Part shown: positions 1-64,000 of the stretch, in pieces
Numbering within the stretch: the first letter of the stretch is position 1
How the letters are laid out: every line of letters starts with the position of its first letter
Made by a program: the position numbers and the translations under genes
NCBI GenBank assembly: GCA_016870865.1
Contig: VGAC01000001.1
Coordinates: 124,001 to 188,000, forward strand
Length of the DNA stretch: 64,000 nt
Reading direction: 5' to 3'
Source of the DNA: Actinomycetota bacterium
GTDB taxonomy: Bacteria; Actinomycetota; Acidimicrobiia; Acidimicrobiales; Ilumatobacteraceae
Notes under the pieces: generated by a model
What the model was told of the DNA's origin: nothing
Database searches by the model: none
What the model saw: only the letters and a program-made list of their open reading frames with translations

Positions 1-64
1 CACCGGCCGCTTTTTCGCGTGCCGCTTTCGCTCGCTTCAAAAGGTGTTCGGGGATCTCAGTCAT
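1..64 (-). CDS. N-terminal fragment of a respiratory-cluster protein (cut by window edge)
   Basis: Only the first 21 residues are visible, beginning MTEIPEHLLKRAKAAREKAAG. A strong ribosome binding site GGAGGAG lies 7 nt before the ATG at 64. It is the last visible gene of the leftward cytochrome b operon, 15 nt after the cytochrome b stop. Its first 11 residues are identical to those of the cytochrome c gene starting at 2023 on the other strand. By position it could be a second cytochrome b part (subunit IV-like), a Rieske protein or another cytochrome; the visible part cannot decide. Confidence 0.75.
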   Translation of the reverse strand, partial: MTEIPEHLLKRAKAAREKAAG

Positions 65-79
65 TGTTGTTCTCCTCCA

Positions 80-865
80 TCACAAGGGGCCGGAGATTCC
101 GCCGTCCTTGCGGACGCGCCAGAAGTGGATGGCCATGAATATCACGATGACGAACGGAAGCATGATCACGTGCAGCACGTACCAACGCAGCAATGTCTCG
201 GATCCGATTTCGACACCGCCGAGCAGAACGAAACGCACTTGGCTACCAAAGACGGGTGTGTAACCCATCATGTTGGTGCCCACCGCGACGGCCCACAGAG
301 CCAACTGGTCCCACGGGAGCAGGTAGCCGGTGAACGACAGCAGCAGCGTGAGTGTGAGAAGGATGACGCCGATCACCCAGTTGAACTCGCGCGGCGCCTT
401 GTATGCACCGTGGTAGAAGACGCGTGCCATGTGCAGGAACACGGTGAGCACCATCAGGTGCGCACCCCATCTGTGCATGTTGCGCACCAACAACCCGAAT
501 GTCACCGACGTTTGCAGTGTCTGGATGTCCTGCCACGCATTGGCGGCGGTGGGTCGGTAGAAGAACATGAGGAAGATGCCCGTCACCGTGAGCAGGATGA
601 AGAGGAAGAACGACAGGCCGCCGAGGCACAACGTGTAGCTGACCTTCACGGCGTGACGCTTCACCTTCACCGGGTGCAGGTGGTAGAGCACCGAGTTCAT
701 GATCACGTACGACCGGTTACGCGGTGAGTCGGTGTAGCCCTTGCGGAAAATCGAACCCGGCCGGAAAATCGAGTTCCAGGCCTGGCTGCCCTGCACCTGT
801 TCACCGATCTTCGAGACGCGGTCCTTTAGCGTCGGTGTGGGTTGGTCGTCAATCGTCTTTGCCAT
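80..865 (-). CDS. Cytochrome b6-like N-terminal cytochrome b subunit of a quinol oxidoreductase
   Basis: A 261-residue integral membrane di-heme cytochrome b of the bc/b6f family, which oxidises quinol in the membrane. Four hydrophobic helices follow a polar N-terminus of about 75 residues. His131 and His145 (spacing 14) and His232 and His247 (spacing 15) match the two heme-ligand pairs of cytochrome b6. The PWDQ motif at 184-187 is typical. The chain ends after the fourth helix, so the C-terminal half must be a separate gene, perhaps the one at 1-64. AGGAG lies 9 nt before the ATG. It follows the ferredoxin gene by 12 nt in one operon. Confidence 0.92.
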   Translation of the reverse strand: MAKTIDDQPTPTLKDRVSKIGEQVQGSQAWNSIFRPGSIFRKGYTDSPRNRSYVIMNSVLYHLHPVKVKRHAVKVSYTLCLGGLSFFLFILLTVTGIFLMFFYRPTAANAWQDIQTLQTSVTFGLLVRNMHRWGAHLMVLTVFLHMARVFYHGAYKAPREFNWVIGVILLTLTLLLSFTGYLLPWDQLALWAVAVGTNMMGYTPVFGSQVRFVLLGGVEIGSETLLRWYVLHVIMLPFVIVIFMAIHFWRVRKDGGISGPL

Positions 866-877
866 GAGGGGGTGCTC

Positions 878-1291
878 CTAAAAACGCATTCCGTAGGCGT
901 AGCCATGGTTGTTGGTACGAGTGTGAGAATCACCGGTGGCGGCGGGCGCGCCGACCTTGCCGAGAATGATGACCCCGGTGGGGCAACGATCGACGCACAG
1001 CGCGCAGCGCGTACAGACGTCGTCGTCGATGATGAACATGACGTTGTCACGCGGGTCGAGGCCCGGCTGTTCGGTGCCGATCGCTTCGGCGACAGCGCTC
1101 GGGTCGACCATGTGAATGCACTTCCACGGGCAGATGTCGACACAGCCTTCGCACATGATGCACTCGGACTGATCGATGTGGATGAACTGCTTGGGCTTGA
1201 CGGCCTTCGTCAAGTAGTCCGCGTCTACCTCAACCAACTGGTACTCGGTCGACCAGTCGGGCATGGGTGGGTTCGCATCTGTTTTGGCCAT
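878..1291 (-). CDS. 2[4Fe-4S] ferredoxin-type protein of the cytochrome b operon
   Basis: A 137-residue iron-sulfur protein with two CxxCxxCxxxCP motifs: Cys44/47/50/54 and Cys93/96/99/103, about 39 residues apart. There is no signal peptide or membrane segment, so it should act on the cytoplasmic face. AAAGGAG sits 7 nt before the ATG. It lies between a small membrane protein and a cytochrome b6-like gene. Classical bc complexes carry a Rieske 2Fe-2S protein instead; no Rieske gene is visible here, though one may lie beyond the left edge. It may pass electrons to the cytochrome b or to the nearby flavoprotein reductase (inference). Confidence 0.88.
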   Translation of the reverse strand: MAKTDANPPMPDWSTEYQLVEVDADYLTKAVKPKQFIHIDQSECIMCEGCVDICPWKCIHMVDPSAVAEAIGTEQPGLDPRDNVMFIIDDDVCTRCALCVDRCPTGVIILGKVGAPAATGDSHTRTNNHGYAYGMRF

Positions 1292-1360
1292 CTGGTGTCT
1301 CCTTTCCTCTTGGTTTTTTCGGTGATCTTCGTGGTTTTGGGTGACGAGTTTTCGCCTCGA

Positions 1361-1837
1361 TCAGGTCTTGCGCACGAGTGGTCGACCGTACGTCGATTTC
1401 TCGAGTTCCTTTGGCTGGGCAAGTCCGCGCTTTTGCCACCACACGGCGACGAACATGAAAAGGCCGATGTAAAAAGCGTGAATGACGATGACGATGATGT
1501 CTCGCAAGGCCTCGTACGACACCTCGAAAGGAAAACCCCCGCCGCTCGACTGGGCCTTGAGAATTCCGCCCGGGCCGAGCAACGGCTTGTCTTTGCGCCA
1601 GCCGAGGTTCTTGTCGGCATGGTCGATCCACTGGTGGGGCACCACTCCGAATGCGAGGAACAACACCGCGAAAATGAAGGTCGCACCGATCATCGCCTCG
1701 CCCCAGGACACCGGAGTGCCCGGCTTGCGGCGCTTGCCGTAGGGGATCACGACGAGGGCAAGCGCGGTGGTCAGCAAAAACGAGAAAATGAACGCCTGGT
1801 TCACTCCCGGCCACTTGAGTACGTCGATTGCCAGCAT
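1361..1837 (-). CDS. Small integral membrane protein, first gene of the cytochrome b operon
   Basis: About 158 residues with three clear hydrophobic segments (near residues 13-30, 48-66 and 118-140) and a polar loop between the second and third. I chose the ATG at 1837, with AAGGA about 11 nt upstream; the reading frame is open further upstream but that part is arginine-rich and unlike a protein start. I do not recognise the family. Its position ahead of the ferredoxin and cytochrome b suggests an anchor or accessory subunit of the same complex. Confidence 0.7.
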   Translation of the reverse strand: MLAIDVLKWPGVNQAFIFSFLLTTALALVVIPYGKRRKPGTPVSWGEAMIGATFIFAVLFLAFGVVPHQWIDHADKNLGWRKDKPLLGPGGILKAQSSGGGFPFEVSYEALRDIIVIVIHAFYIGLFMFVAVWWQKRGLAQPKELEKSTYGRPLVRKT

Positions 1838-2022
1838 TACGCCGAGGATCCTTTCCGGGTCCGCTACCAAGGTCACATGGACGCCATGAAACTTCGAAAA
1901 TAACTGTAGCGAGCACCCAACGCCCGACCCCCATTTCGGTGACATTCTCATTTGCACGTGCACAGCGAAAGACACGCGTTTGATTCCCCCTCGCGCCGTG
2001 CGGAGGATTAGGCTCAAGCGCC
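1838..2022. promoter_or_regulatory. Divergent promoter region of the respiratory cluster
   Basis: This 185-bp gap separates the leftward cytochrome b operon from the rightward cytochrome c gene. On the plus strand TAGGCT at 2009-2014 lies 8 nt before the GTG start at 2023. The GGAGG at 2002-2006 would then lie upstream of the transcript start, so it is probably not a ribosome binding site. I find no clear promoter for the left operon. Confidence 0.45.
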
Positions 2023-2847
2023 GTGACTGAGATCCCCGAGCACCTCCTCAAGCGTTCCCGCGAACGGCGCGCCGGCGGCTCCGCTGACGCGGCCCCCGCG
2101 GAGTCGGGTGCCTCGACCCCCGCGGTTCCCGCGGTGTCGGCTCCAACCAAAGCGGCCGCCAAACCGGAACCCGCCCGAAAAGTCGCCAAACCCGACTCCG
2201 CGGTGGTCGCCGCAGCCAAGGCCCGCCGGAAGATCCCTTTTTGGGCCATGGCGACCCTCAGTCTGCTGCCGGTGTGGGCTTTTCTCTATGTTTTGGCCAT
2301 CAAGCCGGCGGAAAAGACCGTCGAGGGCCCGATTGCCAAAGGCATCGAAGTCTGGGGAGGCTGTGCCGGCTGCCATGGGGGTGGCGGCCAGGGCGGCGCA
2401 GGGCGCGCTTTGTATCAGGGTGGGGCACTCAAAACCTTCCCGCACATCGAAGACATGCTCAATTTCGTCTACACGGGGAGCCAGGCCTACGCCTCGGCTG
2501 GAATCAAGGTGTACGGCGACCCCGATCGAGAGGGCGGGGCACACGCACCCCTTTCCTACAACGGCAACGCGATGCCTCAACAGGGCGAAAAATACGGTGG
2601 CGGCCTGACCGAGTACGAGATCCTCGGTGTCGTGTGTCACGTTCGATACGACCTCGCCGGTGCCGACCCGAAAGACGAAAAATGGGCGGCAGAGTACGAG
2701 CATTGGTGCTCCCCGGAGTCGGAAATCTTCTCTGCGTTGCAGGGTGGCTCAGCGTCGTTCACCAGCCTCGCCGAGGATTTCAAGGCCCTGATGCCGCCGC
2801 CGAATGCGGTCGGGGTCGACCCACGCGAAACCACCGCGGCGAAGTAA
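2023..2847 (+). CDS. Membrane-anchored c-type cytochrome
   Basis: A 274-residue protein with a cytoplasmic N-terminus starting MTEIPEHLLKR, an Ala/Pro/Lys-rich linker, one membrane helix (about 72-93) and an external heme c domain with CAGCH at 114-118. A Met in NAMPQQ is a candidate second heme ligand. The start is a GTG. It is transcribed away from the cytochrome b operon and is probably the electron-accepting cytochrome of that complex. The N-terminal 11 residues recur in the fragment gene at 1-64, which suggests a shared assembly or docking peptide. Confidence 0.88.
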   Translation: MTEIPEHLLKRSRERRAGGSADAAPAESGASTPAVPAVSAPTKAAAKPEPARKVAKPDSAVVAAAKARRKIPFWAMATLSLLPVWAFLYVLAIKPAEKTVEGPIAKGIEVWGGCAGCHGGGGQGGAGRALYQGGALKTFPHIEDMLNFVYTGSQAYASAGIKVYGDPDREGGAHAPLSYNGNAMPQQGEKYGGGLTEYEILGVVCHVRYDLAGADPKDEKWAAEYEHWCSPESEIFSALQGGSASFTSLAEDFKALMPPPNAVGVDPRETTAAK

Positions 2848-2897
2848 GTCACCCCCGGCGCACCGGGCACGGTGGCGCATCCACTGTGGTCCACCTC

Positions 2898-2903
2898 TAC
2901 CCT
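2898..2903 (+). promoter_or_regulatory. -10 hexamer TACCCT, leaderless start at 2911
   Basis: Seven nt separate the hexamer from the GTG at 2911. This supports 2911 over the in-frame ATG at 2872. Confidence 0.6.
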
Positions 2904-2910
2904 CGGTGGC

Positions 2911-4170
2911 GTGTCGACGACGGGTGAAATTTCCACCGAGGTTCTCGTCGTGGGCGGTGGTCCCGCAGGAGCCGCCGCGGGTTACTGGTTGTCGCAACTG
3001 GGTCATGACTGCGTCGTGCTGGAGAAAAAGACGTACCCGCGCGAAAAGACCTGTGGTGACGGTCTCACGCCACGTGCAGTGAAGCAGCTCAGCGACATGG
3101 GCCTGGCCGACGAACTCGCCAAATTCCACCGCTACGAGGGCCTTCGGGCAACCGCACACGGCAAGGCACTCGAATTGCAGTGGCCGACGCACCCCACGTA
3201 CCCACGACACGGTTACGTCGTGCGGCGTCGTGACCTCGACATGATGGTCGCCTACAACGCCGCGAAGTTCGGCGCAACCCTGCTCGAGGGCCACGAAGCC
3301 GTCGAGACGATCATGGACCGCGGATTCGTTCGCGGTGTCGTCGCAAAGAAAAAGGGCAGCGACGAGAGCATCGAAGTCAAAGCCCAGTACGTCATCATCG
3401 CCGATGGTGCGAACAGTCGCATTGGGCGCGCGCTCGGCACGTACCGCACCCGCGAGTGGCCCTACGGCACCGCGATCCGCAGTTATTGGGAATCACCATT
3501 GCACGCCGATCCATGGATCGAATCGGCGCTCGACGTGAAAGACCGCAACGGCAACTCGATGCCCGGCTACGGGTGGATCTTCCCGGTGGGCGATGGAACG
3601 GTCAACATCGGTGTCGGTCTTCTCTCGACATTCCGTGATTTCAAGGAAGTCAACACCACGCACCTTCTCGAGGCGTACGCGCACCAAGTTGCCGACTCCT
3701 GGAAGATCGACCCTGCTTGGCCGACACAGAAGCCGACAGCGGGTCGTATTCCGATGGGGGGTTCGGTTGGTCCGAAGGTCGGCGCGAGCCATCTCGTCAT
3801 CGGCGACGCCGCCGGCAGCGTCAACCCGTTCAACGGTGAGGGTATTGACTACGCATACGAGACCGCTCGTATGGCGGCCGAGGTTCTCCACGAAGCGCTG
3901 ACCACCCGCAATGCCTCGGTGTTGCAGCAGTACCCCGCGATGCTCGACGCAGAGTATGGCCAGTACTTCAAGGTTGCGCGTCTTTTCGCGCGAGTCATCG
4001 GCCGACCGGCACTGATGCGTGAACTGTCCCGTGTGGGGATTCAGAGCCGCTCGCTCATGGAATGGGTCCTGCGCATCATGGCGAACCTCCTGCGACCCGA
4101 CGAAGTCGGCCCCGCGGAGGCCGCATACAAAGCCGCGTCGGCAATCGTTCGCCTGTTCCCAAACGCCTGA
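2911..4170 (+). CDS. Geranylgeranyl reductase family FAD-dependent oxidoreductase
   Basis: A 419-residue flavoprotein of the family that reduces isoprenoid double bonds (geranylgeranyl chains, archaeal lipids, or the menaquinone tail as in mycobacterial MenJ). The FAD-binding GGGPAG lies near residues 15-20. The family signature KTCGDGLTPRA and the second FAD motif GDAAGSVNPFNGEGI are present. The neighbouring respiratory cluster favours a quinone-tail or isoprenoid substrate. Members of this family can take electrons from ferredoxin, and a ferredoxin gene is 1 kb away; that link is inference. Confidence 0.85.
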   Translation: MSTTGEISTEVLVVGGGPAGAAAGYWLSQLGHDCVVLEKKTYPREKTCGDGLTPRAVKQLSDMGLADELAKFHRYEGLRATAHGKALELQWPTHPTYPRHGYVVRRRDLDMMVAYNAAKFGATLLEGHEAVETIMDRGFVRGVVAKKKGSDESIEVKAQYVIIADGANSRIGRALGTYRTREWPYGTAIRSYWESPLHADPWIESALDVKDRNGNSMPGYGWIFPVGDGTVNIGVGLLSTFRDFKEVNTTHLLEAYAHQVADSWKIDPAWPTQKPTAGRIPMGGSVGPKVGASHLVIGDAAGSVNPFNGEGIDYAYETARMAAEVLHEALTTRNASVLQQYPAMLDAEYGQYFKVARLFARVIGRPALMRELSRVGIQSRSLMEWVLRIMANLLRPDEVGPAEAAYKAASAIVRLFPNA

Positions 4171-4767
4171 TCAATCGGCCGTGCAACGCACGGTGTCGAT
4201 CTCATCGGCGGCAAGATCGAGCATTACTTCCATGTTCGACCCGAAACGGTCGATGAAGTCACGAAGGTTCGGCGTTGCGGTGTCACATTCACGTTTCGTG
4301 GGGGTTGCCAGCGGGACCACCCAACCGTTCTCGAGCACTGCGTCGTCACCGTCGTTCAACATGTCGACGATCGGCGGGAGAGGAAGCCGGGAAAGTGGCT
4401 CATCACCGGCGGCCGGCGTGAGTGCAAACCACGTTGGCGCGTCGCCCAGCATTTCAGCAAGGAGAACACACGCGTTCGGGGTGCTCAAATCCGTGCAGAG
4501 AATTTCACCGAGCGTCGCCGCCGAGATGTACAGCGTGCGGCCGTCGTCGAGCGCGAGACGTGCCGTGCCGGTCGTCAGACCGTCCTTGACCGCCCAGTTT
4601 GCATCGGCCTGCACGGTCACGACCGATGCGGTGTACGAGACGAAATGTGACCGACGTGAGGCGGTGTTCCCACCAGATTCACGAACCGCCACGAACCACC
4701 AACACAGTGCCAACATCACAGGAAGGCCGATCGCCAGTGCGAACCGGCGTATCGACACCTGCCACAC
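4171..4767 (-). CDS. Membrane-anchored protein of unknown function, last gene of the heme operon
   Basis: A 198-residue protein with one N-terminal hydrophobic helix (about 8-27) followed by an extracytoplasmic domain with a few cysteines. I do not recognise a family. The GTG start at 4767 lies 3 nt after the hemL stop, so it is very likely cotranscribed with the heme genes. Its stop abuts the stop of the convergent reductase gene with no spacer. A role linked to tetrapyrroles is possible only by association. Confidence 0.75.
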   Translation of the reverse strand: MWQVSIRRFALAIGLPVMLALCWWFVAVRESGGNTASRRSHFVSYTASVVTVQADANWAVKDGLTTGTARLALDDGRTLYISAATLGEILCTDLSTPNACVLLAEMLGDAPTWFALTPAAGDEPLSRLPLPPIVDMLNDGDDAVLENGWVVPLATPTKRECDTATPNLRDFIDRFGSNMEVMLDLAADEIDTVRCTAD

Positions 4768-4770
4768 CGT

Positions 4771-6126
4771 CTACGCCCCGAGTCGACCGGCAGCGCGATG
4801 AACGCGTTCGGCAAGGTCGTCGAGCACACCGTCGTCGTGACCGAGCCCGACGAACAGCGCCTCGTATGCGCCCGGGGCAAGCGCGACGGCCTCTGCCAAC
4901 ATTGCGTGGAACAACCTTGCGTACAGCGCTTCGTCGGTTTTCTTTGCCTCGTCGAAGTTGACCGGCGCGACGCCACGCGCAGCCTCACCCACGAACATCC
5001 CGACAAGGGTGCCCACGACGGGAAATTGTGCGGGAACCCCAACCGCGGCGCACGCGTCGCGCATCATCGACGACAAACGTCGGGCGCGTGCCGCGAGTTC
5101 CATGTAGACATCGTCCGTCAGTTCGTTGAGTGCCGCGAGCCCGGCTGCCGTTGCCATCGGATTGCCGGCGAGCGTTCCGGCGTGGAACACCTTGCCGATG
5201 GGCGACAGAGTCGCCATGAGATCACGCCGGCCTCCGACTGCACCGATCGGTAGCCCCCCACCGATGACCTTGCCAAAACACGTGAGATCGGGGCGAACGT
5301 CGTACTTCTCCTGGGCACCACCCGCACCGAGGCGAAAACCCGTGATGACTTCGTCGAAAACGAGCAGCGCACCGACACGGTCGCATTCGCGACGCAGACC
5401 CGTCAGGAAGCCCTGGGTCGGGGCAACGACTCCCATGTTCGCCGCCACCGGTTCGACGATCACCGCGGCGACGCGATCATCGAGGGTCGGCACGACGTTG
5501 TAAGGCGCGACGATCGTGTTCGCCACAGCTTCATCGGGAACACCCGCCGTTCCGGGCAGTCCGAGCGTTGCCACACCACTTCCACCGGCCGCCAACAATG
5601 CGTCGGTCGCACCGTGAAAATTCCCACTGAACGTGACGATGCGTTTGCGACCTGTCGCACCACGCGCGAGACGCACCGCGGTACTCGTCGCCTCGGTGCC
5701 ACTGTTCATCAGTCGCACCTGTTCACAACTTGCGACACGTGACGAGATCGCTTCGGCGAGTTTCATCTCGCGCGGTGTCGGCGCGCCGTACGAGGTGCCG
5801 TCGGGCGCGGCCGCTCGCAGGGCCGCGGTCACGGCCGGATGGGCATGACCGAGAATCACCGCGCCGTAGCTCTGCACGAGATCGACGTACCGCTTGCCCT
5901 CGACGTCCCAGACGTGGGCACCCTCGGCGCGCGCCACGATGTACGGACTGCCGCCGACGGCCTTGAACGCGCGAATCGAACTGTTCACTCCGCCCGGGAT
6001 GGCGCGGGCCGAACGTTCGTAGAACCCCGCATTCGTGGGCATCCCCGCACCCGTGCACAACGTCGGCACGCACCCCGCGGCGCGACAGGCGGTCTCGTCG
6101 CAGTACGGAATCGACCTGGCAGCCAT
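4771..6126 (-). CDS. hemL: Glutamate-1-semialdehyde 2,1-aminomutase
   Basis: Converts glutamate-1-semialdehyde to 5-aminolevulinate in the C5 heme pathway, using PLP. The body matches the family from FYERSARAIPGGVNSSIRAF onward. The PLP lysine is in CFGKVIGGGLPIGAVGG. I kept the ATG at 6126 because AAGGAG lies 7 nt upstream. A second ATG at 6042 begins MPTNAGFYERS, where most homologues start, but has a poorer upstream site. The 28 extra residues hold Cys9, 14, 19 and 24 at regular five-residue spacing, which is unusual. It follows hemB by 22 nt. Confidence 0.93.
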   Translation of the reverse strand: MAARSIPYCDETACRAAGCVPTLCTGAGMPTNAGFYERSARAIPGGVNSSIRAFKAVGGSPYIVARAEGAHVWDVEGKRYVDLVQSYGAVILGHAHPAVTAALRAAAPDGTSYGAPTPREMKLAEAISSRVASCEQVRLMNSGTEATSTAVRLARGATGRKRIVTFSGNFHGATDALLAAGGSGVATLGLPGTAGVPDEAVANTIVAPYNVVPTLDDRVAAVIVEPVAANMGVVAPTQGFLTGLRRECDRVGALLVFDEVITGFRLGAGGAQEKYDVRPDLTCFGKVIGGGLPIGAVGGRRDLMATLSPIGKVFHAGTLAGNPMATAAGLAALNELTDDVYMELAARARRLSSMMRDACAAVGVPAQFPVVGTLVGMFVGEAARGVAPVNFDEAKKTDEALYARLFHAMLAEAVALAPGAYEALFVGLGHDDGVLDDLAERVHRAAGRLGA

Positions 6127-6148
6127 GTGGGTGCTCCTTGTTCGCGCG

Positions 6149-7126
6149 CTAATCGGCTGACTCGGCGAACCAACGGGCGAGATACGTGAGAATGAAATCT
6201 GCGCCGGCTCGCTTGATTGCCGTGAGGTGTTCGACCGCCACCGTGTCGTGGTCGATCCATCCGTTGGCTGCCGCGGCCTTCAACATCGCATACTCACCAC
6301 TCACGTGGTAGGCGGCCACCGGTAGATTTGTCGCCGCTCGAACGGCAGCGATGATGTCGAGATAAGCCAGGGCGGGCTTCACCATCACGATGTCGGCACC
6401 CTGCTCTATGTCGGCGGCAACTTCTGTCATTGCCTCGCGGGTGTTGCGCCAATCCTGCTGGTAGCCCTTGCGGTTTCCCCCGCCCGAGATCTGAACGTCG
6501 ACCGCATCGCGGAACGGTCCGTAGAGCGCGGAGGCGTACTTGGCGGAGTAGCCCATGATCGCGATGTCGTTGAATCCCCCGCCGTCGAGTTCGGCACGGA
6601 TCGCGGCAACCTGCCCATCCATCATGCCACTGGGAGCAACCACGTGCACCCCGGCCCTGGCTTGTGCCAGGGCGGCCTTGACGTAGACCTCGAGTGTCGC
6701 GTCGTTGTCGACTCGCCCCTTGTCGTCGACGATGCCGCAGTGGCCATGTGACGTGTATTCGTCGACGCAGAGATCTGCCATCAGGACGATACGGTCGTCG
6801 AAGCGTTCACGAAGTCGACGCAGGGCCACCTGCACGATGCCGTTCGGGTCGAACGCACCGGAACCGACGGGGTCTTTTGACAGCGGGACACCAAAGAGAA
6901 CGACGCCACGCACGCCGAGGGCGATCAGATCGGCGACCTCGGTCTCCAGCGACGCCAGGGAATGCTGAACGACTCCGGGAAGTGACGAGATGGGCTGGGG
7001 AGCATCGATACCTTCTCGCACGAAAAGCGGTGCCACGACGTCGTCGGTGGTCAGACGTGTTTCTGCGACGAGTTCACGCATGGCCGCAGATGAGCGCAAC
7101 CGCCGGGGACGAGAGACGGGAAACAT
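6149..7126 (-). CDS. hemB: Delta-aminolevulinic acid dehydratase (porphobilinogen synthase)
   Basis: Condenses two 5-aminolevulinate molecules into porphobilinogen. The 325 residues carry the active-site lysines in GYSAKYASALYGPF and MVKPALAYLDI. The metal region reads C120-V-D122-E-Y-T-S-H-G-H-C130. Zinc enzymes such as that of E. coli have Cys at 120, 122 and 130, while magnesium types have Asp and no Cys. This copy mixes the two. It starts 9 nt after the hemD stop and has its own candidate leaderless promoter, so it may be expressed partly on its own. Confidence 0.95.
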   Translation of the reverse strand: MFPVSRPRRLRSSAAMRELVAETRLTTDDVVAPLFVREGIDAPQPISSLPGVVQHSLASLETEVADLIALGVRGVVLFGVPLSKDPVGSGAFDPNGIVQVALRRLRERFDDRIVLMADLCVDEYTSHGHCGIVDDKGRVDNDATLEVYVKAALAQARAGVHVVAPSGMMDGQVAAIRAELDGGGFNDIAIMGYSAKYASALYGPFRDAVDVQISGGGNRKGYQQDWRNTREAMTEVAADIEQGADIVMVKPALAYLDIIAAVRAATNLPVAAYHVSGEYAMLKAAAANGWIDHDTVAVEHLTAIKRAGADFILTYLARWFAESAD

Positions 7127-7132
7127 GCCTGA

Positions 7133-7138
7133 ATGCTA
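7133..7138 (-). promoter_or_regulatory. -10 hexamer TAGCAT before hemB, containing the hemD stop codon
   Basis: The hexamer ends 6 nt before the hemB ATG at 7126. Its first three bases are the TAG stop of hemD. Confidence 0.55.
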
Positions 7139-7870
7139 CGGGCTGAGGGTCGTGGTGAGAACCGTGACGAGACTCTCGATCGATGGTTCTGCCGCCATCG
7201 CATCGACGCGCAGCCCGATGGATTCGGCGACATTCTTGGTGACGGGTCCAATGACGACAATCACACCCGAAAAATCGGCACCGACGAGACGTACCCAGTT
7301 CTCGACCGCACTTCCCGATGCAAACACGATCGCGTCGGCCGACGCGGCCCACGCGAGATCCACCGCGGACGGCTCGGTGTCGACCGTTTGGTACACGTTG
7401 CAACGCGTGACACGCCAACCCTTCGCAGACAGACCGTCGGCAAGAGTCGTATCGGCACGCTCGCCTTGAACGACGATCAAACGGCCGTCCCCGGGGGGAA
7501 ACTCCTCGACGAACGATGCGGCATTCGCACGCTGCGAAACGAAGTCAACGTCATGGCCGATGGCTCGCGCGGTCGATTCGCCGATCGCTGCAACGGGAGG
7601 CATCGCACAACCCTCTTCGCACAGCGCGGCCAGGGTGCGTGCACCGTTCGGTGACGAAACGACGAGCCATGCGACCTCATCGACACCGACCAGTTCGCTG
7701 CGCAGGAATTGCGCACCGTCGTGCAACTCGACGATCTCGATGAGCGGCAGACCCACGACATCGGCACCCGCTGCGACGAGAGCCCCGGCGAGTTCGGCTT
7801 GTTGGTGATGCGGGCGAGTGACCACGATTCGTCGACCGGCCAGCGGACCCCGCCTGTCGGCACTGTCCAT
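7136..7870 (-). CDS. hemD: Uroporphyrinogen-III synthase
   Basis: A 244-residue protein of the weakly conserved HemD family, which closes hydroxymethylbilane to uroporphyrinogen III. The N-terminal GRRIVVTRPHHQQAELAGAL and two similar alpha/beta halves fit the family, and operon position between hemC and hemB supports it. The start ATG at 7870 lies 2 nt after the hemC stop; the longer open frame upstream overlaps hemC and is not used. Confidence 0.88.
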   Translation of the reverse strand: MDSADRRGPLAGRRIVVTRPHHQQAELAGALVAAGADVVGLPLIEIVELHDGAQFLRSELVGVDEVAWLVVSSPNGARTLAALCEEGCAMPPVAAIGESTARAIGHDVDFVSQRANAASFVEEFPPGDGRLIVVQGERADTTLADGLSAKGWRVTRCNVYQTVDTEPSAVDLAWAASADAIVFASGSAVENWVRLVGADFSGVIVVIGPVTKNVAESIGLRVDAMAAEPSIESLVTVLTTTLSP

Positions 7871-7872
7871 CG

Positions 7873-8775
7873 TCAACGCCCGGCAAGTTCGCGACGTGAC
7901 ACCCGCGCCAACTCGGCCGCAACCAATCGTGCCGTATCGGGGTCGCTCACGTCGGCCTGCATCACGACAGAGCGTGCCTTTGGTGCATCTGCCTCGGCGA
8001 GAAACGTGGTCAAGGTGCCCGACGGATCGACGTACGCACCAACGGGCAGCGAACACCCGCTGCCGAGAACGGCGAGGAAGGCGCGTTCGGTCTGGACCGC
8101 GTGGCGCGTTGCCGCGTCATCGATCGCCCCCAGGGCCTCACCTGCGGCGGTATCCCCGAAGCGATGTTCGACCGCAACGCAGCCCTGACCGACCATCGGG
8201 ACGAACGTGGTCGGGTCGAGGACCTCGGCGATGCGATCGGTTAGTCCGAGAATTTCGAGTGCGGCAGTGGCCATGACGATCGCACCGCGGTCGGGAATGC
8301 GCTCGAGCCTCGTGCCGATGTTGCCCCTCAACTCGGTGAAAGAAAGATCCGGCCGTGCGGCGCGCAACTGTGCCCGACGCCTCGCTGATCCGGTCGCAAC
8401 GGTTGCACCAGCCCCGAGATCGCCCAAACGGGCACCAACGAGTGCGTCGCGCGGGTCGCGACGCACGCACCATGCCCCGATGACGAGCCCCGGGTCACCC
8501 GCGGTCGGCAGGTCCTTCGCCGAGTGCACGGCGACATCGGCACGCCCATCGAGGACTGCGCGCTGCACTTCCTTGATGAAGATTCCCTGCCCCGCCATCT
8601 GGTGCAGTGGAACGTCGGCGCGCAGGTCGCCGGTGCTCTCGACGAACACGAGCTCGCACGGCCGCGACGTCGCGGTGCTGATGGCGTCGGCCACCACCTG
8701 GGCTTGCGTCCGCGCCTGGGGACTTGGTCGGGTCGCGATGCGAATCACTGCGGTGTCACCCCGTGATCCGGTCAT
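7873..8775 (-). CDS. hemC: Porphobilinogen deaminase (hydroxymethylbilane synthase)
   Basis: Polymerises four porphobilinogens into hydroxymethylbilane. The 300 residues contain the conserved Arg/Lys-rich segments, the catalytic Asp in HSAKDLPT (residue 88) and Cys241 in LGSGCSLPVG, which carries the dipyrromethane cofactor. The start region is duplicated: the 12-mer GATGACCGGATC occurs twice, giving an upstream ATG at 8789 that reads five codons and ends in a TGA overlapping the real ATG at 8775. Confidence 0.95.
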   Translation of the reverse strand: MTGSRGDTAVIRIATRPSPQARTQAQVVADAISTATSRPCELVFVESTGDLRADVPLHQMAGQGIFIKEVQRAVLDGRADVAVHSAKDLPTAGDPGLVIGAWCVRRDPRDALVGARLGDLGAGATVATGSARRRAQLRAARPDLSFTELRGNIGTRLERIPDRGAIVMATAALEILGLTDRIAEVLDPTTFVPMVGQGCVAVEHRFGDTAAGEALGAIDDAATRHAVQTERAFLAVLGSGCSLPVGAYVDPSGTLTTFLAEADAPKARSVVMQADVSDPDTARLVAAELARVSRRELAGR

Positions 8776-8793
8776 CGCGATCCGGTCATCGAG

Positions 8794-10056
8794 TCAGTGC
8801 AGGTCGAAGAGATCACGCAGGGCATCGGCCAATCGTTCGCCCTGCGGGGTACCCGCATTCTCTTTCAGGCGGACAGTCGGCTCGTGCAACAACTTCGCGG
8901 TGATGCCCCGCGTCAGAGCCTCGATTACCTCGGCCTGCTCGGGGGTCAGTTCGGCGAGGCGCTTGGCGTGGCGTTGGAGTTCCGCATCGCGCACACGTTC
9001 GGCGACCGCGTGCATCGCAGCGATGAGCGGTGCTGCTTGGCGGGCGGTCGCGTCCAGACCGTACCGCTCGACTTCCTCCGCGACGATCGCCGCGACCTTG
9101 GAGGCTTCGCCTTCTCGGGTTTCGATACCCGACTTCACCCAGTCACGCAGATCATCAAGATTGCGTAATTCAACACCGGCGAGTTCGCCGACGGATTCTT
9201 CGACGTCGCGGGGCACCGCAATGTCGACGATCAACAACGTGCGGCCCGAACGGCCGGCCATGGTCGACTCGACGAGTTCCCGGTCGAGAACGAACGAGCC
9301 AGAACCGGTGCACGTGACGACGACATCCGTGTCGAGCAGCGCCTCGCGCAACTCCGACATTGGCCGCATCGTGGCTCCGAGACGTTCGGCAAGATCGCGA
9401 CCACGTGATTCGGTGCGATTGATGACCGCCACCTGGGTGGTCGAGTTCATCGTGAGGGCGACCGCCACACCCTCGCCCATCGTGCCCGCACCGACGATGA
9501 GGACCTTTCGGGAAGCCAGGGTTCCGATCAGTTCGCGTGCCATCTCCACCGCAGCAAAGGGGATCGACGTCGTCGATCGGGAGATGCCGGTCTCGCTGCG
9601 CGCCCGTTTGCCGGTTTCCAAGGCATGGCGGAACAACAAGTTGAGCGTCGTTCGTGCCGCACCCGACTCTTGGGCGAGCGACCAAGCGCCACGAACCTGA
9701 CCGAGAACCTCGTTCTCACCGATCACGGCGGAGTCAAGGCCACAGGCAACCTCGAAGAGATGCCGCACGGCGGCATCGTCGTGCTGGCTGTAGAGGTGCT
9801 GATGTAGTTCATCGCTACGCAGCCCGCCGAGTTCGCAGAAGAACTCCGCGATGTCGTCGTATGCGGCGTGGAATTTCTCGGTCACCGCGTAGACCTCGGT
9901 GCGGTTGCAGGTGGAGAGGACCACGGCTTCACGAATGTTGTCCTTGGACGCCAGGGCGTGGAGGGCCTTGGGCATTGCGTCTGCGCCGACCGCCACACGC
10001 TCGAGAACCCGCAGGGGGCTCGTCCGGTGGTTCACACCGATGACCACTACCGACAT
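8794..10056 (-). CDS. hemA: Glutamyl-tRNA reductase
   Basis: First enzyme of C5 tetrapyrrole synthesis: it reduces glutamyl-tRNA with NADPH to glutamate-1-semialdehyde. The 420 residues show the catalytic Cys50 in VLSTCNRTEVYA, the GENEVLGQVRGAW motif, an NAD(P)-binding VLIVGAGTMGEGVA and a C-terminal dimerisation helix region. It follows rex by 12 nt. A TAGCGT hexamer containing the rex TAG stop lies 9 nt before its ATG, and a GGGG tract lies closer. Confidence 0.96.
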   Translation of the reverse strand: MSVVVIGVNHRTSPLRVLERVAVGADAMPKALHALASKDNIREAVVLSTCNRTEVYAVTEKFHAAYDDIAEFFCELGGLRSDELHQHLYSQHDDAAVRHLFEVACGLDSAVIGENEVLGQVRGAWSLAQESGAARTTLNLLFRHALETGKRARSETGISRSTTSIPFAAVEMARELIGTLASRKVLIVGAGTMGEGVAVALTMNSTTQVAVINRTESRGRDLAERLGATMRPMSELREALLDTDVVVTCTGSGSFVLDRELVESTMAGRSGRTLLIVDIAVPRDVEESVGELAGVELRNLDDLRDWVKSGIETREGEASKVAAIVAEEVERYGLDATARQAAPLIAAMHAVAERVRDAELQRHAKRLAELTPEQAEVIEALTRGITAKLLHEPTVRLKENAGTPQGERLADALRDLFDLH

Positions 10057-10065
10057 AGCAACCCC

Positions 10066-10071
10066 ACGCTA
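10066..10071 (-). promoter_or_regulatory. Possible -10 TAGCGT at the rex-hemA junction
   Basis: It lies 9 nt before the hemA ATG, so a transcript would have a very short leader. TAG is the rex stop. It is weaker than the 6-7 nt cases. Confidence 0.35.
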
Positions 10072-10761
10072 TGCGCTGACGCCCTGCACGGCGGCACCGG
10101 CGGCCCTGCGGGCCGCGGCGTTGACGGCCCGACGCTGCTCGTAGTAACTGAGAATCTGCAATTCGCCGGCCAAATCGACCTTGCGAACCGACACCCCGCG
10201 GGGCACCGACAAGACGACGGGGGCAAAATTGAGAATCGACCCGACCCCGGCGCGTACGAGCCGGTTGGCTGCCTCCTGGGCCGCGGAGGCCGGCGTGGCA
10301 AGCACACCGATGCTCACGTTCTTCGACAACACGACCTGCGACAAGTCGTCGATATGACGCACCCGCACACCCCCTACGACACCGCCAATTTTCAATTCGT
10401 CCGTGTCGAAGACACCCGCGATCGAAAATCCACGCTCGGTGAAGCCACCGTAATTTGCAAGGGCCTGGCCGAGATTTCCGGCACCGACGATGACCAGCGG
10501 CCAGTCATGGTCGAGGCCGAGCTCGCGCTGGATCTGGTACGTCAGAAAATTGACGTCGTAGCCGACCCCACGCGTGCCGAAACTGCCCAGGTACGACAGG
10601 TCTTTGCGCACTTTCGCGGCATTCATGCCGGTCAGTTCGGCGAGCTGTTCACTCGAGATCTGGTTGACGGCGTCACTCGACAGTTCGCCAAGGACGCGCA
10701 GGTAGAGAGGCAACCGCGAAAGCGCAACTTCGGGCACGCGACGGCGAGGGGAATCCGACAC
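10069..10761 (-). CDS. rex: Redox-sensing transcriptional repressor Rex
   Basis: A 230-residue NADH/NAD+-sensing repressor that in actinobacteria controls respiratory and heme genes and usually heads the hem operon, as here. A winged-helix DNA-binding domain (about 1-75, with LSYLGSFGTRGVGYDV) precedes a Rossmann domain with GAGNLG at 93-98. I chose the GTG at 10761 because the family starts near SRLPLYLRVLGEL; no ribosome site is clear. I found no full Rex operator in the gap to the divergent gene, so autoregulation is unproven. Confidence 0.93.
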   Translation of the reverse strand: MSDSPRRRVPEVALSRLPLYLRVLGELSSDAVNQISSEQLAELTGMNAAKVRKDLSYLGSFGTRGVGYDVNFLTYQIQRELGLDHDWPLVIVGAGNLGQALANYGGFTERGFSIAGVFDTDELKIGGVVGGVRVRHIDDLSQVVLSKNVSIGVLATPASAAQEAANRLVRAGVGSILNFAPVVLSVPRGVSVRKVDLAGELQILSYYEQRRAVNAAARRAAGAAVQGVSA

Positions 10762-10820
10762 GCCCCTTACGTTATGCCCTTGCGCCCCCGACCAGAAAGT
10801 CCTCTTCGGGGTTCGACCTA

Positions 10821-10826
10821 TAACCT
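10821..10826 (+). promoter_or_regulatory. -10 hexamer TAACCT, leaderless start at 10834
   Basis: Seven nt separate the hexamer from the ATG at 10834. Confidence 0.6.
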
Positions 10827-10833
10827 CCGACAC

Positions 10834-11610
10834 ATGCAGACGCCCGACGCCGTCGCCACCGCACTCGCGGCAGGTGCATGTCTCGTGGCGAGTGCCTTTT
10901 GTCTCCTCACCCTCGATCGCTGGTTCCGCCGTCGCAGCCCCCACGATCTTGCCTGGTCGGTGGCCATGGCCCTGTTCGCCCTCGGAGCCGGTGCGCTGTG
11001 GTGGGCCGAGAGCCGGGGCTGGAGTTCGGTCACGTTTCGCCTCTTCTTCCTCGCCGGCGCGGTTCTCAACGTCGCATGGCTCGCACTCGGAACCATCTAT
11101 CTGATCTTTGGTCGCCGCGTCGGCGACGCGACGCGGACGGTTCTCCTCCTCCTCTCGGGTTACGCGACTGGTGTCGTTGCGATGGCTCCGATGAAGGCAC
11201 CCGTCGACCCTGATGCTTTCCCAACCGCCAAGGAGCTGTTCGGCACGACACCCCGCATCCTCGCAGCCGTCGGCTCGGGCCTGCCGGCAATGGTCATCAT
11301 CGTCGGTGCCTTGTGGTCGGCGGCACGTGTTGCGCGTGGACGTGTGCCTGCTGCGACGACCTCGGCGCGACGTGCCGCCACTTCTCCGCGCATGCTCGCG
11401 GTCGGCAATGGTCTCATTGCGGTGGCAGCCATCATCCTCTCGGCCAGTGGAACGCTCGCGGGCCGTTTGGGCAGGGACAAGGCGTTTGCGGTCACACTCG
11501 CCGTCGGTGTCGTGGTCCTCTTCGCGGGGTTCATGGTCGCATCGAATGCCGTCGGCACCCGACCGCGCATCAGCGCAGCGCTCGCCGCAGCACTTTCCCC
11601 GTCACGTTGA
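10834..11610 (+). CDS. Polytopic membrane protein of unknown function
   Basis: A 258-residue protein with about seven hydrophobic helices and short basic loops, including RRRS and RGR near helix ends. I recognise no family. The ATG at 10834 is fixed by the leaderless promoter just upstream; the frame stays open far to the left through rex and hemA, but that part is antisense and not coding. It is transcribed divergently from rex. Its last 41 nt overlap the 3' end of the convergent acyl-CoA ligase gene. Confidence 0.8.
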   Translation: MQTPDAVATALAAGACLVASAFCLLTLDRWFRRRSPHDLAWSVAMALFALGAGALWWAESRGWSSVTFRLFFLAGAVLNVAWLALGTIYLIFGRRVGDATRTVLLLLSGYATGVVAMAPMKAPVDPDAFPTAKELFGTTPRILAAVGSGLPAMVIIVGALWSAARVARGRVPAATTSARRAATSPRMLAVGNGLIAVAAIILSASGTLAGRLGRDKAFAVTLAVGVVVLFAGFMVASNAVGTRPRISAALAAALSPSR

Positions 11611-13072
11611 CCGGCAGTTCGTCGACGAACTTCACCTTTGTCGGGCACTTGTAGCGCGAGAGCTTCTTGCGTGCGTGTTCGATGATCGACTCTTCATCGA
11701 GATGCACCCCCGACACAGACACAACGAACACCTTCACGGCCTCACCGGTGTGCGGATGAGCCACACCCACCACGGCACATGCCCTCACGCCGGGATGTTC
11801 GGCAATGACCGACTCGACCTCGGCCGGGTAGACGTTGAAGCCCGACACGATGATGAGATCCTTGGCGCGCTCGACGATGAAGAGGTTCCCTTCGTCATCG
11901 GACACTGCAATGTCGCCGGTGCGCAGCCATCCGTCCGGGGTGAGAACGCGCGCGGTCGCCTCGTCGTCGTTCCAGTAGCCACGAAACACGTTCGGCCCCT
12001 TCACCCAGATTTCACCCTCGTCACCGAGGAGGGCATCGTCACCCGCTTCATCGACGATGCGAATTTCGACACTGCTCACCGCCACACCGATCGAACCACG
12101 CGGTGAGCGGACCGCGCCGTCGACGAGACGCGCCGTCGTGACAACAGGAGACGCTTCGGTGAGGCCGTAACCCTCGGCGAGGACTATTCCGCTCTTCGAT
12201 TCCAGCAACGACGCCATGTCCTCGGGCATCTTCGCTGCGCCGGTGACGGCGAGACGGAGGGTCGACATCGAAACGTGATCGACCCCCGGCATCTGCGCAA
12301 GTGCAACCCACATTGCGGGTGCACCAGCCATGACCGTGACACTTCGCTCAACGATCGTCTCGACCGCGCTCGCCGGATCGAAACGCTCGACGAGCACGAT
12401 CGTGCCACCTGTTGCCATGGCACATCCGAACATCACGTTCAGGCCAAAGATGTGGAACATGGGCAGCACACCGAACGACACATCATCGGCATGCATCGGC
12501 GTTGCCCCGATGGTGCTGCGAATGTTCGACAAGAGATTGTCGTGCGACAACATTGCAGCCCGCGGTGCGCCGGCCGTTCCGCTGGTGAAGATCAGGACCG
12601 CAAGGTCATCAGGGTGCACGTGTGCTTCGGGGGCTTCGACACCGCTGCGCACCATGTCATCGATCGCATCCGCCGTGAGTACGTGTTCCACCGTGGGCAC
12701 GCTCACCGCGGAGATTCGTGCCCACGCCGGCGCTGCCGAGGGTCCGACGACCACGGCCTTGGCACCAACTTCGTTGATCTCGCGCTCGAGCTCGGCCGGT
12801 GTGGCCGTGGGATTCAACGGCACGGCTACGGCACCCATTCCGACGACGGCGAGGTATGCAACGACAAAGTGACGACCGTTGGCTGCCATGATCACCACGC
12901 GCTCGCCACGAGTGACGCCGATTCCCTGGAGAGCACCGCGGAACCGTCGCACCTGACCGAGCAGTTCGCCATACGTCGTCGGACGCCCCCGACTGATGAT
13001 CGCCACACGGTGACCGGGGTGGCCGGCGATGATGCCCGCCAAATTGTCGGGTGCGGTCACGCTTGTCGGCAT
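11570..13072 (-). CDS. AMP-forming acyl-CoA synthetase (fatty-acid CoA ligase family)
   Basis: A 500-residue ANL-superfamily enzyme that activates a carboxylic acid with ATP and joins it to CoA. The P-loop-like LIFTSGTAGAPRAAMLSH, the YGLTEASP motif, the hinge region DGWLRTGDIA and the catalytic lysine in VNVTGKVLRRALR are all present. The substrate cannot be told from sequence; medium- or long-chain fatty acids are likely. GGGGAAGA lies just before the ATG. It follows a 27-residue membrane peptide gene by 17 nt, probably in one transcript. Confidence 0.92.
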   Translation of the reverse strand: MPTSVTAPDNLAGIIAGHPGHRVAIISRGRPTTYGELLGQVRRFRGALQGIGVTRGERVVIMAANGRHFVVAYLAVVGMGAVAVPLNPTATPAELEREINEVGAKAVVVGPSAAPAWARISAVSVPTVEHVLTADAIDDMVRSGVEAPEAHVHPDDLAVLIFTSGTAGAPRAAMLSHDNLLSNIRSTIGATPMHADDVSFGVLPMFHIFGLNVMFGCAMATGGTIVLVERFDPASAVETIVERSVTVMAGAPAMWVALAQMPGVDHVSMSTLRLAVTGAAKMPEDMASLLESKSGIVLAEGYGLTEASPVVTTARLVDGAVRSPRGSIGVAVSSVEIRIVDEAGDDALLGDEGEIWVKGPNVFRGYWNDDEATARVLTPDGWLRTGDIAVSDDEGNLFIVERAKDLIIVSGFNVYPAEVESVIAEHPGVRACAVVGVAHPHTGEAVKVFVVSVSGVHLDEESIIEHARKKLSRYKCPTKVKFVDELPVNVTGKVLRRALR

Positions 13073-13089
13073 TCTTCCCCAAAGACCCG

Positions 13090-13173
13090 TCAGAGCATCA
13101 ACAACTGGACGATGCCCGCCACCAAGATGACCCCGATCAGGAGTGCAATGGTCAGGGTGGTTGCCGGCCTCAC
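13090..13173 (-). CDS. 27-residue single-helix membrane microprotein
   Basis: The open frame starts at a GTG at 13173 and reads MRPATTLTIALLIGVILVAG followed by IVQLLML: two charged residues at most and then one membrane helix. A TAATTT hexamer lies 6 nt before the GTG. It sits between the SAM hydroxide adenosyltransferase stop (10 nt upstream) and the acyl-CoA ligase start (17 nt downstream). The reading frame fills the gap almost exactly. Function is unknown; it may tether or regulate a membrane partner. Confidence 0.55.
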   Translation of the reverse strand: MRPATTLTIALLIGVILVAGIVQLLML

Positions 13174-13179
13174 GCCGCC

Positions 13180-13185
13180 AAATTA
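13180..13185 (-). promoter_or_regulatory. -10 hexamer TAATTT before the microprotein
   Basis: Six nt from the GTG at 13173. The first three bases are the TAA stop of the upstream gene. The 16-mer TAATTTGGCGGCGTGA recurs at the desaturase start near 63374. Confidence 0.5.
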
Positions 13186-14073
13186 CTGCCGCGGGCCGTC
13201 GGGGGCGTTTTTCCGGAGCGAAACCCGCGTCGTCGTGCCCTTTCCACCCGGTTGGGGGGCACGAAGTACGACCTGGTCGCCGTTTGCCAGGCCCACGTCG
13301 CGGGCGGCCGAGTCCTGGCGCTTCGCGATTGCCAGCATGCCGTAGGAATCGATGACGAGTCCGATCGCACCATCGGCGACGTCATCGAAAGCGCTGACCA
13401 TGGCTGCACTGCGTTCCACGCCGTCGACGACGACGGTGAGTCGTCGCGACGCGCCTGCCAGGATTTCCACGTCTTCGGGTCCGAGATTCAACTGACAATT
13501 GCCGTACACGTCGACCCACGTCACCTCGGCGAGAATTTCGGAGTCACCCACCTGGGGAAGACCGACAAGACCCGGCATCAAGATGTCGGCGTCGACAATG
13601 TCACCGAGTTCGTCGAATGTGACACCGTTGCAGAGATGTGCCGCGACCGGCGCGAAGATGTCACGGCCGGCGAACGTGGCACCGGGCGCGGGCAGATGCA
13701 GTCCGGTGTTCGACAGTACGACCGCGCGTTCGACACCGCCCACCATTGCGGCCGCCGGCACGAGCAGACCGTTGTCCGGCCCGACGAGAACACCCTCACC
13801 GCCTGCAACTTCGACTGCGATCATCCGCCGCTTGGTCGCAACACCGGGATCGACGACTGCGACGACGACACCACGTGGCACGTATTGGATTGCACGCGCC
13901 AACATGAGGGAGCCTCCACGCACGTCGTACGCGCGGACGTTGTGGCCAATGTCGGTGATACGCGCATGCGGTGCGATGTCGGCGATGACCGACTTCATTA
14001 CTCCGACGAATTCGTCGTCGAGGCCGTAGTCGGTGAGCAAAGCAACGTGATCGAAGGGCGAACGGGCGCTCAC
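13183..14073 (-). CDS. SAM hydroxide adenosyltransferase (DUF62, SAM hydrolase)
   Basis: A protein of about 296 residues in the fluorinase/chlorinase superfamily whose common members hydrolyse S-adenosylmethionine to adenosine and methionine. Conserved parts are ALLTDYGLDDEFVGVMK at the N-terminus, DPGVATKRR (Asp and Arg of the water-activating set), GPDNGLL and GRDIFAPVAAHL (candidate His). I prefer the GTG at 14073, because homologues begin just before the LLTDYG motif; an ATG at 14091 is the alternative. It lies downstream of a gap rich in hairpins. Confidence 0.87.
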   Translation of the reverse strand: MSARSPFDHVALLTDYGLDDEFVGVMKSVIADIAPHARITDIGHNVRAYDVRGGSLMLARAIQYVPRGVVVAVVDPGVATKRRMIAVEVAGGEGVLVGPDNGLLVPAAAMVGGVERAVVLSNTGLHLPAPGATFAGRDIFAPVAAHLCNGVTFDELGDIVDADILMPGLVGLPQVGDSEILAEVTWVDVYGNCQLNLGPEDVEILAGASRRLTVVVDGVERSAAMVSAFDDVADGAIGLVIDSYGMLAIAKRQDSAARDVGLANGDQVVLRAPQPGGKGTTTRVSLRKNAPDGPRQ

Positions 14074-14151
14074 GCCCCAAGTGTGTCGCATCTGCGGACG
14101 AAATTTTTCTCCACCGAAAATTGACCGAAGAAAATGAACCGGAAAATACGA

Positions 14152-14188
14152 AGGGGTCGGTGTCAACCCCCCGATGACACCGACCCCT
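14152..14188. repeat. Perfect 14-bp inverted repeat (terminator or RNA hairpin)
   Basis: AGGGGTCGGTGTCA at 14152-14165 pairs perfectly with TGACACCGACCCCT at 14175-14188 across a 9-nt loop. On the minus strand it is followed by TTCGTATTTT, so it could end leftward transcription from proC. It could also be the last hairpin of a structured leader for the SAM hydroxide adenosyltransferase gene. Confidence 0.7.
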
Positions 14189-14370
14189 CGGCGCGGCCCT
14201 TTCGGGCGCGACTCCCGACCGGCGAACCGATCGGTGGTCTATGGCAAACCATACGACCTCGATCGGGGTTGGGAAAAGCGACGGGGCACTTTTTCACAAA
14301 AAAGTTTCCGACCGTGTAAAACTGCTCGGGGCAGCCGCGGAGCCGATTCTTTACTGCTTAAACTCAGGGT
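14189..14370 (-). other. Hairpin-rich intergenic region, possible structured RNA
   Basis: No gene is convincing here. A long hairpin spans 14227-14266: CCGATCG pairs with CGATCGG, GGTC with GACC and TATGG with CCATA around a 4-nt loop. A second hairpin near 14193-14211 has a GAAA tetraloop when read on the minus strand. The stretch 14285-14330 is A/T-rich with an ACTTTTT/AAAAAGT repeat. With the inverted repeat at 14152 this gives three strong stem-loops in about 120 nt. I could not match a known RNA family. Confidence 0.45.
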
Positions 14371-15162
14371 TCACGCACCGAGTTCGGCGCTGCGTGCCGT
14401 CGCCGTGCGGACCGCGGCAAAAAACGCCTCACGGCCGCCCGCCGCTGACAACGCCGCCAAGCCGGCGGCCGTCGTGCCGTTCGGTGAGGTCACGTTTTCG
14501 CGCAGGCGCGTCGGCGAATCCGGACTCTCGGCAAGCAACCTTCCCGCACCGACAAAGAGTTGGCGCACCAGTGCCTCGGCGGTCCCGGCCGGCAGACCCT
14601 CGGCGACCCCGGCCGCAATCATCGCCTCGGCCACGAAGAAGAGATACGCAGGCCCCGAACCCGTGAGGCCCGTGACCGCGTCGAGCAGCGACTCCTCGAC
14701 GCGCACCGCAAGGCCGACGCTGCCCAGCACCTCCGCGGCAAATGCCTCGGCCTCCGCGCCACACCCGCTACCCAGAGCAAAGCCCGACGCCGCCTCACCC
14801 ACCAGCGCCGGCGTGTTCGGCATGGCGCGAATCACATCGACACCGGACCCGGCGGCGGCAGCCAGTTTCGCGAGGGTCACGCCCGCGGCGATCGACAAGA
14901 CAGTCTTTGCACCCGCCTCGACGGCGGCACGAGTCGCGGCTTCGGCATCGGCGGGCTTCACGGCGATGACCGCATTGGAGCATGCGAGCACCTCACCAGC
15001 GACCCTCGAACCGGGGAACTGTGCCGCGAGTACCGCGCGCTTTGCAGCGTCGACCTCGATGATGGTCAGGTCTGCCGCAGCCAGGCCGCCGGCAACGAGG
15101 CCGCGGGCAAGCGCACCACCCATGTTCCCGCCACCAATGATCGAGATGCCCCCGTTGATCAT
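14371..15162 (-). CDS. proC: Pyrroline-5-carboxylate reductase
   Basis: Last step of proline synthesis: reduction of pyrroline-5-carboxylate with NAD(P)H. The 263 residues have the N-terminal Rossmann motif GGISIIGGGNMGGALARGL, AMPNTPALVGEA and the C-terminal signature TGLTGSGPAYLFFVAEAM followed by VTSPNGTTAAGL. The length is typical. It is preceded by its own leaderless promoter and is not clearly in an operon. Confidence 0.96.
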   Translation of the reverse strand: MINGGISIIGGGNMGGALARGLVAGGLAAADLTIIEVDAAKRAVLAAQFPGSRVAGEVLACSNAVIAVKPADAEAATRAAVEAGAKTVLSIAAGVTLAKLAAAAGSGVDVIRAMPNTPALVGEAASGFALGSGCGAEAEAFAAEVLGSVGLAVRVEESLLDAVTGLTGSGPAYLFFVAEAMIAAGVAEGLPAGTAEALVRQLFVGAGRLLAESPDSPTRLRENVTSPNGTTAAGLAALSAAGGREAFFAAVRTATARSAELGA

Positions 15163-15168
15163 GTGCGC

Positions 15169-15174
15169 AGGCTA
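15169..15174 (-). promoter_or_regulatory. -10 hexamer TAGCCT, leaderless proC
   Basis: Six nt separate it from the ATG at 15162. Confidence 0.6.
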
Positions 15175-15203
15175 GTTCCGAACTGCGGGTGGCTACGGCC
15201 GCT

Positions 15204-15665
15204 TTACGCGTCGAATCGGCTGGCAAACCCGATGCGGATGAGTACCGGAAAGTGCCGTTCGACCGTGGCGTACAGCGTGCCGAGCACGCGGTCGAGTTCG
15301 GGCTCGCTGACACCCGACAGGAGCAGTTCACCGCGCAGGAAGAGAGCATCTTCGACGCCGATCGAAAATGCGGCGCCCACCATCTTGTTGCTGCGCCGCA
15401 GTGCCTGCTCGTACACCTCGACGGCATTTTCCTCGGGAGCAGGCATCACGTAGGTCTCGTACTGCAGAGTTCGTTGGCCGAGGGTGAGCCACACCGTCGT
15501 GAACTCCTTTTCCTCGCCTTTCATGCGCACGAACCAGTGCATGTCGTCCTCGGGGTCGCGCCCGACGGCCAGGCACAGCGCGTTGTTCTCCTTGTACGTG
15601 GCCAGCCACTCATCGATTTGCCGGGCGAGAATGCCCCGGACGGCGTCAGCCCAAATTTCACTCAT
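15204..15665 (-). CDS. YbjN-domain protein
   Basis: A 153-residue cytoplasmic protein of the YbjN family (type III chaperone-like fold). The pattern with VWLTLGQRTLQYETYVMPAPEENAVEVYEQALRR split over the first half is characteristic, including the aromatic and acidic positions. It lies 6 nt after mshA, the same order as in mycobacteria, where a YbjN gene follows the mycothiol glycosyltransferase. The biochemical role is not settled. Confidence 0.8.
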   Translation of the reverse strand: MSEIWADAVRGILARQIDEWLATYKENNALCLAVGRDPEDDMHWFVRMKGEEKEFTTVWLTLGQRTLQYETYVMPAPEENAVEVYEQALRRSNKMVGAAFSIGVEDALFLRGELLLSGVSEPELDRVLGTLYATVERHFPVLIRIGFASRFDA

Positions 15666-15671
15666 CTGCGG

Positions 15672-16886
15672 CTACCGGCAAAGGATGCGGTTGCGCGACG
15701 TCACGTCGGCGTAGGCACGACGCAAGCGGGCCGCGGCGAAACTCCAGGTGTAACGGCGCGCATTTTCCGCGGCGCGCGCGCCCATCGCCGCGGCCTGAAC
15801 CGGGTGGGAAAGGATGCGGTCGACGTGGCTTGCAAAAACGTCGGGGCTGCGGTCGGCAACGAGGTGACCGGTGACGCCATCCTCGACGATGGTGATGAGA
15901 CCCCCGACGCCGCTCGCAACGACGGGAACACCGCACGCCGCGGCCTCCAGTGCGACGAGACCGAAGCTTTCGCTGCGCGAGGGCACTATCACGACGTCGG
16001 CCGCCCTGTAGTAGGTCGAGAGCATGTGATGCGCCTGCGGTGCAACGAAGTCAACACGATCGACCACACCGAGGGATTCGATCAGCGACCTGATGCGTGC
16101 GACCTCGGATTCACCCTCGTTTCCGCTGGCTCCACCCACGACAACGAGGCGAGCACGACGGTCGGCAAGACGCGCGAGGGTTTCAACCGCAACGTCGAGG
16201 CCCTTCAACGGCTGGATGCGTCCGACGAACAACATGACGGGAACGTCGACCGGAAGGCGCAGCGCATGGCGCGCCCCGCGCTTTTCGCCGGGGGCGAAGA
16301 ACGCCTGCTCGACGCCCGGTGCGACGATTTCTATCGTGCCCGGAGGTATGCCGTAGAGCGATCTGAACTGTCGCTCCTCCTCGGTGCACGAGACGCAGAT
16401 TGCGTCGGTGCATCCGATGATCGACGACTCGGCGTCCTCGCGTGAGACGGGTTCAGGATCGCCACCCTGGGCCTTGACGCGCGAGAAGGTGTGGAAGGTC
16501 ATCACGAGGGGCAGGTTGAGTTCGTGCTTGACACGATGTCCCGCAATGCCCGACAGCCAGTAGTTGCCGTGCAGGACGTCGGTACCACCCGTCTCCAAGA
16601 TGTGATCGCGTACGCCCTCGGCGAACACGTCGACGACCGACACGAGGTCATTCTTCGGCAGATCAAAATCACCGGCTTCGACGTGCACGACGCGATGGTT
16701 CGGTTCGACGTTGACCACCCGGGGCAGATCGGGCCGCCAGGCACGCGTATAGGTGGTGCAGTCGAGACCCGCGTGGGCGAGTGCCGACACCAGTTCGCGC
16801 ACGTAAACATTCATTCCCCCACCGTCACCGACGCCGGGCTGAGCCAAAGGCGAGGTGTGCAGCGAAAGAATCGAGACGCGCTTCAT
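15672..16886 (-). CDS. mshA: D-inositol-3-phosphate glycosyltransferase (mycothiol synthesis)
   Basis: A GT4-family glycosyltransferase of 404 residues. MshA transfers N-acetylglucosamine from UDP-GlcNAc to inositol-3-phosphate, the first step of mycothiol, the actinobacterial low-molecular-weight thiol. The N-terminal LHTSPLAQPGVGDGGGMNVY is the hallmark of this subfamily. The nucleotide-sugar site is seen in FVGRIQPLKGLD and SRSESFGLVALEAAACGVPV. It follows the regulator gene by 1 nt and is followed by ybjN. Confidence 0.9.
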   Translation of the reverse strand: MKRVSILSLHTSPLAQPGVGDGGGMNVYVRELVSALAHAGLDCTTYTRAWRPDLPRVVNVEPNHRVVHVEAGDFDLPKNDLVSVVDVFAEGVRDHILETGGTDVLHGNYWLSGIAGHRVKHELNLPLVMTFHTFSRVKAQGGDPEPVSREDAESSIIGCTDAICVSCTEEERQFRSLYGIPPGTIEIVAPGVEQAFFAPGEKRGARHALRLPVDVPVMLFVGRIQPLKGLDVAVETLARLADRRARLVVVGGASGNEGESEVARIRSLIESLGVVDRVDFVAPQAHHMLSTYYRAADVVIVPSRSESFGLVALEAAACGVPVVASGVGGLITIVEDGVTGHLVADRSPDVFASHVDRILSHPVQAAAMGARAAENARRYTWSFAAARLRRAYADVTSRNRILCR

Positions 16887-16887
16887 C

Positions 16888-17244
16888 TCAGCCCGCCACG
16901 GGGTTCACGTAGGTGCGGTAGACACTGAGCAGCGAGTTCTTCTGCTCACTGGAGAGAAGCGGATCGGCCAGCACGGCTTCTTCGACCGACTGCGTCGCCG
17001 CTGGCGCGCGGGAACTGTCGCCGTCGAGGATCCCGGCGCGGACGTACAGCGTCTCAGCCGAGACATGCAGTGCACGCGCGATCTGCTGGAGGATTTCAGC
17101 CGAGGGCTTGCGCAGGCCACGCTCGATCTGCGACAGGTAGGGATTCGACACGCCGGCGAGACGTGAAAGATCGCGAATCGACTGTTGGGTGGCTTCGCGG
17201 CGCTGCCGAATGAAGTCACCCAGGTCGACGAGACGCTTGTCCAC
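16888..17244 (-). CDS. XRE-family helix-turn-helix regulator
   Basis: A 118-residue protein with an N-terminal HTH (about residues 8-62: LGDFIRQRREATQQSIRDLS, then LAGVSNPYLSQIERG) and a C-terminal helical part. It is cotranscribed with mshA (1-nt gap), so it may control mycothiol genes. The start is a GTG; a near-consensus TAGACA lies 6 nt upstream. The target is unknown. Confidence 0.88.
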   Translation of the reverse strand: MDKRLVDLGDFIRQRREATQQSIRDLSRLAGVSNPYLSQIERGLRKPSAEILQQIARALHVSAETLYVRAGILDGDSSRAPAATQSVEEAVLADPLLSSEQKNSLLSVYRTYVNPVAG

Positions 17245-17319
17245 CCCGTCTGTCTAGTGACGAAATGTCGGAATGGCTACTTGGGCGAAATACCCGAAAG
17301 ATCGGGTATTTCGGGCTCG

Positions 17320-17832
17320 TCAGTCCAGCAGGCTGTCGACGGATGCGCCACCACTCTTGTAGCGCTCGACAAGTTCGCGGCTCAAGGCATCGATGCGACC
17401 GAAGAGGGTCCTGCGTTCCGTCGAGCGCTCACCTTCGAATGCGGCAAGGGCGGACTCGAGTGCACCCAATTCCCCGTCGTCAAGATCGGCGAAATCAGCG
17501 AAGTGCAATCGATCACAGATGTCGCTGAGTTCGACGATTCGCGGGTGGTCGGCACTCACGGCGGTGTCTCGCGGCGGCCGCGCCGACCCGGCGCCCTGTT
17601 GCTGGCCGAACACGGCGGCGAGCTCACCCGGTGCGGCACTCGCATGCGACCCCGCACCACGGCGGGACCGCTCCACACGCACGATGTCGAGCCGGCCCTG
17701 TGCGACACGGCGCACGAACGACACCACGTCTTCTTCCCCCTGCAACGTCGCGCGCAAAGCGCGCAGTTCACCCAGTGACAGCGACGACGGATCGACGTTC
17801 GTGCCTGATGCGGATTCGTCTGGAGCGGCGAT
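17320..17832 (-). CDS. RsiG-like protein with c-di-GMP signature, probable ATC start
   Basis: The protein carries the exact signature E(x3)S(x2)R(x3)Q(x3)D of RsiG, the c-di-GMP-dependent anti-sigma factor of WhiG-type sigma factors, at Glu34-Asp49 (numbered from the ATC). RsiG of Streptomyces has two such motifs; I see one here, as reported for simpler homologues that act as dimers. A second helix follows (about 125-155). No ATG, GTG or TTG is available before residue 26, and the conserved helix starts earlier, at about residue 18. A TAGAGT hexamer lies 6 nt before an in-frame ATC at 17832, so I propose ATC. A TTG at 17757 is the fallback and would cut the helix. Confidence 0.7.
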   Translation of the reverse strand: MAAPDESASGTNVDPSSLSLGELRALRATLQGEEDVVSFVRRVAQGRLDIVRVERSRRGAGSHASAAPGELAAVFGQQQGAGSARPPRDTAVSADHPRIVELSDICDRLHFADFADLDDGELGALESALAAFEGERSTERRTLFGRIDALSRELVERYKSGGASVDSLLD

Positions 17833-17838
17833 GTTCGT

Positions 17839-17844
17839 ACTCTA
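17839..17844 (-). promoter_or_regulatory. -10 hexamer TAGAGT at the moaD-rsiG junction
   Basis: TAG is the stop codon of the MoaD-like gene and is in frame with the rsiG-like gene, so translation of that frame cannot start further upstream. The hexamer ends 6 nt before ATC 17832. Confidence 0.5.
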
Positions 17845-18081
17845 GAACCCGCCGGAAACCGGAGGGAGGACGGCAACCTCGTCGCCCGGGCCCACCGGTG
17901 CGCCGCGATCGGTCTCGTCGCCGTTGCACCACACCCGACACGTTGCGAGCACCGCGGCGAACCCCTCGCCGTAACGGAGGCACGCTTCATCGAGCAGTTC
18001 CCCGACCGTGGCGACCTCGAACACATCCGAACCCCTCCCGGCGGCTTCGCGGGCGGCGGCAAAAAGTCTCAAAGTCGCCAT
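17842..18081 (-). CDS. MoaD/ThiS-family sulfur-carrier protein ending GGF
   Basis: A 79-residue ubiquitin-fold protein: MATLRLFAAAREAAGRG at the start and GDEVAVLPPVSGGF at the end. MoaD and ThiS proteins act through a C-terminal Gly-Gly that is adenylated and then thiocarboxylated. Here one extra Phe follows GlyGly, so the tail would need trimming before activation or the protein may have another role. The ATG at 18081 lies 8 nt after a TACCCT hexamer. No other molybdopterin or thiamine gene is nearby. Confidence 0.82.
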   Translation of the reverse strand: MATLRLFAAAREAAGRGSDVFEVATVGELLDEACLRYGEGFAAVLATCRVWCNGDETDRGAPVGPGDEVAVLPPVSGGF

Positions 18082-18089
18082 GTACGGAG

Positions 18090-18095
18090 AGGGTA
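18090..18095 (-). promoter_or_regulatory. Possible -10 TACCCT before the MoaD-like gene
   Basis: It ends 8 nt before ATG 18081, giving a leader of at most a few nt. Confidence 0.4.
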
Positions 18096-18142
18096 TTGCC
18101 AAGCCCACGGCAAACCGAAGGGCACATTGAATGGAACCGCCA

Positions 18143-18148
18143 TAGCCT
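18143..18148 (+). promoter_or_regulatory. -10 hexamer TAGCCT, leaderless start at 18156
   Basis: Seven nt separate it from GTG 18156. Confidence 0.6.
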
Positions 18149-18155
18149 GCAGGAC

Positions 18156-18764
18156 GTGACGCTCGCTCGATTTCTTCTCGTTCGTCACGGCCAATCCGAA
18201 TGGAACTCGGTCGGTCGGATGCAGGGCCACGCCGACTCCCCCCTCACCCCGGAAGGCCGACGCCAGGCGCAGTCCGCGGCGCGCAAACTAAAGGGCTTCG
18301 ACTGGGTCACATCGAGCGATTTGTCGCGTGCACTCGAAACCGCGATGATCATCGCGCGCGAGGTTTCTATACCGCGTCTGCCCGCACAGGCCGGACTCCG
18401 TGAGGTCGATGTCGGCCCATGGCAGGGCCTCACACGCCGCGACATCGACAAGGGCTTCCCCGGTTTCATCGACAACGACATGCGCCCACCGGGCTACGAG
18501 GCGGACGAGTCGGTGTTCGAACGGGTGCGCGCGGTGCTCCTCGAACTCGCCAAGTCGGACGGTGGCAGATCATCCAAACCGACGGGGCTGCTCGTCACGC
18601 ACAGCGGTGTCATTCGGGTGATGCGTCGCGTCCTCGGCCACCCCGACCAGCGCAGCCACCGCAACCTCGAGGGCTGTTGGTTCACCGTGACGACAAACGG
18701 AACGGTCAAGGTCGAGGAATCGGTGAGCGTTCTGCGCAACGCAACGGTCAGCAACACGCTCTGA
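18156..18764 (+). CDS. Histidine phosphatase family protein (phosphoglycerate mutase-like)
   Basis: A 202-residue member of the dPGM/histidine phosphatase branch. The phospho-histidine motif LVRHGQSEWN is at residues 8-17, the acidic residue lies in LREVDVGPWQG and the second His in LLVTHSGVI. The substrate may be a small phosphate ester; true phosphoglycerate mutase is less likely from the length and tail. The GTG at 18156 is set by the promoter hexamer. The MFS gene follows after 2 nt. Confidence 0.85.
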   Translation: MTLARFLLVRHGQSEWNSVGRMQGHADSPLTPEGRRQAQSAARKLKGFDWVTSSDLSRALETAMIIAREVSIPRLPAQAGLREVDVGPWQGLTRRDIDKGFPGFIDNDMRPPGYEADESVFERVRAVLLELAKSDGGRSSKPTGLLVTHSGVIRVMRRVLGHPDQRSHRNLEGCWFTVTTNGTVKVEESVSVLRNATVSNTL

Positions 18765-18766
18765 CG

Positions 18767-19954
18767 ATGCCCCGCTTCGACGAATCGTTCTCGCCGACAG
18801 TGCGCACTCACGTCGTCTTGCTGACGATCGCGCGCACGACGGCAAACGCTTCGTACCGCTTCGCTCCACCGTTTCTCGCCACGATTGCACGTGGTTTTGA
18901 CATCTCGATCTCGCAGATGGGCATTGCCCTCACCGTGTCCGAGCTCACGGGCCTCGCTTCTCCCCTGATCGGACAGCGTGTCGATACGATCACCAGGCGT
19001 CAGGCAATGCGGATGTCGCTCGTGGGCGTGGGATTCGGCACGATCCTTGCCGCGGCGGCTCCGAACCTTGCGGTGTTCACCATCGCTCTCATTCTTCTGG
19101 GTGGATCAAAGGTCGGCTTCGACGTGGCACTCAGCGCATGGATCGCCGATCACGTGCCGTGGAACAAGCGCAGCGCGGTCGTCGGCTTCACCGAAATCTC
19201 GTGGGCACTGGGCATGCTCGTTGGTGTCAGTTCGCTCGGGCTCATCACGGCGGCCACGAACTGGAGGTGGTCCTACGCGCTCGGAGCAGTTGCCGTGATG
19301 ACTTTCGCCTGGCTCGTCAGCAACCGTCTTCCCACAACCGACGACGTGAGCCACCACCACGACGAGACAAGAACCGGTGAACACGGTGTGTTGCTGCCCG
19401 GGAGCTGGCTCGCCATCACTTCGTGTTTCACGTTGATGGGTGCAATCCAGTGCATCTTCGTCACGTTCGGTCCGTTTCTCGAGGACACGTTCGGTTTCTC
19501 CGAGGCCGGTCTTGCTGCCATGGGTTTCTCGCTCGGTCTTGCCGAACTGCTGTCAGCCACATCGAGCGCACGGTTCACCGACTCGTGGGGCAAGCAACGC
19601 AGCGTCGCCATCGGTGCCGCCGTGATGGTTCCCGCCGCCCTGGTGATCGCCGGGCTCGGTGATCGCCTCGTGCCTGCACTCGTCGGTCTCATGCTCGTCA
19701 TCCTCGGTTTCGAGTTTGCAATCGTGAGCCTTCTACCCATCGGAACGCAGTTGGTGCCCGGCAGCCGCGGCCGGGGCATGGGGCTGCTTCTCGGTGCGGG
19801 GACTCTCGGGCGCGCCGCGGTGTCAATCGCCGCCACACGCCTCTATGACAACCACGGTGTCGAACCCGCGGCCGTGGGCTCTGCACTTCTGGCAACCGCA
19901 ACCGCACTTCTGATCGTCAATCACGCACGGATCAACCACGGTACGCGTTCGTGA
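18767..19954 (+). CDS. Major facilitator superfamily transporter
   Basis: A 395-residue membrane protein with about 12 hydrophobic segments and a central charged loop rich in His, Asp and Arg (near 190-210). The loop GQRVDTITRRQAMR after helix 2 is the usual MFS motif A region. It probably exports a small molecule. It is cotranscribed with the phosphatase. Its last 23 nt overlap the 3' end of the convergent nadE gene. Confidence 0.88.
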   Translation: MPRFDESFSPTVRTHVVLLTIARTTANASYRFAPPFLATIARGFDISISQMGIALTVSELTGLASPLIGQRVDTITRRQAMRMSLVGVGFGTILAAAAPNLAVFTIALILLGGSKVGFDVALSAWIADHVPWNKRSAVVGFTEISWALGMLVGVSSLGLITAATNWRWSYALGAVAVMTFAWLVSNRLPTTDDVSHHHDETRTGEHGVLLPGSWLAITSCFTLMGAIQCIFVTFGPFLEDTFGFSEAGLAAMGFSLGLAELLSATSSARFTDSWGKQRSVAIGAAVMVPAALVIAGLGDRLVPALVGLMLVILGFEFAIVSLLPIGTQLVPGSRGRGMGLLLGAGTLGRAAVSIAATRLYDNHGVEPAAVGSALLATATALLIVNHARINHGTRS

Positions 19955-21584
19955 TCGGCAGGCGTCGGTCCTTGCCGAACGCCTTGGTCGTGATGCGCAC
20001 ACCCGGCGCACACTGACGGCGCTTGTACTCGTTCGAGTCGACGAGCCGGGCAATGCGGCGCACCAAGGTCTCGTCGTGGCCGAGAGCGATGATGTCGCCC
20101 GCCGTCATGTCACGTTCGACGTACATCTCGAGAATCGCATCGAGCACCTCGTAGGGCGGTAGCGACTGGTCGTCACGCTGGTCGGGCCGCAATTCGGCCG
20201 ACGGTGGCTTGTCGATGATCGCGTGCGGAATGATCTCGCGACCCGCACGACGGTTCACGTGGTGGCACAACTCATAGACGGTGAGCTTGAAGACGTCCTT
20301 GATGACGGCGTAGCCACCCACCGAATCGCCGTACAACGTGAAGTAGCCGACGGCCATCTCGCTCTTGTTGCCCGTGGTGAGCACCATCCAGCCGTGCTTG
20401 TTCGACAGCGCCATCACCACCGTGCCGCGCACACGGCTCTGCAGATTCTCTTCTGTGAGGTCGGCGGGTTTGCCGGCGAAGGATTCATCGAGCATGTCGA
20501 GATAGGCGGCGAAGGCCGACTCGATTTCGATGGTCTTCAGGTCGATACCGAGATTCGCTGCCAAGAGTGCTGCATCGGTTCGCGAGCCGTCGCTCGAATA
20601 GCGCGACGGCATCGACACACCGTGCACATGGTCGGCGCCCAATGCGTCGACGGCGATTGCTGCCACCAACGCCGAGTCGATACCACCCGACAGACCGAAC
20701 ACGACGTCAGTGAAGCCGTTCTTGAGTACGTAGTCGCGTGTTCCCAACACCAAGGCGTCGTAGACCTGCGCAAGATCGCCGGGCAACGGCCCGGATGCGC
20801 CTCCCGAGACGGCATCAACCGTACCGTCGTCGGCAATGTCGACGACCAGCAGATCGTCCGCGAAGAACGGGCTCTGTGCAACGACGGCACCGCGCGCATC
20901 GGCGACGAGCGACCCGCCATCGAAAACGAGTTCGTCTTGTCCGCCGACCTGATTGACGTAGGCGATCACGACACCGTTCGCACGGGCACGCCCCGACACG
21001 AGGTCGCGCCTCACCCCCGACTTTTCCCGATGGAACGGTGAGCCGTTGATGCTGACGATGATGCGCGCACCCTGCGCGGCCTGGTGCGTGATCGGGCCCT
21101 CGGCCCACAGGTCCTCACAGATCGATACCGCGAATCTGTGACCCGCGACGTCGAAGATCGGCTGGTCGTCGGGGCCGGGCACGAAGTACCGCTCTTCGTC
21201 GAACACGCTGTAGTTCGGAAGCAACTGCTTGCGGTAGACACCGAGCAATCTCCCGTCACGTGCGACAGCTGCAGCATTGAACAACAAACGCTCCCTCACG
21301 CCGTTGACCGTCATTTCGGCGTGGTCGACGAAGCCGACAACGAGGATCGTCGAACCCGTCGCCGCGACGAGCGCGTCGAGTCCCGAGCGGTTGTCGGCAA
21401 TGAATCCGGGCTTCAACACGAGGTCCTCGGGCGGGTAGCCCATGACTGCCAGTTCGGGAAACGCAACCACATCGCAACCTGCCGCGGTTGCCGCAGCGTA
21501 GGCGCGGGAAATGACAGCGGTGTTGTCCGCCAGGTTTCCGACGGTCGGGTTGATTTGGGCCAGGCCGAGGCGCAGTTTCGCCAC
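19932..21584 (-). CDS. nadE: Glutamine-dependent NAD+ synthetase
   Basis: A 550-residue two-domain enzyme that makes NAD+ from deamido-NAD+ using ammonia released from glutamine. The N-terminal nitrilase domain shows Glu44 in AFPELAVMGYPPEDL, a Lys in YRKQLLPNYSVFDE and the nucleophilic Cys in VSICEDLWAEGP. The C-terminal synthetase domain has the ATP motif FGLSGGIDSALVAA. The GTG start is set by TAGTCT 6 nt upstream. Confidence 0.95.
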   Translation of the reverse strand: MAKLRLGLAQINPTVGNLADNTAVISRAYAAATAAGCDVVAFPELAVMGYPPEDLVLKPGFIADNRSGLDALVAATGSTILVVGFVDHAEMTVNGVRERLLFNAAAVARDGRLLGVYRKQLLPNYSVFDEERYFVPGPDDQPIFDVAGHRFAVSICEDLWAEGPITHQAAQGARIIVSINGSPFHREKSGVRRDLVSGRARANGVVIAYVNQVGGQDELVFDGGSLVADARGAVVAQSPFFADDLLVVDIADDGTVDAVSGGASGPLPGDLAQVYDALVLGTRDYVLKNGFTDVVFGLSGGIDSALVAAIAVDALGADHVHGVSMPSRYSSDGSRTDAALLAANLGIDLKTIEIESAFAAYLDMLDESFAGKPADLTEENLQSRVRGTVVMALSNKHGWMVLTTGNKSEMAVGYFTLYGDSVGGYAVIKDVFKLTVYELCHHVNRRAGREIIPHAIIDKPPSAELRPDQRDDQSLPPYEVLDAILEMYVERDMTAGDIIALGHDETLVRRIARLVDSNEYKRRQCAPGVRITTKAFGKDRRLPITNAYRG

Positions 21585-21590
21585 GGCGTG

Positions 21591-21596
21591 AGACTA
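21591..21596 (-). promoter_or_regulatory. -10 hexamer TAGTCT, leaderless nadE
   Basis: Six nt separate it from GTG 21584. Confidence 0.6.
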
Positions 21597-21620
21597 CCGA
21601 CGGGCCAAACGGTGTGCGTC

Positions 21621-21658
21621 TTTACACAGCGTTCACAATCGGGACACGGAAGGGAAAC
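21621..21658 (+). promoter_or_regulatory. Candidate GlnR operator upstream of GSII
   Basis: The region reads TTTAC-n6-TTCAC-n6-GACAC-n6-GAAAC. The four AC steps at 21624, 21635, 21646 and 21657 are spaced exactly 11 bp apart. This matches the known actinobacterial GlnR box (gTnAC-n6-GnAAC repeated). It lies just upstream of the GSII promoter and 2.5 kb from a GlnR-like gene. Confidence 0.65.
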
Positions 21659-21683
21659 TGCCCCACGGCAGGATTGTCCGGAC

Positions 21684-21705
21684 TGATAATCCCAACGTGA
21701 AGGAG
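21684..21705 (+). promoter_or_regulatory. GSII -10 element and ribosome binding site
   Basis: TGATAAT at 21684-21690 is an extended -10 candidate. AAGGAG at 21700-21705 lies 7 nt before the GTG at 21713, so this gene has a leader, unlike many neighbours. Confidence 0.55.
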
Positions 21706-21712
21706 ACCCAAA

Positions 21713-22723
21713 GTGGCCTATCAGGCGGAATACATCTGGATCGACGGCACCGAGCCCACGCCGCTGCTGCGCTCGAAGACGAAGATCCTCAAGGACAGTG
21801 TCACAACCCCGCCGATCTGGGGTTTCGACGGTTCATCGACCGAGCAGGCGACGGGAGACAAGTCCGACTGTGGTCTCAAGCCCGTGTTCTGGTGCCCCGA
21901 CCCGATTCGCGGTGGAAAGAACATTCTGGTTCTCTGCGAGGTCATCCTCGCCCAAACCGATGAGCCGCACCCGACCAACACCCGCGCTGCGTGCGTCGCT
22001 GCCGCCGAGAAGTACAAGTCGGCCGAGATGATCTACGGCATCGAGCAGGAATACACGATGATGCGCATCGATGGCACACCCTTCGGATTCCCCATCGGTG
22101 GCGGCATGCCCGCCCCGCAGGGCCCGTACTACTGCGGCGTCGGAGCAGGTCGGGTGGTTGGTCGACAGATCATCGAGAGGCACACCGAAGCCTGCATGGC
22201 AGCCGGTCTCTTGATCGAAGGCACAAACGCCGAAGTGATGCCCGGACAATGGGAGTTCCAGATCGGAGCGGCCGACGCGATCACCGTGTCCGATCACCTC
22301 ACCGTTGCGCGCTGGTTGCTCCACCGCATCGCCGAGGACTACGACGTCGTCATCTCGCTTGCCGCAAAGCCGCAAAAGGGCGACTGGAACGGTGCGGGCG
22401 CACACACGAACTTCTCCACCAAGGCGATGCGTGAGGACACCAACATGAAGACGATCACTGCCGCATGCGAGGCCATCGGCACCCGCGTCATGGAGCACGT
22501 CGAGAACTACGGCCACGACATCCAGAGCCGCCTGACGGGCAAGCACGAGACCGCGCCCTGGAACAAGTTCAGTTACGGCGTCTCGCACCGCGGCGCCTCG
22601 ATCCGCATCCCGTGGACCGTGGCACGCGACGGCAAGGGCTACGCAGAAGACCGCCGCCCGAACGCCAACTGCGACCCCTACGTCGTCACCCGTCTCATTC
22701 TCGAGACGGTCTGCGGCGCCTGA
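21713..22723 (+). CDS. glnII: Glutamine synthetase type II
   Basis: A 336-residue GSII (the type shared by eukaryotes, rhizobia and many actinobacteria), which makes glutamine from glutamate, ammonia and ATP. Signatures are IWGFDGSSTEQA, YGIEQEYTMM (metal-binding Glu), NAEVMPGQWEFQ, GAGAHTNFS and YGVSHRGASIRIP. GSII is not adenylylated and is usually controlled at transcription, which fits the GlnR-like operator ahead of it. A strong terminator follows, separating it from the GSI gene. Confidence 0.94.
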   Translation: MAYQAEYIWIDGTEPTPLLRSKTKILKDSVTTPPIWGFDGSSTEQATGDKSDCGLKPVFWCPDPIRGGKNILVLCEVILAQTDEPHPTNTRAACVAAAEKYKSAEMIYGIEQEYTMMRIDGTPFGFPIGGGMPAPQGPYYCGVGAGRVVGRQIIERHTEACMAAGLLIEGTNAEVMPGQWEFQIGAADAITVSDHLTVARWLLHRIAEDYDVVISLAAKPQKGDWNGAGAHTNFSTKAMREDTNMKTITAACEAIGTRVMEHVENYGHDIQSRLTGKHETAPWNKFSYGVSHRGASIRIPWTVARDGKGYAEDRRPNANCDPYVVTRLILETVCGA

Positions 22724-22757
22724 TCAGTCGTCCAACGGACCAACCTAATCGACAGTT

Positions 22758-22790
22758 CCGGGGGCCTTCGGGCCCCCGGTTCGTTTTCCG
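22758..22790 (+). terminator. Intrinsic terminator after the GSII gene
   Basis: CCGGGGGCC at 22758-22766 pairs perfectly with GGCCCCCGG at 22771-22779 around a TTCG tetraloop. TTCGTTTT follows. This is a textbook hairpin plus T-run. Confidence 0.9.
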
Positions 22791-22829
22791 GTCGAACGCA
22801 TTCGTGAAGATCAACGGCAGACTTGGGGG

Positions 22830-24185
22830 ATGAGCGAGATGCTCGAGCAACAAGAACAACAGCGCAATTACGTTCTTCGCACCGTCGAGGAGCGCGGTGT
22901 GCGCCTCGTACGGCTGTGGTTCACCGACATCCTCGGCAACCTCAAGTCGTTTGCGATCAGCCCGGCCGAACTGGAAAACGCCCTCATCGACGGCATGACC
23001 TTCGATGGTTCATCGATCGAGGGCTTCAGCCGCGTGCAGGAAGCCGACGTTCTCGCAATTCCCGACCCGAACACCTTCGAGGTACTGCCGTGGGCCGACC
23101 CGAAGGGCACCGAGGCGCGCGTCTTTTGCAACATCCACAACTTGGATGCGACACCGTTCAGCGGTGACCCGCGTCAGGTGCTGCGCCGCAACCTCGACGC
23201 TGCGGTTGCGAAGGGCTTCTCTTTCTACGTCGCTCCCGACATCGAGTACTTCTACTTCGCACCGCCACAGCCGGGCGAACTCCCCCGACCCCTCGATGAG
23301 GGTGGCTTCTTCGACCTCACGACGTCCGACATGGCCACCTCGCTGCGCAAGGAAACGATTCGCACACTCGAAACGATGGGCATCCCCGTCGAGTACAGCT
23401 TCCACGAAGACGCACCGAGCCAGCACGAAATCGACCTCCGCCACACCGATGCCTTGTCGATGGCCGACAGCGTGATGACCTTCCGTCTTGCGGTGAAGGA
23501 AGTCGCTGCGGCGCACGGCATCCACGCAACCTTCATGCCCAAGCCCCTCGAGGGCGTACAGGGGTCGGGTATGCACCTTCACCTGTCGCTTTTCCGCGGC
23601 AGCGACAATGCGTTCTACGACGAGGCCGACCCCTACAACCTCTCCGCCACCGCGAAGTCGTTCATGGCCGGACTTCTGCGCCACGCGGCCGAGATCACCG
23701 CGGTCACCAACCAAACCGTCAACAGTTACAAGCGCCTCGTTCCCGGTTTCGAGGCGCCGGTGCACATCTCGTGGGCGCGCAACAACCGCAGCGGCCTCAT
23801 CCGCGTTCCGGTACCGAAGAAAGGCAACCCGCTTGCGACACGCATCGAGTACCGCTCGCCCGACCCGGCCGCCAACCCTTATCTCGCCTTCTCGGTTCTG
23901 CTTGCAGCGGGAATGAAGGGCATCACAGAGGGTTACGAACTTCCCGTCGAGGCCGATGCGAACTTGTTCGAAATGGACGACGCCGCCCTCACGAAGCTGG
24001 GCATCGGTCAACTGCCCCAGTCGTTGTCCGACGCCGTCAACTTGATGGAGCGCTCGGAACTCGTGCACGACGCACTGGGTGAACACATCTTCGAATGGTT
24101 CCTGCGCAACAAGCGCAGTGAATGGCGCGGCTACAAGACCCAGGTGACACCGTTCGAAATCAACCGCTACTTGAGGTCGCTGTAG
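22830..24185 (+). CDS. glnA: Glutamine synthetase type I (alpha-like)
   Basis: A 451-residue GSI. Conserved parts are DGSSIEGF, APDIEYFYF, GSGMHLHLS, NSYKRLVPGFEAP and RIEYRSPDPAANPYL. The region where GSI-beta enzymes carry the adenylylated Tyr reads ANLFEMDDAAL, without that Tyr, so it should not be regulated by adenylylation. GGGGG lies immediately before the ATG. The GlnR-like gene follows after 3 nt, so the two are cotranscribed. It may be the main GS or a specialised paralogue next to GSII. Confidence 0.93.
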   Translation: MSEMLEQQEQQRNYVLRTVEERGVRLVRLWFTDILGNLKSFAISPAELENALIDGMTFDGSSIEGFSRVQEADVLAIPDPNTFEVLPWADPKGTEARVFCNIHNLDATPFSGDPRQVLRRNLDAAVAKGFSFYVAPDIEYFYFAPPQPGELPRPLDEGGFFDLTTSDMATSLRKETIRTLETMGIPVEYSFHEDAPSQHEIDLRHTDALSMADSVMTFRLAVKEVAAAHGIHATFMPKPLEGVQGSGMHLHLSLFRGSDNAFYDEADPYNLSATAKSFMAGLLRHAAEITAVTNQTVNSYKRLVPGFEAPVHISWARNNRSGLIRVPVPKKGNPLATRIEYRSPDPAANPYLAFSVLLAAGMKGITEGYELPVEADANLFEMDDAALTKLGIGQLPQSLSDAVNLMERSELVHDALGEHIFEWFLRNKRSEWRGYKTQVTPFEINRYLRSL

Positions 24186-24188
24186 CCG

Positions 24189-24884
24189 ATGGCTTCCGTT
24201 TCGCCCGATTTTCTCGTCGTCTGGCCCGACCCGCCCGCCGCCGACCTCGCGCGAACCCTCGACCTTGCCGGCTACCGGTGGAAGGCCGTCACATCCCCTG
24301 AAGAGGCCCTCGAACACGAACCCGCGGGTGGCTGGGCGGGTGCAGTGGTCTCCTGCGGCGAAAACCCGGAGAGCGCATGGGCGTTTTGTCGCGCCCTGCG
24401 ACGCCGTGACGCGATGCCGGTGCCGATTCTTCTCCTCATCTCGGGCGCCGAACTCGGGCAGTTGGAAATGCGCGACGATTCGTTCGACGATTTCTGCCTG
24501 GCGCCTTTTCATCCGCGCGAACTCGAAGCACGTCTGCGCCACCTCACGTACTCCGATGGAGCCGCCACTCGTGCCGAGCTCGTCGAGTACGGCGGTCTCG
24601 TGTTGAACCTCGAGACCTACCAGGCGACCTTCGAGGGCAACCCCCTCGACCTCACCTTCATGGAGTATGAACTGCTCAAGTTCCTCGCGCAGAACCCGGG
24701 CAAGGTGTTCACGCGCGAGATACTGCTCTCGCGAGTGTGGGGTTACGAGTACTACGGCGGCGCGCGCACGGTGGACGTTCACATTCGTCGTCTGCGCGCG
24801 AAGTTGGGCGAGGAACACGCCAACCTCATCCAGACCGTGCGCAGTGTCGGCTACCGCTTCGGTCAGTCGCGCTGGAACGGCTGA
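24189..24884 (+). CDS. GlnR-like OmpR-family regulator with degenerate receiver
   Basis: A 231-residue protein: an N-terminal receiver-like domain (1-115) and a C-terminal winged helix (about 135-228) with LTFMEYELLKFLAQNPGKVF and RTVDVHIRRLRAKLG. The expected phospho-acceptor Asp at the end of strand 3 is missing (AVVSCGEN near 52-59), and the switch Lys is Ala in CLAPFHPREL. No histidine kinase is adjacent. Actinobacterial GlnR is an orphan regulator of this type controlling nitrogen genes, and its position in the glnA operon supports that role. Confidence 0.8.
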   Translation: MASVSPDFLVVWPDPPAADLARTLDLAGYRWKAVTSPEEALEHEPAGGWAGAVVSCGENPESAWAFCRALRRRDAMPVPILLLISGAELGQLEMRDDSFDDFCLAPFHPRELEARLRHLTYSDGAATRAELVEYGGLVLNLETYQATFEGNPLDLTFMEYELLKFLAQNPGKVFTREILLSRVWGYEYYGGARTVDVHIRRLRAKLGEEHANLIQTVRSVGYRFGQSRWNG

Positions 24885-25011
24885 TCAGCCGCGCAGGTCC
24901 CCCAAGGCCAACAGGCCAGCAAGCACGGCGGACGCAACCGCCCCCACGCTCTCGGCCGCCGGTGCGCCAAGACCCGAACCAAGCGCATGACCCGTGCCGA
25001 GGGGAATGCGT
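24885..25011. other. Short gap between convergent genes
   Basis: No terminator is obvious. On the minus strand one frame reads LGTGHALGSGLGAPAAESVG and onward to a stop at 24885 with good codon bias, but it has no convincing start except an ATG at 25076 inside the amidohydrolase gene. It may be a small gene or the remnant of one. Confidence 0.3.
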
Positions 25012-26385
25012 TCAATCGGCGACCTTCTGGATGCGCCGCGAGATCGTCGAGTGCAGGCGCAACATCTCCTCCACACGACGGCTCACGAGTTCACCGTTGC
25101 GCACCACGGGCCGGCCCCCGACGATGGTGTCGCGGGCGGCGATGGGCCCACACCGCAGCCACGCCTCGACGGGGTCTGCCACCGCACCGGCAAACGCGGG
25201 CCCGGTGAGCGACCACACCGCAATGTCGCCGACAGCGCCAAGGCTCAGTTCACCGATTTCGCCGACTCGGCCGAGACAACCCGCACCGCCAATGGTCGCG
25301 CACTCGAGTGCCATGCGTGCGGTGCCGGCACCGGCACCGTTGCGCAACTTGGCAAGAAGCATCGCCTGCCGCGCCTCGAGCCACAGCGATGCGCTGTCGG
25401 CGGAAGCAGAACCGTCGACGCCCAGCCCCACGTGCACCCCCGCCGTTCGCAGATCGACAACGGGCGCAATGCCCGAGGCGAGGATGAGATTGCTGCTCGG
25501 ACAATGCGCCGCACCGATTCCAGCACGACCGAGTCGCCCAACTTCGTCATGGTTCGGCATCACGCAGTGCGCCACCCACGTGCGGTCGGTACACCAGCCC
25601 GTGCGCTCGAGGTACTCGGTCGGCCGGCAACCGAATGTTGCAACCGAGAAGTCGTCATCTTCGGTGTTCTCGGCAAAGTGGGTGTGCAGACGCACATCGA
25701 GTGATTCGGCCAACTCCGCTGATCGGCGCATCAGATCTTCGGTCACACTGAAGGGGGAACACGGCGCGAGAGCGACACGCACCATCGCGCCGTGTGACCT
25801 GTCGTGGTATTTGGCCACGGCTTCGGCTGATTGCGCCAGGATCGTGTCGTCGTCCTGCACGACGTGGTCGGGTGGCAGACCCCCGTCCTTTTCGGACAGC
25901 GACATCGACCCGCGCGTCGGATGAAAACGCACCCCGATGTCGCGAGCCGCGGCTATTTCCGCACCAAGCAGGTCGCCCGCGCCGCGTGGATAGAGATAGA
26001 GGTGGTCGCTCGAGGTGGTGCAACCCGACAATGCAAGCTCGGCGAGGCCCACCCAGGCGCTGACGTGCACCGCTTCTTCGTCGAGGGCCGCCCACAGCGG
26101 GTAGAGGGTCTTGAGCCAACCGAACAAGGCCGCGTTCGTCATCGGCGGATATGCGCGTGTCAGGTTCTGATACAGGTGGTGGTGGGTGTTGACCAGACCC
26201 GGAGTCACCAGACAATCGGATGCATCAATGACCACCTCCGCTTCGGGTGCGGGATCGGCCGCCGACCCCACACCCGAGACCAAACCGTTCTTGACTGCGA
26301 CCCAGCCACCCGGGATTTCACGTCGTCCCGCGTCAACGGTGGCGACAAGCAGCGCATCGCGCACCAAAAGATCGGCGCGCGGCAC
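25012..26385 (-). CDS. Amidohydrolase, 8-oxoguanine deaminase / hydroxyatrazine hydrolase-like
   Basis: A 457-residue metal-dependent deaminase of the amidohydrolase superfamily. Metal ligands are seen in VNTHHHLYQN, in the His of LHTHFAEN, the His of VAHCVMPNHDE and the Asp of GLGVDGSASADS. The sequence pattern (LTRAYPPMTNAALFGWLKTL) is that of the 8-oxoguanine deaminase / AtzB group, acting on purines or triazines. The GTG at 26385 lies 2 nt after the stop of a 51-residue membrane peptide gene. Confidence 0.85.
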   Translation of the reverse strand: MPRADLLVRDALLVATVDAGRREIPGGWVAVKNGLVSGVGSAADPAPEAEVVIDASDCLVTPGLVNTHHHLYQNLTRAYPPMTNAALFGWLKTLYPLWAALDEEAVHVSAWVGLAELALSGCTTSSDHLYLYPRGAGDLLGAEIAAARDIGVRFHPTRGSMSLSEKDGGLPPDHVVQDDDTILAQSAEAVAKYHDRSHGAMVRVALAPCSPFSVTEDLMRRSAELAESLDVRLHTHFAENTEDDDFSVATFGCRPTEYLERTGWCTDRTWVAHCVMPNHDEVGRLGRAGIGAAHCPSSNLILASGIAPVVDLRTAGVHVGLGVDGSASADSASLWLEARQAMLLAKLRNGAGAGTARMALECATIGGAGCLGRVGEIGELSLGAVGDIAVWSLTGPAFAGAVADPVEAWLRCGPIAARDTIVGGRPVVRNGELVSRRVEEMLRLHSTISRRIQKVAD

Positions 26386-26387
26386 GG

Positions 26388-26543
26388 TCAGATGTTGGTG
26401 TCGAGAAGTTCGCTGCCGGCGTGGCGGGCTTCGCCATCCTTCCAGAGAAGGTGACCGAGCACGGCTGCGATGACCACAGTCGACAGACCAACGATGATCG
26501 GGAACACGAGAAGAACGAGAACGATGACGATTGCACCGGGCAT
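26388..26543 (-). CDS. 51-residue membrane peptide
   Basis: The peptide starts MPGAIVIVLVLLVFPIIVGL, has one or two hydrophobic helices covering residues 3-32 and a charged C-terminal tail (KDGEARHAGSELLDTNI). It lies between ridA and the amidohydrolase gene with gaps of 5 and 2 nt. A TACGGT hexamer 7 nt before the ATG supports expression. No family is recognised. Confidence 0.65.
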   Translation of the reverse strand: MPGAIVIVLVLLVFPIIVGLSTVVIAAVLGHLLWKDGEARHAGSELLDTNI

Positions 26544-26548
26544 GGATG

Positions 26549-26974
26549 TCACCGTAGCGGCTTGTATGCCCAGGCTTCGATTTCCACCTGGCCACCCGCG
26601 GGAAGAGCTGCCACACCGATGGTGCTGCGGGCCGGGCGGCTCTTGCCGAAACCCGCCACGTAGGCCTCGTTGAACGTCGCGAAGGTGTCCATGTCGGTCA
26701 GGAAGCACAATGTCTTCTTCACGTCGTTGACGCTGACACCCGCCTCGGCGAGACGCGCTTTGAGATTCACGACGGCCTGAGCGGTTTGTGCGGATACGCC
26801 CTTTTGCATCACACCGTCCTTGAGGCCCAACTGACCCGAGACGATCACCCAGTCACCGGCGCGAACAACGGGGGTGTACGGTCCCACAGGAGCGGCGGCT
26901 TTTGACGCTGGTTTGTGGGTCGCGGTCTTTTTTGATGCGGACTTCTTTGATACGGACTTCTTTTTCGCTGCCAT
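26549..26974 (-). CDS. RidA-family protein with lysine-rich N-terminal tail
   Basis: The C-terminal 110 residues are a RidA/YjgF domain (GDWVIVSGQLGLKDG, CFLTDMDTFATFNEAYVAGF, ARSTIGVAALPAGGQVEIEAWA), which hydrolyses reactive enamine/imine intermediates. The Arg in PARSTIGV is the usual catalytic residue. The first 28 residues are an added tail of repeated KK pairs separated by Ser, Ala and Thr, like a histone H1 or HU tail, and suggest nucleic-acid binding. AAGG lies about 7 nt before the ATG. Confidence 0.87.
   Translation of the reverse strand: MAAKKKSVSKKSASKKTATHKPASKAAAPVGPYTPVVRAGDWVIVSGQLGLKDGVMQKGVSAQTAQAVVNLKARLAEAGVSVNDVKKTLCFLTDMDTFATFNEAYVAGFGKSRPARSTIGVAALPAGGQVEIEAWAYKPLR
26551..26556 (-). 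promoter_or_regulatory. -10 hexamer TACGGT, leaderless 51-residue peptide
   Basis: Seven nt separate it from ATG 26543. It lies inside the last codons of the RidA gene. Confidence 0.5.
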
Positions 26975-26984
26975 TCCGCAACCT

Positions 26985-26990
26985 TATAGT
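26985..26990 (+). promoter_or_regulatory. -10 hexamer TATAGT, leaderless start at 26997
   Basis: Six nt separate it from the ATG at 26997. It is the closest to a full TATAAT in the set. Confidence 0.65.
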
Positions 26991-26996
26991 TCGACC

Positions 26997-27905
26997 ATGG
27001 TGAATATCTCGCGCACGACGGGCCTCTCACGTCGGCAGTTCATCCAACGGGGTGTGGGCGTCGGTGCCATTGCAGTCGTTGCGCCGTCGCTTCTCGCAGC
27101 CTGTGCCGGCAACGGTGGTTCCGGCCTTGACCTGTCGGGCATGGACCTCGTCAAGCGCTTCCCCGGTGACGTTCTCGTGCCCGGACGATTGCGGCTCCCC
27201 TATTCACTCGCCGCCGCCGACGGCGTCCTCACGGCGGACAGCGGTGCCGAAATCCCCGAGAACCTGAGCTTTGTCATCACCGACATCGACGGCAACAGGA
27301 TCGGCCCCGAGGAGCCGTTGATCGTCGCGTCGCACACCACCGACGTACCCCAGCCGTATTGGCCCCTCGAGGTCACCATCAACGAGCCCGGACTGTACGT
27401 CGTCAACCTCCTCGGCAGCGACAAGCCCGGTTCATCGATCCAAATCTTCGACCGGTCACAGGTCGCGATCCCGCTCGTCGGGGATCCGTTACCACCCGTC
27501 GACACACCAACGTTCGCCGATGCACGCGACGTCGACCCCGTCTGCACGCGCGAGCCCTCGTGTCCGCTCCATGACATCACGCTGCGCGAGGCGCTCGCTC
27601 TGGGCAAGCCGGTTGCCTACCTGCTGGGCACCCCCGCATATTGCCAGACAGGAACGTGCTCACCGGCACTCGATGCCATTCTCGAGGTGCGCGAGAGGGT
27701 CGGGGATGCCGTGACCTTTCTCCACGCCGAGATTTATTCCGACAGCACGGCAGCGACACCGGCAGCAGCCGTCACCGCCTACAACATGAAGTACGAACCC
27801 GCACTGTTCGTGACCGATGCGCAGGGCATCCTGACCGACCGCCTCGATGCGATCTTCGATGCAAAGGAGGTGCGGGCGGTGTTCGCCCGCAACGGAATCA
27901 GCTGA
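26997..27905 (+). CDS. Tat-exported lipoprotein with thioredoxin-like C-terminal domain
   Basis: A 302-residue protein whose signal peptide has a Tat motif (SRRQFIQRG) and a lipobox LLAAC, so it is exported folded and anchored outside the membrane. The middle part looks like an immunoglobulin-type beta domain. The C-terminal part (from LGKPVAYLLGTPAYCQTGTC) resembles a thioredoxin fold, with two cysteines five residues apart in place of CxxC. A redox or assembly role is possible. Its last 8 nt overlap the convergent erpA gene. Confidence 0.8.
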   Translation: MVNISRTTGLSRRQFIQRGVGVGAIAVVAPSLLAACAGNGGSGLDLSGMDLVKRFPGDVLVPGRLRLPYSLAAADGVLTADSGAEIPENLSFVITDIDGNRIGPEEPLIVASHTTDVPQPYWPLEVTINEPGLYVVNLLGSDKPGSSIQIFDRSQVAIPLVGDPLPPVDTPTFADARDVDPVCTREPSCPLHDITLREALALGKPVAYLLGTPAYCQTGTCSPALDAILEVRERVGDAVTFLHAEIYSDSTAATPAAAVTAYNMKYEPALFVTDAQGILTDRLDAIFDAKEVRAVFARNGIS

Positions 27906-28218
27906 AGCTGTTGCCGCAACCGCAGGTGCGTGTCGCGTTCGGGTTGTTGATGGCGAACCCGGCTTCCTGCAGGCCGTCCTTGTAGTCGAGACTTGCGCCC
28001 TCGAGCAGTTGCGCCGAAGCGGGATCAACGATCACTTTCACGTCGCCGAACGTTGCGAGCGTGTCGTCAGTGGCGACATCACCATCGAAATACATCTCGT
28101 ACGAGAAGCCCGAGCATCCGCCCGGACGCACCGCAACGCGAAGGGCGAGATCGTTCGCGCCCTCGGCTTCGAGCAGTTGCTTGACCTTTGTTGCTGCTGC
28201 ATCGGTGAGAGTGATCAT
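27898..28218 (-). CDS. erpA: Iron-sulfur cluster insertion/assembly protein (ErpA/HesB type)
   Basis: A 106-residue A-type carrier that passes Fe-S clusters to target proteins. The three conserved cysteines are in RPGGCSGFSYEM and TRTCGCGNSFS. The ATG at 28218 gives the normal length; a longer frame to 28260 has no support. It is divergent from the mrp gene, another Fe-S carrier, across only 29 nt. Confidence 0.94.
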   Translation of the reverse strand: MITLTDAAATKVKQLLEAEGANDLALRVAVRPGGCSGFSYEMYFDGDVATDDTLATFGDVKVIVDPASAQLLEGASLDYKDGLQEAGFAINNPNATRTCGCGNSFS

Positions 28219-28225
28219 GCCCGAA

Positions 28226-28231
28226 AGGATA
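28226..28231 (-). promoter_or_regulatory. -10 hexamer TATCCT, leaderless erpA
   Basis: Seven nt separate it from ATG 28218. It lies 4 nt from the divergent -10 of mrp. Confidence 0.6.
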
Positions 28232-28235
28232 CCGA

Positions 28236-28241
28236 TACATT
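28236..28241 (+). promoter_or_regulatory. -10 hexamer TACATT, leaderless mrp
   Basis: Six nt separate it from ATG 28248. It is back to back with the erpA element, so the two Fe-S genes share a 29-bp control region. Confidence 0.6.
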
Positions 28242-28247
28242 GAGGGC

Positions 28248-29462
28248 ATGGAAAGCGCACCCGAGGAAAATCCGGGCATGCCGAAGGGGTCCTTGCCCTC
28301 TCCCGACGCGGTGCGCAACCTTTTGCGGGCTGTTATCGACCCCGAACTGGGCGACAACGTGGTCGACCTCGGCATGGTGGGTGATGTGACCGTTGGCGAC
28401 GACGGCGTCGTGCACGTCGGTTTCAAACTCACGATCAGGGGCTGCCCACTGCGGGCACAGCTGAAAAAGGACATCGAGTCGCGCCTCGAGGTTCACCCCG
28501 CTGTGACAAAGGTCGTCATCGACTGGGGCGAAATGACCACCGACGAGCGAACCGCAGTGATGACCCGCGCTCGTTGGAAAGCCCGCGAAAATGCCGCTGA
28601 GACAGCGGTGCCCGTCAGCGCCCGCGTTCTGGCCATTGCGAGCGGCAAGGGAGGAGTCGGCAAGAGCTCCGTCACCGTCAACCTTGCTGCGGCACTCGCC
28701 GCGCGTGGCGCCACCGTTGGCGTGCTCGATGCCGACATCTGGGGCTTTTCGATTCCGCGCATGCTCGGCATGCCCGATCGCCTCGAGGCCCAACGTGTCG
28801 AGAACCGTGAAAAGCCGATGATTCTGCCGAATGAGCGGCGTGTGGGCGCTGGTCTGTTGAAAGTGGTGTCGATGGGAATGCTCGTCGACGACGAGGGCAC
28901 CGCCTTGATGTGGCGCGGACTGATGCTCACCAAGGCCGTCGAACAATTTCTCAACGACGTGCATTGGGGGCAACTCGACTATCTGCTCATCGACATGCCG
29001 CCCGGCACGGGTGACGTACAGATGGGCCTCGCCCGGATGTTGCCGCGTACCGATCTGCTGATCGTCACCACACCCGCCATCTCGGCCCAAAAAGTGGCGA
29101 TTCGTGCGGCCGACATGGCGCGTCGCAGTTTTCTTCGTATCGCAGGTGTCATCGAAAACATGAGCCACTTCCGCTGTGATCGAGGTGAGTCCTATCCGCT
29201 GTTCGGCGTCGGCGGCGGTCGCGCACTCGCCGACGAGATTGGTGTCGAACTGCTCGGTCAGGTGCCGATCGAACCCACCGTTGCCGCGGGTGGCGATGCG
29301 GGTGAACCCGTCGCAATGCACGGCACGGGTGAGGCCGCGCGCATCTTCACCGATATCGCCGCACGCATCGCCGAGCAGACCGTCTCATCAGAAGCCATGT
29401 CGGGTTGCAGTGCACGCGACGAAAGTGACGGCGTTGCGGTGTCGATCCGGCCGCCCGCCTGA
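28248..29462 (+). CDS. mrp: Mrp/ApbC family Fe-S cluster carrier ATPase
   Basis: A 404-residue protein: an N-terminal MIP18/DUF59 domain (about 15-100) and a P-loop ATPase domain with SGKGGVGKSSVTVNLA and the switch region DADIWGFSIPRMLG. It loads or transfers Fe-S clusters. Many homologues have a CxxC after IENMS; here the stretch reads IENMSHFRCDRGESYPLFG with only one Cys, so cluster binding must differ. The end of the gene meets the Nudix gene with no gap. Confidence 0.92.
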   Translation: MESAPEENPGMPKGSLPSPDAVRNLLRAVIDPELGDNVVDLGMVGDVTVGDDGVVHVGFKLTIRGCPLRAQLKKDIESRLEVHPAVTKVVIDWGEMTTDERTAVMTRARWKARENAAETAVPVSARVLAIASGKGGVGKSSVTVNLAAALAARGATVGVLDADIWGFSIPRMLGMPDRLEAQRVENREKPMILPNERRVGAGLLKVVSMGMLVDDEGTALMWRGLMLTKAVEQFLNDVHWGQLDYLLIDMPPGTGDVQMGLARMLPRTDLLIVTTPAISAQKVAIRAADMARRSFLRIAGVIENMSHFRCDRGESYPLFGVGGGRALADEIGVELLGQVPIEPTVAAGGDAGEPVAMHGTGEAARIFTDIAARIAEQTVSSEAMSGCSARDESDGVAVSIRPPA

Positions 29463-30311
29463 TCAGTCGGGCAACTCGTCGTAACCCGGTTCATCGGGCA
29501 TCACGACGGCCGTCACCTTGCCCTCGTCGTTGACGCGCAACCGTGGAATGATCGCAGGGGGAATACCCACCTTCATCGCCACGGCAAGGGCCTCGTCGGC
29601 GGTGTTGTGGGGAACGAGGAACTCGAGATTTCGGATGGTCGGGGGGATCATTGCGAGTTCCCCCCGCTTGAAGCGTTCGATTGCCCCGGTCGGCGAGACC
29701 CACAGGCTTTCGATCGTCTCGCCGTCGTCGTGCAGCGGATCCTGCGCCTGGGGTGCACGGGCGAGGAAGAACCGCGTGTCGAAACGGCGAACCTCGCCCC
29801 TCGGTGTGATCCAGTGGCTGACGTAGCGGATCGCGTCGGTGGCCAGACGCAACGACTCGCGCTCGCACAGTTCGTGGAGGCCCAGGCTGCCGTCGTGGAT
29901 GTGCTGTCTGTAGTCGGTGAACCGCTGCGCGACTACGGGATCGTCAAACCCCACCGGCTCACCGGACGAGGCGTGGCGTGCGAGCAGAACACCCGCTTCT
30001 TCGAAGCACTCGCGAATCGCGGCGACCCAGTAGGCGAGACCACCCGACGACAACTGCAACAGACGACTCGCCTCGGCATCGGAGAGACCGTCACAGAGAT
30101 CTTCGATGTGGTCGCCGCCGTCGGCGGCGTCGACCTTGCCGCCCGGGAACACGTACATTCCCCCGGCAAACGCTGCATTGAGGGTCCGTCGCAGCATGAA
30201 CACCTCAATGTCGTGCGTCGCATCGTCGTCACGAACCAGCATCACGGTGGCCGCGGGCTTCACCGGCACGTCATCGTGAATTTCACGATCGCTCGATGCA
30301 CGGTGCCTCAT
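29463..30311 (-). CDS. Nudix hydrolase
   Basis: A 282-residue protein with the Nudix box around GGLAYWVAAIRECFEEAGVL (RExxEEAG core). These enzymes split nucleoside diphosphate derivatives such as CoA, NADH or sugar nucleotides. The long insert before the box and FPGGKVD upstream suggest the large-type subfamily (RNUDT7/19-like), which often acts on CoA. The ATG overlaps the stop of the fxsA gene by 4 nt. Confidence 0.87.
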   Translation of the reverse strand: MRHRASSDREIHDDVPVKPAATVMLVRDDDATHDIEVFMLRRTLNAAFAGGMYVFPGGKVDAADGGDHIEDLCDGLSDAEASRLLQLSSGGLAYWVAAIRECFEEAGVLLARHASSGEPVGFDDPVVAQRFTDYRQHIHDGSLGLHELCERESLRLATDAIRYVSHWITPRGEVRRFDTRFFLARAPQAQDPLHDDGETIESLWVSPTGAIERFKRGELAMIPPTIRNLEFLVPHNTADEALAVAMKVGIPPAIIPRLRVNDEGKVTAVVMPDEPGYDELPD

Positions 30312-30778
30312 GATTCGATCGCCTCCGGTGGGGTTGCAGGACCACGCTTTTCAAAGGTTCCGTGCACGTCGTGAACACGGCCGTTGTGAACGATGCGACC
30401 GCCGTGGGTGGCCATGACACGAATTTTCTTCCCATTGCGACGGCGTAGTACCGACCGCAACAGCGCCCGGAACGGTGGAAGCAAGACCAGAAGGCCGACG
30501 ATGTCGGTGACGAAACCGGGAACCACCAACAGCAGACCCGCGAGCACAAGACACACGCCGTCGACGATCTCATTCGACGGCATGTTGCCCGCAGCGACCT
30601 GGTCCCGCATACGATGCAGCACCCGGAGACCCTCGCGCTTGAGCAGTGTCACACCGGCGGCCGACACCAGCAACAACAGGGCGATCGTCGGAAAAATCCC
30701 GAGCCACGACCCCACCTTGATGAGCGCGTAGATCTCGGCAAGGGGAAGCACCACGAAAATGAGGAAGAAAACCACCAC
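30308..30778 (-). CDS. fxsA: FxsA family membrane protein
   Basis: A 156-residue protein with three or four membrane helices and the family pattern LPLAEIYALIKVGSWLGI, followed by PGFVTDIVGLLVLLPPFR. FxsA-family proteins sit in the cytoplasmic membrane; the role outside phage exclusion in E. coli is unknown. The GTG at 30778 is chosen because TAGCCT lies 8 nt upstream. An upstream GTG at 30811 lies inside the promoter region of the divergent selA gene. Confidence 0.8.
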   Translation of the reverse strand: MVVFFLIFVVLPLAEIYALIKVGSWLGIFPTIALLLLVSAAGVTLLKREGLRVLHRMRDQVAAGNMPSNEIVDGVCLVLAGLLLVVPGFVTDIVGLLVLLPPFRALLRSVLRRRNGKKIRVMATHGGRIVHNGRVHDVHGTFEKRGPATPPEAIES

Positions 30779-30786
30779 CGGCACGC

Positions 30787-30792
30787 AGGCTA
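30787..30792 (-). promoter_or_regulatory. Possible -10 TAGCCT before fxsA
   Basis: Eight nt before GTG 30778. Confidence 0.4.
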
Positions 30793-30813
30793 GCCACCGT
30801 TCGGGCGGCACGT

Positions 30814-30819
30814 TAGGTT
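30814..30819 (+). promoter_or_regulatory. -10 hexamer TAGGTT, leaderless selA
   Basis: Seven nt separate it from GTG 30827. Confidence 0.6.
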
Positions 30820-30826
30820 GGCGCGC

Positions 30827-32146
30827 GTGAGCGACCGTCCTCCCTCTGTTGACTCTCTTGCACGTGTCGTCACGGCCGGTTCATCCCTGCCGCACGCCCT
30901 TGCAGTGCGCTGTGCCCGCCTCGCCATCGCGAGTGGCGGTGACTTCGAATCCCTTGCGCTGAGCCTCGCGCGTGGTCTCGAACTATCTTTCGTGCAACCC
31001 GTCATCAACGCCACGGGTGTGCTCCTCCACACGAACCTCGGTCGCGCACCGCTCGATTCGTCGTTCTTCGGGTTCGATGCCGGTGCCAGACCGACATCAC
31101 TGGAGTTCGACCTGAACACGGGCAACCGCGGTTCGCGGCTCGCCGCCGTTGCGGCCTTGCTCGCCGAGCTGACGGGCGCCGAGGACGCCCTCGTCGTCAA
31201 CAACAATGCGGCCGCGGTCTTACTCGTCGTTGGTGCACTGGCGGCGGGTCGTGATGTCGCCGTGTCGCGTGGTGAAAGCGTGGAGATCGGCGGGGGTTTC
31301 CGTATCCCCGAGGTGCTCGAGCAATCGGGCGCTCGACTCGTCGATGTGGGCACCACCAACAAAACGCGTGCATCCGACTACGCGCGTGCCATGGCCAAGC
31401 ACGGCAACGACATTGCGCTCATTCTGCGCGTGCATCCGTCGAATTTTCACATCGAGGGATTCACCCAGCAGCCCTCGCTTGGCGAACTCTCTGCTCTGGG
31501 TGTACCCGTCGTGTCCGACATCGGCTCCGGACTCCTAGACGCCCGATGTCCCTGGGTCGAAGGTCCGGCTCCGGCGTGGCTGCACGGTGAACCAGCGGCG
31601 CGCCAGACGCTCGCCGATGGTGCGGCACTCGTGGCCTTCAGCGGCGACAAACTGATGGGTGGCCCACAATGCGGGATCGTCGCCGGTCGCGCCGACCTCG
31701 TCGCCTCATGTCGTGCGCATCCCTTGATGCGCGCACTGCGTCCCGGTGGTCAGACTTTCATCGCACTCCAGCAGGTTCTGCTCGCCTTCGCCACCAAGCG
31801 CGCATGCACAGATGTCCCGTTCTGGGCGATGGCAACGGCGTCGGTCGAATCGGTGTACGAACGCGCCCAAGCCGTCGTCGCTTCACTTGGTACGGCGCTC
31901 GGGGGTTCCCTGGGCGCGCGCGTCGAAGCAACCGATGCGGTTCCCGGCGCCGGAAGCACCCCCGGTGCGACGATCCCGTCGGCCGGAGTCGTGGTGGACG
32001 GCGACCGCTGTGCGCAACTCAGATCGCGCCCCGTTCCCGTGATCGCGCGGCGCGAGGGCGACCGCACCGTGCTTGACCTGCGCTCGGTGGCCCCCGCCGA
32101 CGATGCGGCCGTTGTCGAATCCCTTTCGTCCCTGACCGTGTCATGA
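30827..32146 (+). CDS. selA: L-seryl-tRNA(Sec) selenium transferase
   Basis: Converts seryl-tRNA(Sec) to selenocysteyl-tRNA(Sec) with selenophosphate and PLP. The 439 residues have PVINATGVLLHTNLGRAPL near the N-terminus and the PLP lysine in FSGDKLMGGPQCGI. The stop overlaps the selB start by 4 nt (ATGA), so the two are translationally coupled. Together they show that the organism makes selenoproteins. selD and the tRNA-Sec gene are not in the window. Confidence 0.95.
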   Translation: MSDRPPSVDSLARVVTAGSSLPHALAVRCARLAIASGGDFESLALSLARGLELSFVQPVINATGVLLHTNLGRAPLDSSFFGFDAGARPTSLEFDLNTGNRGSRLAAVAALLAELTGAEDALVVNNNAAAVLLVVGALAAGRDVAVSRGESVEIGGGFRIPEVLEQSGARLVDVGTTNKTRASDYARAMAKHGNDIALILRVHPSNFHIEGFTQQPSLGELSALGVPVVSDIGSGLLDARCPWVEGPAPAWLHGEPAARQTLADGAALVAFSGDKLMGGPQCGIVAGRADLVASCRAHPLMRALRPGGQTFIALQQVLLAFATKRACTDVPFWAMATASVESVYERAQAVVASLGTALGGSLGARVEATDAVPGAGSTPGATIPSAGVVVDGDRCAQLRSRPVPVIARREGDRTVLDLRSVAPADDAAVVESLSSLTVS

Positions 32147-33840
32147 CGGTCGTCGCCACGGCCGGGCATGTCGACCACGGCAAAACTTCGCTCGTTCGTG
32201 CCCTCACCGGGGTCGACACCGACCGACTCCTCGAGGAGAAACGTCGCGGTCTCACGATCGACCTCGGCTTTGCGCATGTCGATGGTCTTTCGTTCGTCGA
32301 CGTTCCCGGCCACGTGCGATTTCTGCGCAACATGCTTGCCGGTGTTGGTGGGATCGATGCCTGCCTCTTCGTCGTCGATGCACGCGAGGGGTGGATGCCC
32401 CAGACAGAGGAGCACTTCGAAATTCTTCGCCTGCTCGGAGTTCCCGAGGGCGTGATCGCGATCACCAAGTGCGACCTCGTCGAGACCCCGTACATCGATG
32501 AAGTCGAGATGCTGGTGCGCCACAGATGTGCGGGATCGTTTCTCGACCACGCTCCGCTCGTGCGGACGAGCATCCACAACCCCGCCAGTATCGACGAACT
32601 CGCCGGGTTTCTACGTTCGGTTCCGGTGCGCACCTCGACGAGCCGGACCAGGCCGCGGATGTGGATCGACCGTGTCTTTGCCGCGGCGGGCGTCGGAACC
32701 ATCGTGACGGGAACCTTGCTCGATGCGATGCTGACCCGCGGTGACGAGCTGGAGGTCGTACCGGGCGCGATGCGTGCACGGGTGCGGAGTCTGCAGACGG
32801 CGGGCCGTGACGTCGAGTCGGCAAACCCGGGCACCCGAGTCGCGGTGAATCTCGCGGGCGTCGCCCACGCCGACATCGAACGTGGACACCAATTGGTCAG
32901 ACCAGACGAGTGGTGGCTCGCCGACACGTTCGATGCGACCCTCCACGTGCTGCCCGGTTTGCGTCACGCACTCTCGAAACGCGGCAACTTCCTGCTCTAC
33001 GTCGGCACCGAGGAACTTCCCGCAACCATCCGACTCATCGGAGTGGAGGAACTACAGCCGGGCACTTCGGGCCACGCCCGTGTTTTTCTGCCGCGAGCGT
33101 TGGCACTCGCACCACACGATCGGTTCGTGGTGCGTGAAACCGGCCGTGACGAAACCGTTGCCGGCGGCGAGATTCTTGAGATCGACCCGACATCCCCTTT
33201 GTCCCGTGCCCGACCCTCCGGCGATGTCGACACGCTGATCGCACAGCGGGGGATCGTTGGAACCCGCGAACTCTTCTTGCGTACGGGTCAGGTGCACGAA
33301 CCGACGGTCGACGACGTCATTTTCAGTGCGGCGATGTTGTCGGCCGCGCACACCGACCTGATCGACATGGTTCGTTCATCGGGTGAACATGGTGTTGACG
33401 TGTCGGGACTCGACGATGCGCTGCGTCAGGCGGTGAAGATGCTCCGTCCCGGTGTCGCGACCATCGAAAATGGTCGCCTGTACGCACCCGACAAGGCTCC
33501 TTCACAACAACTGCGCAGCCCGGTTCGTGAGGCATTCGAAGCGGAACCTTTCGCCCCACCCGCAGCTTCGGGTTTCGATCGCGACGAACTACGTCGACTC
33601 GTGCAATCGGGTCGACTCATCACCCTCGATGGAATTCATTTCCCAACGTCGGCGATCGATCGGGCCCACGACGTCGTGCGTCAACTGCTGGCGCTCAAAC
33701 CCGAGGGCTTCAGCGCCAGCGAGTTCCGCGATGCTCTCGGCACGTCGCGCAAGTTTGCGATTCCCCTCGCCGAAGCGCTCGACGCGCGGGGTATCACCCG
33801 GCGTCGCGGAGATGTACGCATCGCCGGACCACGTCTCTAG
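32143..33840 (+). CDS. selB: Selenocysteine-specific elongation factor
   Basis: A 565-residue GTPase that brings selenocysteyl-tRNA to UGA codons marked by a SECIS hairpin. G1 is AGHVDHGKTSLVRAL, G3 is VDVPGHVRF and G4 is TKCD. Domains II and III follow, and the C-terminal 200 residues hold winged helices for SECIS binding (ending EALDARGITRRRGDVRIAG). The length is slightly short for the family, with a reduced winged-helix region. Confidence 0.94.
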   Translation: MTVVATAGHVDHGKTSLVRALTGVDTDRLLEEKRRGLTIDLGFAHVDGLSFVDVPGHVRFLRNMLAGVGGIDACLFVVDAREGWMPQTEEHFEILRLLGVPEGVIAITKCDLVETPYIDEVEMLVRHRCAGSFLDHAPLVRTSIHNPASIDELAGFLRSVPVRTSTSRTRPRMWIDRVFAAAGVGTIVTGTLLDAMLTRGDELEVVPGAMRARVRSLQTAGRDVESANPGTRVAVNLAGVAHADIERGHQLVRPDEWWLADTFDATLHVLPGLRHALSKRGNFLLYVGTEELPATIRLIGVEELQPGTSGHARVFLPRALALAPHDRFVVRETGRDETVAGGEILEIDPTSPLSRARPSGDVDTLIAQRGIVGTRELFLRTGQVHEPTVDDVIFSAAMLSAAHTDLIDMVRSSGEHGVDVSGLDDALRQAVKMLRPGVATIENGRLYAPDKAPSQQLRSPVREAFEAEPFAPPAASGFDRDELRRLVQSGRLITLDGIHFPTSAIDRAHDVVRQLLALKPEGFSASEFRDALGTSRKFAIPLAEALDARGITRRRGDVRIAGPRL

Positions 33841-33864
33841 GTCGCGCAGCGATCAGCCGAAAAA

Positions 33865-34140
33865 TCACTCCTCGGCGCGGAGTGCGCGGCGCTCGACTTC
33901 GTTGAGGCCACCCCAGATGCCGTGCGCTTCGCCGGTCTTGAGCGCGTGTTTGAGGCACTCTTCCGTCACGGCACAAGCCGCGCACACGTTCTTCGCACGT
34001 GCCTCGCGACAGTCGCGTTCGGCTTTGGTCTCGACGCGCACAGGAGGGAAGAAGGCCTCGGCGAGCGCGCCCTTGCATCCTGCTTGACGCTGCCAAGCAA
34101 GGGCCGAACGGCTCTGTTCTTCTTCGCGGCGTAACGCCAC
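33865..34140 (-). CDS. WhiB-family iron-sulfur transcription factor
   Basis: A 91-residue WhiB-like protein. The four cluster cysteines are Cys22, Cys53, Cys56 and Cys62, followed by the GIWGGLNEVERRAL turn and a short basic tail. GGGGGG lies 4 nt before the GTG at 34140, and TAAACT at 34165-34170 is a -10 candidate, so this gene has a leader with a ribosome binding site. Its proximity to NfeD and the ArsA-type pair recalls mycobacterial whiB4 beside Rv3679-Rv3680, but which WhiB class it is cannot be settled. Confidence 0.92.
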   Translation of the reverse strand: MALRREEEQSRSALAWQRQAGCKGALAEAFFPPVRVETKAERDCREARAKNVCAACAVTEECLKHALKTGEAHGIWGGLNEVERRALRAEE

Positions 34141-34231
34141 TTTTCCCCCCAATTTGCTCCCATAAGTTTACGGCAGGGGTTACCACGGGACAAGGACTCC
34201 GGGTCCGGGAGAAAACGCGGCAAATGGGCTC

Positions 34232-35575
34232 TTAGTGCCGCTCGCGGTAGTCCTTGGCCGCCCCTTCGAGGGGTTCGACCTCAAGGGTGACGCCATCGAT
34301 GGCCACCACGTTGACGGTCGCTCCCCGCTCGATCGGGGTTGCCCGGTTCGTGCGGGCACGCCATGCACCCTCGTGAACACGCACGGTTCCCTCGGGTGAA
34401 ATGTCGTCGAGTGCCACACCCTGCGAGCCGACCATCCATTCGCGACCGATCGTGGGAGTCCCGAAACGTGTGCGCGTCATCGATGGCATGCCGACGATGT
34501 AGGTCAGGGCGGCACCACCGATACCGACGAGCAGGGTGATCCACGAGGGTCGCAGGCTCGCGCCATCGACATCACGGAACAAAAAGAACGAGCTGACGGA
34601 AAACAACACAAGGCCAAGACCGGTCCACAGACGTGGAACACCGACCTGTACGTCAACGGCGAAGGAAACCATCGCCAACAGCATCGCTACGAGCGCCACG
34701 CCCCTGATCGGCAGCTCGGCGAGACCGAAGCACGCGAGCACCGAACAGCACGCGCCGACGAGACCCGCAATGCCGATACCCGCGGTGTAGAACTCGAAGA
34801 TGAGAAGCGACAGACCGATGATGAGCAGCAGATACGTCACGGGCGAACTGGCGACCGTGTGGAAAAGACCCGGGACCAAACCCAATTTGAAGAACCGTAC
34901 GGTCGTGGCCTCACGCACGACCTGGCCCGCGCCGTCGAGTGACTCGGCCACGGTGTCGAGCACCTTGCCGTCGACGGTCAGGCCGTCGAGGGCAAAGACC
35001 ATGTTCTTCAACACGGGCACACCCTCATCGTTGCTGGCGAACTTGAGCGCACCGCTCTTGCGTGCCTCGGCGAATCCGAGGGTGTCGGTCTGCAACAAAT
35101 CGGTGCTGGAGCCGAAATCGAATGTCACGCCCTCGGCGGCGACAGGGGTGCCCATCTTCCCGATTCGCGAGCCGGGGGCCATGGCCGTCACGTCGGCTGC
35201 CGCCAGCATCTGGGCTGCCATTCCGTAGAGACGGGAGCCCGACGGTCCGACCCATATCGCGACGGGGACTTTCGATGATGCGATCTGCTCGAGGAGCTCG
35301 ACCATGCGTTCACGCGCGACGACGGCACCACGTGTGTTGACCTGGAGGATCAAGGCCTGCGAGCCGGCCTCGGCAGAACGCACCAGTGCCTTTTCGATCG
35401 CGTCGGCCTGGATCTCATCGAGGAGACCGCTCACTTCCTGGACGTCGACCGGTGACAGCTCGGCCGCGGCGGCCTCGGCGGCGGCATTTCCGCTGCCTTC
35501 CGCCGCAGCGGGCCCTTTTGCCAGGCCGAGGAATGCGCAACCACCAAGCACGACTGCCAAACTGAGTTTTCGCAT
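34232..35575 (-). CDS. NfeD-like membrane protein with ClpP-type domain
   Basis: A 447-residue protein with a signal peptide, a ClpP/crotonase-like domain (about 50-240), four membrane helices and a C-terminal OB-fold NfeD domain (MVGSQGVALDDISPEGTVRV). NfeD proteins act with stomatins in membrane quality control. Aligned by eye to protease-active NfeD (core GARAASAGT), the catalytic Ser falls on Gly in SGSRLYGMAAQ, so peptidase activity is doubtful. AAAGGG precedes the ATG at 35575. It diverges from the ATPase gene across 34 nt. Confidence 0.87.
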   Translation of the reverse strand: MRKLSLAVVLGGCAFLGLAKGPAAAEGSGNAAAEAAAAELSPVDVQEVSGLLDEIQADAIEKALVRSAEAGSQALILQVNTRGAVVARERMVELLEQIASSKVPVAIWVGPSGSRLYGMAAQMLAAADVTAMAPGSRIGKMGTPVAAEGVTFDFGSSTDLLQTDTLGFAEARKSGALKFASNDEGVPVLKNMVFALDGLTVDGKVLDTVAESLDGAGQVVREATTVRFFKLGLVPGLFHTVASSPVTYLLLIIGLSLLIFEFYTAGIGIAGLVGACCSVLACFGLAELPIRGVALVAMLLAMVSFAVDVQVGVPRLWTGLGLVLFSVSSFFLFRDVDGASLRPSWITLLVGIGGAALTYIVGMPSMTRTRFGTPTIGREWMVGSQGVALDDISPEGTVRVHEGAWRARTNRATPIERGATVNVVAIDGVTLEVEPLEGAAKDYRERH

Positions 35576-35609
35576 GCCAGCCCTTTCGTCAGATCCATTC
35601 GGTGAGTGA

Positions 35610-36473
35610 GTGGACCCGAAACTTTTCCTGTCTGCATCCCGCGTCTTCATTGTTGCGGGAAAAGGTGGCGTGGGGAAATCCACGGTCGCAGCGACGCTGG
35701 TCACCGCGGCTCGACGGGTGGGTCTGACGTCGCTCCTCGTCGAGACCGACGGCAAGCCGCTGCTCGTTGGTGGCGCAGGCGATCGAGGCCTCACCGCCTG
35801 CACGATCACCCCGGCCGAGGCGCTGGCCGAATACCTCGACAGCTCGGGCCTGGGACGCATTTCACGTCGTCTTGTCACCTCGGGCATCGTCGACGTGGTC
35901 GCCTCAGCGTCGCCGGGCATCGACCACCTGCTCGTACTGGGCAAGGTGAAACAACTCGAGCGGGGCCGGGCCGCCGATGTGATCGTGGTGGATGGACCCG
36001 CGGCCGGGCACGCCCTCACGATGCTGCGCACGCCCCGCGCCCTTGCCGACTCGGTCGTTGTCGGGCCCATCAAACAGCAGGCGAACGACGTGCTGGGGAT
36101 GTTGAACGACGAGACACGATGCCAGGTCGTACTCGTCACGATTCCCGAACCGACTCCGGTAAATGAAGCCGTCGAGACCGCATTCTCGCTCGAAGAAAAC
36201 ATCGGTGTTCGTCTCGCACCCGTTGTCGTGAACCGTGTCGACGTGCACCCGCCAATCGACATCCCCGACGTGCTCGCCCAAGATTCGGCGGCTGTCCGCG
36301 CCGCACGATTCCGCAACGATCGCATCGCCGGTCACGCACGGTGTCTCGACGACCTCTCCAGACGTCTTCCGTTGCCGCGGATTCAGCTGCCACTCGACAC
36401 GCACGCGACGCTCGCCGACCGCACAGATCAGCTCCTTGGCGCAATCGAAAATCTCGAGGGTGGTGCACCATGA
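35610..36473 (+). CDS. ArsA/GET3-like anion-transporting ATPase, first of a pair
   Basis: A 287-residue P-loop ATPase of the ArsA type with VAGKGGVGKSTVAATLVTAA, a switch I region VETDGKPLL and a switch II VVDGPAAGH. Mycobacteria have the same tandem pair (Rv3679-Rv3680, the Bag complex), linked to stress and carbon-source tolerance. The start is a GTG with no clear ribosome site or TANNNT hexamer. Its stop overlaps the next start by 4 nt, so the two subunits are probably made in equal amounts. Confidence 0.88.
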   Translation: MDPKLFLSASRVFIVAGKGGVGKSTVAATLVTAARRVGLTSLLVETDGKPLLVGGAGDRGLTACTITPAEALAEYLDSSGLGRISRRLVTSGIVDVVASASPGIDHLLVLGKVKQLERGRAADVIVVDGPAAGHALTMLRTPRALADSVVVGPIKQQANDVLGMLNDETRCQVVLVTIPEPTPVNEAVETAFSLEENIGVRLAPVVVNRVDVHPPIDIPDVLAQDSAAVRAARFRNDRIAGHARCLDDLSRRLPLPRIQLPLDTHATLADRTDQLLGAIENLEGGAP

Positions 36474-37546
36474 CCCGTACCCACCTCGACCAGACGCTTG
36501 CCAACTCGCGGGTCGTCGTCGTGGCCGGGAGTGGTGGTGTCGGCAAGACCACGCTGTCGGCGGCACTCGCCGTTCGAGCGGCGATCGGCGGCCGCCGTGT
36601 TGCCGTCGTGACGATCGACCCGGCGAAGCGGCTCGCCGATGCCCTCGGGATCGCGGGCCAAACTGCGATCGGCAATGAACCGGTGCGCATTCCACTCGAC
36701 GACGCACACGGAGAGCTCTGGGCCCTGATGCTCGACACTCGTTCGACCTTCGATGCCCTGGTCGATCGCTACAGCCCGAATGCAGACCAGGCGCAGAGAA
36801 TCAGGTCGAACCTCTTCTACAAGAACATCTCGGGTGCTCTTTCGGGTACGCAGGAATACATGGCAGCGGAAAAGTTGTACGACCTGAACGGCGACGAGCG
36901 CTTCGACCTTGTCATCGTCGACACCCCGCCGACCCGCCAGGCACTCGACTTCCTCAGCGCACCTGCCCGGCTGCGTCGATTCATCGACCATCCCGTCTAC
37001 CGCATCGTCATTGCGCCCTCGTCGGTGGGTCTGCGCGCGGTCAGTGCCGTCAGTCAACCCGTGTTGCGAGCGATCGCAAAAGTGGTGGGTGCACAAGCGC
37101 TGGACGACGCGCTTGCGTTCTTCAGGGCCTTCCAAGGACTGGACGCGGGCTTCCGGCAGCGTGCACACGACGTGGACCGGGTGTTGCACGAACCTTCCAC
37201 CGCCTACATCATCGTGACGAGTGGCCAGGCTGAGCCGGTTGCGGAGGCGACCTATTTCGTCGACGCACTCGAATCGGCGAACGTGGCTGTTTCCCTCGTC
37301 GTTGCAAACCGCTTGATGCCGTACTTCGGTGGCGGCGACATCTCCCTTCCGGCGCCGCTGGCCGGCAACCTTCGCGAGCTGGCCGACGAACGCCGGGCGG
37401 AAGAGTCCAACCTCGAGGTCCTGCGCACCGCGCGCCCCGACACCCCGTGGATCCGTGTGCCCTTGGTCCCCGAACTCGTGGACGAACGCCTCGACACATT
37501 CGCGTCGTTGCGGCTGCTCGGGAGGGCGTTGGGGGACGCCGACTAG
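36470..37546 (+). CDS. ArsA/GET3-like anion-transporting ATPase, second of a pair
   Basis: A 358-residue partner ATPase with VVAGSGGVGKTTLSAALAVRA, TIDPAKRLADALG (switch I) and VIVDTPPTRQALDFL (switch II). The longer C-terminal helical part could be the client- or membrane-facing region. It forms a translationally coupled pair with the preceding gene. The TAG stop doubles as part of the promoter of the following receiver gene. Confidence 0.9.
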   Translation: MTRTHLDQTLANSRVVVVAGSGGVGKTTLSAALAVRAAIGGRRVAVVTIDPAKRLADALGIAGQTAIGNEPVRIPLDDAHGELWALMLDTRSTFDALVDRYSPNADQAQRIRSNLFYKNISGALSGTQEYMAAEKLYDLNGDERFDLVIVDTPPTRQALDFLSAPARLRRFIDHPVYRIVIAPSSVGLRAVSAVSQPVLRAIAKVVGAQALDDALAFFRAFQGLDAGFRQRAHDVDRVLHEPSTAYIIVTSGQAEPVAEATYFVDALESANVAVSLVVANRLMPYFGGGDISLPAPLAGNLRELADERRAEESNLEVLRTARPDTPWIRVPLVPELVDERLDTFASLRLLGRALGDAD

Positions 37547-37549
37547 AGT
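37544..37549 (+). promoter_or_regulatory. -10 hexamer TAGAGT containing the ATPase stop codon
   Basis: Seven nt separate it from GTG 37557. TAG is the stop of the second ArsA-like gene. Confidence 0.55.
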
Positions 37550-37556
37550 CGCCGGC

Positions 37557-37919
37557 GTGCACATTCTCGTTGCCACGGATGCCCAGTGGGTCTTGGACGA
37601 GGTCGTGGCCGCTCTCGGTTCCCCCGAAACTTCCTTCACCGTCTGTACGAACGGCCGCGACGTGACTGACGCAGTCACCGGCAGAACACCGGATCTCGCA
37701 GTGCTCGACTCACAGATCGGCTCGATGGGTGGAATGGCAGTGACCATGAATCTCCGCCTCGACGAAACGGGTGGACGCCTGCCCCATGTTCCGGTTCTCA
37801 TGCTCCTCGACCGCGAAGCCGACGCACAGATGGCCAAGCGCAGTGGATGCGAGGCCTACCTCGTCAAACCACTCGACGCATTACGGCTGCAACGCGCCGC
37901 AAAAGAAATCACCCGATAG
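37557..37919 (+). CDS. Stand-alone receiver-domain (CheY-like) protein
   Basis: A 120-residue single receiver domain. Asp8 and phospho-acceptor Asp51 (LAVLDSQIGSMGG) and Lys in YLVKPLDA are all in place, so it should be phosphorylatable. There is no output domain and no kinase gene nearby. It sits between the ArsA-like pair and a tRNA-Pro gene. Confidence 0.85.
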   Translation: MHILVATDAQWVLDEVVAALGSPETSFTVCTNGRDVTDAVTGRTPDLAVLDSQIGSMGGMAVTMNLRLDETGGRLPHVPVLMLLDREADAQMAKRSGCEAYLVKPLDALRLQRAAKEITR

Positions 37920-37937
37920 GCTCCCCCGCGCATAACA

Positions 37938-38014
37938 CGGGGTGTGGCGCAGCTTGGTAGCGCGCGTCGTTCGGGACGACGAGGCCGCAGGTTCAAATCC
38001 TGTCACCCCGACCA
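37938..38014 (+). tRNA. tRNA-Pro (anticodon CGG)
   Basis: The acceptor stem CGGGGTG pairs with CACCCCG. The D-loop region AGCTTGGTAGCGC, the anticodon loop TTCGGGA and the T-loop GGTTCAAATCC are typical. CCA is encoded. TTTTTT follows at 38015-38020 and could serve as the terminator tail. Confidence 0.96.
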
Positions 38015-38052
38015 TTTTTTCGCTGCCCGGGCAGACGACGCAATCCCGATCC

Positions 38053-39961
<1,909 letters not shown>

Positions 39962-39995
39962 TGGTTCAGTATTGCCGACCTACCCGAGCGCGGGC

Positions 39996-40508
39996 TTACT
40001 TTCGTTCGGGAAGCGGCGCCGAATAGGCTTGGCCACTGTCGAGGCCGAACGCGGTGTGCAGTGAGCGCATTGCGATTTCGGTGCTCGCCGAGTCGATCAC
40101 GACCGACACTCGGATCGTGCTTGTCGAGATCATCTCGATGTTCACACCCGCCCCCGCGAGAACGCGGAACATCTTTGCCGCGACGCCCGGGCTGGTTTTC
40201 ATTCCCGCGCCGACGAGCGAAATCTTGGCAACCGAGTCGACGTGCGTGACCTCGGCAGCGCCGATCTCCTTGGCCACACCGTTGACGATGTCGAGTGCCT
40301 TCTTCAAGTCGGCTCTCGGGGCTGTGAAGGAGATGTCCGTACGGCCTTCCTTCGAGGTGTTCTGCACGATCATGTCGACGTTGATGTTCGCGCCGGCCAA
40401 CGGCTCGAACAGCGCGGCGGAGATGCCCGGCTTGTCGGTGACGCCGACCACGGTGATCTTTGCCTCGGCGGTGTCCTGCACGACACCCGAGATGATTGGC
40501 TCTTCCAT
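39996..40508 (-). CDS. lysC: Internal start: aspartate kinase beta subunit
   Basis: AAGGAG lies 6 nt before an in-frame ATG at 40508, inside lysC. It would give a 170-residue protein starting [20 protein letters not shown] and made only of the ACT regulatory domains. Overlapping alpha/beta aspartate kinases of this kind are known in Bacillus and Corynebacterium. A perfect ribosome site at the domain boundary supports it. Confidence 0.75.
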
Positions 40509-41267
40509 CGCTTTCTCCTTCGACGAAATCTGTTCACTGCGGTCGAGTACCAAGGTTCCCGTTTCCCATGTGAAGCTCGACCTCACATGCAGGGGAATGT
40601 TGTGGTTGCGCGCGAACTCAACGGAGCGCAGCGCGAGAACCTTGCTGCCGGCACCCGCCATTTCGAGCATCTCTTCGAAGTCGAGCTGCTGCAGTTTGCG
40701 CGCCTGGGGGACGATACGGGGGTCGGCCGTGAAGACACCGGTGACGTCGGTGTAGATCTCACAGACATCGGCGTTCACCGCGGCGGCGAGAGCAACCGCC
40801 GTGGTGTCCGAACCACCACGGCCGAGCGTGGTGATTTCACGGTCGGTGCTGACTCCCTGGAAACCGGCGACGACCGCAACCTTTCCCGCGGCGAGTGCGT
40901 CGCGGAGACGGTCACCCCTGACCTCGAGAATCTTTGCCTTGGTGTGAACGGTGTCGGTGATGATGCCCACCTGACTGCCGGTGAAGGACACCGCGTCGAT
41001 GCCGAGGTCGGCGAGCGCCATGCACACGAGTGCCATCGAGATGCGTTCGCCCGTCGTCAACAACATGTCGAGTTCGCGGCCCGGGTGGGTGGACGAAACC
41101 TGGTTGGCGAGGGAAATGAGGTTGTCGGTGGTCTTTCCCATGGCCGACACGACCACGACGACGTCGTTGCCGTGGCGCTTGGTGAAGGCCACGTGCTCAG
41201 CGACGGCCTTGATGCGCTCGGGGTCGGCGACCGAGGTACCGCCGAATTTTTGGACCACTACTGCCAC
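39996..41267 (-). CDS. lysC: Aspartate kinase
   Basis: Phosphorylates aspartate as the first step of the aspartate family pathway. The 423 residues begin [20 protein letters not shown] and include [16 protein letters not shown]; two ACT domains (from about residue 260) bind the lysine/threonine effectors. The start is a GTG with TAGCGT 9 nt upstream. A second start inside the gene would make a separate beta subunit. Confidence 0.96.
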
Positions 41268-41276
41268 AGGTGAGAA

Positions 41277-41300
41277 ACGCTATCGGCGTAGGGCTAACCT
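41277..41300. promoter_or_regulatory. Divergent promoter pair, lysC and cyclophilin
   Basis: TAGCGT on the minus strand (41282-41277) lies 9 nt before the lysC GTG. TAACCT on the plus strand (41295-41300) lies 9 nt before GTG 41310. The matching 9-nt distances suggest very short leaders. Confidence 0.4.
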
Positions 41301-41309
41301 GCGGAACCC

Positions 41310-42170
41310 GTGGGCACCGAAAAGCGCGAACGTCAAAAGCAGAACCGTCAACAGCGACTCTCCGAACTCGCCGTGCAGCAAAAGCGAGCGAAAGTGAAGA
41401 AGCGTGGGCTCCAGCTCGGCATCGGTATTCCCGCCGTCATCTTGGCGTTGTTTCTCATCGTGAACGTCGTCGCCGATGATGATTCAGGGCCCAGCGATGA
41501 AGCGATCCAAGAAGAGATCCAGGCCCTCCTGGGTGCGAGCAGCCTCCCCGAGCCTGCGGCCAACGACGCCACAGCCTCCACCGTTCCCGGACAGACCATC
41601 TCCGGGGACACCGCATGTCCGCAGGCCGACGGTACCCAAGCGCGCGTCACCAAGTTCGAAAAAGCACCACCTCTGTGTATTGACGCCACCAAGACTTACA
41701 CGGCCATCTTCGACACCTCCGAGGGTGAGATACAGGTTGTTCTCGACACCGCAAAGACGCCCAAGACCGTGAACAACTTCGTCGTACTCGCGCGTTACAA
41801 GTACTACGACGGCACCACGATCTTCCGCACAGACCCGTCGATCGACATCATTCAGGGGGGCGGCCTGACCAATACCGATGACCCGGGCTACACCATCGAA
41901 GACGAGGGCAACGGCTACAAATACGTCGAAGGTGATCTTGCGATGGCGCGCACGATGGAACCAAACAGCGCGGGTGGTCAGTGGTTCTTTGTGACCGGCC
42001 CGAACGCCGCGGCACTCGACGGTCAGGGCACCTACGTCAACTTCGGCAAGGTTGTGTCGGGCCTCGACGTGGTCAAGGGTATTCTCGCGCTCAACGCGGG
42101 ATCGGGTGATCTTGGAGGGGCACCCAGCCGCACCGTCGTCGTGAACTCGGTTGCAATCCTCGAATCCTGA
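41310..42170 (+). CDS. Membrane-anchored cyclophilin-type peptidyl-prolyl isomerase
   Basis: A 286-residue protein: a basic cytoplasmic N-terminus, one membrane helix (about 35-54), a linker and an external cyclophilin domain (from about 125) with VNNFVVLARYKYYDGTTIFR, LAMART and NSAGGQWFFVTG. It assists folding of exported proteins. The catalytic Arg (IFRTD) is present. Gene order beside lysC and a phosphatase gives no clear functional link. Confidence 0.9.
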   Translation: MGTEKRERQKQNRQQRLSELAVQQKRAKVKKRGLQLGIGIPAVILALFLIVNVVADDDSGPSDEAIQEEIQALLGASSLPEPAANDATASTVPGQTISGDTACPQADGTQARVTKFEKAPPLCIDATKTYTAIFDTSEGEIQVVLDTAKTPKTVNNFVVLARYKYYDGTTIFRTDPSIDIIQGGGLTNTDDPGYTIEDEGNGYKYVEGDLAMARTMEPNSAGGQWFFVTGPNAAALDGQGTYVNFGKVVSGLDVVKGILALNAGSGDLGGAPSRTVVVNSVAILES

Positions 42171-42182
42171 GCCGAGGCTCAG
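42167..42182. repeat. 7-bp palindrome spanning two convergent stop codons
   Basis: CTGAGCC at 42167-42173 pairs with GGCTCAG at 42176-42182 across 2 nt. Each arm contains a TGA stop: the cyclophilin's on the plus strand and the phosphatase's on the minus strand. There is no T-run, so termination is uncertain. Confidence 0.5.
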
Positions 42183-42967
42183 ACGGGCGGCCCCGGGACG
42201 ACGAAGCGCTCCTCGAGGCGCGTCATCGCCTCATCGCTGACACCGAGGCTTCGCGCAAACGTGCGCATGGATCCGTGTTCGGCGACCCAACCCACCATCA
42301 AGTCGCGCAGCGCACGACCATCGGCGGCGAGGAATGCTGCGGGTGCATTGCCGAGTCGCTCTCTGAGATTCGAGTCGTATGACTCGGCCCATGCACGCAG
42401 GCGCTCCATGCCGTTGTTGCTGAGCTCGAAGTCGGCAACCACGATGTCGTCGGAAACGCCAACGATCGTCAGCATCATCATTGCCACAAGGCCCGTGCGG
42501 TCTTTGCCCGCCGCGCAATTGAACACGACAGGGTCGTCGAGCATTGCCACGGTTTCGACGGCGGCTGCAAGCTGGTGGCCACCCTTGCGAATCATCTCTG
42601 GATAGGCCCACATCAAGAATTCGTACGCCGAGTCGACGTCGGGGGTGTCGTCGTCGGTCCAGGGAATGTCGAGGACAGGAAAATGGTGCAGCGTCACGGG
42701 GTACAGGTCGTCGCGGAAGCGTCCGCGGGTTTCCCATTCGTGGGCCGATCGCAGGTCGACGACGTGGCGCACGCTGCGCGACTGCAGGTGTGCCCAGTCG
42801 GCTTCGTTCAGCCTGTAGAGGGCATCCGATCGGTACACCACACCCCATCGCGTCGAGCGACCATCAACCGTCGGATAACCCCCCAGGTCTCGGCAGTTGT
42901 GGGCTGTTTCTAGCGGCACATGCCGGTCGGGGTGCGCGGCGAATTTGCTTGCCGGTCCGATGCTCAC
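42179..42967 (-). CDS. Tyrosine-protein phosphatase (DSP/Y_phosphatase3 type)
   Basis: A 262-residue protein with the P-loop VFNCAAGKDRTGLVAMMML (C-x5-R) and the N-terminal NCRDLGGYPTVDGRSTRWG typical of bacterial MptpB-like lipid/tyrosine phosphatases. The general-acid region is near LDIPWTDDDTPD. The substrate could be phosphotyrosine, phosphoserine or a phosphoinositide. The start GTG at 42967 is set by its promoter hexamer. Confidence 0.9.
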   Translation of the reverse strand: MSIGPASKFAAHPDRHVPLETAHNCRDLGGYPTVDGRSTRWGVVYRSDALYRLNEADWAHLQSRSVRHVVDLRSAHEWETRGRFRDDLYPVTLHHFPVLDIPWTDDDTPDVDSAYEFLMWAYPEMIRKGGHQLAAAVETVAMLDDPVVFNCAAGKDRTGLVAMMMLTIVGVSDDIVVADFELSNNGMERLRAWAESYDSNLRERLGNAPAAFLAADGRALRDLMVGWVAEHGSMRTFARSLGVSDEAMTRLEERFVVPGPPV

Positions 42968-42973
42968 GGGACC

Positions 42974-42979
42974 ACGCTA
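42974..42979 (-). promoter_or_regulatory. -10 hexamer TAGCGT, leaderless phosphatase
   Basis: Six nt separate it from GTG 42967. Confidence 0.6.
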
Positions 42980-43010
42980 TTCACCCTTGCAAAAGTTACC
43001 GATTGGTAAC

Positions 43011-43016
43011 TAGGGT
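43011..43016 (+). promoter_or_regulatory. -10 hexamer TAGGGT, leaderless start at 43024
   Basis: Seven nt separate it from ATG 43024. Confidence 0.6.
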
Positions 43017-43023
43017 GACCGCC

Positions 43024-43881
43024 ATGTCTTCACCTGCTGTTTCGTGTCTCGGCATCGCGGGTTCAGGAATCATGGCGGCCGGCATCGCAGAGGTTGCGCT
43101 GCTCGCCGGTTTCGAAGTCGTGGTGCGCTCGCGAACCGAGCGCGGCGCGGCCGACCTCGTTGCCCAAGTGTCCAAGAGCCTTGGCAAGCGGGTCGAACGC
43201 GGCAAGTTGGAGTCACACGTACGCGATACCGCACTGCAGCATCTCACCACGACGACGACCCTCGAGGATTTGTCGCGTGGATCGATCGTCATCGAGTCCG
43301 TCGTCGAGGACTACGAACAAAAAATGCTGCTCCTGCGCCAACTCGACTCCGTGATGCCGGTTGGCTCGATCATCGCGACGAACACGAGCACGCTGTCGGT
43401 GTCGGATCTCGCCTTGGCGACGCTGCAGCCTGATCGCGTGTGCGGCATCCACTTCTTCAACCCCGCCACGACGATGCCCCTCGTCGAGGTCATCCGTCCG
43501 GCCACTGCGTCACAGTCGACGATCGAGGCTGCCCTGGCCTTCGTTGCTGCGTGCGGCAAGGACGCCGTTCTCGTGCGCGATGATCCGGGATTCATCGTCA
43601 ACGCCTTGCTGTTTCCCTATCTCAACAACGCGATCAAGATGATGGAACGCGGTACCGCATCGATCGACGACATCGACACGGCCATGAAGGGCGGATGCAA
43701 CTTCCCGATGGGGCCTTTCGCCCTGCTCGACCTCGTTGGTCTCGACACCTCGCTCTCCATCATCGAAACCCTCCATGCTGCTTCGGGCAAGGACGCTGAT
43801 CGCCCCGCCGAATCGTTGGTTCGCCTCGTCGGCGAGGGACACCTTGGCCGCAAGACCGGTCGGGGCTTCCACACCTACTGA
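43024..43881 (+). CDS. 3-hydroxybutyryl-CoA dehydrogenase
   Basis: A 285-residue NAD(P)-dependent enzyme interconverting acetoacetyl-CoA and 3-hydroxybutyryl-CoA. The dinucleotide site is LGIAGSGIMAAGIAEVAL, the catalytic His lies in GIHFFNPATTMPLVEV, and NFPMGPFALLDLVGLD and GRKTGRGFHTY follow. It supplies the reductive step between the thiolase (59919) and crotonyl-CoA reductase (58502) of the pathway seen in this window. It could also serve beta-oxidation. Confidence 0.92.
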   Translation: MSSPAVSCLGIAGSGIMAAGIAEVALLAGFEVVVRSRTERGAADLVAQVSKSLGKRVERGKLESHVRDTALQHLTTTTTLEDLSRGSIVIESVVEDYEQKMLLLRQLDSVMPVGSIIATNTSTLSVSDLALATLQPDRVCGIHFFNPATTMPLVEVIRPATASQSTIEAALAFVAACGKDAVLVRDDPGFIVNALLFPYLNNAIKMMERGTASIDDIDTAMKGGCNFPMGPFALLDLVGLDTSLSIIETLHAASGKDADRPAESLVRLVGEGHLGRKTGRGFHTY

Positions 43882-43904
43882 CACGAGGCACTAGAACTGG
43901 TTGC

Positions 43905-44588
43905 GTGTCATGGGATGCAACGCCGGTTCCCGTCGGTGAAAGCCGCTGGGATTTCCCACCGCCCGAGAATTGGTCGAACGACGACCTCGTTGCGGCAGGT
44001 GCCGACCTCGAACCGGCGACTCTCGTCCGCGCATATCGGTCGGGGCTCTTTCCGATGGGTATCGGACGCACCAACCGCCAACTCGGATGGTGGTCTCCTG
44101 CTGCCCGTGGCGTTCTTCCCCTCGACGCACTGCGCGTCACTCGTTCGATGCGCCAGAGTGCGCGCCGCTACACCGTGAGCATCGACACCTGTTTTGGGGA
44201 GGTGATCCGCGCCTGTGCGTCACCGACGCGCGAGGGCGTGTGGATCACACGCCAATTCATCGAGGCCTACGAAGAACTTCACCGACTCGGCTGGGCACAC
44301 TCGGTCGAGACCCGCAACGCCGAGGGCCACCTGGTCGGTGGTCTCTACGGCGTGCGCATCGGGGCATTCTTCGCCGGCGAGTCGATGTTCCACATCCAAC
44401 GCGACGCAAGCAAGGTCGCGCTCATGCACCTTGTTTCCAAGATGCGGGCCGCGGGCATGACCCTGCTCGACGTTCAGTGGACCACTCCACACCTCGAATC
44501 ACTCGGGGTGGTCGAGGTGCCCCGGTCCGAGTATCTCGAGCTACTGGGATGCGCCGTTGGGAAATCTCGCCCGGCGCGTGAGACTTGA
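43905..44588 (+). CDS. aat: Leucyl/phenylalanyl-tRNA-protein transferase
   Basis: Adds Leu or Phe to proteins with N-terminal Lys or Arg, marking them for ClpS/ClpAP degradation. The 227 residues include RSGLFPMGIGRTNRQLGWWS, GVWITRQFIEAY and VGGLYGVRIGAFFAGESMFH. The GTG start at 43905 has a near-consensus TAGAAC 7 nt upstream. The mutase gene follows after 3 nt. Confidence 0.94.
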   Translation: MSWDATPVPVGESRWDFPPPENWSNDDLVAAGADLEPATLVRAYRSGLFPMGIGRTNRQLGWWSPAARGVLPLDALRVTRSMRQSARRYTVSIDTCFGEVIRACASPTREGVWITRQFIEAYEELHRLGWAHSVETRNAEGHLVGGLYGVRIGAFFAGESMFHIQRDASKVALMHLVSKMRAAGMTLLDVQWTTPHLESLGVVEVPRSEYLELLGCAVGKSRPARET

Positions 44589-44591
44589 CCC

Positions 44592-46562
44592 ATGACCGCC
44601 GAGAACCGCCCCGCTGAACCCCGTCGCCAAGACGCGTGGCTGATGCGCACCTATTCGGGGCATTCCACCGCCACGGCATCCAATGAGCTGTACCGAACGA
44701 ACCTGTCCAAGGGTCAAACGGGTCTCTCGATCGCGTTCGACCTGCCGACACAAACGGGCTATGACCCCGACCACGTTCTCGCCCGTGGTGAAGTCGGCAA
44801 GGTCGGTGTTCCCGTCGCACACCTCGGCCACATGCGCACGCTGCTCGATGGAATTCCGCCGGGGCAGATGAACACCTCGATGACGATCAATGCGACTGCT
44901 CCATGGTTGCTCGCCCTCTACGTCGCCAATGCCGAGGAGCAGGGAACACCGAGTGGCGCGCTGCGCGGCACGACGCAGAACGACATCGTGAAGGAGTACC
45001 TCTCGCGTGGAACCTACATCTTCCCGCCGGCGCCGTCGAAGCGGTTGATCGTCGACATGGTGGCCTGGTGCACGAACAACGCACCTAAGTGGAACCCGAT
45101 GAACGTGTGCTCCTACCACCTCCAAGAAGCAGGAGCCACACCGGTTCAGGAAATTGCCTACTCACTGGCGACTGCCATCGACATTCTCGACGCGGTCCGC
45201 GCCAGCGGACAGGTGCAAGAGGCACAGTTTGCACAGGTGTTCGGCTCCATCTCGTTCTTCGTCAACGCCGGTATTCGCTTCGTCGAGGAAATGTGCAAGA
45301 TGCGCGCATTCACCGAATTGTGGGATCGCATCGGTCTCGAACACTTCGGCGTCACCGACCCAAAAGCCCGTCGCTTTCGCTACGGCGTGCAGGTCAACTC
45401 ACTTGGTCTCACCGAAGTACAACCCGAAAACAACGTCCAGCGCATCGTGCTCGAAATGCTCGCCGTCACCTTGTCGAAAAAGGCACGTGCACGTTCGGTT
45501 CAGTTGCCCGCGTGGAACGAGGCCCTCGGCCTTCCGCGCCCGTGGGACCAACAGTGGTCGCTGCGCATGCAACAGGTCCTCGCATTCGAAACCGACCTAC
45601 TCGAACACGGCGACATCTTCGACGGCTCGAAGGTCGTCGAGTCCCGGACGGCCGAGATTCGTGACGCAGCGTGGGAGGAACTCCAGGAAATCCTTTCGCT
45701 CGGTGGTGCCTTCGAAGCCATCGAGGAACTCAAGGGTCGCCTCGTCGCATCGATGGCCGAGCGCACCCGTCGCATCGAAAGCGGCGACCAGGTCGTGGTG
45801 GGCGTCAACAAGTTCACCGAGACCACCGACTCGCCACTCGGAGGCGACGGCAACATCCTCAAGGTCGACCCGGCGGTCGAGGCGCAGACGGTGGCCGATA
45901 CCAACGCCTGGCGTGCCGCGCGTGACAACGCCGCGGTGCAGGCCGCCCTTGGCGACCTGCGTCGCGCGGCCACCGAGGGTCAAAACATCGTGCCGCCGTC
46001 GATCGCGCTTGCAAAAGCCGGCGGAACCACGGGCGAATGGGGCTCGGCGCTGCGCGAGATTTTTGGTGAGTACCGCGCCCCGACGGGTGTCGGCGCAGCA
46101 CTGGGTCGCCGCACCGCCGAACTTGCCGAGGTCGCCCGGTTCGTGAAGAGCATCCCGGGTGGCCCGCCCAAGTTCCTCGTCGCCAAGCCCGGCCTCGACG
46201 GTCACTCGAACGGCGCCGAACAGATCGCCGTCGCCGCGCGTGATGCCGGCATGGAAGTCGTCTACAGCGGCATTCGGCTAACGCCCGAGCAAATCGTCGC
46301 CAGCGCACGCGATGAAGACCCCGACATCATCGGCCTGTCCATCCTGTCGGGCTCGCACCTCGCGCTTGTTCCCGAGGTTCTCACCCTGCTCGCCGCCGAA
46401 GGTCTCGACACGCCTGTCATCGTCGGCGGCATCATTCCCGAGGACGACCGCGATGATCTCCGCAAGCGCGGCATCGCGGCGGTCTATACGCCGAAAGACT
46501 TCGACATTTCGCGCATCATGGGCGAAATTGCCCACATCGCCGCGGCGCGCCGCAGCAAATAG
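44592..46562 (+). CDS. ecm: Ethylmalonyl-CoA mutase (MeaA type)
   Basis: A 656-residue B12-dependent mutase with catalytic and cobalamin domains in one chain. The N-terminus (LMRTYSGHSTATASNELYR, then LSKGQTGLSIAFDLPTQTGY) is the MeaA/Ecm type, not that of methylmalonyl-CoA mutase. The cobalamin motif DGHSNG (DxHxxG) is near residue 533, with SGSHLALVPEV and GGIIPEDD following. Ecm converts ethylmalonyl-CoA to methylsuccinyl-CoA in the ethylmalonyl-CoA pathway of acetyl-CoA assimilation. Crotonyl-CoA carboxylase/reductase and the epimerase lie 12-15 kb away. Confidence 0.93.
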   Translation: MTAENRPAEPRRQDAWLMRTYSGHSTATASNELYRTNLSKGQTGLSIAFDLPTQTGYDPDHVLARGEVGKVGVPVAHLGHMRTLLDGIPPGQMNTSMTINATAPWLLALYVANAEEQGTPSGALRGTTQNDIVKEYLSRGTYIFPPAPSKRLIVDMVAWCTNNAPKWNPMNVCSYHLQEAGATPVQEIAYSLATAIDILDAVRASGQVQEAQFAQVFGSISFFVNAGIRFVEEMCKMRAFTELWDRIGLEHFGVTDPKARRFRYGVQVNSLGLTEVQPENNVQRIVLEMLAVTLSKKARARSVQLPAWNEALGLPRPWDQQWSLRMQQVLAFETDLLEHGDIFDGSKVVESRTAEIRDAAWEELQEILSLGGAFEAIEELKGRLVASMAERTRRIESGDQVVVGVNKFTETTDSPLGGDGNILKVDPAVEAQTVADTNAWRAARDNAAVQAALGDLRRAATEGQNIVPPSIALAKAGGTTGEWGSALREIFGEYRAPTGVGAALGRRTAELAEVARFVKSIPGGPPKFLVAKPGLDGHSNGAEQIAVAARDAGMEVVYSGIRLTPEQIVASARDEDPDIIGLSILSGSHLALVPEVLTLLAAEGLDTPVIVGGIIPEDDRDDLRKRGIAAVYTPKDFDISRIMGEIAHIAAARRSK

Positions 46563-46595
46563 TCACGATCGTTGCCGCGTGTTGGCGTCGACCAC

Positions 46596-47291
46596 CTAGA
46601 GGCGTTCGCGGTTGGTCCATCCTGCGAAGGCGGGGGTGGACTCGAAGGATGTGATCAGTGCATAGCGGGGGAAGTCATGGTTGTGTACCACGACGTGCCA
46701 CAAACGCTGCGTGTCGACGACGAATCGTGCACCTTGAGGCAACGGAACACGACGTTCGGTGGCCGGATCAGGAAGACCGTCGGCATCGTTGTCCATCAGC
46801 AGCATGTAACTGTCGGGGCTGTGCGTGAGTTCCACCCAGCTGCGAACGATCCAACCCTCGTTTTCGGGGTTCAAACGGTTGTTGTCATCGCGATGGATCG
46901 AGCGGATGGCGGTGTCACGATCTTGTGGTTCGAGTTTTATGACGCGAACACGACCGAAGTTTCCACCGGTTGCCTCCACGTACTTCGCCAGCGTCGGGGC
47001 CTTCGCCGCATTCGATGTGAAGATCGCACCCTTGTCGGGTTTGCCCTTGTCCCAGAATCCGCGACAATCGAGTTCACCGTCGGCCGAAGCGATCGGCGCG
47101 AAGTTCGTGTCGCCACCGCTCTTCCAGTCCAGGTACTCGAGCGACTCCCATTCATCCGACGTCACCGTGAATTCGATGGGCTTCAACGCGACGAAGCCCG
47201 TGTCGTGGAGTGCCGGAATTCGGTAGTGGCTGCTGTGCAGCGGAATCTTCACCGACCAGTGGTCGGGCGTCGGCCAGAACGACGTTTCCAT
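46596..47291 (-). CDS. Aspartyl/asparaginyl beta-hydroxylase-like oxygenase
   Basis: A 231-residue protein of the 2-oxoglutarate/Fe(II) oxygenase fold. The iron triad is His133, Asp135 (SIHRDDNNRLN) and His199 (QRLWHVVVHN), and Arg209 could bind 2-oxoglutarate. The pattern is that of the AspH family, which hydroxylates peptides or small molecules. The substrate is unknown. It is transcribed toward the mutase gene from its own leaderless promoter. Confidence 0.78.
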   Translation of the reverse strand: METSFWPTPDHWSVKIPLHSSHYRIPALHDTGFVALKPIEFTVTSDEWESLEYLDWKSGGDTNFAPIASADGELDCRGFWDKGKPDKGAIFTSNAAKAPTLAKYVEATGGNFGRVRVIKLEPQDRDTAIRSIHRDDNNRLNPENEGWIVRSWVELTHSPDSYMLLMDNDADGLPDPATERRVPLPQGARFVVDTQRLWHVVVHNHDFPRYALITSFESTPAFAGWTNRERL

Positions 47292-47298
47292 GCCCGTC

Positions 47299-47304
47299 AG
47301 TCTA
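47299..47304 (-). promoter_or_regulatory. -10 hexamer TAGACT, leaderless AspH-like gene
   Basis: Seven nt separate it from ATG 47291. Confidence 0.6.
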
Positions 47305-47309
47305 GGGCG

Positions 47310-47672
47310 CTACGGCTCCGCAGTGGTGTTGGAAATGACCGCCACAAAACCCGTTGCGGACGGAAGTTTGAGCACGTCACCTGCATTGAGCTTGTCGGGG
47401 TCATCGATCTCGTTGAGATCGATGATCTCCTGCATGTCGAGGTTGAACTTCCGCGCGATTGAAAACAGGGACTCACCGGGCAGCACCGTGTAGTCGGACG
47501 GTGGCGAGGATGTGGTCGTTGTCGACACGGGAACGATCGTGGATGTCGATGTCGTCGTCGTCGTCGATGTGGAGGACTCATCATCACCGATGAACGACGC
47601 CGCGACGGCTGCAAGCGAGAAGACGAGCATTCCTCCTGCCAACGACCACTGGAGACGTCCCCGAAGAAGCAT
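47310..47672 (-). CDS. Membrane-anchored LysM domain protein
   Basis: A 120-residue protein with an N-terminal membrane helix (about 10-26), a Ser/Thr-rich linker and one LysM domain (about 62-108: YTVLPGESLFSIARKFNLDM, DLNEIDDPDKLNAGDVLKL). LysM binds peptidoglycan, so it should tie the membrane to the wall. The linker holds a long Thr/Ser stretch that may be flexible. Confidence 0.88.
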   Translation of the reverse strand: MLLRGRLQWSLAGGMLVFSLAAVAASFIGDDESSTSTTTTTSTSTIVPVSTTTTSSPPSDYTVLPGESLFSIARKFNLDMQEIIDLNEIDDPDKLNAGDVLKLPSATGFVAVISNTTAEP

Positions 47673-47679
47673 CGAGGTG

Positions 47680-47685
47680 ATGGTA
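47680..47685 (-). promoter_or_regulatory. -10 hexamer TACCAT, leaderless LysM gene
   Basis: Seven nt separate it from ATG 47672. Confidence 0.55.
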
Positions 47686-47687
47686 TG

Positions 47688-48749
47688 TCAGACACTGCGC
47701 CATGCGATGGCATGGGCGAGGGACAGGAACTTTTCACGGACGTCCTCGCGCAGATCGAGGACGTCGAGTGCGCGTACGGCGACGTCGGTGAGTGTGCTGA
47801 TTCTTGATTCCACTGATGCAAGCGCGCCCGTTTCCACGATGACTCGACGAATGTCGTCGATCTGCGATGCGTCGAGCCCCGAGGTGCCGATGCGCCCGAG
47901 CACCGAACGCTGGGCCGGGGTGGATGCGGCGATCGCCTCGGCAACCAAAGCCGTCGGCTTCGACGCCCGCAGGTCGTCCCCGGCTGGCTTGCCCGTCACG
48001 TCGGGTTCCCCGAAGACGCCGAGCACGTCATCGCGCATCTGGAACGCCACCCCCAGGGACACTCCGTACCCTGACAACGCATCGAGGATGCCACCGGCAA
48101 CGGACGGGTCGGCGATCAACGCACCGATGTGCAGTGGCCTCTCGATGGTGTACTTGGCGGTCTTCAACAACCCGATGCGCTCGACGGTTGTGGATGCGAA
48201 GTCACGGCGTGCCGAGCCGATGACGTCGAGGTACTGCCCGATGTTCACCTCGAGACGCATCTGCCCCCACACATCACGCACCATTGCGGACATCGACCCC
48301 ATCAATTGGTCGGCAAAGACGTGGGCAATGTCACCCACCAAGATCGCCACCCCGTCACCGAAACGGTTCGCGTCTCCGGCCCACGCACCCTCGACATGGA
48401 GCCGTGTGTGGCGGATGTGGGTTGTTTCGTGTCCGCGACGTGATGCCGAACCGTCGATGACGTCGTCATGAAACAGCGCCATCGCATGCAACATCTCCAG
48501 CGCAGCACCCGCCCGCACGATGTCGGCGTTCGCCGTACCCCCCGCGGCAAGGGCGCCGAGCAGACAGAACGCGGGGCGCATCCGCTTGCCACCACCCAGC
48601 ACGAGGCCCCGCAACTCGTCGAAAAGCACACCGAGGTCGGGGTTGTCGGCGAGCCAACGATGCTCCTCGTGCGTGATCAATGCGGCAAGTTCGGCCTCGA
48701 CCTCATGCGCCAGATCGCCGACGAATGCGGGAACCTCAGCCTTTGGCAT
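47688..48749 (-). CDS. Polyprenyl diphosphate synthase (IdsA/GGPP synthase type)
   Basis: A 353-residue trans-prenyltransferase. The first Asp-rich motif lies in ALFHDDVIDGSASRRG and the second in AFQMRDDVLGVFGEPDVTGK; GGGKRMRPAFCLLG is the usual basic motif. It makes C15-C20 or longer prenyl diphosphates for quinones, carotenoids or lipids. The ATG at 48749 overlaps the xseB gene by 14 nt. The geranylgeranyl reductase at 2911 may use its product. Confidence 0.92.
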   Translation of the reverse strand: MPKAEVPAFVGDLAHEVEAELAALITHEEHRWLADNPDLGVLFDELRGLVLGGGKRMRPAFCLLGALAAGGTANADIVRAGAALEMLHAMALFHDDVIDGSASRRGHETTHIRHTRLHVEGAWAGDANRFGDGVAILVGDIAHVFADQLMGSMSAMVRDVWGQMRLEVNIGQYLDVIGSARRDFASTTVERIGLLKTAKYTIERPLHIGALIADPSVAGGILDALSGYGVSLGVAFQMRDDVLGVFGEPDVTGKPAGDDLRASKPTALVAEAIAASTPAQRSVLGRIGTSGLDASQIDDIRRVIVETGALASVESRISTLTDVAVRALDVLDLREDVREKFLSLAHAIAWRSV

Positions 48750-48975
48750 CGATCTCGCCAACGACCTGTTCGACGTGCAGACGTGCGTCACCGATTTTCG
48801 AACGACAGTGCTTGATGAGGGCGGCGGCACGCTTGACGCGGTCGGCCAGCACGTCGACGTCGATGCTCTCTGACTCGAGGGTGTCGAGAATCTCTTCGAG
48901 TTCGGCAACGGCATCGGCATAGCCCAACGATTCGATGTCGGATTTTGCTTTTGGGATCTTCTTGCCTTCAGCCAT
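48736..48975 (-). CDS. xseB: Exodeoxyribonuclease VII small subunit
   Basis: A 79-residue helical protein with the core GYADAVAELEEILDTLESES and VDVLADRVKRAAALIKHC, typical of XseB. It pairs with the XseA large subunit in the single-strand nuclease. It overlaps xseA by 8 nt and the prenyl synthase gene by 14 nt. Confidence 0.93.
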   Translation of the reverse strand: MAEGKKIPKAKSDIESLGYADAVAELEEILDTLESESIDVDVLADRVKRAAALIKHCRSKIGDARLHVEQVVGEIDAKG

Positions 48976-50272
48976 TTGCCGTGTCCTTTCCGGTCACCGT
49001 GCTCGTGATTGTGCCGTCTGCAACGGTGGTCACCAACGTTTCGCCTTCGTTTGCCTGCTTCGTCGAACGCAACGTGCTGCCATCGGTGGTACGGGTGATA
49101 CTCCATCCGCGGGCCATCGTGTTCACCGGGTCGAGCAACCTCGCCCGCGCGTCGAACACCGACAGGTTTCGTTCCGCCGCCGAGACAATGGCACCCGGCC
49201 GAGTGGTCAATTGCTGCGTCACCAGTGCGAGACGGGTGTTCGCCCGCTCCACTGCACCGATCGCCCTGGTTCTGATTCCTCCCGCCCGCTCGAGCAACCG
49301 CGACTCGGAAAGGTCGAGAAGCCCGCGCGCGTGGCGCGCGATCGATTGCCAGCCAGACTCGGCAGCATCGACCATTGCCAAGACACGATCTATCAGCGCT
49401 GCCGCACACGCGGTGGGTGTGGTGTAGTGCGCGTGAGCCACTTCATCGGCGATGCTGACGTCGATTTCGTGGCCGAGACCCGTGATGACGGGCAGGGGCG
49501 ACTGTGCAATCGCCACCGCGATCGCCTCGGCATCGAAACACGCAAGGTCGGTCTTCGAGCCGCCGCCACGCACCATCATGATCACGTCAATGTCGTCGCG
49601 CGCACCGAGGGCCCACAAGGCGTCCACGATCTGCGGCACGGCGAGATCACCCTGTACGCGTACGTTGGCAACCTTGAGTTGGAACGGAAGACCCGACGCC
49701 TCGAACCTGCTGCGGATGTCGTGCCAAGCCGCCGTTCCCACACTCGTGACGACACCGACGCGCAGTGGCAGATCGGGGAACTCGCGGTGGCGGTTCTCGT
49801 CGTACAAGCCGGCCGTCTTCAACTTCCTCACGAGTTCATCGCGCGACGCCTGCATGTCACCGAGGGTGAAACGTGGGTCGATCGATCTGACCACCAGGCT
49901 GAACTTGCCAGCTTCGACCCATACCTCCGGTTTGCCGTAGACCCGAACCTTGATGCCGTCTTTCATCGCCACCCGGTGTTCGCGCAGTGTGTTGTTCACC
50001 CGCACGAGATCGCTATCAAAGAACGTCGCTTCGAGCGTCCCGATGGACTTACCGTTCCTGTTCTCGACGAGTTGGCAGTACGCATGGCGACCAACCACAC
50101 GCCACTTCACGACCTCGCCCTGCACCCAGGCCCCGGTGCTGAACCCGCGGCCCAGTACACGGTTGACCGCATCGTTGAATTCGCTGACGCTCAGCGTCCG
50201 GTCTGCCGGCTCCCCACCCTCGGGTTCGTCCCCGAAGCCCTCGTTGCCGAAGTCATCTTCGAGAAGGCTCAC
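48968..50272 (-). CDS. xseA: Exodeoxyribonuclease VII large subunit
   Basis: A 434-residue nuclease subunit: an N-terminal OB-fold (TLSVSEFNDAVNRVLGRGFS), the catalytic core GVVTSVGTAAWHDI and VMMVRGGGSKTDLACFDAEA, then GLGHEIDVSIADEVAHAHYT, and a long coiled-coil tail. It degrades single-stranded DNA in repair. The GTG overlaps the ABC exporter stop by 4 nt. Confidence 0.95.
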   Translation of the reverse strand: MSLLEDDFGNEGFGDEPEGGEPADRTLSVSEFNDAVNRVLGRGFSTGAWVQGEVVKWRVVGRHAYCQLVENRNGKSIGTLEATFFDSDLVRVNNTLREHRVAMKDGIKVRVYGKPEVWVEAGKFSLVVRSIDPRFTLGDMQASRDELVRKLKTAGLYDENRHREFPDLPLRVGVVTSVGTAAWHDIRSRFEASGLPFQLKVANVRVQGDLAVPQIVDALWALGARDDIDVIMMVRGGGSKTDLACFDAEAIAVAIAQSPLPVITGLGHEIDVSIADEVAHAHYTTPTACAAALIDRVLAMVDAAESGWQSIARHARGLLDLSESRLLERAGGIRTRAIGAVERANTRLALVTQQLTTRPGAIVSAAERNLSVFDARARLLDPVNTMARGWSITRTTDGSTLRSTKQANEGETLVTTVADGTITSTVTGKDTANG

Positions 50273-52134
50273 GAAAGAATCCCCTCGGCCGAGCCGGCAC
50301 GTACCTGCGCTGCATAGAGCCCGTCACGTTCCATCAGTTCTTCATGCGTACCGGACTCGACGATGCGCCCCCGGTCGAGCACCACGATGCGGTCGGCGCT
50401 GCGCACCGTGCTCAGGCGGTGTGCGATGACAAGTGCGGTACGTCCCCGCAATGCTTCGTCGAGAGCGGCCTGAACTGCTGCCTCGTTCTCGTTGTCGAGA
50501 TGGCTCGTCGCCTCATCCAGCACCATGATCGTCGGGTTCTTGAGCAGCAAACGCGCGATTGCCAGACGCTGTTTTTCTCCACCCGACATGCGGTAGCCAC
50601 GTTCACCCACGACGGTACGGAACCCGTCGGGCAACGTATCGATCGTGTCGATGATGCGCGCGGCCGTGCACGCCACACGCATTTCATCAACCGTTGCATC
50701 AGGTTTCGCATAACGCAGGTTGTCGCCGATCGATTCGTGGAACAAGTGCGGATCCTGCGACACCACCGCGATGGTGGAGCGCAGCGACTCCAGGGTCAAT
50801 GAGCGGACATCATGACCGTCGATCAGTACCGCACCAGCCGTTACGTCATAGAGACGAGGAACGAGTGCGGCGAGCGTACTCTTTCCGGCGCCACTGGCGC
50901 CGACGAGGGCGACCGTCTCGCCCGGCTCGACACGAAACGAAACTCCCCGCAGCACGTCGCTGTCGGGGTCGCTCTCCTGCATCACGCCGGGGGCCTCGAG
51001 CGACGCGATCGACACCTCGCGGCCGGCCGGATACCTAAAGACGACATTGCGCAGTTCGATTGCTCCCCTCGCGTCAACCAGGTCGACCGCAGCGGGCGAG
51101 TCGGTGATCATCACCGGGGCATCGAGCACCTCGAACACCCTCTCGAAACTGACGAACGCGGTCATCACCTCGATCCGTGAGTTCGTGAGGCCCGTCAGGG
51201 GTTGATAGATGCGCTGGACGAACGCCGCCATGGCCACGAGCGTTCCGGCAGAGATGTCACCGTCGACAACGAGGTGGGCACCGACTCCGTAGATCGCCGC
51301 GGCTCCCAACGCACCGACGAGGCCGAGCGCCACGAAGAAAACCCGGCCGTAGAGCGCGGCACGCACACCGGTGTCACGCACCCCTCCGGCTCGCCGGCCA
51401 AACGCCTCGACTTCGTCGCGGTGACGCCCGAACAGTTTGACAAGCAGGGCACCCGACACATTGAAGCGCTCGGTCATCTGGGTATTCATCTCGGCATTGA
51501 GGCCCATCTGTTCGCGCGCAATCTCCTGCAGCTTTTGGCCAACGCGCTTGGCGGGGAAAATGAAGAGGGGTAACACCACCAACGACAGCGCGGTGAGCCG
51601 CCACTCGAGGGCGATCATTGCCGTCAGGGTCGTCGTGAGAACAACCACGTTCGACACAACACTGCCAAGCGTGGTGGTGAGCGCTGTCTGCGCACCAACG
51701 ACGTCGTTGTTGAGGCGACTGATCAGTGAACCGGTCTGGGTGCGCGTGAAGAAGGCGATCGGCATCTGCTGCACCTTGTCGAACAGAGCAACACGCAAGT
51801 CGTAGATCAAACCCTCACCGATACGCGACGAGTACCACCGCTGCACGATGGCCAACAATGCGTCGCCCAGCGCGGCCAGCACCAAGATCGCTCCGAGAAC
51901 GGTGACGAGGCCCTTGTCGGCTTCGGGAATGGCTGTGTCGAGAATCGCGCGGAACAACAGCGGTGGGGCAAGGGCCAGCAAAGCCGAGACGAGAATCGCC
52001 CCGAGAAAGCCGGCGATCGACAATTTGTAGGGCCGTGCGAAGGTCCACACCCGACGAAACTGCCGTCGCCCGAGCTTCGCTCCGGCGACCGCACTTGCGT
52101 CTCCCGGCAGCATCATGTGTGGATTCATGCGCAC
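50269..52134 (-). CDS. ABC exporter, fused membrane and ATPase domains
   Basis: A 621-residue half-transporter: six membrane helices (about 40-330) and an ATPase domain with Walker A VGASGAGKSTLAALV, signature RMSGGEKQRLAIAR and Walker B IMVLDEATSHLD. It works as a homodimer or with another half to export lipid or drug. The GTG at 52134 is set by TAACCT 7 nt upstream. It heads the transcript exporter-xseA-xseB-prenyl synthase. Confidence 0.92.
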   Translation of the reverse strand: MRMNPHMMLPGDASAVAGAKLGRRQFRRVWTFARPYKLSIAGFLGAILVSALLALAPPLLFRAILDTAIPEADKGLVTVLGAILVLAALGDALLAIVQRWYSSRIGEGLIYDLRVALFDKVQQMPIAFFTRTQTGSLISRLNNDVVGAQTALTTTLGSVVSNVVVLTTTLTAMIALEWRLTALSLVVLPLFIFPAKRVGQKLQEIAREQMGLNAEMNTQMTERFNVSGALLVKLFGRHRDEVEAFGRRAGGVRDTGVRAALYGRVFFVALGLVGALGAAAIYGVGAHLVVDGDISAGTLVAMAAFVQRIYQPLTGLTNSRIEVMTAFVSFERVFEVLDAPVMITDSPAAVDLVDARGAIELRNVVFRYPAGREVSIASLEAPGVMQESDPDSDVLRGVSFRVEPGETVALVGASGAGKSTLAALVPRLYDVTAGAVLIDGHDVRSLTLESLRSTIAVVSQDPHLFHESIGDNLRYAKPDATVDEMRVACTAARIIDTIDTLPDGFRTVVGERGYRMSGGEKQRLAIARLLLKNPTIMVLDEATSHLDNENEAAVQAALDEALRGRTALVIAHRLSTVRSADRIVVLDRGRIVESGTHEELMERDGLYAAQVRAGSAEGILS

Positions 52135-52141
52135 CCTCGAG

Positions 52142-52147
52142 AGGTTA
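52142..52147 (-). promoter_or_regulatory. -10 hexamer TAACCT, leaderless ABC exporter
   Basis: Seven nt separate it from GTG 52134. It drives the whole exporter-xseAB-prenyl synthase unit. Confidence 0.6.
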
Positions 52148-52154
52148 GAGGTCG

Positions 52155-52160
52155 TAGCCT
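52155..52160 (+). promoter_or_regulatory. Possible -10 TAGCCT before the TAP-like lipoprotein
   Basis: Eight nt separate it from ATG 52169. It is divergent from the ABC exporter element, 8 nt away. Confidence 0.4.
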
Positions 52161-52168
52161 ATGAACCC

Positions 52169-53737
52169 ATGCGTCGACCGTCCCCTGTTCGGTCGGTCAT
52201 TCGCATCACGGTCACGGTCGCCGTACTCGCCTCGTGTGGATCCACCGACTCGGCGACTTCGACCAGCACCGGCGCCACGATCGGGAACCCCGGCACCTTG
52301 ACGCCCGTCGGTGCGAACCCGACAACGACACTTGCTGCATCCAGTTCGATTCCCCAACCACCAGTTCAACCCATCACATGGTCGGCCTGCGAAGACTCGG
52401 CGAAATTGAAGTGTGCGTCACTCGAGGTGCCATACGACTACGAGAACCCTTCGGTCGGGTCGTTCACACTCGCCGTACGGATGCGACCTGCCGTCAAATC
52501 GCCCTCGGTTGGACCACTCTTCGTCAATCGTGGAGGCCCCGGCGCCGAAAGTGCCTCGATGGCCAACGATGCCGAGTTCTATTTTTCCCAACGTCTCATC
52601 GACAATTTCGACATCGTCGCCTTCGATCCTCGCGGTACGGGCGTGTCCGAGCCCCACGTCGACTGTGTCGATGAAGTCGACCCCTACTTCTCGGCCGAGA
52701 TCGCCTACGACACACCGGACAGACGCCAGCGATTGATCGACGATACACAGGCCTTCAACGATGCGTGCCAGTCCAAGAGCGGCGAGATCCTGCCCTACAT
52801 CTCGACTGTTGCCAGTGCCCGCGACATCGACACGCTGCGCCGTGCGCTTGGTTATGAGAAGATCTCGTTCTTCGGGTTCTCATACGGCAGTGAACTCGGT
52901 GCAACGTGGGCAAGGTTTTTCCCCAACACGGTCCGAGCAGCGGTATTCGATGGTGCCTCGGACCCGAATGCGTCGTATCTGCAGGCAGGCCTCGACCAGG
53001 CCGCCGGTTTCGAACGCGAACTGAACAAGTTCTTCGCCGACTGTGCGACACGCAAGACATGCGCCGCCCACAACTACGGCAACCCCGCGGCACTTTTCGA
53101 TGAAATGGTGCGCCGCGTCGAACGTGACCCGTTGTTCGTCAATGACAAGCGAACCCTCGTCACGTCGACGGTTGCGTACACCGCGGTGGTCGATGCCATG
53201 TATTCATCGGCACTCTGGCCCACGCTTGCCGAAGCAATCGCCGATGCCACGAAGAAGCCGATTGCCGACGGAACCGGCTTGCTCGCTCTCTACGACGACT
53301 ACTACCAGCGTCGCCCCGACGGTAGCTACGACAACCTGCTCGAGGCGTTCATCGCGATCAGTTGCCTGGACGACGACGGCGATGAAACGGTCGACGACGT
53401 CGCGGCCGGACTCCCAAAGTTTGAGGCGGTCGCACCGCGCCTCGGCAGATTCTTCGCAATCGGCTACAACTGCGCACTCTGGCCTGTGCAGTCAAAACCC
53501 AGGTCGCGCGTCGCGAATATCGGCATCGGCCCCATCGTCGTCGTGGGCACCACGGGTGATGCGGCCACACCACTCGAATCGTCACGCAAGATGGCGGCAG
53601 CTCTCACCGACGGTCGTCTCATCATCGCAACCGAAAATCAACACACCGGCTACGGCACCAGTGAGTGCGTCACCGACCGCGTCGACGCCTATCTCGTCGA
53701 TCTCAAGATTCCCGACAAAGAATCCACCTGCACCTGA
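52169..53737 (+). CDS. Secreted alpha/beta hydrolase, tripeptidyl aminopeptidase (TAP) type
   Basis: A 522-residue lipoprotein. The signal peptide ends in a lipobox-like VLASC, followed by a Thr/Ser-rich linker. The hydrolase part has PLFVNRGGPGAES, the nucleophile Ser in FFGFSYGSELGATWA, and a C-terminal TAP-like domain with VVVGTTGDAATPLES (Asp) and ATENQHTGYGTS (His). It probably trims short peptides outside the cell. The ATG at 52169 fits both the signal peptide and the promoter. Confidence 0.9.
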   Translation: MRRPSPVRSVIRITVTVAVLASCGSTDSATSTSTGATIGNPGTLTPVGANPTTTLAASSSIPQPPVQPITWSACEDSAKLKCASLEVPYDYENPSVGSFTLAVRMRPAVKSPSVGPLFVNRGGPGAESASMANDAEFYFSQRLIDNFDIVAFDPRGTGVSEPHVDCVDEVDPYFSAEIAYDTPDRRQRLIDDTQAFNDACQSKSGEILPYISTVASARDIDTLRRALGYEKISFFGFSYGSELGATWARFFPNTVRAAVFDGASDPNASYLQAGLDQAAGFERELNKFFADCATRKTCAAHNYGNPAALFDEMVRRVERDPLFVNDKRTLVTSTVAYTAVVDAMYSSALWPTLAEAIADATKKPIADGTGLLALYDDYYQRRPDGSYDNLLEAFIAISCLDDDGDETVDDVAAGLPKFEAVAPRLGRFFAIGYNCALWPVQSKPRSRVANIGIGPIVVVGTTGDAATPLESSRKMAAALTDGRLIIATENQHTGYGTSECVTDRVDAYLVDLKIPDKESTCT

Positions 53738-53778
53738 TTACCCAAATAGCTGCGGAAAATTGACCTTCGATTCTGGTC

Positions 53779-53784
53779 TATATT
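53779..53784 (+). promoter_or_regulatory. -10 hexamer TATATT, leaderless start at 53791
   Basis: Six nt separate it from ATG 53791. Confidence 0.6.
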
Positions 53785-53790
53785 TCTTCA

Positions 53791-55164
53791 ATGACATCAA
53801 GGACGGCAGTTCGGAAAGTGTGCATAGCGGTCATGGCGGCTCTGCTGGCGGGAATTGTCCAAACTCCGGGCCGAGACCGTGATGCCCGCGCAGCGGATTG
53901 GGCGCCAGTCGCACCGCCAGCCGAGTATCCGGTGAATGCTGGACCAAACGCCGTGAGACGACGCGACTTCATCGTCGACGTCTGTTTGACACCAACTCAA
54001 CTCGATTGTGTTGAGTCGGTCTCTGCCTTCATCAATGGCTCGTGGGTCGAAGGCACTTCCACGAACACCATCGGGAACGGCGCGAATGGCCAGCCAGCAA
54101 ACCGCAATTGGACGATTCCCGGAATCACGGCGCTCGACGGTCGAACCGAACTGACGGTCACCCACCTGGTCAACTACACCGGGAACTTGCTCTTGCAGAC
54201 GTCGATTGCCTCGAGTGGAACGAACGGTGACCGCGACGCCAATTCCTTGCCGCGCGACACCAAGTTTCGCGCAACCATTCGAACGAGTTGGGTGTTGCCT
54301 ACTCACGTTTCAGGCAAGTTGACCGAGGCAAGTGTCACGGTCAAAAAGCTGTCGACGTCCGGTGCATCACGAATCACGATGGAGGGAACGCCCCTCGTGT
54401 ACATGGTCATCAGCAACAACACAAGTCTGACGGATCCTGCGGGTCGCGGTGACTACGAAGTCCGACACTTCAGCATGACCGTGTCTGATGGTCGCTTTTA
54501 TCCGATCAAGCAAGACTGCATCGAAAAGCCTGCGATCATGACCTCCGAGAATGGGTACGGGCATCCGCTCCCCACCTTCACCGGTGGAAAGCTTGACTTG
54601 AAGATCTCTGCTCCACACTTCCGCTCGAACGGAACCACCGAGCATTTGGGGATTTACGAAGCAAACGTCCCGATGGAAATGGCGAAGTGCCTGTGGGGTG
54701 ACACGGTCACCAAGTCGTCATCGTTCAAGATCGAGGTCTTCGAAACGGAAGGCACGGCGAAAACGTCTACGAGTTCCGTCTCGGTGACCGACGACGCCGT
54801 CGTCATTCGGGCATCGGGCTTCACGTTCTCCACCCCCACTGTACGAGTGTCGTATTCGGCTCCCGCAGCCCCCCCATCCTCGTCGTCGACGTCCACCATT
54901 CCTGCGCCCGGCAAACCCGCAGCGGTCAAAGTCGTTGCCGGAAAGTCGGGTGGCAGCATTTCGTTTGCGCGGGTCGAAGGCGTGACGTATTCGGTTGTGG
55001 CCACGAAAGGATCCGCCCGCAAAACGATCCGTTGCGCTCAATCGTCAATCAAAGTCACTTGCAAAGCGACCGCTCTGTCCCGCGGTCGGTGGAAAATCAC
55101 CATCACACCTCGCATCGGGTCGACCACCGGGGTCGCTCGCACAACACAACTCAACGTCAAGTAG
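53791..55164 (+). CDS. Secreted protein of unknown function
   Basis: A 457-residue protein with a signal peptide (basic start, hydrophobic 11-25) and no other membrane segment. The sequence is rich in Ser, Thr and Gly with beta-type patterns; the C-terminal 80 residues (from about KPAAVKVVAGKSGG) look like a fibronectin- or immunoglobulin-type domain after a Pro/Ser linker. I recognise no family. By eye the codon use is somewhat less GC-rich than neighbours. It lies beside the 3' end of a tRNA-Ser gene, so recent gain is possible but unproven. Confidence 0.75.
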   Translation: MTSRTAVRKVCIAVMAALLAGIVQTPGRDRDARAADWAPVAPPAEYPVNAGPNAVRRRDFIVDVCLTPTQLDCVESVSAFINGSWVEGTSTNTIGNGANGQPANRNWTIPGITALDGRTELTVTHLVNYTGNLLLQTSIASSGTNGDRDANSLPRDTKFRATIRTSWVLPTHVSGKLTEASVTVKKLSTSGASRITMEGTPLVYMVISNNTSLTDPAGRGDYEVRHFSMTVSDGRFYPIKQDCIEKPAIMTSENGYGHPLPTFTGGKLDLKISAPHFRSNGTTEHLGIYEANVPMEMAKCLWGDTVTKSSSFKIEVFETEGTAKTSTSSVSVTDDAVVIRASGFTFSTPTVRVSYSAPAAPPSSSSTSTIPAPGKPAAVKVVAGKSGGSISFARVEGVTYSVVATKGSARKTIRCAQSSIKVTCKATALSRGRWKITITPRIGSTTGVARTTQLNVK

Positions 55165-55176
55165 ACGGGAATGAAA

Positions 55177-55200
55177 AAAGCCCGCCTGGCGGCGGGCTTT
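55177..55200. terminator. Bidirectional intrinsic terminator
   Basis: AAAGCCCGCC at 55177-55186 pairs with GGCGGGCTTT at 55191-55200 around a TGGC loop. Read leftward it follows tRNA-Ser(CGA) by 1 nt and ends in TTTTTT. Read rightward it follows the secreted-protein gene but has only TTT. Confidence 0.88.
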
Positions 55201-55201
55201 C

Positions 55202-55291
55202 TGGCGGAAGAGGTGGGATTTGAACCCACGGTGGGCACAAACCCACAACGGTTTTCGAGACCGTCCCATTCGGCCGCTCTGGCACCCTTCC
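55202..55291 (-). tRNA. tRNA-Ser (anticodon CGA)
   Basis: The acceptor stem GGAAGGG pairs with CTCTTCC (one G-T), the anticodon loop is CTCGAAA, a long variable arm is present, the T-loop is GGTTCAAATCC and CCA is encoded. The long variable arm and discriminator G fit serine. Confidence 0.95.
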
Positions 55292-55302
55292 GATCGTTGA
55301 CG

Positions 55303-55782
55303 CTATCGGCGTTCGGCGAAAAAGTCAGAAACAAGAGCCGAACACTCGACGGCCAGCACGCCGTGACGGAACGGCGGATTGTGGTTCAAACGCGGGTCGA
55401 CGCACACGTTGTAGAGACTCGAGGTTGCACCCGCCTTCGGGTCGGGAGCCCCGAACACCAGTCGGCCGATGCGCGCATTCAACAACGCACCGGCACACAT
55501 CACACACGGTTCGAGGGTCACATAAAGCGTGCAATCCTCGAGGCGCCAGCGACCCAGACGGGCGGCGGCATCGCGCAGAGCAAGCACCTCGGCATGCGCC
55601 GTGGGATCACCGGACTTTTCGCGTTCGTTGTGGCGTGAAGCGATGATCTCACCGTTGTGCACCACGACAGCGCCGACAGGGACGTCACCGTGAGCCAAGG
55701 CCATGCGTGCTTCGCCCAACGCGTCACGCATCGCCTGCTCGTCGACCGCATGGTCCGCGCCTGAGTTTGCCTCGGTTGCCAC
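55303..55782 (-). CDS. tadA: tRNA-specific adenosine deaminase
   Basis: Converts A34 to inosine in tRNA-Arg(ACG). The 159 residues have the zinc sites HAEVLALRDAA and EPCVMCAGALLNARI, with the catalytic Glu in HAE. The GTG at 55782 is fixed by TACATT 7 nt upstream, which removes the longer in-frame extension into the neighbouring tRNA. It lies between two tRNA-Ser genes on the same strand. Confidence 0.93.
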   Translation of the reverse strand: MATEANSGADHAVDEQAMRDALGEARMALAHGDVPVGAVVVHNGEIIASRHNEREKSGDPTAHAEVLALRDAAARLGRWRLEDCTLYVTLEPCVMCAGALLNARIGRLVFGAPDPKAGATSSLYNVCVDPRLNHNPPFRHGVLAVECSALVSDFFAERR

Positions 55783-55789
55783 CTCGGGC

Positions 55790-55795
55790 AATGTA
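55790..55795 (-). promoter_or_regulatory. -10 hexamer TACATT, leaderless tadA
   Basis: Seven nt separate it from GTG 55782. Confidence 0.6.
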
Positions 55796-55811
55796 GTCAA
55801 ACAATGATGTC

Positions 55812-55901
55812 TGGCGGAAGAGGTGGGATTTGAACCCACGGACCCCTTGCGAGGTCACAGCATTTCCAGTGCTGCCGATTCGGCCGCTCTCGCACTCTTC
55901 C
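55812..55901 (-). tRNA. tRNA-Ser (anticodon GGA)
   Basis: The acceptor stem GGAAGAG pairs with CTCTTCC, the anticodon loop is CTGGAAA, a long variable arm is present and CCA is encoded. Its 3' part is identical over about 30 nt to tRNA-Ser(CGA) 610 bp away. Confidence 0.95.
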
Positions 55902-55964
55902 CGATACCTGTACCGGATGTCGCAGGCTATCCACCGATAGCATCACAACAGCAGCAAGTGAGGT

Positions 55965-56058
55965 GGCGGTCGGGTCCTGTGCAACGTCGGCCCGGTCAAC
56001 CAGGTCAGGGCGGGAACGCAGCAGCCTCCACCGGATCAGGCGTGTGCCGCAGACCGCC
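55965..56058 (+). ncRNA. ffs: Signal recognition particle RNA (small bacterial type)
   Basis: The ends GGCGGTC (55965-55971) and GACCGCC (56052-56058) pair perfectly. The conserved core CAGGTCAGG, the GGAA tetraloop and AGCAGCC is present in the middle, forming the Ffh-binding hairpin. The length of about 94 nt fits the 4.5S type without an Alu domain. Exact ends may extend a few nt. A 7-bp palindrome TACGTGA/TCACGTA follows at 56078-56095. Confidence 0.88.
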
Positions 56059-56088
56059 TGGCCGTCACCTCAGTTGTTACGTGAGTTG

Positions 56089-56973
56089 TCACGTACCCGT
56101 CGTTTTGGCACGCGAGGCCAGCGCGTCGGCTTTCTTCGACAGGTTCGGCTGACCAATGTCACTTGCCAATTCCGCGAAGTCGCTCGTCGGGCCCGACCAG
56201 CACCAGTCGTCGACATTCCCGACCGCCACATCGGTGACGATGGTGGCGATTCGCTTGAAGAGTGCTGCCGCTTCACGGTTGTCGCGCAACGTCGCGGCCA
56301 ACTTCGTGGCACCACGCACCTGAACATCCCACTCGGTCTCGTCGTCGGGGATCGCCTCGATCGACTTCCACTTCGCCAGCACAGCGGATGCGCTCTTGGC
56401 CCCCCATCCCGACAAACCCGGAAAACCGTCGGATGTGTCGCCCACCAAACCCAGATAGTCGGCGATCGATTCGGGCCCCACTCCGAACTTCTCACGAATC
56501 GCGGCGTCGTCGATGAGGAGATTGTTGCGCCTGTCGAACTGCACGACACGTCTGCCCACCACGCACTGGCCGAGATCCTTGTCGGGCGACAGCATCAAGA
56601 CCTGCCTCACGCGCGGGTCGGCCGCCGCCACGGCGGCCGCACTGCCCAATGCATCATCGGCTTCGTACTCCTCCATCGCCCACACCGTGACACCGAGCGC
56701 CCGCAGCGCGTCTTCAAGCAGTGGGATCTGGTGCAGTAGCACCGGTTCCATACCATCACTCGTCTTGTAGCCGGAATAGAGACCGTTGCGAAAGCTCTCG
56801 ATCACATGGTCGGTGGCGACGCCCAGGTGCGTCGCACCATCGGCAATCAACTGCAGCGTCGACGACAGGACTCCGATGGTCGCCGCCAACGGTGGCGGTT
56901 CGCTGTGTCGCACGGCCTGGCCGTAGTGCTGGCGGTACAGCTCGTACGTGCCGTCGATGAGGTGAACCTTCAC
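56089..56973 (-). CDS. 5'-3' exonuclease (PolA N-terminal domain-like)
   Basis: A 294-residue stand-alone flap/5'-3' nuclease. Metal-binding acidic residues are seen in VHLIDGTYELYR, MEEYEADDALGSAA, LMLSPDKDLGQCV and YLGLVGDTSDGFPGLSGWG (helix-hairpin-helix-type). It lacks the polymerase part of DNA polymerase I. It probably removes RNA primers or flaps. The GTG at 56973 lies 10 nt after the SnoaL-like gene stop. Confidence 0.88.
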   Translation of the reverse strand: MKVHLIDGTYELYRQHYGQAVRHSEPPPLAATIGVLSSTLQLIADGATHLGVATDHVIESFRNGLYSGYKTSDGMEPVLLHQIPLLEDALRALGVTVWAMEEYEADDALGSAAAVAAADPRVRQVLMLSPDKDLGQCVVGRRVVQFDRRNNLLIDDAAIREKFGVGPESIADYLGLVGDTSDGFPGLSGWGAKSASAVLAKWKSIEAIPDDETEWDVQVRGATKLAATLRDNREAAALFKRIATIVTDVAVGNVDDWCWSGPTSDFAELASDIGQPNLSKKADALASRAKTTGT

Positions 56974-56983
56974 GACCGGAGCG

Positions 56984-57409
56984 TCAGATCGAGGAAACCT
57001 TGACGCGACGACGGTTGACGAGGACGTCGAGGTGGTGCCGTTTGATCTTCCAACCCTGTGCCGTCCGGACCATGTCATCGACGTAGGCCGCCCACAACAC
57101 AACCAAGTGGTCGGGGTCGGATGGATCCTCGTGCGTCGCCTGAACGTAACTGCGCAGCTTCGCCTCATCTCCGTTCAGGGTTACTTGGATGTTGCCGATG
57201 AGGTGTTGCGTGCGTCCGTACTTGCCGCGGGCCGCCGATACCCATTCGCGGTACTTTGCGAGGCCCTCGATTGGACTCGGTCCGAAACCGGTGACCACCA
57301 GATCGTCCGTGAAACACGTGCAGTACCGGTCGTAGTCGCACTGGTCGATCGAGTCCGCATATCGGATGATCACGTCGCCAATGGCGAGCCTGTCCTCGAT
57401 TTCACTCAT
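56984..57409 (-). CDS. SnoaL-like (NTF2-fold) protein
   Basis: A 141-residue protein of the SnoaL_4 type: EIEDRLAIGDVIIRYADSID at the start, then YCTCFTDDLVV and WKIKRHHLDVLVNRR at the end. Such folds serve as small hydrolases, isomerases or ligand binders; no activity can be assigned. It is cotranscribed with the exonuclease gene and has its own leaderless promoter. Confidence 0.82.
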   Translation of the reverse strand: MSEIEDRLAIGDVIIRYADSIDQCDYDRYCTCFTDDLVVTGFGPSPIEGLAKYREWVSAARGKYGRTQHLIGNIQVTLNGDEAKLRSYVQATHEDPSDPDHLVVLWAAYVDDMVRTAQGWKIKRHHLDVLVNRRRVKVSSI

Positions 57410-57415
57410 GGCCCG

Positions 57416-57421
57416 AGCCTA
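57416..57421 (-). promoter_or_regulatory. -10 hexamer TAGGCT, leaderless SnoaL-like gene
   Basis: Six nt separate it from ATG 57409. Confidence 0.6.
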
Positions 57422-57440
57422 GACGGCTCACCTCGAGGGC

Positions 57441-58025
57441 CTAAACGAGGAAAGAAATGAACGCGCCCGTGGCGATGTAGGGCACGAACGCGATGCGGTC
57501 GCGACGATCAAGGGCACGCATCGCCAACAACACCGCACTCACCACCCCGGCGAGCACGAAGGTGTACACGGTGCCACGGATCAGAACATCCCAGCCACGG
57601 TAGGCAAGCAACAAACCAACGGACGGGGCGAGCATGACGTCACCCTTTCCGAATCCGCCTCGCGACACCGCAGAGATGAGGTAATACACGACGAACAACG
57701 CGACAGCACCGGCAACGCCCCGCAACAAGTCGGTCGGGTCCCAGTGCCAGATGGCGTCGAGCACGATCGTGGGGGTACCGGTCACGATCATCAGGCCGGT
57801 CACATAGCGCGGCACACGGTGGGTGTAGGCATCGATGATCGACAAGGCCAACAGCCCCGTGAACACCGCGATGGCGGCAACGGTGAGAAAAGCGCGTGTT
57901 GCCTCACGGTGGATGAGGAGGGCACCCACGGCAGTCCAGGTGGCGATCGCAGCCGTCTGCGGCAGGCCGATGTGCAGGGTGTACTTGCGGATACGGCGCA
58001 GGTTCTTCTGGGCGGTGTCGACCAC
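57441..58025 (-). CDS. A24-type prepilin peptidase-like membrane protein
   Basis: About 194 residues with five or six membrane helices. The two catalytic aspartates of the type IV prepilin peptidase (GxGD) family are seen in SIIDAYTHRVPRYVTG and GGFGKGDVMLAPSVG. The N-terminal methylase part of PilD is absent. No pilin or assembly gene is in the window. The GTG at 58025 is the first usable start; an in-frame TAG (the epimerase stop) lies about 50 nt upstream and no standard start codon lies between. Confidence 0.78.
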   Translation of the reverse strand: MVDTAQKNLRRIRKYTLHIGLPQTAAIATWTAVGALLIHREATRAFLTVAAIAVFTGLLALSIIDAYTHRVPRYVTGLMIVTGTPTIVLDAIWHWDPTDLLRGVAGAVALFVVYYLISAVSRGGFGKGDVMLAPSVGLLLAYRGWDVLIRGTVYTFVLAGVVSAVLLAMRALDRRDRIAFVPYIATGAFISFLV

Positions 58026-58073
58026 CCAATAGCCGGCCGCAAGACCAAGGAGCGCGGCGACGTAGGGCGTGGT

Positions 58074-58475
58074 CTACTCCTGCACCAGCTCGATGAGCGT
58101 GCCGAACGAACCCTTGGGGTGGATGAAGGCGACGGTTGTCCCGCGGCTGCCGGGCCGTGGCGCCTTGTCGATGGGTTGTGCACCGGCCGCGATCATCGCC
58201 TCGAGAGCCTTGCCACAGTCCGCGACGCGGTACCCGATGTGATGGAGACCTTCACCGCGCTTTTCGATCGCCTTGGCAACGGGTGAGTCTTCGCGGGTCG
58301 GCGTGAGCAACTGCACGTAGCTTTCGGCGACCTTCAGCAGTGCCTCTTCGACGCCGTCGCTTTCGACGACTTCGCGGTGTTCGACCTCCGCACCGAAGGC
58401 GCGATGGTAGTAGTCGATGGCCGCTTCGAGGTCACGAACGGCGATGGCAACGTGGTCGATCTCGGTCAGCAGCAT
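58074..58475 (-). CDS. mce: Methylmalonyl-CoA/ethylmalonyl-CoA epimerase
   Basis: A 133-residue vicinal-oxygen-chelate protein. The metal ligands are His in EIDHVAIAV and GLHHIGYRV and Glu in GTLIELVQE. It inverts the C2 centre of methylmalonyl- or ethylmalonyl-CoA. It follows the crotonyl-CoA carboxylase/reductase gene by 26 nt, which favours a role in the ethylmalonyl-CoA pathway. The ATG at 58475 gives the normal length. Confidence 0.93.
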   Translation of the reverse strand: MLLTEIDHVAIAVRDLEAAIDYYHRAFGAEVEHREVVESDGVEEALLKVAESYVQLLTPTREDSPVAKAIEKRGEGLHHIGYRVADCGKALEAMIAAGAQPIDKAPRPGSRGTTVAFIHPKGSFGTLIELVQE

Positions 58476-58501
58476 GGCTCCATCGTCCCATTTTGCTTCG
58501 C

Positions 58502-59860
58502 CTACTGGCGAAACATGTTGATATTCCCCTCGCCGGCCTTTGCCCGCAGTGCGGGATCGTCGATACCGAGGCCCGGATCGGGGGCCAGACACAACACCCC
58601 CAGTTTGCCCTCGTGCATGTTGTGGTGGACCTGATGAGCCGCCTCACCCACCTGGTTCAGGTCGAAAACCTGCGACATGACGGGGTGGATCATCCCCTTG
58701 GCAATCAGACGGTTGGCCTCCCACGCTTCGCGGTAGTTGGCGAAGTGGCTGCCGACAAGACGCTTGAGTCGCATCCAGAAGTGACGGTTGTCGAATTCCA
58801 TCATGAAACCACTCGTCGCTGCACACGTGACAACCGTGCCACCACGCTTTGCCACGTACATCGATGCACCAAACGTCGAACGTCCGGGATGCTCGAAGAC
58901 GATGTCGGGGTCCTCACCAACAAGGTCGCGGATATCGGACCCGAGGCGACGCCACTCTTTTTCGTCGTGGTTGCCGTCGTCATCGAAGAACCGGTAATTC
59001 GCCGACTTGCGGTCGATGACCGCCTCACAGCCCATCTCGCGGAGGATCTTCGCCTTCCCGGCCGAGCTGACGACGCCGACGGGGATCCCGCCACCGTTGA
59101 GCACGTACTGCACCGCGTATGCCCCGATTCCACCCGTGGCACCCCAGATGAGAACGACGTCGCCCTGCTTCATCTGTGCACCGTTCTTTGACACGAGCAT
59201 CCGGTAACTGGTCGAGTTGCACAGGGCGTTGACTGCCGCTTCCTCCCACGACAGATGAGTGGGCTTGGGCATCAATTGGTTGGCCTTCACCACCGCGAGA
59301 TCGGCGAGACCCCCGAAGTTGGTTTCATAACCCCAGATGCGTTGGTTTGCCGCGATCATCGAGTCGTTGTGTGCCGACTGGTCCTGGTCGTCGACGTGAT
59401 TGCAATGCACGGTCACACGGTCGCCCGCTTTCCAGTTGCGCACGGCAGCACCGACACGCAGCACGACACCCGATGCATCGCTGCCGACGACCTGATAATC
59501 ACGATCGTGGCGCTTGGCCCATTCACTTTCACGCGCGAGTCGCTGCATCGGACCGAAACTCGACACGGGCTCGAAGATGCTGCTCCACACCGTGTTGAAA
59601 TTGATCGACGACGCCATCACAGCGACGTACACCTCGTCGGGCGCAAGCTCGGGTGTCGGTACGTCACCGACGTGGAGGCTCTTGCGAGGGTCCTTGTCGT
59701 TGGATGCCACGCCCTCGAACATTGAGGTCTCCGATTTCAACAGGTGCGCACCGCGGTACGCCGCCGGTATCGGTAACTTTCCGATCGTTGCCGAATCGGC
59801 GCCCGTGAGAATCGCATCGCGGATCTCAGCCATCGTTCCTGAAGCGGTGTTGCCAGCCAT
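58502..59860 (-). CDS. ccrA: Crotonyl-CoA carboxylase/reductase
   Basis: A 452-residue medium-chain dehydrogenase that reductively carboxylates crotonyl-CoA to ethylmalonyl-CoA with NADPH, the key step of the ethylmalonyl-CoA pathway. The NADP site is LIWGATGGIGAYAVQYV. Asn87, Glu179 (GYETNFGG) and His360 (DNRHFWMRL) stand where the CO2-binding residues of known enzymes are expected. The sequence is nearly full family length. It has its own leaderless promoter and heads a transcript including the epimerase. Confidence 0.95.
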   Translation of the reverse strand: MAGNTASGTMAEIRDAILTGADSATIGKLPIPAAYRGAHLLKSETSMFEGVASNDKDPRKSLHVGDVPTPELAPDEVYVAVMASSINFNTVWSSIFEPVSSFGPMQRLARESEWAKRHDRDYQVVGSDASGVVLRVGAAVRNWKAGDRVTVHCNHVDDQDQSAHNDSMIAANQRIWGYETNFGGLADLAVVKANQLMPKPTHLSWEEAAVNALCNSTSYRMLVSKNGAQMKQGDVVLIWGATGGIGAYAVQYVLNGGGIPVGVVSSAGKAKILREMGCEAVIDRKSANYRFFDDDGNHDEKEWRRLGSDIRDLVGEDPDIVFEHPGRSTFGASMYVAKRGGTVVTCAATSGFMMEFDNRHFWMRLKRLVGSHFANYREAWEANRLIAKGMIHPVMSQVFDLNQVGEAAHQVHHNMHEGKLGVLCLAPDPGLGIDDPALRAKAGEGNINMFRQ

Positions 59861-59866
59861 GCGGAG

Positions 59867-59872
59867 AGGTTA
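59867..59872 (-). promoter_or_regulatory. -10 hexamer TAACCT, leaderless ccrA
   Basis: Six nt separate it from ATG 59860. The divergent thiolase promoter lies 33 nt away. Confidence 0.6.
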
Positions 59873-59905
59873 CCCACGGGTACCGTCGCGTTGGCGGGAA
59901 ACGCC

Positions 59906-59911
59906 TAGGCT
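59906..59911 (+). promoter_or_regulatory. -10 hexamer TAGGCT, leaderless thiolase
   Basis: Seven nt separate it from ATG 59919. Confidence 0.6.
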
Positions 59912-59918
59912 TGCCGCC

Positions 59919-61100
59919 ATGCCAGGTTCATACATCGTCAGCGGAGCACGCACACCGATCGGCAAGATGAGCGGGGCGCTCGCAGGATTCAGCGCCGCCG
60001 AGCTCGGTGCCATGGCCATCGCCGAGGCACTGTCGCGCGCGAACGTGGAACCCGACCGGGTCGACCACGTGATGATGGGCCAGGTCTTGATGGCCGGCCA
60101 AGGCCAGGTGCCGGCACGTCAGGCGGCGATCAAGGCGGGCATTCCGTTGCGCGTGCCCGCGGTCAACGTCAACAAGGTGTGCCTGTCGGGAATCAACACC
60201 ATTTATCTCGCCGACCAAATGATCCAGGCCGGCGATGCCGACATCGTCGTTGCCGGCGGCATGGAGTCGATGACCGGTGCGCCCTACATCGCGAGCGGTG
60301 CGCGCGGCGGTTTCCGCTACGGAAACACGGAGCTTGCCGACGCGATCATCAAGGACGGTCTGTGGTGTGCTTTCGATGCCTGCCTCATGGGTGAGGGCAC
60401 CGAAAAGTACAACGCGGGTGGAATCAGCCGCGCCGCTCAAGATGAATTCGCCGCAAAGAGCCACGAGCGTGCGGCGAATGCAATCAAAGAAGGACGTCTC
60501 GGCGAGGAAATCGTTCCGGTTGCCATCCCTCAACGCAAGGGCGACCCCCTCATGTTCGACACTGACGAAGGTGTTCGCCCCGGTACCACCGGTGAATCAC
60601 TCGGCGGTCTGAAACCGGCCTTCGTGAAGGAGGGCTCGATCACGGCAGGCAACGCATCGCAGATCAGCGACGGTGGTAGTGCCGTCATCGTGATGAGCAA
60701 AAAGGCTGCCGATGCCTGCGGCGTCAGACCACTCGGTGAGGTGGTGTCGTACGGCCTCGTTGCCGGACCCGACAACATCTCGCTTCTCCACCAGCCCAGT
60801 CGCGCGATTCAGGCTGCGCTTGCAAAGGTCGGCAGGAAAGTCTCCGACCTCGACCTCTTCGAACTGAACGAAGCCTTTGCTGCGGTGGGCATCGCATCGA
60901 TGAAGGAACTCGGTATCACCGACGAAATCACGAACGTGAACGGTGGTGCCATCGCGCTCGGCCACCCCATCGGCATGAGTGGTAATCGCATCACCTTGCA
61001 CCTGCTCCACGAACTTCGTCGCCGCGGCGGTGGTATGGGTGCGGCCGCTTTGTGCGGAGGTGGCGGCCAGGGCGACGCGATCATTGTCCGCTCGCTCTAG
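59919..61100 (+). CDS. Acetyl-CoA C-acetyltransferase (thiolase)
   Basis: A 393-residue thiolase that condenses or cleaves acyl-CoA. Cys88 (NKVCLSGIN), His in GGAIALGHPIGMSG and Cys in AALCGGGGQGDA form the active site. Divergent from ccrA across 58 nt, it probably makes acetoacetyl-CoA to feed that pathway. Its 3' end may overlap the start of the chloride-channel gene. Confidence 0.95.
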   Translation: MPGSYIVSGARTPIGKMSGALAGFSAAELGAMAIAEALSRANVEPDRVDHVMMGQVLMAGQGQVPARQAAIKAGIPLRVPAVNVNKVCLSGINTIYLADQMIQAGDADIVVAGGMESMTGAPYIASGARGGFRYGNTELADAIIKDGLWCAFDACLMGEGTEKYNAGGISRAAQDEFAAKSHERAANAIKEGRLGEEIVPVAIPQRKGDPLMFDTDEGVRPGTTGESLGGLKPAFVKEGSITAGNASQISDGGSAVIVMSKKAADACGVRPLGEVVSYGLVAGPDNISLLHQPSRAIQAALAKVGRKVSDLDLFELNEAFAAVGIASMKELGITDEITNVNGGAIALGHPIGMSGNRITLHLLHELRRRGGGMGAAALCGGGGQGDAIIVRSL

Positions 61101-62310
61101 GACACTCTTCGTCCACACCGTCGGCGCCACGTTCATCGGCGTCGCTGGTGGTCTGCTCGCTGCTCTGTTTCTCGGGTCGCTGAATTGGGCGACAACGACA
61201 CGCACCGACCTTGACTGGCTCGTCTGGCTGTTGCCCGTCGGTGGCCTCGTCGTCGGCTTCCTCTATCACCGCTTCGGCCAACCGGCCGCGGGTGGCACGA
61301 GCCTGGTTCTGGATGCAGCCCACGTTCCCGACGGTGATGTCCCCGCGCGCATGGCACCGATGGTCTGGTCGGGAAGCGTCGCATCGCACTTGGTCGGCGC
61401 CAGCGTCGGGCGGGAGGGCGCAGCGGTACAGATCGTTGCGAGCGTGGTCGACGGGGCAGCACGGCGCTTGGGCATCGACCGCAGGTCGCGCTCGGCGTTG
61501 CTCGTGTGTGCCGTTGCCGCCGCATTCGGCGGGCTGTTCGGGGTGCCCGCAGCCGGCGGGCTTTTCGCCCTCGAGGTGCAGCGTGTGTCACGACGTCATC
61601 TGTCCGTCCTACCGTTTGCCGTCGCGTCGAGCGTGATCGCACACATCACGGCACGGGCCGTCGGCATCGAACACAACCAGCTGTTCCGCACCGATGCACT
61701 GAACCTCGATTGGCCGCATCTTTGGCGGTACGTCGTCGCCGGAATTTTCTTTGGCGGTGTTGCCGGGGTCTTCATCGCAGTCGAGTGCTTCGTGAAGGAT
61801 GCCTTCGCACGCACCATTTCCTGGGCACCGGCACGTCCGGCCGTCGGTGGCTTGTGTGTGCTTGGTCTGGTGGCGCTCGCCGACTCCCGACTCTATCTCG
61901 GGGTGTCGTACGACCTGGTCGACAGTGCGCTGACCGGTGCAGTGGGCGTCGCCGCCATCGCCTTCGTGTGGAAGATGATTTTCACCGCGGTTTCGCTCGG
62001 CAGCGGATTCGTTGGTGGAGAGATGCTGCCGCTTTTCGTGATGGGGGCACTCGCCGGTGCCCAATTCGCCCGCGTCACTGACGCCTCGGTGTCGTTGTTC
62101 GCCGCGCTTGGCCTCGTCGCAGTGTTTGCAGCGGCGTCAAAGACGCCACTCGCCTGCATCGCCATCGGTACCGAGTTGTTCGGTTGGAAGGGATTGCCGG
62201 CCTTCGGCATTGTCTGCATCGTTGCAGTTCTCGCCGGTGGAAAGCGGAGCATCTATCCGCTGTCGCCCCTCGCACGCCGTCACGGCGCGACCAACGATGT
62301 GGCTCTCTAG
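61084..62310 (+). CDS. CLC-family chloride channel/transporter
   Basis: About 408 residues with ten or more hydrophobic helices. The CLC motifs GREGAAVQ and GSGFVGGEMLP are present; the GSGIP-type motif near the N-terminus is altered to PAAGGTSLVL. The start is uncertain: TTG 61084 overlaps the thiolase end by 17 nt, and no ATG or GTG is well placed. The TAG stop overlaps the convergent desaturase stop by 3 nt. Confidence 0.85.
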   Translation: MSARSRTLFVHTVGATFIGVAGGLLAALFLGSLNWATTTRTDLDWLVWLLPVGGLVVGFLYHRFGQPAAGGTSLVLDAAHVPDGDVPARMAPMVWSGSVASHLVGASVGREGAAVQIVASVVDGAARRLGIDRRSRSALLVCAVAAAFGGLFGVPAAGGLFALEVQRVSRRHLSVLPFAVASSVIAHITARAVGIEHNQLFRTDALNLDWPHLWRYVVAGIFFGGVAGVFIAVECFVKDAFARTISWAPARPAVGGLCVLGLVALADSRLYLGVSYDLVDSALTGAVGVAAIAFVWKMIFTAVSLGSGFVGGEMLPLFVMGALAGAQFARVTDASVSLFAALGLVAVFAAASKTPLACIAIGTELFGWKGLPAFGIVCIVAVLAGGKRSIYPLSPLARRHGATNDVAL

Positions 62311-63362
62311 GCCGCAGAGTTGACCGGGTAGCGCGACCACTTGCCGGCGTCAAAGTCGTACACCTTGCAGCCAACCGTCGTCGAGAGATAGTCGCGCAGA
62401 CGCAATTTCTTCGTTATGGCGATGCCCGGAAACTGTGACTCGATGGATCGCATCGTGCGCGGCAGTCGGTAGAACGGAATACGCATATCGACGTGGTGCG
62501 GCACATGCACGAAAATGTTGTGGAGGAAGAAGTTCAACACGCGGGGGATGCGAAGGTTGGTGGTGCCCTCCATCTGACCGCGGAACTTCGTCCATTCGCG
62601 GCGCGGGTACCAGCGAATCTCGTCGTTGACGTGTTGGACGTAGACGACGAAGCCGATCATCCAGGTGAACAGCAGCCAGGGAACGACGACGACCTTGACG
62701 ATCATCCAGGAGATTCCGGGCACGTTTCCGTACGCGCGCCAACCGGCGTAGCCGACCGCGGCGGCGGCAAGCGTGAGGAACAACGACATCACCCGACGCT
62801 CACGCGCGATGGTGCCGCCGAGTTTGCCCTCCGTGGTGAAACGCATCATTTTGTTCCACCACACGTTGCGTCCGTAGTAGACACCCGCACCGAGCCACGA
62901 CCACTCGAATCGGTGACGCAGACGCTCAACACGACCCATCGTCGACCACTCTTCGGCGGTGACCGGATGCCAAACGAAGTCCATGCCCTGTTTCACGGTG
63001 TGACCATGATGGACGCGGTTGTGTCCGAAATCCCAGGCTGACTCCACGTGGGCCGACGGCAGCAGTGCGAGCTTCGCCACGAAAGTGTTGAGGCGCTTCG
63101 AGTCGAACAGGGCGTTGTGTGATGCATCATGGCCGATGACGAAAATGCCGCTGATGGACAGACCCGTTGCCAACCACAACAAGGGCACCGCCCACCACAC
63201 ATCGACGGTGACCAGGGCGTACAGCAGGACCGCATAAAGCGCAGCGTCGCGTACAACGTAGGAGAGACCACGCACGGTCGAGCGTCTGTAGCAGGCTTCG
63301 GGGATAGCACGAACCACGTCGATCAGAGCAGGTGGGACGACTTTTTCGGAGAGATTCGTCAC
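62307..63362 (-). CDS. Membrane fatty-acid desaturase
   Basis: A 351-residue di-iron desaturase. The three histidine boxes are HDASHN, HNRVHHGH and HVPHHVD, with four or so membrane helices between them. It introduces double bonds into acyl chains or carotenoid-like substrates; the box spacing is near the FA_desaturase (omega-6-like) type. The GTG at 63362 is set by TAATTT 6 nt upstream. Confidence 0.92.
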   Translation of the reverse strand: MTNLSEKVVPPALIDVVRAIPEACYRRSTVRGLSYVVRDAALYAVLLYALVTVDVWWAVPLLWLATGLSISGIFVIGHDASHNALFDSKRLNTFVAKLALLPSAHVESAWDFGHNRVHHGHTVKQGMDFVWHPVTAEEWSTMGRVERLRHRFEWSWLGAGVYYGRNVWWNKMMRFTTEGKLGGTIARERRVMSLFLTLAAAAVGYAGWRAYGNVPGISWMIVKVVVVPWLLFTWMIGFVVYVQHVNDEIRWYPRREWTKFRGQMEGTTNLRIPRVLNFFLHNIFVHVPHHVDMRIPFYRLPRTMRSIESQFPGIAITKKLRLRDYLSTTVGCKVYDFDAGKWSRYPVNSAA

Positions 63363-63368
63363 GCCGCC

Positions 63369-63374
63369 AAATTA
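63369..63374 (-). promoter_or_regulatory. -10 hexamer TAATTT, leaderless desaturase
   Basis: Six nt separate it from GTG 63362. The 16-mer TAATTTGGCGGCGTGA is the same as at the microprotein start (13185-13170). Confidence 0.6.
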
Positions 63375-63429
63375 CAGTTCGGGGGTCGGTTTCGGGTGAT
63401 CGTGGTGCAAATTATTGGCGGCTGTTGCA

Positions 63430-64000
63430 CTAGTCACGCAGTTCGTGGCGGCCCTCGAGCGCACGACCAAGGGTCAGCTCGTCGGCATATTCAAGGTCGC
63501 CACCCACGGGTAGCCCCGTACCGATACGTGTCACCTTGATGTCGAGCGTGCTGAGGGCGCGTGCGAGGTACATCGCGGTGACGTCACCCTCGATGGTGGG
63601 GTTCGTGCACACGATCACTTCACGCACGGTCTCGGGCTCGAGCCGTGTCAGTAGTTCGCGGATTTTCAACTGTTCCGGTCCGATGCCGTCCATTGGACTG
63701 ATCGCACCCAACAGAACGTGGTAGCGGCCACGGAACACGCCCGTCTTCTCGATCGCGATGATGTCACGGGCCTCTTCGACGACGCACAACATCGAACCCT
63801 CGCGGCGGGTGTCCGTGCAAATCGGGCAGAGATTCTCGTCGGCGATGTTGAAACAACGTTCACAAAAACGAACGCGTTTCTTGGCGATCACGATTGCCTC
63901 GGCCAGACGGGCCACATCGTGATCCTCGGCCTTCAACAGGTGCAGTGCAATGCGCTGTGCCGACTTCGGTCCGACCCCCGGAAGCCTTCCGAGTTCATCG
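63430..64000 (-). CDS. recR: Recombination protein RecR (5' end cut by window edge)
   Basis: About 190 residues are visible, starting at [20 protein letters not shown] (helix-hairpin-helix). A zinc finger ([16 protein letters not shown]) and a Toprim domain ([20 protein letters not shown], then [16 protein letters not shown]) follow. About ten N-terminal residues are missing. RecR acts with RecO and RecF in loading RecA at gaps. The stop lies 67 nt before the desaturase start. Confidence 0.96.

Follow-up and report, generated by a model that had tools for sequence, protein, structure and literature searches.

The window, the whole stretch of 64,000 nucleotides that was analysed, carries on its minus strand an open frame of 173 codons, which runs from behind a TAG at 17844-17842 to a TGA at 17322-17320. 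Both the frame 17320-17844 and the TAG that closes it upstream agree with the original prediction. The same TAG is also the stop codon of an upstream gene of the ThiS/MoaD type, and a gene for a regulator of the XRE type lies downstream. The features of the locus are as follows.

17842..18081, minus strand: ThiS/MoaD-family gene upstream of rsiG (Pfam ThiS, E=3.8e-12); its product ends in PPVSGGF, and it is in the same frame as rsiG.
17839..17844, minus strand: TAGAGT, a -10-like hexamer that opens with the stop codon (TAG) of the upstream gene.
17320..17832, minus strand: rsiG, assigned as a twin-motif anti-sigma factor; 170 codons if it starts at the candidate ATC, ending at the TGA.
17830..17832, minus strand: ATC, candidate and probably leaderless start, 6 nt after TAGAGT; kept in the four species of a sub-clade.
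17779..17781, minus strand: CTG, codon 21 of the open frame, a competing near-cognate candidate; the nearest relative (L008) has ATG here.
17755..17757, minus strand: TTG, codon 29 of the open frame (26 from the ATC), the first canonical start; its use would remove the conserved SLSLGELRA.
17686..17733, minus strand: c-di-GMP motif 1 (E37-S41-R44-Q48-D52), carried by helix alpha1, which is predicted at residues 23-62.
17389..17436, minus strand: c-di-GMP motif 2 (E136-S140-R143-F147-D151), carried by the other long helix, which is predicted at residues 122-162.
16888..17244, minus strand: XRE/HTH_3 regulator gene downstream of rsiG (Pfam HTH_3, E=3.5e-13), with a GTG start.

In much of the ThiS/MoaD family represented by the upstream gene, the Gly-Gly is followed by one to three extra residues (GGF here; GGL, GGSL, GGCQ and GGAT elsewhere). 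The tail would therefore need trimming before activation. Most of the named records for close relatives belong to actinobacterial MAGs; several come from lakes, and one is labelled Ilumatobacteraceae. Three MAG labels look wrong, those of L051, L056 and L057, which read 'Bifidobacterium breve' in two records and 'Acidobacteria bacterium' in one.

The rsiG product and its two c-di-GMP motifs

The frame matches Pfam family PF22802, RsiG, in two stretches (E=2.8e-26; 91.4 bits against a cut-off of 27). The best PDB match of the product is RsiG of S. venezuelae, 6pfj_T, which aligns over residues 18-172 (E=1.7e-12). The next-ranked solved relatives are the single-motif RsiGs of Rubrobacter, which align with the first helix only. 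The NCBIfam profiles gave no RsiG model match for the product. An AlphaFold2 model based on an 11-sequence alignment has a mean pLDDT of 70 and predicts helices at residues 23-62 and 122-162. The only Foldseek matches of note to this model are 6pfv_T, 6pfj_T and 6pfv_E, with a TM of about 0.5 (E=4.4e-4 for 6pfv_T). Residues 1-14 of the model are of very low confidence, so that the fold gives no fix on the start. The RsiG-like identity proposed earlier is thus supported by the Pfam and PDB matches, and the gene product is almost certainly RsiG.

The first motif reads E-DVV-S-FV-R-RVA-Q-GRL-D and occupies codons 37-52 of the open frame, which are Glu34-Asp49 when counted from the ATC. The exact E(x3)S(x2)R(x3)Q(x3)D signature that had been predicted there is present, and the Pfam score speaks against chance. 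The second motif reads E-GER-S-TE-R-RTL-F-GRI-D at codons 136-151, with the spacing of motif 1 and with F for Q. Conservation was read from 90 orthologues of the same order. S, R and D of motif 1 are invariant, and its fourth position is Q in 88 orthologues and H in two; E, S and R of motif 2 are invariant, and its D is found in 87 of the 90. The fourth position of motif 2 is F in 67, H in 20 and Y in three, and never Q. Judged from these sequences, the aromatic residue at this position is a lineage-typical variant, and the ring of the Phe could stack on guanine where S. venezuelae has Q.

The original prediction saw a single signature, which suggested the simpler dimeric form and perhaps an early type of the switch. 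The letters of motif 1 alone are perfect for E(x3)S(x2)R(x3)Q(x3)D, which favors that reading. However, motif 2 at codons 136-151, which was missed, retains each of the four residues E, S, R and D, and Pfam also reports two stretches. The two motifs lie on two long helices, and the alignment with S. venezuelae RsiG runs through residue 172. The second helix is absent from the single-motif RsiGs of Rubrobacter (PMC8325347). A single-motif homodimer is thus rejected on the sequence and extremely improbable. The two motifs, equal in spacing and both conserved, point to a twin-motif RsiG with an aromatic residue in motif 2 instead of an early dimeric form, and we regard the twin-motif type as virtually certain.

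The closest solved system is the twin-motif RsiG of S. venezuelae (PDB 6pfj and 6pfv). Both proteins have two long motif-bearing helices (predicted here) joined by a linker, equal motif spacing, a similar C-terminal RY(K/R)xGxAxVDxLL and a WhiG partner. They differ in that the motif-2 glutamine is Phe here, the identity is about 30%, the host has a small genome and no known sporulation, and the gene has no canonical start codon. The single-motif RsiG of Rubrobacter radiotolerans (PDB 7lq2-7lq4) shares a homologous first helix and the first motif, but it has no second helix and dimerises (PMC8325347), whereas both motifs are found here. The RsiG switch in Acidimicrobiales is already on record, with twin-motif RsiG in three of four species of the order (PMC8325347); these have the same architecture and probably belong to the same order as the present organism. 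That survey found both motifs strikingly conserved, the sole exception being a Q-to-H change in motif 1 (PMC8325347). The present orthologues differ from it in that all 90 carry an aromatic residue in motif 2.

The predicted WhiG partner and c-di-GMP signalling

The original prediction expected a WhiG-type sigma factor in the genome, which is 1.95 Mb in size and 96% complete. Such a gene, of the FliA/WhiG family, is present at C4:66586-67221, elsewhere in the genome than rsiG, and its contact residues are kept. The product scores 261 bits on TIGR02479, against a cut-off of 189.6, and among PDB chains it matches best the WhiG from the solved S. venezuelae complex (3.4e-71). The model that ranks first for it is the WhiG equivalog PRK06288, with 279 bits, yet this is below the model's own cut-off of 343 bits. 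The segment LVKFVAGR retains K57, G61 and R62, the residues of WhiG that contact c-di-GMP (PMC8325347). Read from the translations, the genes in this neighbourhood are, in order, a XerC-type recombinase, whiG, an M23-type peptidase and rpsB.

The two genes occur together. Among 120 related genomes, 93 have both, 18 have neither, six have RsiG only and three have WhiG only (Fisher p=1.4e-13). A genome was counted as WhiG-positive on a match with E<1e-65, and one partial match at a contig edge was added. Five genomes with only a lower-scoring second FliA-type paralogue were scored WhiG-negative; RsiG is also absent from them. The organism thus has an RsiG-family protein with both motifs and a WhiG with the nucleotide-contact residues, and the two are co-distributed.

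The details of the fold, the binding of c-di-GMP and the switching of RsiG-WhiG are presumed from the solved homologues. At high c-di-GMP, two nucleotides would occupy the motif pair of an antiparallel RsiG coiled coil, and the loaded protein would clamp the sigma2 and sigma4 domains of WhiG. A drop in c-di-GMP would release WhiG and allow transcription of the WhiG regulon. The genome encodes two GGDEF-EAL proteins, one of them with PAS domains, which could make or break c-di-GMP and are candidates for setting its level. The search for WhiG-type promoters of the form TAAA-N13-16-GCCGATAA gave none at 0 mismatches and none at up to one mismatch with N15.

The start region of rsiG and a second gene with the same anatomy

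The open frame of rsiG contains no ATG, GTG or TTG before the TTG at codon 29. This agrees with the earlier statement that there is none before residue 26 counted from the ATC, and exactly 6 nt indeed separate the TAGAGT hexamer from the in-frame ATC that follows at 17832-17830. Conservation in the family begins at the column of residue 19, and 88 of the 90 orthologues have a canonical start (ATG, GTG or TTG) upstream of this column. Only the own genome (L001) and its nearest relative (L008) are without a canonical start before the conserved helix. Comparison of rsiG codons 21-173 between these two gives a dS of 0.76, a dN of 0.09 and a pN/pS of 0.18, which is purifying selection. The dS and dN values indicate that the gene is functional in spite of the missing canonical start. 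A pseudogene is ruled out by the same pN/pS. A sequencing or assembly error at the start is unlikely, since the ATC junction is common to four separate MAG species, two of them without any canonical start.

These four species form sub-clade A (L001, L008, L009 and L010). Their junction reads TAG AGT ACG A[AG]C ATC GCN, in one open frame with rsiG; in two of the four, L009 and L010, there is also a TTG at codon 11. Across the 12 species of the genus, rsiG is preceded by TAGAGTACG-NNN-ATCGC, in which TAGAGTACG and ATCGC are invariant. Sub-clade B (L011-L018) keeps this element and has a leader of about 35 nt that is out of frame and has indels, and rsiG has an ATG at the position of codon 16. 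ATCGC is just as conserved in these sister species, in which it is not in the rsiG frame, so the constraint on it may stem from the start of transcription. In L011-L018, a mini-ORF of 9-12 codons begins with the ATC of this TSS-like element and stops just before the rsiG ATG or overlaps it (ATGA). It is possibly an upstream coupling ORF, or it arose by chance. For codons 4-20 of rsiG, pN/pS is 0.56-0.95 in most pairs, with a column-shuffle p of 0.13-0.16. Codons 5-20 show no clear coding signal, and strong selection starts from codon 21.

Leaderless promoters are real in this genome. Of 349 long ORFs in 464 kb, 41 have TANNNT 6-7 nt ahead of an in-frame ATG or GTG close to their beginning, against five at the control distance of 12-13 nt. 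This peak places TAGAGT-N6-ATC exactly at the leaderless position. As a class, ATC shows no general enrichment behind leaderless -10 boxes in the same 464 kb, so that ATC, if used, is rare. In leaderless mRNAs of mycobacteria, too, a -10 hexamer precedes the first codon by 6-7 nt, and there is no Shine-Dalgarno sequence (PMC4633059). TAGAGT-N6-ATC has the hexamer spacing of such a gene, but its first codon would be ATC, whereas mycobacterial leaderless initiation requires ATG or GTG at the 5' end (PMC4633059). In mycobacteria, ATC gave 0.2% even with a Shine-Dalgarno sequence (PMC4633059).

A second gene, which came from a scan for the same anatomy, encodes a beta-lactamase-family serine hydrolase (PF00144; G000:C5:22724-23539, equivalent to L138:2724-3539, minus strand). 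It lies directly behind a gene resembling that of class II DAHP synthase, and the junction reads TTC TAA CCT GAA CTA ATC AAA GCC TTC, which gives TAACCT-N6-ATC. The ATC is kept in the same four species as that of rsiG (relatives L142-L145), and in these species there is no ATG, GTG or TTG before the conserved WPVEF. Codons 5-18 have a pN/pS of 0.21, compared with 0.16 in the body of the gene. Sub-clade B (L146-L151) has a downstream ATG start. The upstream coding sequence includes the hexamer in its conserved end, and the ATC overlaps the upstream stop codon (TAATC). Coupling, rather than a promoter, may therefore explain the ATC of the serine hydrolase.

An unbiased scan of coding potential upstream of the first canonical codon covered 864 kb of the own genome, sampled as stretches. 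The scan gave 55 matches, most of them antisense or spurious and a handful apparently real. It recovers infC (L124:7625-8254, minus strand), which has an AUA start behind an AGGAG Shine-Dalgarno sequence; infC is known for non-canonical starts and thus serves as a positive control. The infC (IF3) genes, with AUU, AUC or AUA, resemble rsiG in a near-cognate AUN start, but they have a Shine-Dalgarno sequence, and infC is an autoregulated special case; neither feature is known of rsiG or the serine hydrolase gene. Homology begins before the first ATG, GTG or TTG in oppD (L141 near 7091, minus strand) and rarD (L158 near 15654, plus strand); in both, a CTG overlaps the upstream stop (CTGA) and is an apparent CUG start. 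A type IV prepilin peptidase gene (PF01478; 57444-58073 of the window, minus strand) stands directly behind a TAG. It has no ATG, GTG or TTG before codon 17, which is itself within the first hydrophobic helix, and an ACG is found 6 nt after an AGGAG.

Candidate AUC initiation and its alternatives

The rsiG mRNA most probably begins at the A of the ATC, 6 nt past the TAGAGT hexamer. Translation would begin at this AUC with initiator Met, on a leaderless message, through re-initiation once ribosomes have passed the upstream UAG, or in both ways. The position of the ATC, the absence of alternatives in two species, its conservation and the parallel gene all point to AUC. On the other side, ATCGC is conserved also where it is out of frame, and codons 5-20 show little constraint. 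The TTG at codon 11 in L009 and L010, the lack of a general ATC enrichment behind -10 boxes and the mycobacterial requirement for ATG or GTG also speak against it. The evidence is circumstantial and the reading plausible; we lean slightly towards an AUC start, as a matter of judgement and not of computation. The ATC start of the original prediction thus has circumstantial support from the canonical starts upstream of the later TTG in 88 of 90 orthologues and from the similar second gene, and it is weakened by the poor coding signal between the ATC and codon 20.

The TTG at codon 29 is the first canonical codon, and it is kept in the four sub-clade species and in seven of the eight sister species. 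Initiation there would give a shortened family N-terminus, cut helix alpha1 (residues 23-62) and delete SLSLGELRA, and codons 21-60 are under strong selection. As the original prediction had proposed, start codons of orthologues were compared; 88 of the 90 have a canonical start upstream of this position. Given the conservation upstream of it, the TTG was rejected and is very unlikely to be the start. Another near-cognate codon in the 5' segment, most likely the CTG at codon 21, would turn the stretch from the ATC to codon 20 into a leader. This agrees with the onset of strong selection at codon 21 after codons without a clear coding signal, with the ATG at codon 21 in the nearest relative, with the leader of about 35 nt before the ATG at codon 16 in sister species, and with the apparent use of CTG at CTGA overlaps by two other genes of the own genome. 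However, residues 17-20 (DPSS/NPAS) are conserved across genus and family, no Shine-Dalgarno sequence precedes codon 21, and Leu or Met is usual at this position in the family. We consider a start at the CTG or another near-cognate codon unlikely.

RsiG could also depend on the upstream ThiS/MoaD gene, by re-initiation at AUC or by read-through of the UAG into a fusion protein. The TAG is in the rsiG frame in all four species, two of which have no canonical start in between, and in the orthologues read by eye rsiG lies directly behind the same ThiS/MoaD-type gene. In the sister species, however, the two genes are in different frames, a C-terminal fusion would block the ThiS/MoaD-type Gly-Gly tail, and an invariant promoter-like element stands at the gene junction. 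This origin is about as improbable as the CTG start; re-initiation at AUC is counted both here and under the AUC reading. Taken together, a twin-motif RsiG-WhiG switch with an AUC start is the best explanation of the locus, and we hold it to be fairly probable.

A wider proposal is that, in one sub-clade of a small-genome genus of the Ilumatobacteraceae type, AUC serves as a regular start codon of leaderless or stop-coupled mRNAs, with rsiG and the serine hydrolase among the genes that use it and its use conserved in four species. This proposal is tentative, and we give it somewhat less than an even chance. If it is true, weak AUC initiation would partly set the c-di-GMP brake on WhiG. The general view is that leaderless initiation requires AUG or GUG at the 5' end. 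Two unrelated genes with an ATC at the exact leaderless position, conserved in four species and with no canonical start ahead of the conserved protein, would, if the ATC is used, show that AUC can serve. Gene finders that call only ATG, GTG and TTG would miss or truncate such genes. The order-wide aromatic change in the second c-di-GMP motif is testable for its effect on affinity. The predicted RsiG-WhiG switch is extended, with strong co-occurrence, to small-genome actinobacteria of the freshwater type.
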